A stretch of 41,187 nt of DNA from Gammaproteobacteria bacterium (lineage in GTDB: Bacteria; Pseudomonadota; Gammaproteobacteria; Ga0077536). The DNA is taken from NCBI GenBank assembly GCA_016874535.1, contig VGUA01000001.1, positions 1-41,187 on the forward strand, given 5' to 3'. The translations under genes and the position numbers were made by a program. Positions 1 to 41,187 of this stretch are shown here, in pieces (position 1 is the first letter of the stretch; every line of letters begins with the position of its first letter). The notes under the pieces were generated by a model. That model was given only the letters and a program-made list of their open reading frames with translations. It was not told the origin of the DNA and did no database searches.

Positions 1-2
1 AC

Positions 3-629
3 GGCACGCTGTTGCTGGCGGCCACTTGCACTACAAGTGTGTGGTTAATAGACAGCTCTATGGCTTCCGGCCTCGCCGCTGGGAGTGTTGCCGCCCTCAC
101 ATTCGGCGGAAAAATTGTCACATTTGGAGTTGGTATTGCGGGGATTGGAATTTCCCAGGCAGTGATGCCAGTTGCAGTGGAGCTTGCCGCACATAACCAT
201 TGGTGGCGGATGCGTCATCTGATTCTGCGCTACAGTCTGATTCTGGGCTGCGGCAGCTGCACTGCAACCGTTGTGCTCATGACCGCCAGTGAAGAAATTA
301 CACGTCTTCTCTACGAGCGAGGAGCGTTCGGAGAGAAGGCGACTCAAACGGTAGCTGCGGTACAATTTGCACTCGCAGCGCAAATCCCTTTTCACGTGCT
401 CGGGGTGCTGTTTGTACGCATGCTGTCTGTTCTTCAGGAAAACCGCAAAGTGCTTGTCATTGCAGCTTTGGGCACCGTGCTCAATATAGGTCTCAATCTG
501 GTTTTGATGCCGCGGTGGGGGGTGGTTGGCATCGCAGCCGCCACTTCGGTAATGTTCGCTGCAACCTGCGTGGCGTCAGGATGGTGCCTGAGAGCCCGCA
601 TGGAACATCTCTTGGCTACCGCGCCATGA
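3..629 (+). CDS. MurJ/MviN-like lipid-linked glycan flippase, C-terminal part
   Basis: The frame is open to the left edge, so the gene is cut by the window and only about 208 C-terminal residues are seen. The fragment is mostly hydrophobic with at least five likely membrane helices. It carries the MVF-family signature 'LYERGAF', followed by helices ending in 'LNIGLNLVLMPRWG', as in MurJ/MviN lipid II flippases and their paralogues in polysaccharide clusters. Members of this family move undecaprenyl-linked sugars across the inner membrane. The next gene, a methyltransferase, starts inside its stop codon (ATGA overlap at 626-629), so the two are cotranslated. With a methyltransferase and AsnB downstream, a surface-polysaccharide role is more likely than housekeeping MurJ, but this is inference. 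The DNA looks less GC-rich than the catabolic genes downstream. Confidence 0.8.
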   Translation, partial: GTLLLAATCTTSVWLIDSSMASGLAAGSVAALTFGGKIVTFGVGIAGIGISQAVMPVAVELAAHNHWWRMRHLILRYSLILGCGSCTATVVLMTASEEITRLLYERGAFGEKATQTVAAVQFALAAQIPFHVLGVLFVRMLSVLQENRKVLVIAALGTVLNIGLNLVLMPRWGVVGIAAATSVMFAATCVASGWCLRARMEHLLATAP

Positions 630-1327
630 CTAGGCGGATCAACCAATCGCTCATCTGGGATCATTTTCAGACCGAGGGAGTTGCTAGCTTTCAGAACAGC
701 GGGGCAAGAATGCGTGCCTTGGCGGCACGGCTCCAACGGGGGCAACGCGTGCTCAACATCGGCGTGGGCGCGGGCTTCCTTGAATCGTTTGCAGTGGCGC
801 GAGGTGTCGATGTGCATGCGCTTGACCCATCGAAGGCGGCGATTGAGGGGCTGCAGAATCGCTTGCAGCTTGCAGAACGAGCGGTTGTAGCGGGAGCGGA
901 TTCCATCCCATTTCAGTCCAAATATTTTGACGTGGTTGTCATGTCCGAGGTCCTGGAACATCTTGACGACGATACCCTGCATCGTGCGCTGACGGAGATT
1001 CAGCGCATCCTTCGCCCGGATGGGAAACTACTAATCACAGTGCCTTATGCCGAAGTGCTCTCTCAAGGTGAGGCAGTCTGCCCCTGCTGCGGGCAGAGAT
1101 TTCACCGGTGGGGACACCTGCGCAGTTTTACTCGCGAGAGCTTGGCTACAACACTGCGGGGCCACGGGTTTCAGTGTACCAAACTGAGTCTGGAGGCATT
1201 CCCGGACTGGCGCCGATCCGGGCTTCTAAATTTTGCCAAGTCACTTTCACGGTTTGTCATGGCCAAGCTGGGGATGGGCATTGCTCAGCCGTGCATATAT
1301 GCCGAAGCGACTGTCACAAAGTCATGA
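626..1327 (+). CDS. Class I SAM-dependent methyltransferase
   Basis: A 233-residue protein. The ATG at 626 overlaps the flippase stop; the frame extends further upstream but only through flippase coding sequence. The Rossmann fold is visible: motif I 'VLNIGVGAGF' near residues 45-55, an acidic residue after strand 2 in 'VHALDPS', 'FDVVVMSEVLEHL' for motifs II/III, and 'ILRPDGKLLITVP' as in UbiE/Methyltransf_11 proteins. A 'CPCCG' knuckle follows and then 'HLRSFTRESL', a pattern common in methyltransferases of polysaccharide or lipid modification. The acceptor is unknown. Translational coupling to the flippase suggests it methylates a glycan or its lipid carrier. Composition matches the flippase and differs from asnB, so these two may share an origin. 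Confidence 0.8.
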   Translation: MTRRINQSLIWDHFQTEGVASFQNSGARMRALAARLQRGQRVLNIGVGAGFLESFAVARGVDVHALDPSKAAIEGLQNRLQLAERAVVAGADSIPFQSKYFDVVVMSEVLEHLDDDTLHRALTEIQRILRPDGKLLITVPYAEVLSQGEAVCPCCGQRFHRWGHLRSFTRESLATTLRGHGFQCTKLSLEAFPDWRRSGLLNFAKSLSRFVMAKLGMGIAQPCIYAEATVTKS

Positions 1328-1363
1328 AAAATACCGCCTGAACCACGTGGATAACCAACAAGT

Positions 1364-3313
1364 ATGTGCGGCATAGCGGGTTCGCTGCAGAGCGGGACGG
1401 AATCGGATTTGGTAGCCGTCACCGCGTCGATGATGCAGGCCTTCCACCACCGCGGCCCGGACGCGGGCGATGTCTGGGTCGATCAGGACGCCGGCATCGC
1501 CCTCGGCCACCGTCGTCTCTCCATCCTCGACCTTTCGCCCGCAGGCGCTCAGCCCATGCATTCCAGCTGCGGGCGCTGGGTGCTGGTCTTCAATGGCGAA
1601 ATCTACAACTTCCAGTCCTTGCGCAAGGATCTGGAAGCCTTGGGTGCCGCATTCCGAGGCCACTCCGACACGGAGGTACTGCTCGCGGGTGTCGTGCACT
1701 GGGGGCTCGAGGAAACCCTGCGTCGCGCCAACGGTATGTTCGCCATTGGCCTGTGGGATCGGGCCGAGCGCAAGCTCCATCTCGCGCGAGACCGCTTTGG
1801 TGAGAAACCGCTCTATTACGGTTGGCATGGCGGCGTGTTCCTCTTCGCCTCCGAGCTCAAGGCTTTTCATGCGTGGAGGGGTTTCAAGCCCACGGTGAAC
1901 AGGGCGGCCCTGCCGCTCTATCTCCGGCACAACTACATTCCGGAGCCGCACAGCATCTATGAGGGGATCCTCAAGCTCGTGCCAGGGACGGTGCTTTCGA
2001 TCTCGGCCACCGAGCGCAATCAATATCCCGAGCCCCGGCCGTTTTTTTCACTCACCCAACTCATCGCCCACGGCAGATCAAACCCGGTTCAGGGCTCACC
2101 GGAGGACGGTGTGCACCTGCTGGAGCAGGCGCTCTCGCACTCCGTGGGCCTGCGCATGGTGGCGGATGTCCCCCTGGGAGCCTTTCTTTCAGGCGGAATC
2201 GACTCCTCCACCGTGGTCGCATTGATGCAGGCCCAGAGCACGAGGCCCATCAAAACCTTCAGCATTGGCTTTACCGAGGCTGGCTACGATGAAGCCCCCC
2301 ATGCGCGCGCGGTGGCCAGGCATCTGGGCACTGAGCATTCCGAACTCTACGTCACGCCAGAGGAAGCGCGTGCCGTCATCCCCTTGCTGCCTGAGATGTA
2401 TGACGAGCCTTTCGCGGATTCCTCGCAGATTCCGACCTACCTCGTCTCGAAGCTTGCGCGACAACAGGTGACGGTTGCGATGTCTGGCGACGCCGGGGAT
2501 GAACTCTTCGCGGGTTACTCGCGCTACAGCATCGGGGCCGATCTCTGGCGTCGGCAGTCTTCCCTGCCGCATCCCCTGCGCAAGGCTCTCGCAGGCTTGC
2601 TGACCACGGTAGCGCCGAGACATTGGGATCGCATTTTCTCTCTGCTCGGCCCCGTGCTGCCCGCCAAGCTGCGTCAACCCATGGCAGGCGACAAGCTCCA
2701 CAAATTCGCTGGCCTGCTAGGAATCGACGATCCGATGGCCATGTATCTGCAGCTCATCTCGCTGTGGAAACATCCCCTTGAGGTGGTACCCGGAATGACC
2801 GACACCTCGGATATCGTGGCGCGCGCCGCGGCGCTGCCCGCCAGTCTCAATACCGTCGAACGCATGATGGCGATCGACGCCGCGCATTATCTGCCGGGCG
2901 ACATTCTCACCAAGGTGGACAGGGCCAGCATGGCGGTGAGTCTGGAAGCCCGCGTGCCGCTGCTGGACAACGAGGTGGTCGAGCTTGCGTGGCGGATGCC
3001 GTATGCCTGGAAGGTCAGGAACGGGCAGGGCAAATGGGTGCTGCGCGAGGTGCTCGCGAAGCACGTGCCGCGCGAGATTTTCGAGCGGCCCAAGATGGGT
3101 TTCGGTGTGCCTATCGATGCCTGGCTGCGGGGCCCGCTCAAATCGTGGGCCGAGGAGCTGCTGTCCGAAGAGCGCCTCCGACGAGCGGGATATTTCGACC
3201 CGGCACCCATACGCACCGCATGGAAAGCCCATCTCGCGGGCGGCCAGAACCTGCAGTATCAGCTCTGGGGTGTGCTCTGTTTCGAAGCCTGGCGCGAGCG
3301 CTGGGGCCACTGA
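1364..3313 (+). CDS. asnB: Asparagine synthase (glutamine-hydrolysing), AsnB family
   Basis: A 649-residue cytoplasmic amidotransferase. It starts MCGIAG, so Cys2 is the N-terminal glutaminase nucleophile once Met is removed, which fixes the start. The class II glutaminase domain covers roughly residues 2-200, with 'HRRLSI', 'FNGEIYN' and 'GHSDTEVLL'. The synthetase domain follows, with the pyrophosphatase loop 'LSGGIDSS' near residue 275 and 'AMSGDAGDELFAGY'. The family uses glutamine and ATP to amidate aspartate. Copies of about 640 residues beside flippases and glycosyltransferases are common in exopolysaccharide clusters and may amidate sugar acids there. The 36-base gap from the methyltransferase allows one operon. 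No clear Shine-Dalgarno site is seen. A 7-bp inverted repeat around the stop (3303-3309/3322-3328) has no T-run. Confidence 0.93.
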   Translation: MCGIAGSLQSGTESDLVAVTASMMQAFHHRGPDAGDVWVDQDAGIALGHRRLSILDLSPAGAQPMHSSCGRWVLVFNGEIYNFQSLRKDLEALGAAFRGHSDTEVLLAGVVHWGLEETLRRANGMFAIGLWDRAERKLHLARDRFGEKPLYYGWHGGVFLFASELKAFHAWRGFKPTVNRAALPLYLRHNYIPEPHSIYEGILKLVPGTVLSISATERNQYPEPRPFFSLTQLIAHGRSNPVQGSPEDGVHLLEQALSHSVGLRMVADVPLGAFLSGGIDSSTVVALMQAQSTRPIKTFSIGFTEAGYDEAPHARAVARHLGTEHSELYVTPEEARAVIPLLPEMYDEPFADSSQIPTYLVSKLARQQVTVAMSGDAGDELFAGYSRYSIGADLWRRQSSLPHPLRKALAGLLTTVAPRHWDRIFSLLGPVLPAKLRQPMAGDKLHKFAGLLGIDDPMAMYLQLISLWKHPLEVVPGMTDTSDIVARAAALPASLNTVERMMAIDAAHYLPGDILTKVDRASMAVSLEARVPLLDNEVVELAWRMPYAWKVRNGQGKWVLREVLAKHVPREIFERPKMGFGVPIDAWLRGPLKSWAEELLSEERLRRAGYFDPAPIRTAWKAHLAGGQNLQYQLWGVLCFEAWRERWGH

Positions 3314-3516
3314 CGCGCTCTTGGCCCCGCCTCGTGAGAGCAAAACTTCGGCAATGCCTTTCCGGAGTCGCAAAAAAAGCCGCCGCAGCGCCCGTGAAGA
3401 GGCGCAACAAGCCTCAATCCCGATGTATTCCGGGCTTCAACCTGATTATTCTGTGACCTGAAACCGGCGCCCGCTGTGGGGTCGGATACGTCCGAAGCAA
3501 TCTGCCGGAGGCTCTT

Positions 3517-4383
3517 TTGCTCACTTACAACAAACCCACCACCGTGGATGAAGCGGTCATCCTCCTGCAGCAACCGCAGCACGCCGCCCGCGCGCTGGCA
3601 GGCGGGACGGATCTGCTGGTAGAGCTGCGCAGCGGACGTCTAGCGGCGCAAGGCATCGTCGATCTGAAACGCATCCCGGAATTGCGCGCGCTGCGTGCAG
3701 AGCAGGATGGCTTTCGCATTGGTGCCGCCGTTTCCGGCGCAGAGCTGGGCGAACACGCCACGCTCAAGGCCATGTGGCCCGGTGTGGTGGAGGCTGCCAA
3801 TCTCATTGGCTCCACCCAAATTCAGGGGCGGGCGAGTCTCGGAGGCAATCTCTGCAATGCCTCGCCTGCTGCGGACAGCGTGCCCGCCCTCATCGCGGCT
3901 GGCGCTCGCTGCACGGTGGCCGGACCCGGCGGGCGGCGCGAAGTGCCGGTGGAGAGCATCGTCACCGGGCCTGGCAAGACCAGCCTCGTCTCAGGCGAAT
4001 TCGTCGTCGATTTCGTGCTGCCCGCACAGGCAGCGCGCGGTGGAGATGCTTATCTCCGTTTCATTCCGCGCACGGAAATGGATATCGCGGTGGTTGGCGT
4101 GGCGGTGAATCTGACGCTGGACGCAGCAGGAGTCTGCACGACGGCCCGCGTGGCGGTGGGCGCCGTGGCGCCAACGGCGCGACTTGTGGACGCGGCCGGT
4201 GCGGCGCTGGTGGGTACTACCGTTGATGAGACGGCACTCAACGCCCTGATGGCCGCGGTGCGCGCGGCCTGCGCGCCCATCAACGACAAACGCGGCACCA
4301 TCGAATTCCGTACCCATGTGGCAGGCGTTCTTGCCGGACGTGCCGCGAAGATTGCGCTTGATCGCGCGAGGAGTCGGGCATGA
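3517..4383 (+). CDS. Molybdenum hydroxylase FAD-binding (medium) subunit
   Basis: A 288-residue FAD subunit of a xanthine dehydrogenase/CO dehydrogenase-type enzyme, the size usual for a separate medium subunit. The FAD-binding motif 'AGGTDLLVE' lies near residues 28-36 and the second, 'SLGGNLCNASPAAD', near 107-120. The C-terminal CO_deh_flav_C domain follows. It passes electrons from the [2Fe-2S] subunit to an external acceptor. The start is TTG at 3517, supported by GGAGG at 3507-3511 with 5-base spacing and by the start of homology at 'LTYNKPTTVDEA'. Its stop overlaps the ATG of the iron-sulfur subunit (ATGA at 4380-4383). The gene order M-S-L suggests an aromatic or heteroaromatic hydroxylase, or a 4-hydroxybenzoyl-CoA reductase-like enzyme. 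The substrate is unknown. Confidence 0.9.
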   Translation: MLTYNKPTTVDEAVILLQQPQHAARALAGGTDLLVELRSGRLAAQGIVDLKRIPELRALRAEQDGFRIGAAVSGAELGEHATLKAMWPGVVEAANLIGSTQIQGRASLGGNLCNASPAADSVPALIAAGARCTVAGPGGRREVPVESIVTGPGKTSLVSGEFVVDFVLPAQAARGGDAYLRFIPRTEMDIAVVGVAVNLTLDAAGVCTTARVAVGAVAPTARLVDAAGAALVGTTVDETALNALMAAVRAACAPINDKRGTIEFRTHVAGVLAGRAAKIALDRARSRA

Positions 4384-4856
4384 GCAAGCATCATATTTCC
4401 ACCACCATCAACGGCGAACCCGTCGAGTTCCTGTGTGACACCGCCCAAACTCTCCTCGATGTCCTGCGCGACGAACTGGGTCTGACCGGATCCAAGGAAG
4501 GCTGTGGTTCGGGGGATTGCGGCGCATGCAGCGTGCTCGTCGAAGGGCGTCTCGTGTGCGCCTGCCTCGTGCTCGCGGCCGAGGTGGATCGCTGCGCAGT
4601 GGAGACCATTGAAGGTGTCGCCCAAGGTAATGCCCTGCATCCGCTGCAGCAGGTATTCCTGAACGAAGCCGCCCTGCAATGTGGCATCTGTACCCCCGGC
4701 ATCATCGTGGCTGCCAAGGCGCTGCTCGAGAAGAACCCGGATCCGGATGAGGAAGAGATCCGCTTCTGGCTGGCGGGCAACCTCTGCCGGTGCACGGGCT
4801 ACGACAAGATCGTCCGCGCGGTCCAGCAGGCCGCGCTCGTCATGAGGAGTGCATGA
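4380..4856 (+). CDS. Molybdenum hydroxylase [2Fe-2S] (small) subunit
   Basis: A 158-residue electron-transfer subunit with both expected clusters. The plant-ferredoxin-type cluster uses C42, C47, C50 and C62 (spacing C-x4-C-x2-C-x11-C). The C-terminal four-helix domain cluster uses C101, C104, C136 and C138 ('QCGICTPG' and 'NLCRCTGY'). This is the standard xanthine oxidase family arrangement, relaying electrons from the Mo-pterin in the large subunit to FAD in the medium subunit. All eight ligands are present and length is typical. Its ATG overlaps the stop of the FAD subunit by four bases, and the large subunit begins directly downstream, so the three are cotranslated. No export signal is seen, consistent with a cytoplasmic enzyme. 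Confidence 0.95.
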   Translation: MSKHHISTTINGEPVEFLCDTAQTLLDVLRDELGLTGSKEGCGSGDCGACSVLVEGRLVCACLVLAAEVDRCAVETIEGVAQGNALHPLQQVFLNEAALQCGICTPGIIVAAKALLEKNPDPDEEEIRFWLAGNLCRCTGYDKIVRAVQQAALVMRSA

Positions 4857-4859
4857 ACC

Positions 4860-7120
4860 ATGGGCAATGAAGAACAGCAATTCAAATGGGTAGGTACCCG
4901 GCAGGTTCGCCCGGATGGCGTGACAAGGTCACGGGGCAGGCCAACTACGGTGCGGATTTCAGCCTGCCCGGCATGATCACCGGGCGCGTGCTGAGGAGCC
5001 CTCATGCCCACGCGCGCATCGTTTCGATAGACACCACCGAGGCCGGCAAGCTGGCTGGTGTGCGTGCCGTGGTGACCGCCGCGGATTTTCCCGATCTGCC
5101 TTCGGAAGTCGTTGCCGGCGGCGAGTCGCCCGTGAATTACCGCTACATCTCCTGCAACGCGATCGCGCGCGACAAGGTTCTCTATGAAGGGCACGCGGTG
5201 GCGGCGGTCGCTGCCATCAGTGCCGGCGTCGCCGAGCAGGCGTTGAAGCTGATTCGCGTCGAGTACGAAGTCCTGCCGCATGTGATCGATGTACGCGATG
5301 CGATGCGGGACGACGCACCGTTGCTGCATGACAACCTCTACACGGAGGGCGTCGATCCCAAACCCACCAAGCCCTCCAACATCGCCAAGCGCACCGAATT
5401 CCTGCTGGGCGATCCGGCGGCAGGTTTTGCGGAATCTGAAATCATTCTCGAGCGCAGCTACACCACCCAGCCTGTGCATCAGGGCTATATCGAACCCCAT
5501 GCCTGTGTCGCCAGTGTCGCCGCCGATGGCATGACCACGGTCTGGTCCAGCAGCCAAGGTCAATTCATGGTGCGGGAGTTCTGCGCCAAGCTGCTGAAGA
5601 TCGCGGACTCCGACATCCGCGTTCTCCCGGCTGAAATCGGGGGCGGTTTCGGCGGCAAGACCACCGTCTATCTGGAACCTCTCGCCATCGCCCTGTCGCG
5701 CAAGTCGGGTCGGCCCGTGAAGATGGTCATGAGCCGTGAAGAAGTGTTCAAGGCCTCCGGCCCCACGTCTGGTGGCGTCCTGCAGGTGAAGCTCGGTGCG
5801 CGGCGTGATGGCACCTTGGTGGCTGCGGAATGCGAGCTTGCTTATCAGGCCGGCGCGTTTCCGGGCTCGCCCGCGATTCCCGGGTGCATGACGGCCTTTG
5901 CCTGCTACGACATCCCCAATGCCAGGACCGTGGGTTATGACGTGGTGTCGAATCGCCCCAAGTGCGCGGCCTATCGCGCGCCCGGCGCTCCCATGGCGGC
6001 GTTTGCAGTGGAGTCGGCACTGGATGAACTTGCGCTCGAGCTCGGCATGGATCCTGTTGAACTGCGCCTCAAGAATGCGGCGAAGGAAGGCACGCGCGCG
6101 CTCTATGGTCCGAAGATGCCAGTGATCGGCTTCGTAGAGACCCTGGAAGCAGCTCGCGCGCACGCCCACTACAACACACCGCTCAAGGCCAATCAGGGCC
6201 GCGGTATCGCCTCGGGCTTCTGGTTCAACATCGGAGGCCAATCCAGCGCAGCCGTCCATATCAACGAGGATGGTACCGCCGAGGTAGTCACCGGCAACCC
6301 GGATATCGGGGGTTCACGTGCGTCCATGGCCATCATGGCGGCAGAAGTTCTTGGCATCGACTACGCCAAGGTGAAACCGCTCATTGGCGACACGGCGTCC
6401 GTTGGCTACTGCTTTCTCACAGGTGGCAGCCGCGTGACCTTCGCCACCGGCAAGGCGGTGGTGGAAGCCGCCAACGATGTGGTGCAGCAGTTGCGGGCAC
6501 GCGCGGCCAAGATCTGGAAGTGCGAGGTGGATGAGGTCATCTGGAAAGACGGTGTAGCCCACCCTGCCCAAGGCCAGACCGATACCCGCACCCAGCTCTC
6601 ACTCGCGGAAATCGCGGCCAGTGCAGCACGCACCGGGGGCCCCATCAGCGGCAAGGCCTCACTCAATGTGGGTGGCGCTGGTCCGGGTTTCGGGACCCAT
6701 TTGTGTGATGTGGAAGTGGATCCGGAAACCGGGCGGGTGACGGTGCTCCGCTATACCGTGATTCAGGATGTGGGACGCGCCATCCATCCCGGTTACGTGG
6801 AAGGCCAGATGCAGGGCGGTGCCGCCCAAGGCATTGGCTGGGCCCTGAACGAAGAGTATGTGTACGACGATCAGGGCAGGCTGCAGAACTCGGGCTTCCT
6901 GGATTACCGCATGCCGGTGGCCTCCGACCTGCCGATGATCGACGCTGTATTGGTGGAGGTCCCGAATCCCGCGCATCCCTTCGGTGTGCGCGGTGTGGGG
7001 GAGGTGCCCATCGTGCCGCCACTCGCCGCGGTCGCGAATGCCGTGGCGCGGGCCTCCGGTGTCCGGGTGAATGATCTGCCCATCTCACCACCCCGCCTGC
7101 TGGCGGCCCTGATGAAATGA
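4860..7120 (+). CDS. Molybdenum hydroxylase Mo-pterin-binding (large) subunit, apparent -1 frameshift near the N-terminus
   Basis: The large catalytic subunit of the xanthine dehydrogenase family. The uninterrupted frame runs from an ATG at 4886 (744 residues), but the family N-terminus lies in another frame from the ATG at 4860, behind GAGGAG at 4844-4849. That frame reads 'FKWVGTRQVRPDGV', and the continuation 'DKVTGQANYGADF' is in the downstream frame. One base appears missing at about 4920-4922. The rest is intact: Mo-pterin motif 'GGGFGGK' near residue 250, an active-site loop 'AYRAPGAP', and 'GVRGVGEVP' near residue 700, whose Glu aligns with the catalytic Glu of the family. It hydroxylates, or in some relatives reduces, (hetero)aromatic or CoA-linked substrates. 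If the deletion is real, initiation at 4886 would replace about the first 20 residues with unrelated ones. Confidence 0.9.
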
Positions 7121-7162
7121 GCGCGCAGTGCCCGGTGGTCTTCCCATCGGGCACCCGCTCCC

Positions 7163-7411
7163 ATGGCTACCGTCCTGCTCCAACCTGAATTCGCGCGTCG
7201 TAATACGGCGGGTCAGCGTTTGGTCGAGGTCGACGCCGATACCTGCCAGGCGCTTATCGAACGGATGGATGAACGCTTCCCGGGATTCGCGGACGCGATA
7301 GCCACGGGGGTGGCCGTAGCCATCGATGGCCAGATTTACCCAGACCCGCTGCAACAGGACCTGCGGCCCGACAGTGAGGTCTGCTTCCTGCCGGCGTTGG
7401 AGGGGGGATGA
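7163..7411 (+). CDS. MoaD/ThiS-like sulfur-carrier protein
   Basis: An 82-residue protein ending in Gly-Gly, with a beta-grasp pattern: 'VEVDADTCQALIERMDERFPG' followed by 'VAVAIDGQIY' and 'SEVCFLPALEGG'. The C-terminal GG is thiocarboxylated in MoaD (molybdopterin synthase small subunit) and ThiS, and the phrase 'EVCFLPALEGG' is characteristic of the MoaD/ThiS fold. It begins 42 bases after the Mo-hydroxylase large subunit on the same strand, so it is probably the last gene of that operon and supplies sulfur for the pterin cofactor. It could instead serve another sulfur-transfer route. No MoaE, MoeB or other Mo-cofactor gene is present in the window. Confidence 0.75.
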   Translation: MATVLLQPEFARRNTAGQRLVEVDADTCQALIERMDERFPGFADAIATGVAVAIDGQIYPDPLQQDLRPDSEVCFLPALEGG

Positions 7412-7473
7412 TCGCAATGTCTCGGGAGAGCGCTGTGGGTAGCGGTTCTCGCGAAATTTCTGTCTGGTGAGTT

Positions 7474-8454
7474 TCAGCGCACCTCTGCAGGCGCCGACTC
7501 CAATCTTGGCCGAGCCCTCCCTATCCCCCCTTCCTGCAGGATAGCGCGGGGGATGGTGCCCTTCACATGGCTGAGCAGTCCCAGCTTTTCCATGGCCAGC
7601 AATGACCAATACACCACGTCGATCTCATACCAGGCGAAGCCCGCGCGGGCAGCGGCGCCATAGCGGTGATGGTTGTTGTGCCAACCCGCGCCCAACATGA
7701 GGAGTGCGAGCAGCGGGCGGTTCACTGATCGATCCTTCAAATTCGGGTAGCGCCGATAACCGCCCGGAATCTGCGGCATGTGCCCGATGGAATTGACCAG
7801 CGAAGTCATGTGCAAGGCGAGTGTCGTCGGCAGGTATCCGCCCCAGAGCAGTGCTGACCAGCCATTGATGCTCGAGCCAAACCAGCCGGCGTCACCCGCC
7901 AGCCACAGGGCCGGCACCATGAGGTACAGCGGGACCCAGTAATACTTGTTGAGCCACCGCAGTTCCGGGTAGCGCGCGTAATCGGCAACCACATCCAGAT
8001 CCGTGTTGAGCTGGCTGGCATCGGTGAGCCAGCGCGCATGCGCGTGCCAGAATCCCTTGTACACCGGGGTATGGGGATCCTGCTCCGTATCGGCAAAGCG
8101 ATGATGGGTGCGATGGGTCGCCGCCCACCACAGCGGACCGCGCTGCCCGCATTGGGTGCCGATCAGGGCCAGCAGGAATTGCATCAGCCGTCCTGCGCGG
8201 TAGGCGGCATGCGCGAAGTAACGGTGATACACCGCCTCCATCGCCCAGATGCGGATGAGATAACTCACCAGCAAGAGCGTGAGCAATGGCCAGGTGGGCG
8301 GGAAGAGCACGAGCGCCGCGATCGCTCCTATGTGTCGTCCGCCTACGCGAAGGAAAGCCAGCCACACCGGATCTCCGGTCTGGAGACCCAGGCGTGGCTG
8401 GTTTCGGGGTCTGTTGGACCTGACCGCGCCTAAGAACCTTACCCGCGCGGACAT
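7474..8454 (-). CDS. Acyl-CoA/fatty acid desaturase, membrane di-iron type
   Basis: A 326-residue membrane desaturase with all three histidine boxes: 'HRYFAH' (about residues 77-82), 'HRTHH' (114-118) and 'HNNHH' (259-263). These match the delta-9 acyl-CoA desaturase/stearoyl-CoA desaturase family, which puts a double bond in an acyl chain using O2 and a di-iron centre. Hydrophobic stretches before box 1 and between boxes 2 and 3 fit four membrane spans with the boxes on the cytoplasmic face. I chose the ATG at 8454; a GTG at 8514 would add 20 residues without family features. It converges on the MoaD-like gene with 62 bases between them, so it is a separate transcription unit. It may tune membrane fluidity or act on pathway acyl-CoAs. 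Confidence 0.9.
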   Translation of the reverse strand: MSARVRFLGAVRSNRPRNQPRLGLQTGDPVWLAFLRVGGRHIGAIAALVLFPPTWPLLTLLLVSYLIRIWAMEAVYHRYFAHAAYRAGRLMQFLLALIGTQCGQRGPLWWAATHRTHHRFADTEQDPHTPVYKGFWHAHARWLTDASQLNTDLDVVADYARYPELRWLNKYYWVPLYLMVPALWLAGDAGWFGSSINGWSALLWGGYLPTTLALHMTSLVNSIGHMPQIPGGYRRYPNLKDRSVNRPLLALLMLGAGWHNNHHRYGAAARAGFAWYEIDVVYWSLLAMEKLGLLSHVKGTIPRAILQEGGIGRARPRLESAPAEVR

Positions 8455-8579
8455 TCCCGCCCGAGCCCCAAGCTTGGGTAGTGCTTTTGGGGTTGGGCCA
8501 CCGTTGCAAATCACCTGCGCTCACAGGGATTTGTGAATTGCGACTAGAATCCTTTCACGACCAACGACTTGGAATACGC

Positions 8580-9272
8580 ATGCCAGCACCAGATCCCCGC
8601 GCTGTGGACGAAGCCATCACCTCCCGCCGCTCCGTGCGGGCCTTCCTGCCGACCGAGGTTCCCCTGGAAACCGTGCGGGAAATCCTGACCGTGGCTGCCC
8701 GTTCGGCTTCTGGTACCAACATCCAGCCCTGGCAGGTCCACGTGGTGACCGGCGCGGCGAAGGCGAACCTCTCCCGCGAGATCCTCACCGTCTTCAATGA
8801 CCCCGCGGCACTTGCCCAACATGAGGGTGAATTCCCCATCTACCCCAGTGAATGGAAGTCCCCATTCATCGATCGTCGCCGCAAGGTGGGCTGGGATCTG
8901 TATGGCCTGCTCGGCATCGGCAAGGGCGATCGGGAACGGACCCACACCCAGCATGCGCGCAACTTCCAGTTCTTCGACGCACCGGTCGGCATGATCTTCA
9001 CCATTGACCGCAGTCTGGGCTACGCCGCCTGGGTGGACTACGGCATGTTCATGGCCAATCTGATGACGGCCGCGCGGGGACGCGGCCTGCACACCTGCCC
9101 GCAGTTCGCCTTCGTGCAATTCCAGCGCGTGATCGCGCCCTGCCTCGGTCTGCCGGACAATGAGCGCGTGTTGTGTGGCATGTCGCTGGGCTACGAGGAT
9201 ACCTCCGCGATTGAGAACTCCCTGCGCACCGAGCGCGACCCACTCGACGAGTGGACCACCTTTCACTCCTGA
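8580..9272 (+). CDS. Nitroreductase family FMN-dependent oxidoreductase
   Basis: A 230-residue FMN flavoprotein. The ATG at 8580 (MPAPDPRAVDEA) is chosen over an upstream extension that lacks family features. The N-terminal signature 'AITSRRSVRAFLPTEVP' carries the Arg-Arg-Ser-x-Arg that contacts the FMN phosphate. It is followed by 'ARSASGTNIQPWQVHVV', the typical second flavin-contact segment. Relatives reduce nitro groups, quinones or enones with NAD(P)H; some act as dehydrogenases in aromatic catabolism. The CoA-transferase begins 12 bases after its stop, so the two probably form an operon. A second, diverged nitroreductase lies at 13381-14082, and the two are too different to be a recent duplication. 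The substrate is unknown. Confidence 0.9.
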   Translation: MPAPDPRAVDEAITSRRSVRAFLPTEVPLETVREILTVAARSASGTNIQPWQVHVVTGAAKANLSREILTVFNDPAALAQHEGEFPIYPSEWKSPFIDRRRKVGWDLYGLLGIGKGDRERTHTQHARNFQFFDAPVGMIFTIDRSLGYAAWVDYGMFMANLMTAARGRGLHTCPQFAFVQFQRVIAPCLGLPDNERVLCGMSLGYEDTSAIENSLRTERDPLDEWTTFHS

Positions 9273-9283
9273 GGATCTTGTCC

Positions 9284-10465
9284 ATGGAACCCATGCGCGG
9301 TATTCGCATCATCGATGTCACGTCGAACGCCTCTGGCCCCATGGCTACGGGCATGCTGGCCGATCAGGGCGCGGATGTGATCCGCCTGGAGCCGGTGGGT
9401 GCAGGCGATCCGTCCCGTCATGTGGGCGGCAGTCGAGGGGGGGTCTCCGCGTACAACGCCTACATGAACCGCAACAAGCGTTCGATGGCCGTAGATTTCA
9501 AGAACGACGCCCTCAAGCCCTGGCTCTACAAGCTCATCGAAACAGCGGATGTATTCGTGCAGAACTCGCGCCCCGGCGCGCTCGATCGCAGTGGCTTCGG
9601 CTTCGAGGATCTGCACCGGATCAATCCGTCGCTCATCTACGTTTCCATCTCGGGCTTCGGGCCGGTCGGGCCGGGTGCCAATGCGCGGGTCTATGACCCT
9701 GTCATCCAGAGCGTGGCGGGTTTTGCCGCAGCCCAGGGGGTGGGCGGCGCGCCTGCGCTCATGAAGACCATCGCCAGCGACAAGGTGGCGGCCGTCACCG
9801 CCTCGCAAGCCATCAGTGCCGCCCTGTTTGCGCGGGAACGGGGCAATGCCGGGGGGCATCACGTGGAGCTCTCCATGCTCGATGCGAGCCTCGCCTTCCT
9901 GTGGCCGGAGGTTTACTGGAACCACAGTTTCGTCGGCGACGAGGGCGTCTCGAAGAAGCCGCTGATTGCCGAGTTCTATCGCCTGCTGAAGACCCGCGAC
10001 GGCCACGTCAACATGATCATCGTGGGTGACGGCGAGTTTCAGGGCGCCTGCCGTGCCATGGGCGTCGATGCGCTGATGCATGATCCGCGCTTCCAGACGC
10101 TCAGTGATCGTTTCGCCAACTACAGCCTGATGCTCGCGGAGTTCGAGAAAGTCGCCCCCGGCTTCGATAGCGATACCCTGGTGGCCCGCCTGGAAGCAGA
10201 GGACGTGCCTTGTGCCAAGGTGAACACCTTCGACGAAGTCCTGCAGGATCCGCGCGTGGCAGCGCGCCAGGGCATCATCGAGTACGACCATCCCAAGGGC
10301 GGGCGGATGCGACAGGCGCGTGCACCGGCAATCTTTGGAGGTGAGCCCTGCCCTGTGCGCTTGCCGGCACCCGATCTCGGGCAGCACACGGCAGTCCTGC
10401 TGGCTGAAGTCGGCGCCTCTGCCGCAGACATCGAATCACTCAGGAGCTCCGGCGCCATCGGCTGA
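9284..10465 (+). CDS. CaiB/BaiF family (class III) CoA-transferase
   Basis: A 393-residue class III CoA-transferase. The start at 9284 is preceded by GAGG at 9271-9274, and homology begins at 'GIRIIDVTSNASGPMATGMLADQGADVIRLEP', the family N-terminus. Other motifs are 'NRNKRSMAVDFK', 'FVQNSRPGALDRSGF' and 'YVSISGFGPVGP'. In 'HHVELSMLDASLAFLW' the Asp (about residue 200) aligns with the aspartate that forms the mixed anhydride/thioester intermediate in formyl-CoA transferase. The family moves CoA between acids or racemises alpha-methylacyl-CoA. In this setting it probably activates a carboxylic acid intermediate for beta-oxidation (inference). It follows the nitroreductase by 12 bases and converges with the kinase gene. 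A G7 run at 9437-9443 inside the gene stays in frame. Confidence 0.93.
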   Translation: MEPMRGIRIIDVTSNASGPMATGMLADQGADVIRLEPVGAGDPSRHVGGSRGGVSAYNAYMNRNKRSMAVDFKNDALKPWLYKLIETADVFVQNSRPGALDRSGFGFEDLHRINPSLIYVSISGFGPVGPGANARVYDPVIQSVAGFAAAQGVGGAPALMKTIASDKVAAVTASQAISAALFARERGNAGGHHVELSMLDASLAFLWPEVYWNHSFVGDEGVSKKPLIAEFYRLLKTRDGHVNMIIVGDGEFQGACRAMGVDALMHDPRFQTLSDRFANYSLMLAEFEKVAPGFDSDTLVARLEAEDVPCAKVNTFDEVLQDPRVAARQGIIEYDHPKGGRMRQARAPAIFGGEPCPVRLPAPDLGQHTAVLLAEVGASAADIESLRSSGAIG

Positions 10466-10509
10466 ACTGGTCACGCATTACGGCGCCTATCTCGGCGCCA
10501 ATCTGTCCG

Positions 10510-11796
10510 TCAGGTCTGGCTGCGCGCGAGCGGCAGGCGATGTTCAAAGCCAGCGGGCAGCCATTCCTCCAGAGTCGCCAGAAATTCTTGCGCCGAGCTG
10601 AATCGATCCGCCGGATCCTTGGCCAGCAGCAGATCGATGACGGGTTGCAGCGCCGCCAGTGCCTCCGGCATCCGGGGGATGCTGGCATGCAGATGCTGGT
10701 AGACGAGTCCAGCAGCGCTGTCCGCCTTGTAGGGTTTGCGCCCGGTGAGCAGCTCGAAAAAAATCACGCCGGCGCTGTACAGATCCGCCCGGAAATCAAT
10801 CTGCGTGCCCATGGCCTGTTCGGGACTGAGATAACTCGGCGTGCCCAACACACCTGAGGTGGCGGGCAGATCCTGGGTCTCGTTCAAGCGCTTGGCGATG
10901 CCGAAGTCCGCGAGGGCGAGACTGCCGTCCGTGCGGAACATTATGTTCCCGGGTTTCAGATCGCGGTGAATCACGCCGCGCGCGTGGATGGCACTCAGGC
11001 CGCGCGCGATGCTGCGCATATAGGCGACAGCCTGCGCCGGCTCCACGCCGCGCTCGATACGCCGCTTGAGATCTCCCTGCTGGAAAAATTCCATGGAGAT
11101 GTAGCCATAGTCCGGTGTGAAGCCTTGGTCGAACACCCGCACCACATGGGGATCGTCGAGTCCCGCAATGATCTCCGCCTCGCGGATGAAGCGCTGGACC
11201 ACCAGAGGGTCACTGATCTGATCGGTATCGATAATCTTGAGCACCAGCTGCTCATGATCGCTCTCACGCTCTGCGAGATAGACGCGCGAAAACCCTCCCT
11301 GCCCGATGAGACGCACAAAACGGTGCCCGTGCCCGGAAGCTGCAGGCAAGTCGGCGTGCGTGTGGTCCTCCAGGGCCGCCTTGACCTGGGGCTCAAGCCC
11401 GCGCGTATCGCCTTCGTTGCCCTTGGACAATGCGAGCACGATGTCGATGAGACGCGGGCCTGGCACATCCTCGCGCCTGAGGTAATCCCGCGCGCCGGCC
11501 CGGATGGCTTCGATCGCCAGATATTCATCACCGCCTGCGGACACCAGCACCGCCGGCGGAAAGTCGGGTCGGGAGAACAGGCGCCGGATCCACGCCAGCC
11601 CGCTGCGACCCTCGCCGAGCTCTTCGCTGATCAGCGCAAAGTCGTAGAGATCCCAGCGGAAATCCGCTGCGGGCGTGCCTTGCTGCTCCGCATCGTATTC
11701 CGTGATTTCGACCGCCGGCAGGCTGGCCGCGAGATATTGACGGACCTCGGAGAGGAAGGTCTTCGAGGTATCCACCAGGATGATTTTCATGCTCAT
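10510..11796 (-). CDS. Serine/threonine protein kinase with N-terminal receiver-like domain
   Basis: A 428-residue cytoplasmic protein. Residues 4-125 resemble a response-regulator receiver: 'KIILVDTS' as strand 1, and 'AVLVSAGGDEYLAIEAIRAGARDYL' for strands 4-5. The residue aligned with the phospho-acceptor Asp is Ser57 ('FALISEEL'), so it should not be phosphorylated by normal phosphorelay. Residues 158-420 form a complete Hanks-type kinase: glycine loop 'LIGQGGFSRVYLAE', Lys187, 'HRDLKPGN' (277-284), Asp297 of DFG, and 'GTPSYLSPEQ'. There is no membrane helix or PASTA domain. It is transcribed divergently from the esterase gene and converges with the CoA-transferase. No paired sensor kinase or phosphatase is nearby. 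It may regulate the catabolic cluster, but its targets are unknown. Confidence 0.92.
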   Translation of the reverse strand: MSMKIILVDTSKTFLSEVRQYLAASLPAVEITEYDAEQQGTPAADFRWDLYDFALISEELGEGRSGLAWIRRLFSRPDFPPAVLVSAGGDEYLAIEAIRAGARDYLRREDVPGPRLIDIVLALSKGNEGDTRGLEPQVKAALEDHTHADLPAASGHGHRFVRLIGQGGFSRVYLAERESDHEQLVLKIIDTDQISDPLVVQRFIREAEIIAGLDDPHVVRVFDQGFTPDYGYISMEFFQQGDLKRRIERGVEPAQAVAYMRSIARGLSAIHARGVIHRDLKPGNIMFRTDGSLALADFGIAKRLNETQDLPATSGVLGTPSYLSPEQAMGTQIDFRADLYSAGVIFFELLTGRKPYKADSAAGLVYQHLHASIPRMPEALAALQPVIDLLLAKDPADRFSSAQEFLATLEEWLPAGFEHRLPLARSQT

Positions 11797-11921
11797 GAAC
11801 AGCGGCCGCGTGTCGGGAAAATTGAGGCCCCTCGGGCCCTTGCGGCCAGGGGCTTCCGGCAGCGCGAAAAGAGCTTATATTCGGGCTCTGTCCTGACAAG
11901 CAATACCCGGGGAGAAAAACC

Positions 11922-12830
11922 ATGGCCAGTCCGCAAGCCGCCGCCATCGACCAGTTGTTCGATCACATCGTCGCCGCATTCACCGCCAACCCGCAGATGC
12001 CGCTCGATGAGATGCGAGACCTGTTGGAGAAGTGCGGGGATCTGGCGCGTGACCCGGGTGGTGTGGACTATCTGGAGGCAGATGCCAAGGGTACGCCCTG
12101 CCTGTGGGCCGTGCCGCGCGGTTGCCGCGAGGACCGCGTGCTGCTGGCCCTGCATGGTGGAGGCTGCGTCACGGGCTCCCGTTTCTCCCATCGCAAGATG
12201 TTCGCGCACATCGCCAAGGCCACGGGATGCCGTGCCCTGATCGTCGACTACGGGCGGGCGCCGGAGCATACCCACCCCTCGCAGGTCGATGAATGCCTGA
12301 AGGTCTATGAGTGGCTGCTGGGTCAGGGCATTAAGCCCAATCACATCGCGACCGTCGGTGATTCTGCCGGCGGCAATCTGTGTACTGCGGTGGTGCTGGC
12401 CGCGCGCGACAAGGGACTGCCGCTGCCCGCGGCCGTGATGCCACTGTCGCCCTGGTATGACATGGAAGCCACAGCGGCGTCCTTCGAAACCAATGCCAAG
12501 GTCGAGCGGCTCATCTCCCGGGACATGTCGCTCGCGATGTCCGGCATTTTCCTGGGTGGCGCCTCGGCCCGGGATCCGCTGGCCAATCCACTGCATGCCG
12601 ATTTCAAGGGCTACCCCCCGACCTATATCCAGGTGGGTGGCTATGAGGCCATTCTGGATGATTCGCTGCGCGCGGCCGAGAAGATGAAGACCGCCGGCGT
12701 GGAAGTGCGCTGCGATGTGTTTCCCGAGATGCAGCATGTATTCCAGTTCATGGCGGGCAAGGCTCCCGAGGCGGATGACGCAGTCCAGCGTCTGGCGACC
12801 TGGGTCAAACCCAAGCTCGGCCTCGCCTGA
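11922..12830 (+). CDS. HSL-family alpha/beta hydrolase (esterase/lactonase-like)
   Basis: A 302-residue hydrolase of the hormone-sensitive-lipase (bacterial family IV esterase) type. The oxyanion motif HGGG is at residues 78-81 and the nucleophile elbow 'GDSAGG' places Ser148. The acid is Asp246 or Asp247 in 'EAILDDS', and the base is His272 in 'MQHVF'. There is no signal peptide, so it is cytoplasmic. The start is behind GGGGAG about 8 bases upstream. The family cleaves short or medium acyl esters, and next to BVMOs such enzymes often open the ester or lactone produced, which is my inference here. The VOC gene follows after 16 bases and a nitroreductase after that, on the same strand, so they probably form an operon. 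Confidence 0.93.
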   Translation: MASPQAAAIDQLFDHIVAAFTANPQMPLDEMRDLLEKCGDLARDPGGVDYLEADAKGTPCLWAVPRGCREDRVLLALHGGGCVTGSRFSHRKMFAHIAKATGCRALIVDYGRAPEHTHPSQVDECLKVYEWLLGQGIKPNHIATVGDSAGGNLCTAVVLAARDKGLPLPAAVMPLSPWYDMEATAASFETNAKVERLISRDMSLAMSGIFLGGASARDPLANPLHADFKGYPPTYIQVGGYEAILDDSLRAAEKMKTAGVEVRCDVFPEMQHVFQFMAGKAPEADDAVQRLATWVKPKLGLA

Positions 12831-12846
12831 GGCAGGAGCCACGGCC

Positions 12847-13335
12847 ATGCGCTTTCATCACATGGCGATCTTCGTCACCGATATCCAGAAAGCCATGGCC
12901 TTGTGGCGAGACCTGCTCGGGTTCCGGGTCATCACCGATCGCATGCTTCCGGATGGTCCTGCCCCCGGCCCCGGTGTGTACATGTACCCGGCCCTGCTGG
13001 ACGACATCTTCAAGGTCGAGGATGCCCGTTCGAACATGGTCCTGCTCATCTCGGATGAAGGCGCCATCATCGAATTGCAGCAGTGCGAGAACCCGCCCAT
13101 TCAGGCCACCCCGCGCGAAAATCTGCGCTACGGGCACAGTGGCTTTCATGAACTCGGCCTGCTGGTCACGGATATCGACGAGTGGTTCCGGAAGATTCGC
13201 GCCGCCGGCTACGAAACGCAGACCGAATATGTGTGGCCCTGTGCGGGCATCGGGCGGTCTTTCCTGTTCTACGACCATGACGGCAACATGATTCAGCTCT
13301 GGGAACACAACCCGGTGCCCGCCAGCAGTCACTGA
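12847..13335 (+). CDS. VOC/glyoxalase superfamily protein
   Basis: A 163-residue protein with two beta-alpha-beta-beta-beta modules. The first begins 'FHHMAIFVTDIQKAMALWRDLLGF', typical of a glyoxalase/lyase N-terminus. The second has 'FHELGLLVTDIDEWFRKI' and ends 'FLFYDHDGNMIQLWEH'. Candidate metal ligands are His in the first and second modules. In the final 'DGNxIxL' motif, Gln stands where dioxygenases have Glu, which favours a lyase, isomerase or epimerase over an extradiol dioxygenase. I chose ATG 12847, where homology starts. It lies 16 bases after the esterase and 45 before the second nitroreductase. The specific reaction cannot be read from sequence. Confidence 0.88.
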   Translation: MRFHHMAIFVTDIQKAMALWRDLLGFRVITDRMLPDGPAPGPGVYMYPALLDDIFKVEDARSNMVLLISDEGAIIELQQCENPPIQATPRENLRYGHSGFHELGLLVTDIDEWFRKIRAAGYETQTEYVWPCAGIGRSFLFYDHDGNMIQLWEHNPVPASSH

Positions 13336-13380
13336 TTTCCTGGCGCTCGATCTTCAACGCAGTTCGCGTGGACACCCTGC

Positions 13381-14082
13381 ATGACTGATGAAATCCAGCC
13401 GATAGACCTTGCCAGTGTCGATCACGTGTTGAAGACCACCCGCAGCGTGCGCAAGCGGCTGGACTTCGAGCGGCCGGTGCCGATGGCCCTGATTCGCGAG
13501 GCACTGGATATCGCCCTCCAGGCGCCCACGGGCGCGAACACCCAGACCTGGCGTTTCATGGTGGTGACAGACCCTGCGGCGCGCGAGGCCATTGCGGACT
13601 GTTATCGCAAGGCGGCTGCCGCCTATGTCGAGGGTCGCACGGCCTTGAGCCGCACGGGCGTGACCATGATGCGGGAATATGAGGCGGAAGATCTGCGTCA
13701 GCAGCAGCGCGCAGCGCTCATGAAATCGGGCGGCTACCTCATTCAGCATCTGCACAAGGCGCCGGTCATGATCATTCCCTGCATCGAAGGGCGTTTCGAG
13801 CGTGATGATGTCTTCACTCAGGCCTCCATGTGGGGCTCCATCCTGCCTGCGACCTGGTCTCTGATGCTTGCGCTGCGGGCGCGGCGGCTCGCCTCGGCGT
13901 GGACCACACTGCATCTGCAGTACGAGCGGGAAATCAGCGCGCTGCTCGGCATTCCGGACGACTACACCCAGGCCGCGCTGTTGCCGGTTGCCTGGCTCAC
14001 GGGAGGCGATCTGAAACCCGCCGCCCGCCTGCCGCTCGCTGAAGTCGCGTTTCAGAATCGATGGGAGCAGCATCTGGACTGA
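13381..14082 (+). CDS. Nitroreductase family protein (second copy, diverged)
   Basis: A 233-residue FMN-dependent nitroreductase-fold protein. The phosphate-contact signature is 'TTRSVRKRLDFERPVP' near residues 19-36, followed by 'ALQAPTGANTQTWRFMVV'. The glycine-rich helix region typical of the fold is in 'QASMWGSILPATWSLMLALRARRLASAWTT'. It is the third gene of a probable operon with the esterase and VOC genes. Relative to the nitroreductase at 8580-9272 it shares the fold but little sequence, so the two likely have different substrates. Such proteins in catabolic clusters often act as ene-reductases or dehydrogenases of cyclic intermediates rather than on nitro groups. That is inference. 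Confidence 0.88.
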   Translation: MTDEIQPIDLASVDHVLKTTRSVRKRLDFERPVPMALIREALDIALQAPTGANTQTWRFMVVTDPAAREAIADCYRKAAAAYVEGRTALSRTGVTMMREYEAEDLRQQQRAALMKSGGYLIQHLHKAPVMIIPCIEGRFERDDVFTQASMWGSILPATWSLMLALRARRLASAWTTLHLQYEREISALLGIPDDYTQAALLPVAWLTGGDLKPAARLPLAEVAFQNRWEQHLD

Positions 14083-14144
14083 ACGTTCCCCGGCGCCATC
14101 GTCAACACCAAGCCGCAAGGCTGCCGCTGAAGCCAGAGCACTGC

Positions 14145-14423
14145 TCAGTTGCTGAGGCGCTTGAGAGCCCGATAAAAATTCTCGTGAGGACCGACCATCA
14201 GCAACTTGATGGTCTCGGGTTCCACTACCCGGTAGGCAACCAGGCACAGCTGGTTGAGCATCTTGAACCTGTGGACCTGGACCCCGGCCAGATCCCCCAC
14301 CTTGGCCTCACCGATATCGGGGTCACTGGCGATCGCCCGCACCGCCTCGTCGAGCGCAGCCTTCTGCCTGGCATGCAGTTTCCCGCTGGTGCGCTCGAAC
14401 GTCGGTGTGACCAGAAAACGCAT
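14145..14423 (-). CDS. RelE/ParE-family toxin
   Basis: A 92-residue basic protein, the usual size for this toxin family. It has the expected layout: an N-terminal strand 'MRFLVTPTFERTSGKL', a helix rich in Lys/Arg and Ala, then 'VGDLAGVQVHRFKMLNQLCLVAYRVV' and 'IKLLMVGPHENFYRALKRL'. The last segment, a strand followed by 'HENFYR', is typical of RelE/ParE-like toxins that cleave mRNA on the ribosome or poison gyrase; which one applies cannot be decided here. Its ATG overlaps the antitoxin stop by one base (TGATG at 14421-14425), the usual antitoxin-first coupling. It ends 62 bases from the convergent nitroreductase. Confidence 0.85.
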   Translation of the reverse strand: MRFLVTPTFERTSGKLHARQKAALDEAVRAIASDPDIGEAKVGDLAGVQVHRFKMLNQLCLVAYRVVEPETIKLLMVGPHENFYRALKRLSN

Positions 14424-14632
14424 CAGCCGAACCGGTATTCGCCCGATGCCTCCTCCTGATCAGCGATCAGGATGTCGCGAATCACGCTGAACGGTAGATC
14501 CGGATTCTCGGCGGCAATCTTGCCGATCTGTGACCAGTACTCTATCTGCTTGGGGACAGATCGATGCTCGATGGCCGCATGGTGCTTGGCGCTTTCTACC
14601 AGTTTTTCCGGAAGCTTGACGTTGATGGCCAT
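14423..14632 (-). CDS. ParD-like antitoxin
   Basis: A 69-residue protein resembling the ParD-like antitoxin family. The N-terminus 'MAINVKLPEKLVESAKHHAAIEHRSVPKQIEYWSQIGKIA' fits a ribbon-helix-helix DNA-binding fold with an unusually conserved 'QIEYW' helix. The tail is acidic ('DQEEASGEYRFG') and likely wraps the toxin. The start has an excellent Shine-Dalgarno site (AGGAGG, 5 bases from the ATG). A TAGAAT -10-like hexamer lies upstream at 14654-14659 on the same strand, with no convincing -35. It is coupled to the RelE/ParE-type toxin by a one-base overlap. Proteins of this type normally repress their own operon. Confidence 0.85.
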   Translation of the reverse strand: MAINVKLPEKLVESAKHHAAIEHRSVPKQIEYWSQIGKIAAENPDLPFSVIRDILIADQEEASGEYRFG

Positions 14633-14699
14633 AGGACCTCCTGTATGGGTTCCATTCTAGATCCTCACGGACCAAAAACGACCATCTTGCCGCTCCGCC

Positions 14700-15402
14700 T
14701 CAACGCCCGCCTGACACGTCGATGAAGTTCGCGATGCAGTAAGACGCCGCTGGCGACAGCAACCAGAGGATTGCCTCGGCGACTTCCTCGGCGGTGCCGC
14801 CGCGCTGCATGGGAACATTGCCTTGCAGGCGCTCCACCCGGGTAGGGTCCCCATAGCTTTCGTGAATGTCCGTGTAGATGAGGCCGGGCCGCACCGCGTT
14901 CACCCGAATGCCCTCCACAGCCACTTCCTTGGCAAGGCCCGGGGTAAAAGTGTCGAGCCCACCCTTGGAGGCGGCCGAGGAGACATTCACGATGCCGCCC
15001 CCCCTTGCCACCCAGTCGGGTGGACATGCGCTTCACCGCCTCCCGTGCGCACAGCATGCTGCCTATGAGATTGGTGTCGAACACCCGACGGAGTCGCGCC
15101 AGATCCATCTCCACCAGACGCTGCTGTCGCTCCGCGATGCCTGCGTTGTTGACCAAGCCTTTCAGGGTGCCCAGTCGATCGACTTCCGAAAACAGCCGCA
15201 GGATGTCGCTTTCCTGCGCGACATCCGATTGAAAGGCATGCGCTTCACCGCCGCTTGCTGCGACTTCCGCGCACAAGGCCTCCGCCGCATCGCGCGCCTG
15301 GTGATAGCTGAACACCACTGCCTGTCCCGCACGGGCGGCAAGCTTTACGGTCGCGGCGCCGATGCCGCGACTGCCGCTAGTCACCAGCAGAATTTCGCGC
15401 AT
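14700..15402 (-). pseudogene. Short-chain dehydrogenase/reductase (YgfF-like), frameshifted and lacking the catalytic Tyr segment
   Basis: The N-terminal part (15402 to about 15010) has the NAD(P) motif 'VTSGSRGIGAAT' (usually TGGSRGIG) and 'LVNNAGI'. The C-terminal part ('ARGGGIVNVSSAASKGGLDTFT' to 'DVSGGR') is in another frame. They join if one C is removed from the C7 run at 14998-15004. Separately, about 14 residues that normally stand between 'IVNVSS' and 'AASKG' are absent without further frame change, and these include the Tyr of the YxxxK catalytic motif. From my memory of E. coli YgfF, that stretch contains 'GSPGEYVDY'. The start at 15402 follows GGGAGA. Even if the frameshift is an assembly error, the product lacks its catalytic tyrosine, so I call it a pseudogene. 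Confidence 0.85.
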
Positions 15403-15688
15403 GAGAGTCTCCCGTTGGGGTTGCCCAATCGACACTGTTGTTCAAAGTGCTATCTTTCGCGAGAAAAGCGGAGTAGTCTCCGCCAATCCCGTCTGGTGAT
15501 GCATTGACATCACACCAAGCAGACGGCATCTGATTAAGCCCGCCTCTGTCCGCTCTCGTCCATGCGCTCTTCATCAGTCCAAAGAATCCGCCGGCTTTCC
15601 GGCTGATGGGCGCCTGCATTACTTGTGCCGCTGGCTGCAGGTGTCCGAATCACGGACAACGCACGCTTCATTTTTTTGTGAGATTTGC

Positions 15689-15961
15689 ATGAATATTTAT
15701 GTTGGAAACCTGGCTTATGGCGTCACTGATGCCGACCTCCGCGACGCTTTCTCCGCCTCTGGCGAAGTGACCAGCGCCTCGGTCATCACTGACAAGTTCT
15801 CGGGCCAGTCGAAGGGATTCGGTTTTGTCGAAATGCCCAACAAGGCTCAGGGCGAAGCTGCCATCAAGGCGCTGAATGACCAGCCTCTCAAGGGCCGTAA
15901 CGTGCGGGTGAACGAGTCGCGTCCGCGCGAGAGCAGCCCGCCGCGCCGCAACTCTTACTGA
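15689..15961 (+). CDS. RRM-domain RNA-binding protein
   Basis: A 90-residue single-RRM protein. RNP2 is 'IYVGNL' at residues 3-8 and RNP1 is 'KGFGFVEM' near 46-53, with the standard beta-alpha-beta-beta-alpha-beta spacing. The tail is short, basic and proline/serine-rich ('RPRESSPPRRNSY'). Small proteins of this kind in proteobacteria and cyanobacteria bind single-stranded RNA and are often cold-induced. It stands alone, preceded by 253 gene-free bases that may hold a long 5' leader, with a T7 run at 15671-15677 just before the start. No strong Shine-Dalgarno site is present. A clear terminator hairpin follows directly. Confidence 0.95.
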   Translation: MNIYVGNLAYGVTDADLRDAFSASGEVTSASVITDKFSGQSKGFGFVEMPNKAQGEAAIKALNDQPLKGRNVRVNESRPRESSPPRRNSY

Positions 15962-15968
15962 GTTTCGG

Positions 15969-16002
15969 CCTTCTCCGGGGATCTGACGATCTCCGGAGAA
16001 GG
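15969..16002. terminator. Hairpin terminator between convergent genes
   Basis: The arms 15969-15983 and 15988-16002 form a 15-bp stem with one G-T wobble and a TGAC loop. It starts 8 bases after the RRM stop and is followed by a short pyrimidine-rich stretch (ATTCTTTCT). The convergent MDR gene ends at 16023, so the hairpin probably stops transcription from both sides. Confidence 0.8.
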
Positions 16003-16022
16003 ATTCTTTCTCTGCGCGCGGC

Positions 16023-17030
16023 TCAGCCTACGTGCAGCATCAGCTTGCCGGTGTGGTCGCCGGTATAGAGCCTGCGCAGTGTCTTGACGGCACTCTCCAT
16101 CCCTTCGTACATGTCCACCTTGAACTTCAGCTTGCCTTCCTGCATCCACTGGCCAAGCGCCATGATGGCTTCCGGGTAGCGATGCGCGAAATCCAGCACG
16201 ATGAAGCCCTGCACCTTCAGGCGCTGCATCAAGATCATCGGATAGTTGCGCGGCCCCGGAACTTCTCCGGTCGCGTTGTACTGTGAGATGAGTCCACAGG
16301 TGGGAATGCGCCCGCCCAGATTCATCTGCTTGAAGCAGGCATCCAGGATATCCCCGCCGACATTGTCGAAGTAGACATCGATGCCCTTCGGGCAGGCACG
16401 CTTGAGTGCCTCAGCCACATTTTCCTTCTTGTAGTTGATGGCGGCGTCGAAGCCGAGCTCCTCCACGATCCATTTGCACTTGGCATTAGTGCCGGCCAGT
16501 CCTACCGCGCGGCAACCCTTGATGCGCGCAATCTGGCCGACGATCGAACCGACCGCTCCGGCGGCGGCAGACACCACCACCGTTTCGCCGGCCTTGGGTT
16601 CACTCAGATCGAGCAGGCCAAAGTAGGCCGTCGGGCCCACCACTGCAAAGAGCCCGAAGGCATCCGCCACGGAAACGCCCGGCGGCGTCTGCATCTTGCC
16701 CATGGTGGCTGGCGTACCCAGCTGGTAATCGGCCCACACACCAAGCCCGCTCACCACATCCCCCGCCGCGAAATCCGGGTGCCTGGACTTCACCACCGTG
16801 CCACACACCACGCCCCGCATGGGATCGTTGAGTGCGACGGGCGGCATGTATTGGTCCATGTCACTCATCCAGATGCGGTTGGTGGGGTCCAGCGACAGAT
16901 AATTCATGCGGAACAGGAACTGGCCTTCCGCAGGCTCGGGAACCGTTTCCTTTTCCAGACTCAGCACGTCGTCCGCAATTTCGCCGACGGGACGCTTGCG
17001 CAATCTCCATACCTGATTGACGTCACTCAC
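16023..17030 (-). CDS. NADP-dependent MDR oxidoreductase (CurA/PTGR-like enone reductase)
   Basis: A 335-residue zinc-independent medium-chain reductase. I chose GTG 17030, behind GAGGAG with 9-base spacing; the frame is open upstream but without homology. The N-terminus 'NQVWRLRKRPVGEI' and 'MNYLSLDPTNRIWMSD' are typical of the leukotriene-B4 dehydrogenase/curcumin reductase branch. The nucleotide-binding stretch is 'VSAAAGAVGSIVGQIARIKG', followed by 'DAAINYK' and 'DVYFDNVGGDILD'. These enzymes reduce the C=C bond of enones with NADPH. It lies 59 bases downstream of the dienelactone hydrolase on the same strand, probably as an operon. The pair would suit ring-cleavage products, which is inference. 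Confidence 0.92.
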   Translation of the reverse strand: MSDVNQVWRLRKRPVGEIADDVLSLEKETVPEPAEGQFLFRMNYLSLDPTNRIWMSDMDQYMPPVALNDPMRGVVCGTVVKSRHPDFAAGDVVSGLGVWADYQLGTPATMGKMQTPPGVSVADAFGLFAVVGPTAYFGLLDLSEPKAGETVVVSAAAGAVGSIVGQIARIKGCRAVGLAGTNAKCKWIVEELGFDAAINYKKENVAEALKRACPKGIDVYFDNVGGDILDACFKQMNLGGRIPTCGLISQYNATGEVPGPRNYPMILMQRLKVQGFIVLDFAHRYPEAIMALGQWMQEGKLKFKVDMYEGMESAVKTLRRLYTGDHTGKLMLHVG

Positions 17031-17089
17031 GATCGATGTCTCCTCATTGATGATTGCTCGGAATGTTCCGTGAATGCGCACGGCCGTAC

Positions 17090-17758
17090 TCAGAGATATT
17101 GGGCAAACAATTCCAGAGTTCGCTGGCGGGCCAGCGTGGCGCTGGCTGCATCGTAGCTGGCACGCGTATCGCAATTGAAGCCATGGTCGGCGGCATACAC
17201 ATGCACTGGAATTCCGGGGTGGGCCTTCTGCAGCGCCTCGACCTCGCTCATGGGAATGTGCATGTCGCGCTCGCCAAAATGCAGGATGATGGGGCAACAC
17301 GGCTTGCGGTCCAGCTGCCTGGCGATGCCGCCGCCATAGTAGGAGGAAGCAGCCGCCACGCCCTCCAGCGCACAGGCTGACAACCAGGTCAGCAGGCCGC
17401 CGAAGCAGTAACCCACCACGCCGACCTTGCCATACGCGCTGGCCGCAGTGACGGTGGCCTGCAGATCCCGCAGGGCATCTTCGAGGCGTAAGTCCTGAAA
17501 AGCGAGCCGGATGCCTTTCTGGAATTCATCCTGATCGGTGTATCCAAGCTCGACATTGCGCTCCACGCGATCGAACAGGGCAGGGGCGAGCGCGGCGTAC
17601 CCCTCGCGGGCATAGCCCTCGGCCACGCTGCGGATGTGCGCGTTGACGCCAAATATCTCCTGGATCACGACGACAGCGCCCTTGGGGCGTCCGGCCGGCA
17701 GGGCCTCCCAGGCGCTGAAAGTGAATCCGTCTGCAGCGGTGATCTGGCGCATGCCCAT
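17090..17758 (-). CDS. Dienelactone hydrolase family protein
   Basis: A 222-residue alpha/beta hydrolase. The triad of dienelactone hydrolase is visible: Cys118 in 'GYCFGG', Asp165 in 'GERDMHIP' and His192 in 'DHGFNC'. Glu34 in 'QEIFGVN' matches the Glu that gates the Cys nucleophile in the Pseudomonas enzyme. The start at 17758 has GGGGAGG about 6 bases upstream and matches the family N-terminus ('ITAADGFTFSAWEALP'). The family hydrolyses dienelactones from chlorocatechol ring cleavage, and relatives act on other lactones and esters. It is divergent from the thiolase gene, and an inverted repeat lies in the shared promoter region. Function beyond hydrolysis of a lactone or ester is not certain. 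Confidence 0.93.
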   Translation of the reverse strand: MGMRQITAADGFTFSAWEALPAGRPKGAVVVIQEIFGVNAHIRSVAEGYAREGYAALAPALFDRVERNVELGYTDQDEFQKGIRLAFQDLRLEDALRDLQATVTAASAYGKVGVVGYCFGGLLTWLSACALEGVAAASSYYGGGIARQLDRKPCCPIILHFGERDMHIPMSEVEALQKAHPGIPVHVYAADHGFNCDTRASYDAASATLARQRTLELFAQYL

Positions 17759-17805
17759 GGCTGGTCCTCCCCGGTTGATGACCGACCGGAGCATAAGCGT
17801 TGCCT

Positions 17806-17826
17806 CCGGTGCGCGGGAAGCACCGG
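17806..17826. promoter_or_regulatory. Inverted repeat in a divergent promoter region, candidate operator
   Basis: A perfect 7-bp inverted repeat (CCGGTGC, 7-base spacer, GCACCGG) lies between the divergent dienelactone hydrolase and thiolase genes, 20 bases before the thiolase start and 47 before the hydrolase start. Its spacing and place suit a dimeric regulator, but no regulator gene is adjacent, and a GC-rich repeat of this length can occur by chance. Confidence 0.35.
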
Positions 17827-17846
17827 CTGTGACATAGTGGCGCACC

Positions 17847-19400
17847 ATGAATACCTCACTCGATTCCCGGTTACCCGTATTGGTCGGTGTCGGCCAGTGC
17901 GTCCAACGCGATCTGGCCGCGCAAACGACTCTGCTGTCTCCCATTGAACTTGCCGCTACCGCAGGCCACCAGGCGCTGGCAGACACCGGTGCCCGGGAAA
18001 AACTTTCCCCGCTCATCGACGTGCTTGCCATGGTCCGTCTGTTTGAGCATTCGGTGGGTGACCGCGGCATGTGGGCCAATCCCTTCGGCTCGTCCAACAA
18101 TGTTCCGCGTTCAGTGGCGCGTCGGCTCGGGCTGGCTCCAACCCACGCCATCTACGCCGAGGTGGGAGGGCAGTCGCCCCAACGTCTGGTGAACACGCTC
18201 TCGGCCCGTCTGCATGCGGGGGAAATCCGCGCCGCCCTGCTCACCGGGGCAGAGGCCATCGCGACCATCCGTTACGCTTCAAAGCAGGGGCTGGCGCTCA
18301 ATTGGGCCGAGGAAATCGAGGGCAGCTGTGAAGATCGCTGGCCCGGCAAACCGTTCGTCACGCCCTATGAACAGCAGCACGGCATTGCCTGGCCCATCCA
18401 TGTCTATGCCCTGTTCGAGCAGGTAAGGCGCGCCCGCAAGAAGCTTTCACTCGCCCGCTATCGGGCCGAGATGGCGGCCCTGCTCGCGCCTTTCAGCGAG
18501 ATTGCCGCGGCCAATCCCTTTGCCCAATTCCCCGTGGCGCGCACGGCGGAGTACCTCGCCACGCCCTCGGTTGAGAACTATCGCCTGTGCGAACCCTATA
18601 CCCGCTGGATGGTGGCCCAAGATGGCGTGAACCAGTCCGCCGCCGTAATCCTGACCACCGTGGGTGTCGCGCGGGAGGCCGGCATCCCACCCTCGAAATG
18701 GATCCATCTGCACGGACACGCGGATCTGGATGAAGCGAATGTGCTGAGGCGCGCAAGGCTGGACGCTTCGGAGGCGCAGAACCGCGCCGTGCAGCTGGCA
18801 CTGGCTGCCAGCGATCTCACGATCGAGCAGATTGGTCCGCTCGACTGCTACAGCTGTTTTCCGATCGCGGTCAGCAGCATTGCCGAGCCGCTCGGCCTGC
18901 CGCTGGACGGTTGCCGCCCGCTAACCGTGACCGGTGGCCTGCCGTTCTTTGGCGGCCCCGGCAACAACTACAGCATGCATGCGCTGGCGAGTCTGGTGGA
19001 GCGACTGCGCGCGCAACCGGCGGCCAAAGGCCTGCTGGTGGCGAACGGCGGCTATCTCTCCAAGCATTCCGCGGGTGTCTACAGCGCCACCCCGCCACTT
19101 CACTGGCAGCCGGTGGATGCGAGCGCCGAACAACGCGCCGTGCAATCCTTGGCGAATATCGTGGTGGATGAGAAGGCCGAGGGGCGGGCGAACATCGAGA
19201 CCTGTGCCGCGATTTACCGCAAAGAGCTGGCTGCCGAGGGTTTCGTCGTCGCTCGACTGCGCGAGGGGGGTGGCCGCTGCCTCGCGCGAGCCATGCCCGG
19301 TGATGCCGCGGCACTGGCCTGCCTGTTTGAAGAAGAAGTCATCGGCCGCGAGATCGTGATCTCACGGCACGAAGGTTTGCATCACTTCCGTCTGGTCTGA
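17847..19400 (+). CDS. Thiolase-like protein (SCP2-thiolase/TLP1 type) with extra C-terminal domain
   Basis: A 517-residue protein, longer than the usual 390-residue thiolase. The thiolase fold covers about residues 10-400, with 'LLTGAEAI', 'DCYSCFPIAV' and the glycine-rich loop 'GGLPFFGGPGNNYSMHA' near 363-380. From about 430 an additional beta-rich domain follows ('AAIYRKELAAEGFVVARL'), as in mycobacterial thiolase-like protein type 1. In the region where thiolases carry their nucleophilic Cys I see 'VGGQSPQRLV' near residue 105, with no Cys. A standard thiolytic reaction is therefore doubtful; it may bind or process an acyl-CoA differently. It is divergent from the hydrolase gene and ends 10 bases before the convergent LLM gene. 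Confidence 0.85.
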   Translation: MNTSLDSRLPVLVGVGQCVQRDLAAQTTLLSPIELAATAGHQALADTGAREKLSPLIDVLAMVRLFEHSVGDRGMWANPFGSSNNVPRSVARRLGLAPTHAIYAEVGGQSPQRLVNTLSARLHAGEIRAALLTGAEAIATIRYASKQGLALNWAEEIEGSCEDRWPGKPFVTPYEQQHGIAWPIHVYALFEQVRRARKKLSLARYRAEMAALLAPFSEIAAANPFAQFPVARTAEYLATPSVENYRLCEPYTRWMVAQDGVNQSAAVILTTVGVAREAGIPPSKWIHLHGHADLDEANVLRRARLDASEAQNRAVQLALAASDLTIEQIGPLDCYSCFPIAVSSIAEPLGLPLDGCRPLTVTGGLPFFGGPGNNYSMHALASLVERLRAQPAAKGLLVANGGYLSKHSAGVYSATPPLHWQPVDASAEQRAVQSLANIVVDEKAEGRANIETCAAIYRKELAAEGFVVARLREGGGRCLARAMPGDAAALACLFEEEVIGREIVISRHEGLHHFRLV

Positions 19401-19410
19401 CGCGTCCGCT

Positions 19411-20286
19411 TCAAAGCGACCGCGCGCGGGCTACGATGTCCGCGCATTTCTCCAGCCAGGAGAAGCCTGCGCCGTTCGAGATCTCCTCCGACATGCTGAT
19501 CGAGAACAGCACGATACGGTTGGCACCGGCCGCCTTGTAGGCGCGGAGCTCCGAGTCGGAGAGCTGGCCGTCGGCGGGATCGACGAATGGGCTCAGGATC
19601 AGTTGGGCGGGGTTGCGGCCCTGTGCCGCGAACATCTCTTTCAGCTCGCGCGCCTCCTGCGCGAAGCTGCCTGCATCCGGCACGATGGGGCACCATCCAT
19701 CGTAGCTGCGGGCCACGCGTTGCAGGGCTTTCTCCCCATGACCACCCAGCAGGAAGGGCGGGCCTCCTGCCTGATACGGTTTCGGTTCGCAACGAACGGG
19801 GGGAAAGCTCACCTGCTTGCCGGCATAGGAAGCCAATGCTTCCGTCCACAGCACGCGCATGGCTTCCGTCATCTCCCGCATGCGTTGCCAGCGGGTGAGA
19901 AAGTTCGCGCCGAAGAGTTCGGTTTCCTCTCTCAGCCAACCGGCGCCTATGCCGAGCATCACGCGTCCTCGCGAGTAGTAGTCGAGACTCGCAATTGCCT
20001 TGGCCGTGACCAGCGTCTCGCGCTCTGGCAACAGGCAGATGCCGGTGGCCAGTTTGAGTCGAGTGGTGACGGCGGCGGCCATGCTGAGTGCGATGAGCGG
20101 ATCCGTCCAGCGACCATAGTGCTCCGGCAACTCGCCCCCCAGCAGGTAAGGGGTCTTGCGTTCCAGCGGAATCACGGGGTGTTCAGGTATCCAGAGCGAA
20201 TCAAAGCCAATCTCTTCGGCCCGGCGTGCTATCGCCGTGATGTCGCCGGATTGCTGGGTCGCGATATGCAGAAACCCGATCTCCAT
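19411..20286 (-). CDS. LLM-class (luciferase-like) oxidoreductase, probably F420-dependent
   Basis: A 291-residue TIM-barrel flavin or F420 enzyme. The start at 20286 follows GGGGAGA with 6-base spacing and matches the family N-terminus. Motifs include 'AEEIGFDSLWIPEHPVIP', 'TTRLKLATGICLLPERETLVTAKAIASLDYYSRGRVMLGIGAGWLREE', typical of the F420-dependent branch of the luciferase-like family, and 'PFLLGGHGEKALQRVARSYDGW'. F420 dependence is inferred from family; FMN-dependent members also exist. It is divergent from a second LLM gene 100 bases away and nearly abuts the thiolase gene tail to tail. The role in the cluster may be oxidation or reduction of a cyclic alcohol or ketone. Confidence 0.88.
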   Translation of the reverse strand: MEIGFLHIATQQSGDITAIARRAEEIGFDSLWIPEHPVIPLERKTPYLLGGELPEHYGRWTDPLIALSMAAAVTTRLKLATGICLLPERETLVTAKAIASLDYYSRGRVMLGIGAGWLREETELFGANFLTRWQRMREMTEAMRVLWTEALASYAGKQVSFPPVRCEPKPYQAGGPPFLLGGHGEKALQRVARSYDGWCPIVPDAGSFAQEARELKEMFAAQGRNPAQLILSPFVDPADGQLSDSELRAYKAAGANRIVLFSISMSEEISNGAGFSWLEKCADIVARARSL

Positions 20287-20386
20287 GAACGTCTCCCCGT
20301 GCGGTCGTGATTGATCTTGTGGCCGCAATATCCTCCGGCAGAGGGCTGGCGTAAAGTGCAGGGAAGCTGCTGAATGGACCGCCCAC

Positions 20387-21352
20387 ATGCCCGCTCGTCT
20401 CGGAGTCGTTCTCTCCACAGTCACGGACGCCTCGCTCGCTTCGCAGGTCGACTTGGGACAACTCGCGGAAGCCCATGGCTATGAAGCCGTGCTGGTGAAC
20501 GAAGGCCGGGGAGATGCGCTGGCCGTGTGCCAGGCCATCGCCCACGCCACGCAGCGCATTACTGTCGGCACCAACATCGCGAACATCTATTTCCGTCATC
20601 CCTTTCTGGCTGCCGCAACGGCGCGCACGATTGCCGAACTCGCAGGCGGACGACTGCTGCTGGGGCTCGGCATGAGCCACAGCGGGCTGCTGGCTAAGCT
20701 CGGCATCGACATGGGCAATGCGCGTGAGCGCCTCGGCGAATACACGGCTTACGTGCGCAGTGCGCTGGCGGGCAAGGTCGGTGAGGGCTTTCTGGTCCCT
20801 CCACCGAGCCTCCATCACATTCCGGTGCATGTGGCCGGCAATACCGTGGAGAGTGCGGCCGTGGCGGGTGCGCTGGGTGATGGGCTCATGCCTTTTCTCT
20901 CACCACGTACCTACCTGCCCGTACTGCTGGGAGCCGCGCATGCTGCGCGCGCCGAGTCGGCCTTGGCGGATGAGCCATTCGAATGCTGCCTGAGTTTCCC
21001 GACCTTTTTATCGGAGGACGAAGACGCAGCCCGTGCCGCCGCGCGCTACAACCTCGCCTTTTTTGCCCAGCTGCCGAATTACCGGCGCCAATGGTGCAGG
21101 GCAGGGTTTGGCACGGCGATGGACGCGCTCAAAGTGGCCTGGGAGACAGGCAATCGTCGGAGCGCAGCCCTGCAGGTGCCGGATGAATTGGTGGAAGAGG
21201 TCTGCGTCTTCGGCAACGTCGCGCAGTGCCGTGCGCGCATCGAGCGCTTCCGGGAAGCCGGCGTCGATTTGCCCGTGCTGGCGGTCAGTCCCGTGAACGA
21301 GGACAGGGTCACGGCCACGCGGCGTGCGCTGGCCTTGCTGGCGCCGGAATGA
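20387..21352 (+). CDS. LLM-class oxidoreductase (second, divergent copy)
   Basis: A 321-residue luciferase-like TIM-barrel protein, clearly of the same superfamily as its divergent neighbour but only distantly alike. It shows 'LAEAHGYEAVLVNEGRGDALAVCQAIAHATQRITVGTNIANIYFRHPFLAAATARTIAELAGGRLLLGLGMSH' and a late 'PVHVAGNTVESAAVAGALGDGLMPF', as in F420-dependent methylene-H4MPT reductase-like members. The ATG at 20387 lacks a strong Shine-Dalgarno site, but homology begins there. F420 or FMN dependence cannot be settled from the sequence. It ends about 60 bases before a good promoter for the dioxygenase/monooxygenase genes, so it probably belongs to a different transcript. Confidence 0.85.
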   Translation: MPARLGVVLSTVTDASLASQVDLGQLAEAHGYEAVLVNEGRGDALAVCQAIAHATQRITVGTNIANIYFRHPFLAAATARTIAELAGGRLLLGLGMSHSGLLAKLGIDMGNARERLGEYTAYVRSALAGKVGEGFLVPPPSLHHIPVHVAGNTVESAAVAGALGDGLMPFLSPRTYLPVLLGAAHAARAESALADEPFECCLSFPTFLSEDEDAARAAARYNLAFFAQLPNYRRQWCRAGFGTAMDALKVAWETGNRRSAALQVPDELVEEVCVFGNVAQCRARIERFREAGVDLPVLAVSPVNEDRVTATRRALALLAPE

Positions 21353-21409
21353 TGCTGAAAAGCTGCGCTGCGGCATTTTTTATCTCAAGGTCACTGCAAC
21401 CCGACGGCG

Positions 21410-21439
21410 TTGACCACTGCGGAGAGCGGCTTCTATAGT
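21410..21439 (+). promoter_or_regulatory. Sigma-70-type promoter for the VOC/FAD-monooxygenase operon
   Basis: TTGACC (21410-21415) and TATAGT (21434-21439) are separated by 18 bases. The predicted start of transcription is about 21446, which leaves a leader of about 42 bases before the ATG at 21488. An alternating CG stretch lies at the start point. Confidence 0.6.
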
Positions 21440-21487
21440 CGTGACGCGCGCGCGTTGCGCGAACTCAAGGGTCACCGGAGTCCAGTC

Positions 21488-22072
21488 ATGCCTGCCCAAG
21501 CCCGACTCGCCCACCTCGTGCTCATGACCCGGCAATTGCCGCGGATGCGGGAGTGGTACTGCAAGGTCCTCGGCGCCCACGTCGTCTACGAGAATCCTGT
21601 GCTGTGTTTCCTCACTTTCGATGAGGAACACCATCGGCTCGCCCTGCTGTCTCCGCCCGGCGCTCCCCTGGTGGAACGCACACCCCTGACGGTGGGCATG
21701 CACCACAGTGCCTACACCTTTGCCTCATTGGGCGATCTGCTGGACCGCCACGCAGCACTTGCCGCGGACGGCATAGAGCCACTCACGCCCATCCAGCATG
21801 GCGTGACCACTTCGCTCTACTACCGCGATCCGGATGGCAACATGGTGGAATTGCAGATCGACAATTTTGCATCGGCTGATGCGGCCACCGCCTACATGCT
21901 GGGGCCCGAGTTTGCCGCCGACCCTATCGGTCCGGCTTTCGATCCGCGGCACATGCGGCAAGCGCTGCTGGCGGGTACTCCGGTGTCCGAGCTCACAACG
22001 CGCGCGTGGGCTTTGGCAGGCCCGAGCATGCCGGATCCGATGATGCGCATGATGAGCCCGCCGCAGCCATGA
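21488..22072 (+). CDS. VOC-family protein, extradiol dioxygenase-like
   Basis: A 194-residue vicinal-oxygen-chelate protein. Residues consistent with the two-His-one-Glu iron triad are present: His9 in 'LAHLVL', His72 or His73 in 'GMHHSAY' and Glu121 in 'DPDGNMVELQID'. The spacing is that of a small catechol 2,3-dioxygenase-like protein. Extradiol dioxygenases open catechol rings beside the hydroxyl groups. The C-terminal 60 residues contain 'GPEFAADPIGPAFDP', typical of small proteins annotated as biphenyl-2,3-diol dioxygenases. I chose ATG 21488. The next gene, 46 bases on, is a phenol-hydroxylase-type monooxygenase, so hydroxylation followed by ring cleavage is a natural pairing. The triad is seen; the reaction is inferred. 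Confidence 0.85.
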   Translation: MPAQARLAHLVLMTRQLPRMREWYCKVLGAHVVYENPVLCFLTFDEEHHRLALLSPPGAPLVERTPLTVGMHHSAYTFASLGDLLDRHAALAADGIEPLTPIQHGVTTSLYYRDPDGNMVELQIDNFASADAATAYMLGPEFAADPIGPAFDPRHMRQALLAGTPVSELTTRAWALAGPSMPDPMMRMMSPPQP

Positions 22073-22118
22073 AATCAGGCGTCCTTGGCACTTCTGACGT
22101 ATCCGGGGATTTCCCGAA

Positions 22119-23892
22119 ATGAGCGCGCAAAAGGTCCCGGTACTCATCATTGGCGGCGGCGCCTGCGGGCTCACCACCTCGATTCTGTTGTCGGACATGG
22201 GCATCGATCACCTGCTGATTGAACGCCACCCCACCACCTCCCATCTGCCGAAAGCGCATTACCTGAACCAGCGCACGATGGAAATCTTTCGTCAGCATGG
22301 CCTGGCCGATTCCGTCTACGCAGTGGGTACACCCATGGCGCACATGGGTAAGGTGCGGTGGCGGACAACCCTCGGCGGAGATGGCCCGCTGGACGCCCGG
22401 ACCTTTCAGGAACTCGATGCCTTCGGGGGCGGGGAACTCGCTGCCACCTATGCCAAGGACAGTCCCTGTCCTTCCACCAACTATCCGCAGATACGCCTGG
22501 AACCCCTGCTGCGCCAGCATGCCGAGGCGCGCGGGCCAGGACGCGTTCGCTTTCACCATGAGCTGGTGGACCTCAGGCAGGATGAAAATGGCGTGACTGC
22601 CACCATCCGCGATGTCGCCCAAGGTCAGGTTTATGAAGTGAGGGCGGATTACGTCGTCGCAGCGGATGGGGGCAAGACCGTGGGCCCTATGCTCGGTATC
22701 CAGATGGAGGGTCCCACCAATCTCGGGCGCATTGTCACCTCGCATGTGTCGGCCGATCTGTCGCAGTGGTGGGACGATGCCTGCCTCATCACCTGGTTCA
22801 TCAATCCGCACAACAGCGGCGTCTTTGGTAGCGGCGCCATGGTGCCCATGGGCCCGACCTGGGGACGGCATTCCGAGGAATGGGTCATCCATTTCAGCCA
22901 TGCGCCGGTCGATCCCGATCACTACGACGAGACCGCGGTGCTGCCTCGCTTGCGTTCGCTGCTGCAGCTCCCCGATCTGGAATTGACGGTGCACAAGGTC
23001 AGCAACTGGGTGCTGGATGCCGTGCTCGCTGCGCGCTACCAGGAAGGCCGCATCTTCCTGGCGGGCGACGCCGCCCATCGACATCCCCCAACCACGGGGC
23101 TTGGTCTGAATACCGCCGTGGGTGATGCGCACAATCTGGCTTGGAAGCTGGCGGCGGTTCTGCACGGCCGCGCCCATGCGACCCTGCTCGACACGTATGC
23201 CAGTGAACGCCGCCCGGTCGGGATGCGCAATGTGGACTGGGCCATGTTCACGGCCATGAACCACGCCGTCTGCGATGCTGGCATGGGTTTCTCACCCCTG
23301 CATCCCCCGGCGGCGCGGAAAGCCAATTTCGAGCTGTTCTTTGCCGAGACTCCGATGGGCGAGACACGTCGGGCGCGGGCGGCTGCGGTATTCGATACCC
23401 AGCGCGCCGAATTTCAGGCGCATGATCTGGAGCTCGGCTACGCCTACGCGGAAGGCGCCCTCCTGCCGGATGGCAGCCCACCCCCCCGCGCGCGATCCCA
23501 TGGGCAAGCGCTACCTGCCTGTGGCGCGCCCTGGCCATCGTCTGCCGCATGCCTGGTTACAGCAGCAGGAAGCTCGACTCTCAACGCATGATCTGGTCGG
23601 CAACATGGGACAGCCCTTGCTCATCACTGGAAATAAAGGTGAGGCTTGGGTTGCCGCTGCATCCGCCGTGTCGGAATCCCAAGGGTATGCGCTGCGCACG
23701 ATGAGCCTCAATGCCGACGAAGGTCCGGCAGATGTGCAGGGCCTCTGGGCCGCTGAGCGCGGCCTCACACCCGAGGGCGCGCTGCTGGTGCGCCCCGATA
23801 ATCATGTCGCCTGGCGCAGCGCAGGCCGCAGCCCGGACCCTCGTGCGGCGCTGCTCGATGCTCTGCATGCGCTGCATTTCAAAGTTCTCTGA
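22119..23892 (+). pseudogene. FAD-dependent aromatic monooxygenase (phenol hydroxylase/TfdB-like), +1 frameshift in a C7 run
   Basis: A PHBH-fold monooxygenase of about 590 residues if the frame is mended, close to the usual TfdB length. The FAD motif 'GGGACG' is at residues 12-17, the second FAD contact is in 'VVAADGGKT', and 'LAGDAAHRHPP' plus 'GLGLNTAVGDAHNLAWKLA' form the family's GD region. The frame ends in unrelated sequence after 'ALLPDGSPPP', while the family continuation 'ARDPMGKRYLPVARPGHRLPHAWL' is one frame away and runs to 23892. Removing one C from the run at 23481-23487 joins them. The thioredoxin-like C-terminal domain lies beyond the lesion. Either the run was over-called, or the gene makes a truncated protein. 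The substrate is probably a phenol or another hydroxylated ring. Confidence 0.87.
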
Positions 23893-23939
23893 GCAGCAAT
23901 CCAATAAAAAACCGCCCGGTAAACTCAAGGAGCCCCAAG

Positions 23940-25760
23940 ATGGCCGCCAATCCTGCCGCAATCAACACTTCCGTACTCGGCAATCTCGATTTCAACCTGG
24001 AGGAATTGCGTGCCCGCTATGCGGAGGAGCGCAACAAGCGCCTGCGCACGGATGGCAACGATCAGTATGTGGAAGTTGCGGGTGAGTTGGCGGCCATTGC
24101 CGATGATCCCTATGTACAGCGTGTAGAGCGCGCACCCCTCCGGGAAAAAGTGGAAGTCCTCATCATCGGCGGTGGCTTCGGTGGCCTCATCTCCGCGGCA
24201 CGACTCGCGCAGGCCGGCATCACGGATGTGCGTATCGTCGAGCGCGGCGGGGACTTCGGCGGGACCTGGTACTGGAACCGCTATCCCGGTGCCCAGTGCG
24301 ATATCGAGTCCTACATCTATCTCCCGTTGCTGGAGGAAACCGGCTACATCCCACGGGAAAAATACTCCTATGCGCCGGAGATTCTGGAGCACGCCCAGCG
24401 CATCGGTCGCCATTTCAAGCTGTATGAGCGGGCACTGTTCCAGACCCTCACCCGCAGCCTGCGGTGGGATGAAGCGCGGAATGCGTGGCAGGTGGAGACG
24501 GATCGCGGAGACCATATCGAGGCCTCGTTCGTCATTCTCTCCAGTGGTCCTTTGAACCGGCCCAAGCTTCCTGGCATTCCCGGCCTGTCCACATTCAAGG
24601 GTCACATGTTCCACACCAGCCGCTGGGATTACGACTACACCGGCGGTGATTCCACCGGCGGATTGCACAAGCTTGCGGACAAGCGGGTGGGCGTAATCGG
24701 CACGGGCGCCACCGCCATCCAGTGCGTGCCCTACGTGGCCAAGCATGCCGGCCACCTCTGCGTGTTCCAGCGCACGCCATCCGCCATCGACGTACGAGGC
24801 AACAAGCCGACTGATCCGGACTGGGCCGGGAGCCTGAAGCCCGGCTGGCAGCGTGTGCGCAACCATAATTTCGCGGCGATCCTGAGCGCCATCCCCCAGG
24901 CCGAAGACATGGTCAAGGACGGTTGGACAGATCTCTTCAAGGCCCTGGGGGAACTGCTGAACAAGCCGGCTGAAACGGGCATGAAGCCCGAGGACTTCGC
25001 GCTCCTTGCGGAGATCGCCGATTTCCGCAAGATGAACCAGATTCGGCATCGCGTGGATGAGGTGGTCAAGGATCCTGCGACGGCATCCGCGCTCAAGCCC
25101 TGGTACAAGCAGTGGTGCAAGCGCCCGACCTTCAACGATGAATTCCTGCCGGCTTTCAATCGTCCCAATGTCACCCTGGTGGATACCCAAGGCAAAGGCG
25201 TGGAGCGCATCACGGCGCATGGTGCCGTGGTCAATGGCGTGGAGTACCCACTCGATTGCCTCATCTTCGCCACCGGCTTCGAGGTGGGCACGGCCTATAC
25301 GCGACGCTCGGAGTTCGAGGTCCATGGCCGCAATGGTGTCTCTCTTTCGGAGTACTGGGCGCGCGGCATGCGCACCTACCACGGCTTCTACAGCAGTGGC
25401 TTCCCCAACTGTTTTCACCTCGGTCTGACCCAGACCGGCCTCGCGCCCAATTTCACCTATATGCTGAACGAGCAGGCACTGCACGTGGCTTGGGTGATAG
25501 ACGCAGTCAGGTCCCGCGGCGCCAAGCGCTTTGAAGCCCTTCCCGAGGCGGAAGCCGCCTGGGTGCAAACGGTCTCGAAACCGGGCTTCATGTCCGAGTA
25601 CCAGACAACCTGCACCCCGGGTTATTACAACGCGGAGGGCAAGAGCGGGCAGGGCGAAGGCTTTCTCGAAGGGCAGTACGGTGAGGGGCCGGTGCAGTTC
25701 TACACCTTGATGGAGAAATGGCGGGAACAGAGCGATCTGGCCGGGCTAGTCATTTCCTGA
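23940..25760 (+). CDS. Baeyer-Villiger monooxygenase (type I, with N-terminal extension)
   Basis: A 606-residue flavoprotein. FAD binds at 'GGGFGG' (77-82), and NADPH at 'GTGATA' (254-259). The type I BVMO fingerprint FxGxxxHxxxW(P/D) is intact at 219-230. A 70-residue extension precedes the FAD domain ('LEELRARYAEERNKRLR'), as in cyclopentadecanone-type and phenylacetone-type relatives with large substrates. The enzyme inserts oxygen next to a ketone, giving an ester or lactone. The start is behind AAGGAG. It follows the FAD monooxygenase gene by 47 bases on the same strand and may be in the same operon. It is the first of three BVMOs in the window, and the longest. A bulky or polycyclic ketone substrate is a reasonable inference. 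Confidence 0.93.
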   Translation: MAANPAAINTSVLGNLDFNLEELRARYAEERNKRLRTDGNDQYVEVAGELAAIADDPYVQRVERAPLREKVEVLIIGGGFGGLISAARLAQAGITDVRIVERGGDFGGTWYWNRYPGAQCDIESYIYLPLLEETGYIPREKYSYAPEILEHAQRIGRHFKLYERALFQTLTRSLRWDEARNAWQVETDRGDHIEASFVILSSGPLNRPKLPGIPGLSTFKGHMFHTSRWDYDYTGGDSTGGLHKLADKRVGVIGTGATAIQCVPYVAKHAGHLCVFQRTPSAIDVRGNKPTDPDWAGSLKPGWQRVRNHNFAAILSAIPQAEDMVKDGWTDLFKALGELLNKPAETGMKPEDFALLAEIADFRKMNQIRHRVDEVVKDPATASALKPWYKQWCKRPTFNDEFLPAFNRPNVTLVDTQGKGVERITAHGAVVNGVEYPLDCLIFATGFEVGTAYTRRSEFEVHGRNGVSLSEYWARGMRTYHGFYSSGFPNCFHLGLTQTGLAPNFTYMLNEQALHVAWVIDAVRSRGAKRFEALPEAEAAWVQTVSKPGFMSEYQTTCTPGYYNAEGKSGQGEGFLEGQYGEGPVQFYTLMEKWREQSDLAGLVIS

Positions 25761-25863
25761 CCATCAGGGCGCTGCCGCCGCGCCTCCTGGATACTCAAGA
25801 TGGGATCCGGGAGGCACACCTCTGCCCTCAAGCTGAACAGTCAAATCCAGGACGCTGCCCCAA

Positions 25864-26757
25864 ATGCTCTCCGACCTGCTCGGTCTCGCCCGTCCACTAG
25901 AAATATTGGACATCGGGGCCAATCCCATTGACGCCGATCGGCCCTACGCCCCTCTACTGGAAGCCGGGCTTGGCCGGCTGACCGGCTTCGAGCCGCAGGC
26001 CGATATCTGCGCGCAACTCCAGCGTGATGCCGGAAGTCATGAGCGTTATCTCCCCTATGCTATCGGCGATGGGTCGGTGCGCACATTCCGCCAGACCCAC
26101 TTCTCGGGCTTGTCGAGTTTCCTTCGGCCTGATCCTCGCGCCCTGGATACCTTCGAGACGTTTCGGGACAACGCGCGTGTGGTCGCGGAAATCGAGATGC
26201 CCACCGTTCGCCTCGATGATCTTCCGGAAATCGAGCACGTCGATTTCCTCAAGATCGATGTCCAGGGGGCCGAGCTTGCGGTGCTGGAGTCTGCCGCGAT
26301 AAAGCTTGCCGGAGCGGTAGCCATCCAGACCGAACTTTCGTTTGTCTCGCTCTACGAGGGCCAGCCCGGGTTGGGCGAACTCGATACCTGTCTGAGGCGC
26401 ATGGGCTTCATCCCGCACTGTTTCATCGCCATCAAGAACTGCATCGTCTCTCCTCTGGTGCTCAACAACGACGCCCGCTACGCGCTACGCCAGTTGCTGG
26501 AAGCGGACATCGTGTACGTCCGGGACTTCATCCGCCCCGAAACCCTCACCGATAACCAGTTGCGTGCCCTCGCGGTCGTCATGGATTACTGCTACCAGTC
26601 GGTAGATCTGTCACTGCGTTGCGTATACGTGCTGGAGTCCCGGGGTGCTGTGGCGAAGGGGGCAAGCGAGGCTTACCTCGAACATCTCAACCGCCATGTC
26701 CTGCCCGGCTTCACGACACCCCCCCTACCAATCGACGACTCCGCTGGGGATGGCTGA
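25864..26757 (+). CDS. FkbM family methyltransferase
   Basis: A 297-residue SAM methyltransferase of the FkbM family. The signature is 'ILDIGANPI' (about 14-22), 'LTGFEPQADICAQL' for the acidic strand-2 residue, and 'VDFLKIDVQGAELAVLESA' near residues 124-142, the most typical FkbM stretch. These proteins O-methylate polyketides, sugars or polysaccharides. It has no visible link to the catabolic genes around it, and a different methyltransferase follows 121 bases on. A C7 run at 26719-26725, near the C-terminus, means the last residues should be checked; one base fewer would extend the protein with different residues. The ATG at 25864 has only a weak Shine-Dalgarno site. Confidence 0.88.
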   Translation: MLSDLLGLARPLEILDIGANPIDADRPYAPLLEAGLGRLTGFEPQADICAQLQRDAGSHERYLPYAIGDGSVRTFRQTHFSGLSSFLRPDPRALDTFETFRDNARVVAEIEMPTVRLDDLPEIEHVDFLKIDVQGAELAVLESAAIKLAGAVAIQTELSFVSLYEGQPGLGELDTCLRRMGFIPHCFIAIKNCIVSPLVLNNDARYALRQLLEADIVYVRDFIRPETLTDNQLRALAVVMDYCYQSVDLSLRCVYVLESRGAVAKGASEAYLEHLNRHVLPGFTTPPLPIDDSAGDG

Positions 26758-26878
26758 CGCGGATCCCGCCGGATCTGGGACGCGACTTGTTGGCGGTTGA
26801 CCCGCCCTCAGTATCAAGAAAATCCAAGAACTGCCGCCAAGGACAGCACAGGCCCATGGGGCTGCAAGGAGGCTGTCC

Positions 26879-27811
26879 ATGATCCCATGTCCCCTTTGCC
26901 GCGGAGCTGCCGACCAGCAGCTCGGCCAGATGGCGCTCTCGCGTATTGGTGAAGTCGAGATCAGACGCTGCGCGAAGTGCAGTGTGATGTTCTCGCATCC
27001 GTTGCCGAGTCCGGAGGCACTGCGCCAGTGCTATGCCAGCGAATATCTGGATGCCAAGGGCAAGCCCGCTGGCTACTTCAATTACGTACGTGATATCGGG
27101 CCCGCCCGCCTGCGCGATGGTCGTGAGCTTGGTGCCACCTTGAGTTTCGTGCCCGGCCGGCTACTCGAGATTGGCTGCTGCACCGGGCACTTCATCAAGG
27201 GTGTGGCAGACGCCTCCAATTGGGAAGTCCATGGGCTGGAGATCTCTGAAGAAGCAGCCGAGTACGGGCGTACCAGACTGGGTGTGGAGATCGCCGTCGG
27301 AAACATCGAGGGAGTGGATCTGGCGGACAGTCACTACGACATCATCTGCGTGAATGATGTGCTCCAGCATCTCGTCGCCCCCCAGGCCGCGCTGGCAAAA
27401 CTGTACCTAGCCCTGAAACCCGGCGGCAAGATTCAGCTCGTGATGCCGGACGGGAGTTTCGATGTGCTGCCTTTTGTGCGCGAAGCCAAAGCGGGTGGCA
27501 CTCTGGTCTCTCCACACTGGCATCTCTTCTTCTTTCCCCAGGCAGCCATTCGCAGGACGCTGGCAGAGACGGGCTTTCGCGTGATGAGTGCTGAACGCAG
27601 CATGGCCCTCTCGGCGCTGGTGGATCTCGGCTTGTTCAAGCCGGCACGCGGGGAATTCGATCGAAAATCACGGGGTCTGCTGGCCCACCCGCGCCGCCGC
27701 AGCCGCGTCATGCGGGCCTTGCTGGACCTCCTGGAGCGCGTTCTTCCCAGTCTGGGACTAGGTCACGAGTCCGGATCTGGGCCAGCAAATAGCCGTTCAG
27801 CTGAGCTGTGA
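26879..27811 (+). CDS. Class I SAM methyltransferase with N-terminal zinc-ribbon
   Basis: A 310-residue protein. The first 40 residues hold two Cys pairs ('CPLC' and 'CAKC'), probably a zinc-binding ribbon, as in many methyltransferases of secondary metabolism or surface-sugar modification. The Rossmann domain follows: 'LLEIGCCTGHFI' for motif I, 'VHGLEISEEAAEYG' for the strand-2 acid, 'YDIICVNDVLQHL' and 'LALKPGGKIQLVMP'. The late 'PHWHLFFFPQAAIRRTL' is typical of this subgroup. The target is unknown. Together with the FkbM gene it forms a small methyltransferase block placed between two BVMO genes, on the plus strand, and converges on the second BVMO. Confidence 0.87.
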   Translation: MIPCPLCRGAADQQLGQMALSRIGEVEIRRCAKCSVMFSHPLPSPEALRQCYASEYLDAKGKPAGYFNYVRDIGPARLRDGRELGATLSFVPGRLLEIGCCTGHFIKGVADASNWEVHGLEISEEAAEYGRTRLGVEIAVGNIEGVDLADSHYDIICVNDVLQHLVAPQAALAKLYLALKPGGKIQLVMPDGSFDVLPFVREAKAGGTLVSPHWHLFFFPQAAIRRTLAETGFRVMSAERSMALSALVDLGLFKPARGEFDRKSRGLLAHPRRRSRVMRALLDLLERVLPSLGLGHESGSGPANSRSAEL

Positions 27812-27842
27812 TGATGGCCGGCACGCTGCCAACTGGTGGTAC

Positions 27843-29468
27843 TCAGGCGAAGAGGAAGCCCTCGTACCCTTTTGCGGCAATTTCGGCACAAAGTTTACGG
27901 TAGGTGCCAAACCCTCCTATGTAAGGCATGAATACCCGGGGTTTGCCCGGGATGTTGGCGCCCATGTACCAGGAGTCTGTCTGCGGAAACAACGTGGCGT
28001 CGGCGAGTTCCTTCACATGCGCCCCCCATTGCGCCTCCGCTTCGGAGGCGGGCTCGATAAGCTCCTTGCCCGACTGCTTCATGTGCAGAAGGCAGTCACA
28101 GATCCAGTCCACATGCTGTTCGATGGAGGTCGGCATGTTGCCTAGGACGGAAGGGCTGCCCGGCCCCGTGATCATGAAGAGGTTGGGAAAGCCTCGCGTG
28201 GCGAGGCCCAGATAGGTTTGTGGCCCTTCGGCCCACTTCTGCTGCAGAGTCTGGCCATCCCGACCCCGAATGCCGAGACGGGTGAGTGGGCCGGTGAGCG
28301 CATCAAAGCCGGTGGCGAACACCAGCGTATCCAGAGCATGGACATCGGCGCTGGTCTTCACGCCCTCGGCCACGATGCGCTCGATAGGGGTCTCCCGCAA
28401 ATCCACCAGCGAGACGTTCTCGCGATTGAAAGTCTCGAAGTAGCCTGAATCGAGCGGCAGGCGCTTGGTGCCTATGGGGTAGCCCTGCGGGATGAGTTTG
28501 CGGGCCACCACCGGATCCTTCACCGTGGCGCGGATCTTCTCGCGCACGAATTCGGCCGCAATCTCGTTGGCCTCCCTGTCCGTGAGCAGATCCTTGAAGC
28601 TGCCAAACATCCACTCGAAGCCACCCTTCTGCCAGTCGGCTTCCAGCTGTGCCAGAAACTCCTCCCGTCGCAGCTTCAGGGCCTCCTGATCGCGCCAGTC
28701 ATAGGGCTGGCCAATGGTGGACCAGCGGCAGGTTTCACGGATTTTCCTGATGTTGCGCTTGAGTTCCACGATGCGTTCCGCAGACAGGGGTGCGTTGCGC
28801 GCAGGCACGCTGAAATTAGGCGTGCGCTGGAAGACGGTGAGGTGTTGGGCTTGGCGGGCGATGACCGGAATGGACTGGATGCCCGACGATCCGGTGCCGA
28901 TGACCCCGACGCGTTTGCCGCTGAAATCCACTGGCTCGTGAGGCCACTCACCCGTGTGGTACCAGTCGCCCTTGAAGTCCTCCAGGCCCGGGATTGCGGG
29001 TACCTGCGCGGCCGACAGGCAGCCCGCTGCGGTAATGAGAAACCGTGCTTGGACTTCTTCTCCTTGGGCGGTTTGAACCCGCCAGCGGCGCGCGGCCTCA
29101 TCCCAACGGGCTTCCACCACCTTGGTGTTGAAATCAAAACAGGACTTGAGATCGAAGCGGTCAGCCACATGTTCCAGATAGCGGAGGATCTCCGGCTGTT
29201 CTGGAAACCGGCAGCTCCAAGTCCACTCCTGCTCAAGCTCGGGCGAGAACGTGAAGGAGTAGACCCAGCTTTCGGAATCTGAACTCGCCCCGGGGTATCG
29301 GTTCCAGTACCAGGTGCCGCCGACCCCACTCCCTTGTTCGAAGGCGCGGTGGGGCAGCCCCATTTCGCGCAGACGGTAAACAGCATAAAGGCCGGAGAAA
29401 CCGGCACCGATGACTACCGCGTCCACGTCTGCGGGTTGGTCGTCGGATGAGGGTATGGTGCTAGGCAT
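27843..29468 (-). CDS. Baeyer-Villiger monooxygenase (cyclohexanone monooxygenase-like)
   Basis: A 541-residue type I BVMO, the size of cyclohexanone monooxygenase. FAD binds at 'GAGFSG' (21-26) and NADPH at 'GTGSSG' (191-196). The full fingerprint FxGxxxHxxxWP is at residues 165-176. Further motifs are 'GVGGTWYWNRYPGASSD' and 'FATGFDALTG'. The start at 29468 is behind GGAGAG with about 6-base spacing. The family turns cyclic or linear ketones to lactones or esters. It is transcribed alone on the minus strand, convergent with the methyltransferase block and divergent from the small secreted protein gene. Its sequence is well separated from the other two BVMOs in the window, so different substrates or steps are likely. 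Confidence 0.94.
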   Translation of the reverse strand: MPSTIPSSDDQPADVDAVVIGAGFSGLYAVYRLREMGLPHRAFEQGSGVGGTWYWNRYPGASSDSESWVYSFTFSPELEQEWTWSCRFPEQPEILRYLEHVADRFDLKSCFDFNTKVVEARWDEAARRWRVQTAQGEEVQARFLITAAGCLSAAQVPAIPGLEDFKGDWYHTGEWPHEPVDFSGKRVGVIGTGSSGIQSIPVIARQAQHLTVFQRTPNFSVPARNAPLSAERIVELKRNIRKIRETCRWSTIGQPYDWRDQEALKLRREEFLAQLEADWQKGGFEWMFGSFKDLLTDREANEIAAEFVREKIRATVKDPVVARKLIPQGYPIGTKRLPLDSGYFETFNRENVSLVDLRETPIERIVAEGVKTSADVHALDTLVFATGFDALTGPLTRLGIRGRDGQTLQQKWAEGPQTYLGLATRGFPNLFMITGPGSPSVLGNMPTSIEQHVDWICDCLLHMKQSGKELIEPASEAEAQWGAHVKELADATLFPQTDSWYMGANIPGKPRVFMPYIGGFGTYRKLCAEIAAKGYEGFLFA

Positions 29469-29611
29469 GGCTGTCTCTCCTGGAATGGTGCCGGAGTGGT
29501 CCCGAGATGGACCCGGAGTCGCCTTGATTCTAGCGGCAGGTTTCAGACCGTCCCAAGTGCACGGTCGCGTGCACGGGATGCTGGAAATCCTCCCCGAACA
29601 CCGGCGAACAC

Positions 29612-29620
29612 TGGTATAAA
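29612..29620 (+). promoter_or_regulatory. Extended -10 promoter for the small secreted protein and downstream operon
   Basis: TGG-TATAAA matches the extended -10 form (TGn-TATAAT), with no good -35 at 17 bases upstream. The predicted start of transcription is near 29627, giving a leader of about 40 bases to the ATG at 29668. This would drive the secreted protein, the crotonase and the two acyl-CoA dehydrogenase genes. Confidence 0.45.
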
Positions 29621-29667
29621 GGCGCGGCACGATGATTCACACAACTCTCTTGCAAGCAGGTTCGACT

Positions 29668-29946
29668 ATGCGGATGACCCACACGACAGCTCTGACCTTG
29701 ACTCTCTTGCTGACCCTCTTCGTGGCGGCAGGTCCGGCGAATGCCCAGGCGCCGGAAAAACGCTGCCTGCTGAGCGGCTCGTACATCAAGGTCTATGGCG
29801 ATACCGAAGACGACAAGCGCGAGACCTGCCTGCGCCAAGGTGGGGACTACACCGATTATGTGCCGCCACGCCCCAATGCGCAGCCCAATGGGCCACGCGA
29901 GGGCTTCAAGGCGATGATGGGCAACCGGGGCAGCGGCACTCGCTGA
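29668..29946 (+). CDS. Small secreted protein of unknown function
   Basis: A 92-residue protein from ATG 29668; an ATG at 29632 in the same frame would add 12 residues. The N-terminus is a clear signal peptide: a short start, a Thr/Leu-rich hydrophobic core ('ALTLTLLLTLFVAAG') and 'ANA' before a likely cleavage at 'ANA-QA'. The mature part is about 65 residues, with two Cys ('KRCLLSG' and 'ETCLRQGG'), a 'YIKVYGDTEDDKRE' stretch and a Gly/Arg/Pro-rich tail. The two Cys could form a periplasmic disulfide. I do not recognise the family. The crotonase begins 9 bases after its stop, so it may share a transcript with the beta-oxidation genes. Confidence 0.65.
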   Translation: MRMTHTTALTLTLLLTLFVAAGPANAQAPEKRCLLSGSYIKVYGDTEDDKRETCLRQGGDYTDYVPPRPNAQPNGPREGFKAMMGNRGSGTR

Positions 29947-29954
29947 GGCAGACC

Positions 29955-30827
29955 TTGAAAGACATCACCGAATTCACCTGCATCGAGTACGAGGTTCCGG
30001 AGCCCGGCATCGCCCGGCTCTGGCTCAATCGACCGGCCACCGCCAACGCCCAGGACACGCGTCTCCTCTACGAGCTGAATACCGCGTTTGATCGCGCCGC
30101 GCACGATGATGACATCCGCGTCATCATCCTGGCTGCGCGCGGAAAGCACTTCTCCTCCGGCCACGATCTGGGTGAGAAGGAATGGTATGAGACCATGCAC
30201 GACTACCGTACCGTGGCTCCGGTGTGCGGTTTCGCCTGTGCCGGGGCCGAGCGCCAGATGGCGCGCGAAGAAGAGATTTATCTCGGTTTCAGCGAACGCT
30301 GGCGCAACATCCCCAAGCCGACGATTGCCGCTGTCCAGGGCAAATGCATTGCCGGTGGCCTGATGCTCGCTTGGCCCTGTGATCTCATCATCGCGAGTGA
30401 CGATGCGAGCTTCAGCGACCCCACCGTAAGTTTCGGCGTGAACGGGGTTGAGTTCTTCAACCACCTCTGGGAAGTGGGCGCCCGCAAGGCGAAGGAAATG
30501 CTGTTCACCTCGGACGCCTTGAGCGCCGAGGAAGCGCAGCGCCTCGGCATGGTCAATCAGGTCGTCCTCCGGGCTGAACTCGAGGAAGCCACGCTCGTCA
30601 TGGCGCGCAAGATCGCGAGCAAGTCGCGCTTTGCGCTCAAGATGGCCAAGAAGGCCGTCAACGGGGCCCAGGATGCACAGGGTCGGGATGTGGCCATGCA
30701 GAATGCTTTCCATCTCCATCAGCTGGCCCACACCCACTGGTTGAAGCTCCACGATCTTCTGGTGGACCCGAACGGCCTGCCTGAGGCCACTCGCAAGGCA
30801 CTGGGTCTGGACCGCGACAAGAGCTGA
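29955..30827 (+). CDS. Crotonase-family protein (enoyl-CoA hydratase/isomerase fold) lacking both catalytic Glu
   Basis: A 290-residue crotonase-fold protein. The TTG at 29955, behind GAGG with 6-base spacing, is the best start; the frame is open further up but inside the secreted-protein gene. The oxyanion segment 'GKHFSSGHDLGE' and 'AVQGKCIAGGLMLAWPCDLIIASDDASF' are clear. By alignment with rat enoyl-CoA hydratase, Glu144 is replaced by Met137 and Glu164 by Thr157. The usual water-adding pair is missing, so hydration is unlikely and another crotonase reaction, such as isomerisation, C-C cleavage or thioester hydrolysis, should be considered. It is followed after 7 bases by the acyl-CoA dehydrogenase genes, implying one operon for acyl-CoA breakdown. 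Confidence 0.88.
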   Translation: MKDITEFTCIEYEVPEPGIARLWLNRPATANAQDTRLLYELNTAFDRAAHDDDIRVIILAARGKHFSSGHDLGEKEWYETMHDYRTVAPVCGFACAGAERQMAREEEIYLGFSERWRNIPKPTIAAVQGKCIAGGLMLAWPCDLIIASDDASFSDPTVSFGVNGVEFFNHLWEVGARKAKEMLFTSDALSAEEAQRLGMVNQVVLRAELEEATLVMARKIASKSRFALKMAKKAVNGAQDAQGRDVAMQNAFHLHQLAHTHWLKLHDLLVDPNGLPEATRKALGLDRDKS

Positions 30828-30834
30828 ACACGCC

Positions 30835-32007
30835 ATGTACTTTCTGGATGCGCTGGATGCCGCGGACCGGGCTTTCCATCAGGAAGTGCTGGCCTTCCTG
30901 GAGCGGGAGCTGGACCCCGCACTCGCCGCTGCAGATGACGACCAGCGGACCTTCGTCGCGGATCATCATCGCGGCAATGCGTGGCTGAAGAAATTGCGCC
31001 CCCGCCGCTGGCATGCGGGCCATTGGCCTGCGTCCGCCGGAGGCGCGGGCTTGTCACCGGTACAAAACTATCTGCTCCTGTATGCGCTCGGCTATGCCGG
31101 TGCGCCCGCGCCACCGCCCATGGGCCTCATTTACGTGGGCCCGACGATTGTCCGTTTTGGTACCCCGGCGCAACACGAGACCTACCTGCCGCCACTGCTC
31201 GATGGCACGGATGAATGGTGTCAGGGCTTTTCCGAACCCGGCGCAGGATCTGATCTGGCGGGTCTCAGTACGTTCGCCGAGCGGCGCGGCGACCGCTATG
31301 TCATCAACGGCTCCAAGATCTGGACGACCGACGCGCATCATGCCAATCGCATCTTCGTGTTGTTGCGCACGGCGCGGGAAAATACGCGCGCGGCGATGAG
31401 CTTTCTGCTGGTGGATATGAACACGCCCGGCGTGAGCGTACGGCCGATTCGCATGCTCTCCGGGGATCACGAATTCAACCAGGTATTCTTCGACAATGTC
31501 GAAGTGAGCACGGCTTGCCGTCTGGGTGAGGAAGGACAGGGGTGGGAGATTGCGCGCTACCTGTTGGAGATAGAGCGCGGCTCCTTCGTCTTTGGTGGAC
31601 GACTGCGACGACGCCTGGAGAAACTGATCGAACGGATCAGGGCGGCCAATCGTCTCTCTCCCCGCATCGCCGCGGCGCTCGCGCAGCTTGATTGCGATCT
31701 GCTGGCTTACGAGAGCATGGAATTCCGCATGGGTGCGCTGGGTGCCGGCGGGGCCATGCGCGCGGCGAGCGCCAACCTCATCAAGATTGAATGGACCGAA
31801 CTGCTGCAACGTATCGATGATCTGGCGCTGGAGACAGGCGATGCCTCCATGCTGTTCGGGCCGCCCGACAGCGCGCCGGACGGCGGTCTGCCCATGGCGC
31901 CAGCACTTGCTTCCTGCTTCAACAATCTCGCCGCCACCATTTACGGCGGTTCAAACGAGATTCAGCGCGACCTCGTGATGCGCGCCCTGCGCCAGGTGTG
32001 GGGATGA
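30835..32007 (+). CDS. Acyl-CoA dehydrogenase, first subunit of a probable heteromer
   Basis: A 390-residue FAD acyl-CoA dehydrogenase. It has 'GFSEPGAGSDLAGL' (substrate and FAD contacts), 'VINGSKIWTT' and the C-terminal 'IYGGSNEIQRDLV'. The next gene is a second acyl-CoA dehydrogenase whose ATG overlaps this stop (ATGA). This layout is that of the two-gene FadE pairs that form alpha2-beta2 heterotetramers in mycobacterial steroid side-chain breakdown, where one partner supplies most of the active site. By analogy this enzyme would oxidise a branched or polycyclic acyl-CoA. The heteromer is inferred from the layout, and the substrate is not known. The atypical crotonase is 7 bases upstream. 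Confidence 0.92.
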   Translation: MYFLDALDAADRAFHQEVLAFLERELDPALAAADDDQRTFVADHHRGNAWLKKLRPRRWHAGHWPASAGGAGLSPVQNYLLLYALGYAGAPAPPPMGLIYVGPTIVRFGTPAQHETYLPPLLDGTDEWCQGFSEPGAGSDLAGLSTFAERRGDRYVINGSKIWTTDAHHANRIFVLLRTARENTRAAMSFLLVDMNTPGVSVRPIRMLSGDHEFNQVFFDNVEVSTACRLGEEGQGWEIARYLLEIERGSFVFGGRLRRRLEKLIERIRAANRLSPRIAAALAQLDCDLLAYESMEFRMGALGAGGAMRAASANLIKIEWTELLQRIDDLALETGDASMLFGPPDSAPDGGLPMAPALASCFNNLAATIYGGSNEIQRDLVMRALRQVWG

Positions 32008-33113
32008 GCAGGCTGCTGCCGGGGGACGCTCCCGAGACACAGGCACTGGCCGACAGTGCGCGCAAGGTATTGTCGGATCTCTATCCGGACCAGATGACGC
32101 AGGAAACTCCGGCTGCGCACTGGCCCCTGTTCGCTGAACTCGGCTGGCTGGGTGCATGCCTGCCGGAGGCCGTGGGCGGCTCGGGCTTGCCGCTCTCCGC
32201 ATGGAGCGTGCTGGCGGAGACCTTGTCGCCGTCCTTGATGGTGGAGCCGCTGCTGAGTCAGTTGGCACTCAGCGGCCATCTGTTGAGTCGTGCAAATGGG
32301 GATGACGTGCGTGATTCGCTGCTCGGCCGCTGGATGGCTGGAGAAAGTCGTCCTGCGCTGGTTTTCAACGAGGCGGATTCTCTTGCTCCTGAACATGGCG
32401 GCTGGTCTCTGCGCTGCGAGAGCAGCGGTGACGGCTTCTCGCTGCATGGCACCTGTTCTGGTGTCGCTGATGTCGCGGGCTGTGATGCCTTGCTGGTGGT
32501 CGCACAGGAAGCCGGGACTCCGGGGCTCTTCCTGCTGCCAGCCCAGACAGCGGGAGTACGGCTTCATGCCCATGCAGCCATTGATGGCAGGTCACATTGG
32601 GACGTGGAACTCGTGGCCGCCAAACCGGACACCAGACTCGAATTCTCCGGCACGCTGTCTGATGCGCTCGCAGAGTCCGCTGCCCTGCATGCGCTGCTGC
32701 TTGCCAGTGAGAGCCTGGGCCTGATGCGCGAACTCACGCGCCGGACCCAGCAGTATCTGCTCCAGCGGCAGCAGTTCGGTCGCCCGCTCATCGAGTTCCA
32801 GGCCCTGCAGCATCGTTTGGTGGACATGCTGCTAAAGGTCACGCGTGTGGAAGGACTGCTCGAGGTGGCTCGTCTGCGAGTGGACATCGCAGGCCTTGCG
32901 ACGGCTGCCCCTTTCATCGCGGCGGCGAAGGCCAGCGCGGGCGAAGAAGGTCGCCGGCTGGGGCGCGAGGCAGTGCAATTGCATGGCGCAATCGGCGTGA
33001 CCGATGAACTCATCATCGGGCGGATGCTGAAACGTCTGGTCAGTAATGAGCTGATTGGAGGCACCACAGCTGCACATGCCGCCCAGTGGGAGCGCCACCG
33101 GATTCCTCTCTAG
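32004..33113 (+). CDS. Acyl-CoA dehydrogenase, second subunit of a probable heteromer
   Basis: A 369-residue acyl-CoA dehydrogenase from ATG 32004, which overlaps the upstream stop by four bases. The N-terminal helical domain is present ('ELGWLGACLPEAVGGSGLPLSAW'), and the C-terminal domain has 'QRQQFGRPLIEFQALQHRLVDM' with the FAD-contacting Arg/Gln segment, and 'QLHGAIGVTDELIIGRML'. The middle beta domain is poorly conserved and lacks the 'EPxAGSD' motif seen in its partner. Such loss is common in the non-canonical partner of FadE heterodimers. The two probably act as one enzyme. The DUF445 gene begins 77 bases downstream. Confidence 0.9.
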   Translation: MSRLLPGDAPETQALADSARKVLSDLYPDQMTQETPAAHWPLFAELGWLGACLPEAVGGSGLPLSAWSVLAETLSPSLMVEPLLSQLALSGHLLSRANGDDVRDSLLGRWMAGESRPALVFNEADSLAPEHGGWSLRCESSGDGFSLHGTCSGVADVAGCDALLVVAQEAGTPGLFLLPAQTAGVRLHAHAAIDGRSHWDVELVAAKPDTRLEFSGTLSDALAESAALHALLLASESLGLMRELTRRTQQYLLQRQQFGRPLIEFQALQHRLVDMLLKVTRVEGLLEVARLRVDIAGLATAAPFIAAAKASAGEEGRRLGREAVQLHGAIGVTDELIIGRMLKRLVSNELIGGTTAAHAAQWERHRIPL

Positions 33114-33190
33114 ATCGCCCTGACAGCGTCTTCTGTGACGCGCCTCTGAACTCTATCCTTCCATCGAGCCCAGCCCCGGAGACAGACCCC

Positions 33191-33880
33191 GTGCTGAACA
33201 AGAGCAGTGTGACCAACCTTGTCGCCCTCATCGTCTGGGTGGGCGGGTACTTCATCCCCAACCATGGCCATTTTGTCACTGCGATGGGAGCCTTTGCCCT
33301 GTCCGGGGCCATCACGAACTGGATCGCGATTCACATGCTCTTCGAGCGCGTGCCTGGCCTTTACGGCTCCGGCGTCATCCAGATTCGCTTCGAGGAATTC
33401 AAGGCCGGCATCAAGCAGCTCATCGTGCGCGAATTCTTCTCGCGCGAGCACATAGAACGCTTCCTTGCCATGCAAGGCTCGAACGTGGCCGGCGCAGTGA
33501 CGGATCGCATCGACTTTGACCGCGTGTTCGAGCATCTGACGGATGCCATCACCGAATCCCCCATGGGGGGAATGCTCAACATGATGGGGGGACGCAAGGC
33601 GCTCTTGCCACTCAAGGATCCCATCATCGCCAAGCTGAAGGGCATCGTGACCGAGCTGGCAGACAATCAGGGAGACTCCGACAAGAGTGCCAGCTTCACG
33701 GATTCTCTGGTGGCCCAGGTGGAGCAAATCATCGACCGTCGCCTGGCAGAGCTCACGCCCGGCAAGGTCAAGCAGATCGTCGAGGACATGATCCGCGAAC
33801 ATCTCGGATGGCTGGTGGTGTGGGGCGGCGTGTTCGGTGGGCTCATCGGACTGGTCGTGTCCCTGCTGGAGCGAAGCTGA
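33191..33880 (+). CDS. DUF445-family membrane protein
   Basis: A 229-residue protein resembling DUF445 (YheB-like) proteins. The N-terminus has two likely membrane segments ('NLVALIVWVGGYFI' and 'AMGAFALSGAITNWIAIHMLF') and the C-terminus one ('LGWLVVWGGVFGGLIGLVV'). Between them is the typical 'GLYGSGVIQIRFEEFKAGIKQLIVREFFSREHIERFL'. The start is GTG 33191 behind GGAGA with about 8-base spacing. The family function is unknown; members are thought to sit in the inner membrane with a large cytosolic loop. Its place after the acyl-CoA dehydrogenase pair may be chance. The frame stays open for 40 codons beyond the stop, ending in a hydrophobic stretch (see findings). Confidence 0.82.
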   Translation: MLNKSSVTNLVALIVWVGGYFIPNHGHFVTAMGAFALSGAITNWIAIHMLFERVPGLYGSGVIQIRFEEFKAGIKQLIVREFFSREHIERFLAMQGSNVAGAVTDRIDFDRVFEHLTDAITESPMGGMLNMMGGRKALLPLKDPIIAKLKGIVTELADNQGDSDKSASFTDSLVAQVEQIIDRRLAELTPGKVKQIVEDMIREHLGWLVVWGGVFGGLIGLVVSLLERS

Positions 33881-34035
33881 CCGGATTCGGCCTGCGTCCG
33901 ATATGCTTGGAAATCCCGAGTGGCGGGTGAAGTACTGACAGGTGCCGTGAACGTGGGTGTTGGCATCGTGGAAGTGCTGACCTCTCCCCTGACCAAGGAC
34001 TGATCGCAAAAAGATTCGATTCGGAGAAGAACAGC

Positions 34036-35502
34036 GTGAGCAGAGAAGGAAAGACGGACTATCGCATCCTCATCATCGGTGCCGGACCGGGCGGGATGTG
34101 CACGGCCATCAAGCTGCAGGAGGCCGGTATCACGGATTTCCTCATCCTGGAGAAAGCCGGAGGTGTGGGGGGCACGTGGTGGCACAACCGGTATCCGGGA
34201 GCCGAGTGCGATGTGAAGTCGCACCTCTACTCTTTCTCCTTCGAGCTCAAGCGTGACTGGTCGCGTCCCTTCGCCGGCCAGGCTGAGATTCTGGAATACT
34301 TGGAGCAGGTGGCGACCAAGTACAAGGTATTGCCTTTCGTGCGCTTCCATACCGAAGTGCGTGCGACCCACTGGCAGGATGATGCTTCCCGATGGGAGGT
34401 GAGCACGGCCGATTGCACCACTTACCGGGCGTCGATCGTGATCAGCGGCATGGGAATGTTCAATGATCTCGCTTGGCCCGAGATCGAGGGCTTAAGCGAG
34501 TTTGGCGGCACGATGTTCCATTCGGCCCGCTGGAACCAGCAGCATGATCTCACCGGCAAGCGGGTGGCGGTGATCGGCAGTGCGGCGAGCGCCGTGCAAT
34601 TCATCCCTGAAATTGCGGAGAAGACATCCCGCCTGCATGTATTCCAGCGAACGGCCAACTGGGTTGCACCCAAGGATGATGCTCCCTACACGGAGGAACA
34701 GCTCAAGCATTTGCGTGAAGATCCGAACGCCATTCACGAATCCCGTGCGAAGATTTACCGTGAACTGAACGAATTCATGCTCTTCGACAACCCGAAGCTG
34801 CAGGCGGATCTCACCGGCTATGCGAGGCGGAATCTCGAAGTGGTGAAAGATCCGGAGCTGCGCAAAAAGCTTACGCCCACCCATCCTTTTGGCTGCAAGC
34901 GCCCACTCTTCTCCAACCGCTACTATCCGGTGTTCAATCTACCGCAGGTGGAGCTGGTGACGGATAGCATCGCGCGAATCACGCAAGGTGGCATCGTGAC
35001 TACCGACGGCCGCGAGCGCGAAATTGACACGCTTATCATTGCCACCGGCTTCCAGGTATCCAAATATCTTTCAGCGATAGAAGTTACGGGCCGCGAGGGA
35101 CGCAAACTGGAAGATGCCTGGAGTGATGGCGCCCAGGCCTATCTCGGGGTTGCCACCAGTGGCTTCCCGAATCTCTACATGCTTTATGGGCCCAACACCA
35201 ACAATGGGTCGATCATCGCGATGATCGAAATCCAGGTGGGCTGGATAGTGCAGCAGATCGAGCGCATGCAGCGCGAGGATTTGGTCAGCCTTGATGTGCG
35301 TCCCGAAGTCGAGGCGCGCTACAACGAGGACATCCAGCAAGCCATCCGCAAGGTCGAAGTGTGGCAGGCGAGCTGTGGCAACTACTACAGCGTGGGTTCA
35401 GGACGCATGGTCACCCAGTGGCCACACACCATCGACGACTTCGCCCGTTGCCTGGCCGCACCGGATCCGGCGGCCTTTGATCAGGTACCAGCCACCGCCT
35501 GA
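34036..35502 (+). CDS. Flavin-containing monooxygenase, BVMO-like with variant fingerprint
   Basis: A 488-residue flavoprotein from GTG 34036, behind GGAGAAG with about 7-base spacing. FAD binds at 'GAGPGG' (15-20), followed by 'GGVGGTWWHNRYPGAECDV'. The BVMO fingerprint is FGGTMFHSARWN (156-167), ending in Asn where type I enzymes have Pro or Asp. The NADPH motif is 'GSAASA' (181-186), where the second Gly is Ala. It is shorter than the other two BVMOs by 50-120 residues and lacks their long loops. It may be a BVMO of a different subgroup or a flavin N- or C-hydroxylase. The gene is the only one on this strand between DUF445 and the TA region, and its 3' end overlaps the convergent crotonase gene. 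Confidence 0.88.
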   Translation: MSREGKTDYRILIIGAGPGGMCTAIKLQEAGITDFLILEKAGGVGGTWWHNRYPGAECDVKSHLYSFSFELKRDWSRPFAGQAEILEYLEQVATKYKVLPFVRFHTEVRATHWQDDASRWEVSTADCTTYRASIVISGMGMFNDLAWPEIEGLSEFGGTMFHSARWNQQHDLTGKRVAVIGSAASAVQFIPEIAEKTSRLHVFQRTANWVAPKDDAPYTEEQLKHLREDPNAIHESRAKIYRELNEFMLFDNPKLQADLTGYARRNLEVVKDPELRKKLTPTHPFGCKRPLFSNRYYPVFNLPQVELVTDSIARITQGGIVTTDGREREIDTLIIATGFQVSKYLSAIEVTGREGRKLEDAWSDGAQAYLGVATSGFPNLYMLYGPNTNNGSIIAMIEIQVGWIVQQIERMQREDLVSLDVRPEVEARYNEDIQQAIRKVEVWQASCGNYYSVGSGRMVTQWPHTIDDFARCLAAPDPAAFDQVPATA

Positions 35503-36653
35503 CCGAGATCCCGCAGAGGATGCGCTTCCGCAGTCCAGGGGCTGCGGAAGTAGCCCTCCACCCAGGCGCCGTCCACCGCGCCTGTGCTGGCCGGCGACCA
35601 TCGAGGTTTGCGATCCTTGTCTATGAGCAAGGCGCGTATGCCTTCTGCAAGATCGGGCCTGGCCGCACACGTGAGTGCTGCCACCAGTTCGGCCCGGAAC
35701 ACCTCGACCAGCGAGCAGCGCTTGAGACGCCGTTGAAGGGCAATGGAAAGCAGGGCGGTGCTGGGCGAGCCCGCCTCCAGGGTTGCCACCCCGCGCGCAA
35801 ACCATTCACTGGTGTCCTTGAGAGCCCTTGTGGCTGCTATGAGCGTCTGCGGATCAGGGGCGCTGCACGCAGCGTTGATGAGATCCAGATGCTCGCGCAG
35901 AGGACCGGGCGCTTCGCTCGATGCCGCGTGATCCGACAGCAAACTTGAGAGCTGCTGCCGACTGGACAGGGAATCTTCGGGCCAAGTCTGGGCCAGTATG
36001 GCCTGCAAGACTTCCGCCTTACGCGCATGCGGGATGCAGACATCCGCCAGGCCGGCAAAAATGGCATCACCCGCGCCCAGCTGGCAGGCGGTGAGGGCAA
36101 GGAAGATTCCAGTGTGGCCGGGCGCGCGCGCCAGGAACCAGCTGCCACCCACATCCGGAAACAACCCGATATTGATCTCCGGCATCGCGAGTCTCAGCTG
36201 GTCGGTGACCACTCGATGGCTGCAGCCGGCCATGAGGCCCATGCCGCCACCCATCACCACTCCTTGGCCCCAGCACAACAAGGGCTTGGGAAAGGTATGC
36301 AGCAGATAGTCGAGCCGGTATTCGCGTGAGAAGAAATCGAGCGCGTAAGTGTTGGCGCGGATGTCATCGCGCTCGGCGGACGCATGATGCGCGAGGCATG
36401 CCGCATGCAGACGGGTGAGATCTGCACCGGCACAGAAAGCGCGGTCGCCGGCGCCTTCCAGCATCACGAGTGCAATGCCGGGATCCCGAGCCCAAGCGTT
36501 CATCTGCTGCCAAAGCAGATCGATCATTTCCAGAGTGAGGGAATTGAGGGATTTCTCGGCATTGAGGCAAGCGATGCCGAGCCGCGATCCCCCGGCGGTA
36601 GGCAGCTCACGAAACAGCACAGGGGCGTTGGCTGCAGAAATCTCGTTGGTCAT
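35481..36653 (-). CDS. 3-hydroxyisobutyryl-CoA hydrolase-like crotonase
   Basis: A 390-residue crotonase, longer than hydratases and of the size of 3-hydroxyisobutyryl-CoA hydrolase. The hydrolase-type motifs are present: 'GDRAFCAGADL', 'VVMGGGMGLMAGCSHRVVT' and 'LAMPEINIGLFPDVGGSWFL'; the Glu of 'PEINIG' and the Asp of 'FPDVGG' match the catalytic pair of that enzyme. It would release free acid from a beta-hydroxyacyl-CoA, as in valine breakdown, or act on a related pathway intermediate. Its last 22 bases overlap the convergent BVMO-like gene on the other strand. The glycosyltransferase gene on the same strand ends in the upstream direction, at 36684-37439, so the pair could share a transcript. 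Confidence 0.92.
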   Translation of the reverse strand: MTNEISAANAPVLFRELPTAGGSRLGIACLNAEKSLNSLTLEMIDLLWQQMNAWARDPGIALVMLEGAGDRAFCAGADLTRLHAACLAHHASAERDDIRANTYALDFFSREYRLDYLLHTFPKPLLCWGQGVVMGGGMGLMAGCSHRVVTDQLRLAMPEINIGLFPDVGGSWFLARAPGHTGIFLALTACQLGAGDAIFAGLADVCIPHARKAEVLQAILAQTWPEDSLSSRQQLSSLLSDHAASSEAPGPLREHLDLINAACSAPDPQTLIAATRALKDTSEWFARGVATLEAGSPSTALLSIALQRRLKRCSLVEVFRAELVAALTCAARPDLAEGIRALLIDKDRKPRWSPASTGAVDGAWVEGYFRSPWTAEAHPLRDLGQAVAGT

Positions 36654-36683
36654 GAAGACGTGCCTGCTTGAAATGACGCCGGA

Positions 36684-37439
36684 TTATCCGCCTTCGAAGC
36701 TCTGGATGTAATCAAGCCAGGCACCTTTGAAGACGGTCTGGCCGACGTGCTCGGTGGGAGTCACGACTTCGGCCCAGATTTCCCCTCCACAGCCCTTGGT
36801 CCAGCGTCGGCAGAAGGAGAGATCTTCTCCAAGATGCAGGCCGCGTGCGGGATCGATGATTGGATTGAAGAAGCCCCAGTTGTGCTCGGGTAAAGGCAGG
36901 TTTTCGTCCTCGTTCGGAAACCCTGCGCCCGCAAGTTCGGGGTGTGCCCCTGAGAGCCGTGCAAACACCTCGCGCCGAATCATGAGTGCGCCGCCGCCGA
37001 CACCCGTTGCGCGCACCATGCCATTGACCACCTGCACGTTGCCGGTGGCGTCCGACAGAGGATTGCCCACGAAGCGCGTGGCCTGAATGCGGGCCTTGTC
37101 GATATCAAGCGACCCACCCTCTCGCCGGACGTTGTCCCAGAAGAAGTTGCGTCGAGGATAGAACGCCCCGATCACTGGATGCCCGGACTCCAGCATCCGC
37201 AGCACTGCAGGAACCGGTATCCCCTGGTCAGCATCCAGCATGAACAGCACATCATGGTCGCTCGCCAGGAAATGCGCGGCGATGAGGTTGCGGAGATCAC
37301 TGATGACCGAGGCGCTGTGAAAGCGCACCTGCACCTCCCAGCGTCCGCGCAGGGCCGTCTGGAGGTCGAGCAAGGTCACCGCGGTCTGGACGCTGATGGT
37401 GCGGCTATGGGTGGGGACGGCGATGGAGAGGGAGGGCAT
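36684..37439 (-). CDS. GT-A fold glycosyltransferase-like protein
   Basis: A 251-residue protein with a nucleotide-sugar-binding N-terminus 'LSIAVPTHSRTI', and the metal-binding acidic motif in 'VLFMLDADQGIP' near residues 65-76, as in GT-A glycosyltransferases. Further segments 'GAFYPRRNFFWDNVRREGG', 'VVNGMVRATGVGGGALMIRREVF' and 'LGEDLSFCRRWTKGCGGEIWA' are typical of short glycosyltransferases found in phages and in capsule loci. The acceptor and sugar are unknown. It lies beside the toxin-antitoxin block and has no partner glycan gene nearby, so it may be part of the same mobile or accessory segment (inference). Confidence 0.75.
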   Translation of the reverse strand: MPSLSIAVPTHSRTISVQTAVTLLDLQTALRGRWEVQVRFHSASVISDLRNLIAAHFLASDHDVLFMLDADQGIPVPAVLRMLESGHPVIGAFYPRRNFFWDNVRREGGSLDIDKARIQATRFVGNPLSDATGNVQVVNGMVRATGVGGGALMIRREVFARLSGAHPELAGAGFPNEDENLPLPEHNWGFFNPIIDPARGLHLGEDLSFCRRWTKGCGGEIWAEVVTPTEHVGQTVFKGAWLDYIQSFEGG

Positions 37440-37645
37440 GGGGATGGCTTTGGATCACTTGGGGAGGCCCATCATGAACATCTCGCGCATCAAGATAAAT
37501 CTCGAACACAGGGCTGTGCCGCAGTTCCGAGGCCGGCAACGGTCGCGCTCATGGCGCGCGGCACCAGTCCATCCCCTGGCGGCTAGTGGTGCGCAGATTC
37601 TGCCGGGTCACTTCACCGGAACATCCATCTGGCCAGTCCTTGAGC

Positions 37646-37674
37646 TTGAAAAAGGCAGAGCTCTCTCTTACGGT
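37646..37674 (+). promoter_or_regulatory. Candidate vapBC promoter with nearby palindromes
   Basis: TTGAAA (37646-37651) and TACGGT (37669-37674) are 17 bases apart; the -35 matches 5 of 6 and the -10 only 3 of 6. The palindrome AGAGCTCT (37657-37664) lies in the spacer and TATCGATA (37680-37687) just after. Both could be VapB sites. Confidence 0.35.
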
Positions 37675-37703
37675 TCGTCTATCGATAAATAAAAGGTAAT
37701 GAT

Positions 37704-37916
37704 ATGGGCCAGACAGCGACGCTCTCGTCCAAATTCCAGATATCCATACCCAAGGCTATCCGCGAGGCACAGCACTGGCAGGCAGGGGTCACCTTTGCCT
37801 TCATTCCAAAAGGCACGGGAGTGCTCCTGGTACCTGTGCCCAAACGTGAATCGCTCAGCGGAATCGCCCGGGGAGCTTCAACCGGGGACTACCGCGATCG
37901 GTCGGACCGGGTTTGA
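37704..37916 (+). CDS. vapB: AbrB/MazE-family antitoxin (VapB-like)
   Basis: A 70-residue protein. The SpoVT-AbrB swapped-hairpin fold is visible in 'ATLSSKFQISIPKAIREAQHWQAGVTFAFIPKGTGVLLVPV', the DNA-binding N-terminal half of this antitoxin family. The C-terminus is Arg/Asp-rich ('SGIARGASTGDYRDRSDRV') and should bind the toxin. The ATG follows AAAGG about 9 bases upstream. Its stop overlaps the toxin ATG by one base (TGATG), which fixes the pair. It probably represses its own operon together with VapC. The A+T-rich leader and lower-GC codons suggest transfer. Confidence 0.88.
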   Translation: MGQTATLSSKFQISIPKAIREAQHWQAGVTFAFIPKGTGVLLVPVPKRESLSGIARGASTGDYRDRSDRV

Positions 37917-38290
37917 TGACGCTTGTCGACACTTCGGCCTGGATCGAGTGGCTGGTCGGGTCAGCGACCGGGGGACGGTTGGTTCAACACCTGCCCGAAC
38001 AGTCCAACTGGTTGGTACCGACGATGGTTCAATTCGAGTTGACGAAATGGCTGGTGAGGGAGGTGGGGGAAGAACGTGCAGATCAGGTGATTGCGTTCAC
38101 GCAAGTCTGTCGCGTCGTTCCCCTCGATACGGAAATAGCGCTTGCAGCGGCAGAGGTCAGCCGCGCGCAGAAACTGGCAATGGCAGACGCCATCATCTTC
38201 GCGACGGCGCAGAAAGAGGGCGCGCAATTGCTCACCTGTGACAAGCATTACTCGGGGCTGTCCGGGGTCCTGCTAATCGAGAAAACCTGA
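37916..38290 (+). CDS. vapC: VapC-family PIN-domain ribonuclease toxin
   Basis: A 124-residue PIN-domain protein, the usual size for VapC. The acidic residues that bind metal are present: Asp5 in 'LVDTSAWIE', Glu41 in 'VQFELTKW', Asp91 in 'LAMADAIIFATA', and Asp109 in 'LLTCDKHY'. I chose ATG 37916, which overlaps the VapB stop; a TTG three bases earlier is in the same frame. VapC toxins cut RNA, often initiator tRNA or rRNA. The gene ends with a GC-rich hairpin 17 bases downstream (38307-38322) without a T-run. With its antitoxin it forms a complete type II module. Confidence 0.92.
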   Translation: MTLVDTSAWIEWLVGSATGGRLVQHLPEQSNWLVPTMVQFELTKWLVREVGEERADQVIAFTQVCRVVPLDTEIALAAAEVSRAQKLAMADAIIFATAQKEGAQLLTCDKHYSGLSGVLLIEKT

Positions 38291-38388
38291 ACGGCCGGGG
38301 GTCTGGCTCCGCAAGCGCGGAGGAGCGTCAGCGGTCGGCCGACAGTTACCGAGTCCTCCGATTTCCCTCTCGTTAACTCAAATTTTCT

Positions 38389-38417
38389 TTGAATTGTCCC
38401 TTTTTGGGAAATATGAT
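38389..38417 (+). promoter_or_regulatory. Sigma-70-type promoter of the higBA pair
   Basis: TTGAAT (38389-38394) and TATGAT (38412-38417) are separated by 17 bases, giving a start of transcription near 38424 and a leader of about 24 bases to the ATG at 38448. It stands in an A+T-rich stretch unlike the flanking sequence. Confidence 0.6.
38397..38409. promoter_or_regulatory. Palindrome between the -35 and -10, candidate HigA operator
   Basis: TCCC, five T and GGGA form a perfect inverted repeat in the promoter spacer. A repressor bound here would block RNA polymerase, as expected for antitoxin autoregulation. Binding by the HigA-like protein is inferred from position only. Confidence 0.4.
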
Positions 38418-38447
38418 ACACCTCTGACCGTGAACACGGGTTCCTGC

Positions 38448-38732
38448 ATGCGAATTCTGGGTTTGCCCATCCTCGAGGCGTTCAAAAAAGACCATGCAGC
38501 CTCGCGTGGCCCACTGGGCGCATGGCAGATGGATGTCGAGCGTGAGAACTGGAAAACGTCGCATGACATCAAGCGCAGATACAGAAGAGCGGATTTCTTG
38601 GCCGACAACAGAGTCATCTTTGACATCAAGGGCAACTCATATCGGCTTGTAGTCAAGGTGCGATATCAGAACGGACTGGTGGTGGTGGAGTGGGTCGGGA
38701 CCCATGCCGAGTACGACAAGAAAAAGTTCTAG
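38448..38732 (+). CDS. higB: HigB-family toxin
   Basis: A 94-residue protein of the HigB (RelE-like mRNA interferase) family. The signature is 'EAFKKDHAASRGPLGAWQMDVERENWKTSHDIKRRYRRADFL', 'NRVIFDIKGNSYRLVVKVRYQNGLVVVEWVGTHAEYDKKKF', the last part being the family's typical end. Such toxins cut mRNA on translating ribosomes. The frame is open upstream to 38394; I chose ATG 38448, and GTG 38430 is an alternative. No clear Shine-Dalgarno site is seen. As in higBA loci, the toxin gene precedes the antitoxin, here separated by 36 bases from the ATG I chose for the antitoxin. Confidence 0.88.
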   Translation: MRILGLPILEAFKKDHAASRGPLGAWQMDVERENWKTSHDIKRRYRRADFLADNRVIFDIKGNSYRLVVKVRYQNGLVVVEWVGTHAEYDKKKF

Positions 38733-38768
38733 GTATACGTGTGTGAGGCAAGCAAACGACAGGTGGAG

Positions 38769-39989
38769 ATGGCAGTGAATGTGAAGATCATCAAGAGTGA
38801 TGAAGACTATGAAGCAGCGATGGCGCGCCTGTCTGCTCTCATGTCGCTCGATCCCAAGACCAACTCCAAGGAAGAAAACGAGCTCGAGTTGCTGGCCTTG
38901 GTCATTCAGGACTTTGAACGCCAAACTGTTCCCCCGGTCAAGGTAGACCCGATTGAGTCGATTCTTTTCCGGATGGACCAGATGCAGCTATCCCGAAAAG
39001 ACCTTATCCCTTACATCGGCTCGATCTCCAAGATCTCTGAGGTTCTGTCGCGCAAGCGCCCGCTGTCGCTGCCCATGATCCGCCGACTCAACCAGGGCTT
39101 GGGCATCCCTGCCGATATCCTGATCGAAGAGGTGGAAACGGACAGCACGGTGGTGGATAAAGAGCCGGAGATGGATTTCACTCGTTTCCCGCTCAGGGAA
39201 ATGCTGGAGCGAGGCTGCTTCGGAGATTTTGAAGGGAATGCACAGCGCCTCAAAGAATACGCCGAAGATCTGATCCGAAAATTCATGAGTGACTTGTTGC
39301 CCGAGCAAGTCAACCAGGCTTTTCTGCGCGCACCGATGCACCAGCGCGGGGATCGCCAAGCCGATGAGACGGCTCTCTTGGCTTGGCGTATGTGCGTTTT
39401 ACGGCAAGCGCGAGCCGTTAACGTGGTCAGAGAGTACAAGCATGGAACTATCACTCCGGCCTGGTTGCGTGACCTCGCCAAGCTGTCCATATTCGATGAG
39501 GGACCAAAACTTGCACGCGAGTACCTTGCGCGCCACGGCATCACCCTCGTCATCGAAAAGCACTTTAAACGCACCTTCCTGGATGGCGCTGCCATGCTCG
39601 ATAACGACCGACCGGTCGTCGCACTGACATTGCGACACGATCGACTCGACAACTTCTGGTTTGCCTTGTTCCACGAATTGGCGCACGTTGCCCGGCATCT
39701 GACAGCCGAGACCCCCGTATTCATCGATGATCTGGATCGCAGCAACCCTCAAAAGGTCGAAGCGGAAGCCGATGCCATGGCCAAGGAAGCATTGATCCCC
39801 GAAAAGAGCTGGCGCACCGCCAAAGTGCGGACAACAATTCTATCCGAAGACGCTATCGCTCTCGCCGATGAGATCGGCGTGCATCCAGCCATCGTGGCAG
39901 GACGCCTACGTCACGAAGAGAAGAACTTCCGTTTGCTCTCGCGCCTCATCGGCAAGACAGCCCGGGTGAGCCAGATACTGGATCAATGA
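38769..39989 (+). CDS. HigA-like antitoxin fused to an ImmA/IrrE metallopeptidase domain
   Basis: A 406-residue protein, far longer than the usual 100-140-residue HigA. Residues 1-55 match the HigA N-terminus ('IIKSDEDYEAAMARLSALM'), and 60-120 form a helix-turn-helix ('LSRKDLIPYIGSISKISEVLSRKRPLSLPMIRRLNQGLGIPADILIEE'). From about 230 the ImmA/IrrE domain follows, with zinc motif HELAH at 302-306 and acidic residues near 331-333 that could be the third ligand. I chose ATG 38769; GTG 38739 would add ten residues. The HTH likely binds the promoter palindrome and the peptidase may act on a repressor or the protein itself. Both parts in one chain is seen; the control logic is inference. Confidence 0.87.
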   Translation: MAVNVKIIKSDEDYEAAMARLSALMSLDPKTNSKEENELELLALVIQDFERQTVPPVKVDPIESILFRMDQMQLSRKDLIPYIGSISKISEVLSRKRPLSLPMIRRLNQGLGIPADILIEEVETDSTVVDKEPEMDFTRFPLREMLERGCFGDFEGNAQRLKEYAEDLIRKFMSDLLPEQVNQAFLRAPMHQRGDRQADETALLAWRMCVLRQARAVNVVREYKHGTITPAWLRDLAKLSIFDEGPKLAREYLARHGITLVIEKHFKRTFLDGAAMLDNDRPVVALTLRHDRLDNFWFALFHELAHVARHLTAETPVFIDDLDRSNPQKVEAEADAMAKEALIPEKSWRTAKVRTTILSEDAIALADEIGVHPAIVAGRLRHEEKNFRLLSRLIGKTARVSQILDQ

Positions 39990-40202
39990 ACGATAACTCC
40001 AAAGAGGAAATACGCTCTCTGCACTTTCCCTTTTCTGGGAACATCGTGGAGTACGTTTGCAAGCAAGGCCACCCAATCGGGACATCGCGGTATGCTCGTC
40101 CGGATGCGCGATGTTGAAGAGATTTTCTTGCATGGGTGCTTACATGGCTCGACGAAGGCGAAGTGCCTCGTCTGGAATTTTCATGTAGGTATTTAATTTG
40201 AT

Positions 40203-40278
<76 letters not shown>

Positions 40279-40326
40279 GCGGGATCCTGCAGTCATTCGG
40301 GGGTGGCCCCCCCGCGGGGAGGGCGT

Positions 40327-40355
40327 ATTAAATCGGCTGCGCCCGGCATCGTCAA
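40327..40355 (-). promoter_or_regulatory. Sigma-70 promoter of tRNA-Phe
   Basis: On the minus strand TTGACG (40355-40350) and TTTAAT (40332-40327) are 17 bases apart. The start of transcription is near 40320, followed by a GC-rich discriminator, which is typical of stringently controlled stable-RNA promoters. Confidence 0.7.
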
Positions 40356-40471
40356 CCTTGATGGTCCGCCTCGGGACACACCCTCGCGACCCTCTCCATT
40401 TCGCGCTGAAGCCCCCGTCGATTCGGCAACCCCGGTGGCTTGCAGCCGGCCAGCTGCTATCCTCTACCTGC

Positions 40472-41083
40472 ATGCTCACTCTCGATGAAATCCGCCTCGC
40501 CTCCAGTCGGGTCCAGCTGGATCACCGGGTCTTCGAGCCCCATCCACGTCAGGCAGCCGTTGCGATGATCCTCGCCGAGGGGCGCTCGCAACTCGAGGTC
40601 TGTTTCATCCGCCGCGCCGAGCGCCAAGGTGACCCTTGGTCCGGGCAGGTAGCTTTCCCGGGAGGTCGGGCCAGCCAGAGTGATGCCGACGCCTGTGCCG
40701 TGGCGGAGCGCGAGACCTTGGAGGAAATCGGCTTGCCGCTCAGGCCGCAGCATCGCGTCGGCCCCTTGCCCATGCGTCTGGTGGAAAACAACGCCAGTCG
40801 CGCTGCCCTCACCTTATGGCCCCACCTTTACCGTGTGAGTGCGGCAGAGCGAGCGCTCGCCGGTCCGCGCATCCCGCAGGAAGTGGCAGACGTCTTCTGG
40901 GTGCCCCTCGGTCATCTGTTCGATGAGGCTCGGGTGATCGAATACGAATATCCCGGCATCACGGCTTCCGTGTCTCCGGGAATCCAGTTCGGTGAGCATG
41001 TGATCTGGGGTTTGACCCTGCGCGTGCTGGCGAGCTTTGCGGAAGTGATGCAGCGTCGCCTGCCCGCGCTGGATGGGCGCTGA
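40472..41083 (+). CDS. Nudix hydrolase, CoA pyrophosphatase type (NudL-like)
   Basis: A 203-residue Nudix enzyme from ATG 40472, where homology starts. The box begins 'GGRASQSDADACAVAERETLEEIGL' (64-88); the spacing from the second Gly to the REx2EE core is one residue longer than the standard Nudix box, as in NudL. The preceding 'FIRRAERQGDPWSGQVAFPGG' is the second family mark. The family splits CoA and its derivatives into phosphopantetheine and 3',5'-ADP and helps control CoA pools. Its neighbour upstream is tRNA-Phe on the other strand, so it has its own promoter somewhere in 40356-40471, not identified. It is a common housekeeping gene rather than part of the catabolic set. Confidence 0.9.
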   Translation: MLTLDEIRLASSRVQLDHRVFEPHPRQAAVAMILAEGRSQLEVCFIRRAERQGDPWSGQVAFPGGRASQSDADACAVAERETLEEIGLPLRPQHRVGPLPMRLVENNASRAALTLWPHLYRVSAAERALAGPRIPQEVADVFWVPLGHLFDEARVIEYEYPGITASVSPGIQFGEHVIWGLTLRVLASFAEVMQRRLPALDGR

Positions 41084-41111
41084 GGGCAGCCCGACTCGCC
41101 AAGGCAAAACC

Positions 41112-41186
41112 TCAGGTCTTCGGCGTGAACTGCTCGGGCGCCGCGGACCCTTCGCCGAAGAAATATTTCTCCATTTCACCTTCCAG
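41112..41186 (-). CDS. Unrecognised protein, C-terminal end only
   Basis: An open frame enters from the right edge and ends at TGA (41112-41114), giving 24 residues ('EGEMEKYFFGEG' followed by a Pro/Thr-containing tail). The sequence reads as a natural protein end and converges on the Nudix gene with a 28-base gap. Nothing identifies the family. Confidence 0.45.
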   Translation of the reverse strand: MEGEMEKYFFGEGSAAPEQFTPKT

Positions 41187-41187
41187 G

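Follow-up and report, generated by a model that had tools for sequence, protein, structure and literature searches.

ScdN and the Crotonases of Steroid HIP Clusters

Passages of PMC13101464 describe ScdN as the hydratase of the β-oxidation steps that follow C-ring cleavage, and passages of PMC6895838 also call it a hydratase. Rows of a table in PMC8399759 list ScdN, C211_RS11230, RHA1_RS22405, and Nov2c353 as 'Hydratase'. The main text of PMC13101464 contains no word starting with 'Glu'. The Rhodococcus RHA1 gene echA13 is proposed, in passages of PMC5380842 and PMC6678751, for removal of the 7β-hydroxyl; according to a passage of PMC5380842, the Rhodococcus gene of this name is not present in M. 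tuberculosis. A kinship of the present locus to M. tuberculosis echA13-fadE17-fadE18 (Rv1935c to Rv1933c) was considered and dropped; the echA13 of these passages of PMC5380842 and PMC6678751 is the Rhodococcus gene.

Novosphingobium sp. ES2-1 carries a member of the NCBIfam family NF006140 (418 bits) in the gene order two CoA-transferase subunits, NF006140 member, nitronate-monooxygenase-like gene, PRK07938 crotonase, two acyl-CoA dehydrogenases, thiolase, and SDR. The scd labels of these genes were assigned here from the gene order of Comamonas testosteroni TA441 given in passages of PMC13101464, and the orthology to ScdN is likewise by gene order. ScdL2, with 54-63% identity, directly adjoins the NF006140 gene in five further genomes. 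The wider cluster including ScdM1M2 is found in four of these five, the fifth having neither ScdM1M2 nor ScdY within the stretch read. We take ScdM1M2 to be the dehydrogenase acting just before ScdN. The six NF006140 members at the scdN place of these steroid C/D-ring (HIP) clusters (ES2-1 and the five others) form one clade with support 100/100. HIP operons have another crotonase, EchA20/ScdY, for hydrolytic ring cleavage; in ES2-1, the gene in the scdY position exceeds the PRK07938 cut-off. EchA20/ScdY shares about 30% identity with the crotonase studied here; its five copies in HIP loci keep the second-position glutamate and have glycine at the first.

Organization of the Locus

The window, the whole stretch of 41,187 nucleotides analysed here, carries a crotonase gene followed at once by two acyl-CoA dehydrogenase genes (Table 1). 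The crotonase product matches Pfam ECH_1 (PF00378) with 149.8 bits. The equivalent of its start codon in relatives is apparently TTG in L027 and L028, GTG in L030 and L031, and ATG in L033. A gap of 7 bases separates the crotonase gene from the alpha-type dehydrogenase gene, which the beta-type gene overlaps; both genes are thus where the earlier note had seen a dehydrogenase pair just downstream of the crotonase.

Table 1. Crotonase gene of the window and the neighbouring genes that bear on its function.
Feature	Position	Strand	Remarks
NF006140/PRK08290 (ScdN-type) crotonase	29955..30827	+	290 aa, TTG start; ORF boundaries exact
Acyl-CoA dehydrogenase, alpha-type, PimC-like	30835..32007	+	Helix Glu motif (..LEIER..) and end motif IYGGSNEIQRD kept
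Acyl-CoA dehydrogenase, beta-type, PimD-like	31998..33113	+	Helix Glu motif absent; QLHGAIG kept
Baeyer-Villiger-type flavin monooxygenase, downstream of crotonase	34036..35502	+	Family matches; Baeyer-Villiger type putative
Baeyer-Villiger-type flavin monooxygenase, divergent, upstream of crotonase	27843..29630	-	Family matches; Baeyer-Villiger type putative

The top NCBIfam models for the two dehydrogenases are the large and small pimeloyl-CoA dehydrogenase subunits, with scores far below the cut-offs. Alignment to the ES2-1 pairs of the scdM and scdC positions, and to two other pairs, shows that the alpha-type protein keeps the helix glutamate and the YGGSNEIQRD end and that the beta-type protein is without the helix glutamate. 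We take the helix glutamate and the end motifs to have catalytic meaning in such a pair. The two products are likely partners in an alpha/beta heteromeric enzyme, because this distribution of the helix glutamate is the pattern expected of one. Three putative Baeyer-Villiger-type flavin monooxygenases are encoded inside 12 kb, the two of Table 1 and that of 23940-25760, which reaches 768 bits with the model for pentalenolactone D synthase, whose cut-off is 1100. The downstream enzyme is a possible source of the substrate of the crotonase pathway.

A 104-amino-acid ORF (29632-29946, + strand) with a signal-peptide-like start, judged by eye, stops 8 bases before the crotonase gene. A Pfam scan of 29640-29945, a stretch perhaps out of frame with this ORF, gave no matches.

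Subfamily Membership and Structural Relatives

The crotonase of the window matches NF006140 (PRK08290.1) with 384.7 bits over residues 5-266, for a curated cut-off of 280, and by this model belongs to an already known bacterial subfamily. It is the only protein of its genome over the cut-off. Matches over the cut-off, this genome included, occur in 17 of 299 genomes sampled from the phylum, in 3 of 274 sampled from the class, and in 11 of a set of 58 relatives; the three sets overlap. The comparisons below rest on 45 members found in Pseudomonadota and Actinomycetota, the non-redundant set left after reduction at 95% identity of 58 rows (57 ORFs of more than 150 bits and the window protein). 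They were drawn from loci L027-L057, L068-L075, and L080-L098 only, leaving out L001-L026 and L058-L067 (short flanks, many of the same genes) and L099-L107 (contigs of named loci).

The protein has the hallmarks of the crotonase superfamily, namely the ECH fold, seen in the PF00378 match and in an AlphaFold model that matches crotonases with Z up to 28.4, and the GG of the oxyanion hole. It shares the fold and the oxyanion glycines with the canonical enoyl-CoA hydratase (rat ECH, 1dub) but has Met137 and Thr157 in place of the two catalytic glutamates, Glu144 and Glu164. The closest solved chains, both by sequence and by the AlphaFold model, are 3ome of Mycobacterium smegmatis (Z 28.2; 52% identity over the aligned part) and 3t3w of M. 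thermoresistibile (Z 28.4; 50%), the next chain reaching 24.3. Their titles read 'probable enoyl-CoA hydratase' and name no specific substrate. Unlike the window protein they are actinobacterial; like it, they lack both glutamates and, in the sequence alignment, have the Asp/Glu/His positions in common with it. PRK08290 was not found in any paper by our literature searches, and a whole-word search for 3T3W and 3OME returned only unrelated papers among the matches listed. These searches found no account of catalysis in the NF006140 subfamily, though one may exist elsewhere.

Missing Glutamates and a Conserved Alternative Set

Met137 lies within GKCIAGGLMLAWPCD and Thr157 within FSDPTVSFG, at positions occupied by glutamate in some of the genome's other crotonases and in some from related loci (GGGFE..., ...PEP...). 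We take these positions to be those of Glu144 and Glu164 in rat hydratase numbering. The alignment bears out the absence of both residues, on which the earlier note was built. None of the 45 members has glutamate at either position, so that the loss in the window crotonase is not due to chance. Position 137 is occupied by Met (43 members), Val (1), or Leu (1), and position 157 by Val (28), Thr (16), or Ala (1).

The oxyanion motif was correctly read as kept, Gly135 being present in all 45 members and Gly134 in 43. By homology, the oxyanion hole presumably consists of Gly134 and the His70 position, which would correspond to Ala98 in rat numbering. A second set of polar residues is conserved across the subfamily: His70 and Asp155 in 45 of the 45 members, Glu105, Glu166, and His170 in 44 each, His259 in 43, and His255 in 42. 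The divergent member L096, with Gln at 166 and Met at 170, was scored as a miss. Asp155 and Glu166, which had been put forward as candidate alternative acids, are thus conserved and may be catalytic in the subfamily. Glu166 and His170 are situated on the stretch after the second glutamate position. The AlphaFold model, built from a 17-row alignment, has pLDDT below 50 at the active-site loop 163-175.

Many crotonases encoded in this genome and in related loci have lost both glutamates. Among 19 other readable crotonases of the genome, 8 are without both glutamates, 4 have both, and 7 have one, in an alignment whose column placement is uncertain for the most divergent rows. This survey covered 22 other places, of which 20 were fetched (C65 and C36 were left out) and one, L112, was dropped for a stop inside. 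The 25 neighbouring crotonases in related loci, near-copies included, divide into 13 without both glutamates, 6 with both, and 6 with the second only. With 8/19 and 13/25, such loss is not rare.

Gene Order across the Subfamily

Both dehydrogenase types are found in the locus of 15 of the 45 members, directly adjacent in 11. Another 6 members belong to HIP clusters, only one type was found for 6, and neither type for 18. Presence of both types was scored from the top phmmer hit in a stretch that reached no more than about 8-9 kb to either side, less at contig ends, and some of the loci with one or no type are cut by contig ends. In the clade of the window protein, the order crotonase, alpha-type, beta-type is found in L028, L030, L031, L033, and L035, and L027 includes the beginning of the third gene. 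The contig of L029 ends inside the alpha-type gene. In L032 the alpha-type match stops at 9614, while the locus extends to 10940, and no beta-type gene was found; this locus was scored as broken or misassembled. L034 and L047 are without the pair. A second group has the order crotonase, beta-type, alpha-type in all 7 of its loci (L083-L089; 5 non-redundant). Dehydrogenase pairs are also near, not adjoining, the NF006140 gene in L072, L074, L095, and L054. The earlier note argued from gene placement for a real step on an acyl-CoA; the operon is indeed kept in several relatives.

In a same-genus relative (L047/L067), the crotonase gene contains an in-frame TAG and is not accompanied by the dehydrogenase pair; this copy is apparently decaying.

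Relationship to the Steroid HIP Pathway

The ScdN genes of the HIP clusters (ES2-1 and the five further genomes) resemble the window crotonase in several respects. They belong to NF006140, lack both glutamates, and conserve His70, Asp155, Glu166, and His170; 5 of the 6 loci have, like the window, acyl-CoA dehydrogenase pairs in the operon. ES2-1 ScdN shares 43% identity with the window crotonase and belongs to a separate clade, so that the function of the latter may differ. Two findings set it apart from an orthologous ScdN of the HIP pathway, which would be expected in the ScdN clade and in a cluster with scdL1L2 (ipdAB), scdK, and scdY. The window protein falls outside the ScdN clade, and an ScdL2 (IpdB) query gave no match in its genome (97.6% complete). 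As a control, the same query had matches in 18 of 26 other NF006140-holding genomes; identity was 54-63% in 5 of these, and the other matches were weak. The substrate of the window crotonase is therefore probably not a steroid HIP intermediate. Judged from these comparisons, the protein is a relative of ScdN and probably not a steroid HIP enzyme. The KstD family NF009478 has a sub-cut-off match in all 14 control genomes as well as in the window's own genome, and thus says nothing on steroid degradation.

Proposed Function and Alternatives

Hydration had been called improbable for this protein. This does not follow, since the ScdN orthologues (by gene order) also belong to NF006140 and are likewise without the two glutamates, and ScdN is listed as a hydratase in parts of PMC13101464 and PMC8399759. 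On balance we lean toward the hypothesis that the window gene codes for an ScdN-type enzyme that would hydrate the product of the adjacent dehydrogenases by means of a putative acid/base set of another kind, and would do so outside the HIP breakdown pathway. The dehydrogenase pair would desaturate an acyl-CoA to the 2-enoyl-CoA, whose thioester would be held in the oxyanion hole of the crotonase (Gly134 and the His70 position). The crotonase would add water to it without Glu144/Glu164, whose role would fall to non-canonical acid/base residues on the loop that follows Asp155 (Glu166, His170, and perhaps Glu105 or the C-terminal histidines). More speculatively, the acyl-CoA could come from an opened ring, because Baeyer-Villiger-type monooxygenases are encoded nearby. 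The suggestion that the step might be one not seen before is weakened by the membership in the ScdN subfamily and by the common loss of both glutamates among crotonases. A broader proposition, which we hold more tentatively and would not yet call probable, is that hydration of enoyl-CoA throughout the NF006140/ScdN subfamily relies on an undescribed acid/base set replacing the textbook glutamates (Asp155, Glu166, His170, the oxyanion-hole His70, and possibly the C-terminal HxxxHxH), with the window clade acting in a non-steroid ring-opening pathway. Crotonases would then have two catalytic solutions for hydration.

The absence of both hydratase glutamates together with the conservation of a different residue set would also suit a crotonase that does not hydrate, acting either by hydrolytic C-C cleavage (retro-Claisen, as in EchA20/ScdY, BadI, or MenB in reverse) or by decarboxylation of a keto- or carboxyacyl-CoA. 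By analogy with methylmalonyl-CoA decarboxylase and 4-chlorobenzoyl-CoA dehalogenase, His70 would occupy an oxyanion-hole position and Glu166 the loop that carries a working residue in other crotonases without these glutamates. The nearby Baeyer-Villiger-type enzymes suggest cyclic ketone chemistry, which would be in keeping with such a reaction, and the AlphaFold model matches structures of methylmalonyl-CoA decarboxylase and MenB, with Z values (about 22) that are level with those of ordinary hydratases. However, the score against the MenB model (118.2 bits) is far below its curated cut-off of 342.7, the C-C hydrolase step of HIP clusters is assigned to the other crotonase, ScdY/EchA20, and the only role listed for the subfamily, that of ScdN, is that of a hydratase. 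We consider C-C cleavage or decarboxylation rather unlikely. A catalytically inert protein that only binds acyl-CoA or serves as a partner of the dehydrogenase, for which mycobacterial EchA6 is presumably a precedent, would also account for the lack of both glutamates; the second polar set is, however, strongly conserved over the 45 members, which come from both Pseudomonadota and Actinomycetota, and this argues for catalysis. We hold the inert reading to be highly improbable. The reverse reaction, dehydration of a hydroxyacyl-CoA, is what passages of PMC5380842 and PMC6678751 propose for Rhodococcus EchA13 on 7β-hydroxy-HIP, and a table row of PMC8399759 places RHA1_RS22405 with ScdN. This role of EchA13 is a proposal, however, linked to ScdN by that listing, and the 12β-hydroxyl is removed in Comamonas by SteC according to a passage of PMC13101464. 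The dehydrogenase pair adjoining the window crotonase would, moreover, make a substrate for hydration, and dehydration appears improbable.

The point of interest is the mechanism of the subfamily. Crotonases are often assigned a function according to whether they have the two glutamates. Both textbook residues are gone in all the NF006140 members examined, yet ScdN, a relative in this subfamily, is listed among the hydratases of a steroid pathway. This suggests that the glutamate rule has exceptions and that another residue set may do the work of the two glutamates. Because solved structures of two close relatives, 3ome and 3t3w, exist, the question of mechanism is directly testable.

Other Genes of the Window

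A second crotonase gene, of the 3-hydroxyisobutyryl-CoA hydrolase type, is at 35481-36653 (- strand; NF004127, 314.7 bits, cut-off 274). The large subunit of a molybdenum hydroxylase (coxL-like) is encoded at 4886-7120 (+ strand), about 23 kb upstream of the NF006140 crotonase gene. A coxL-like gene is also found close to NF006140 crotonases belonging to several distinct clades (L083-L088, L037, L039-L043, L033, and L056). By eye, the frame of a FAD_binding_3 hydroxylase (22119-23591, + strand) seems to be continued in another frame (23275-23892) as in a frameshift-like split of the C-terminus, and an SDR-like frame (14665-15435, - strand) has a C-terminal half seemingly without SDR character, suggesting a further frameshift. 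The frame 10510-11796 (- strand), also judged by eye, appears to join a response-regulator receiver to a Ser/Thr protein kinase.
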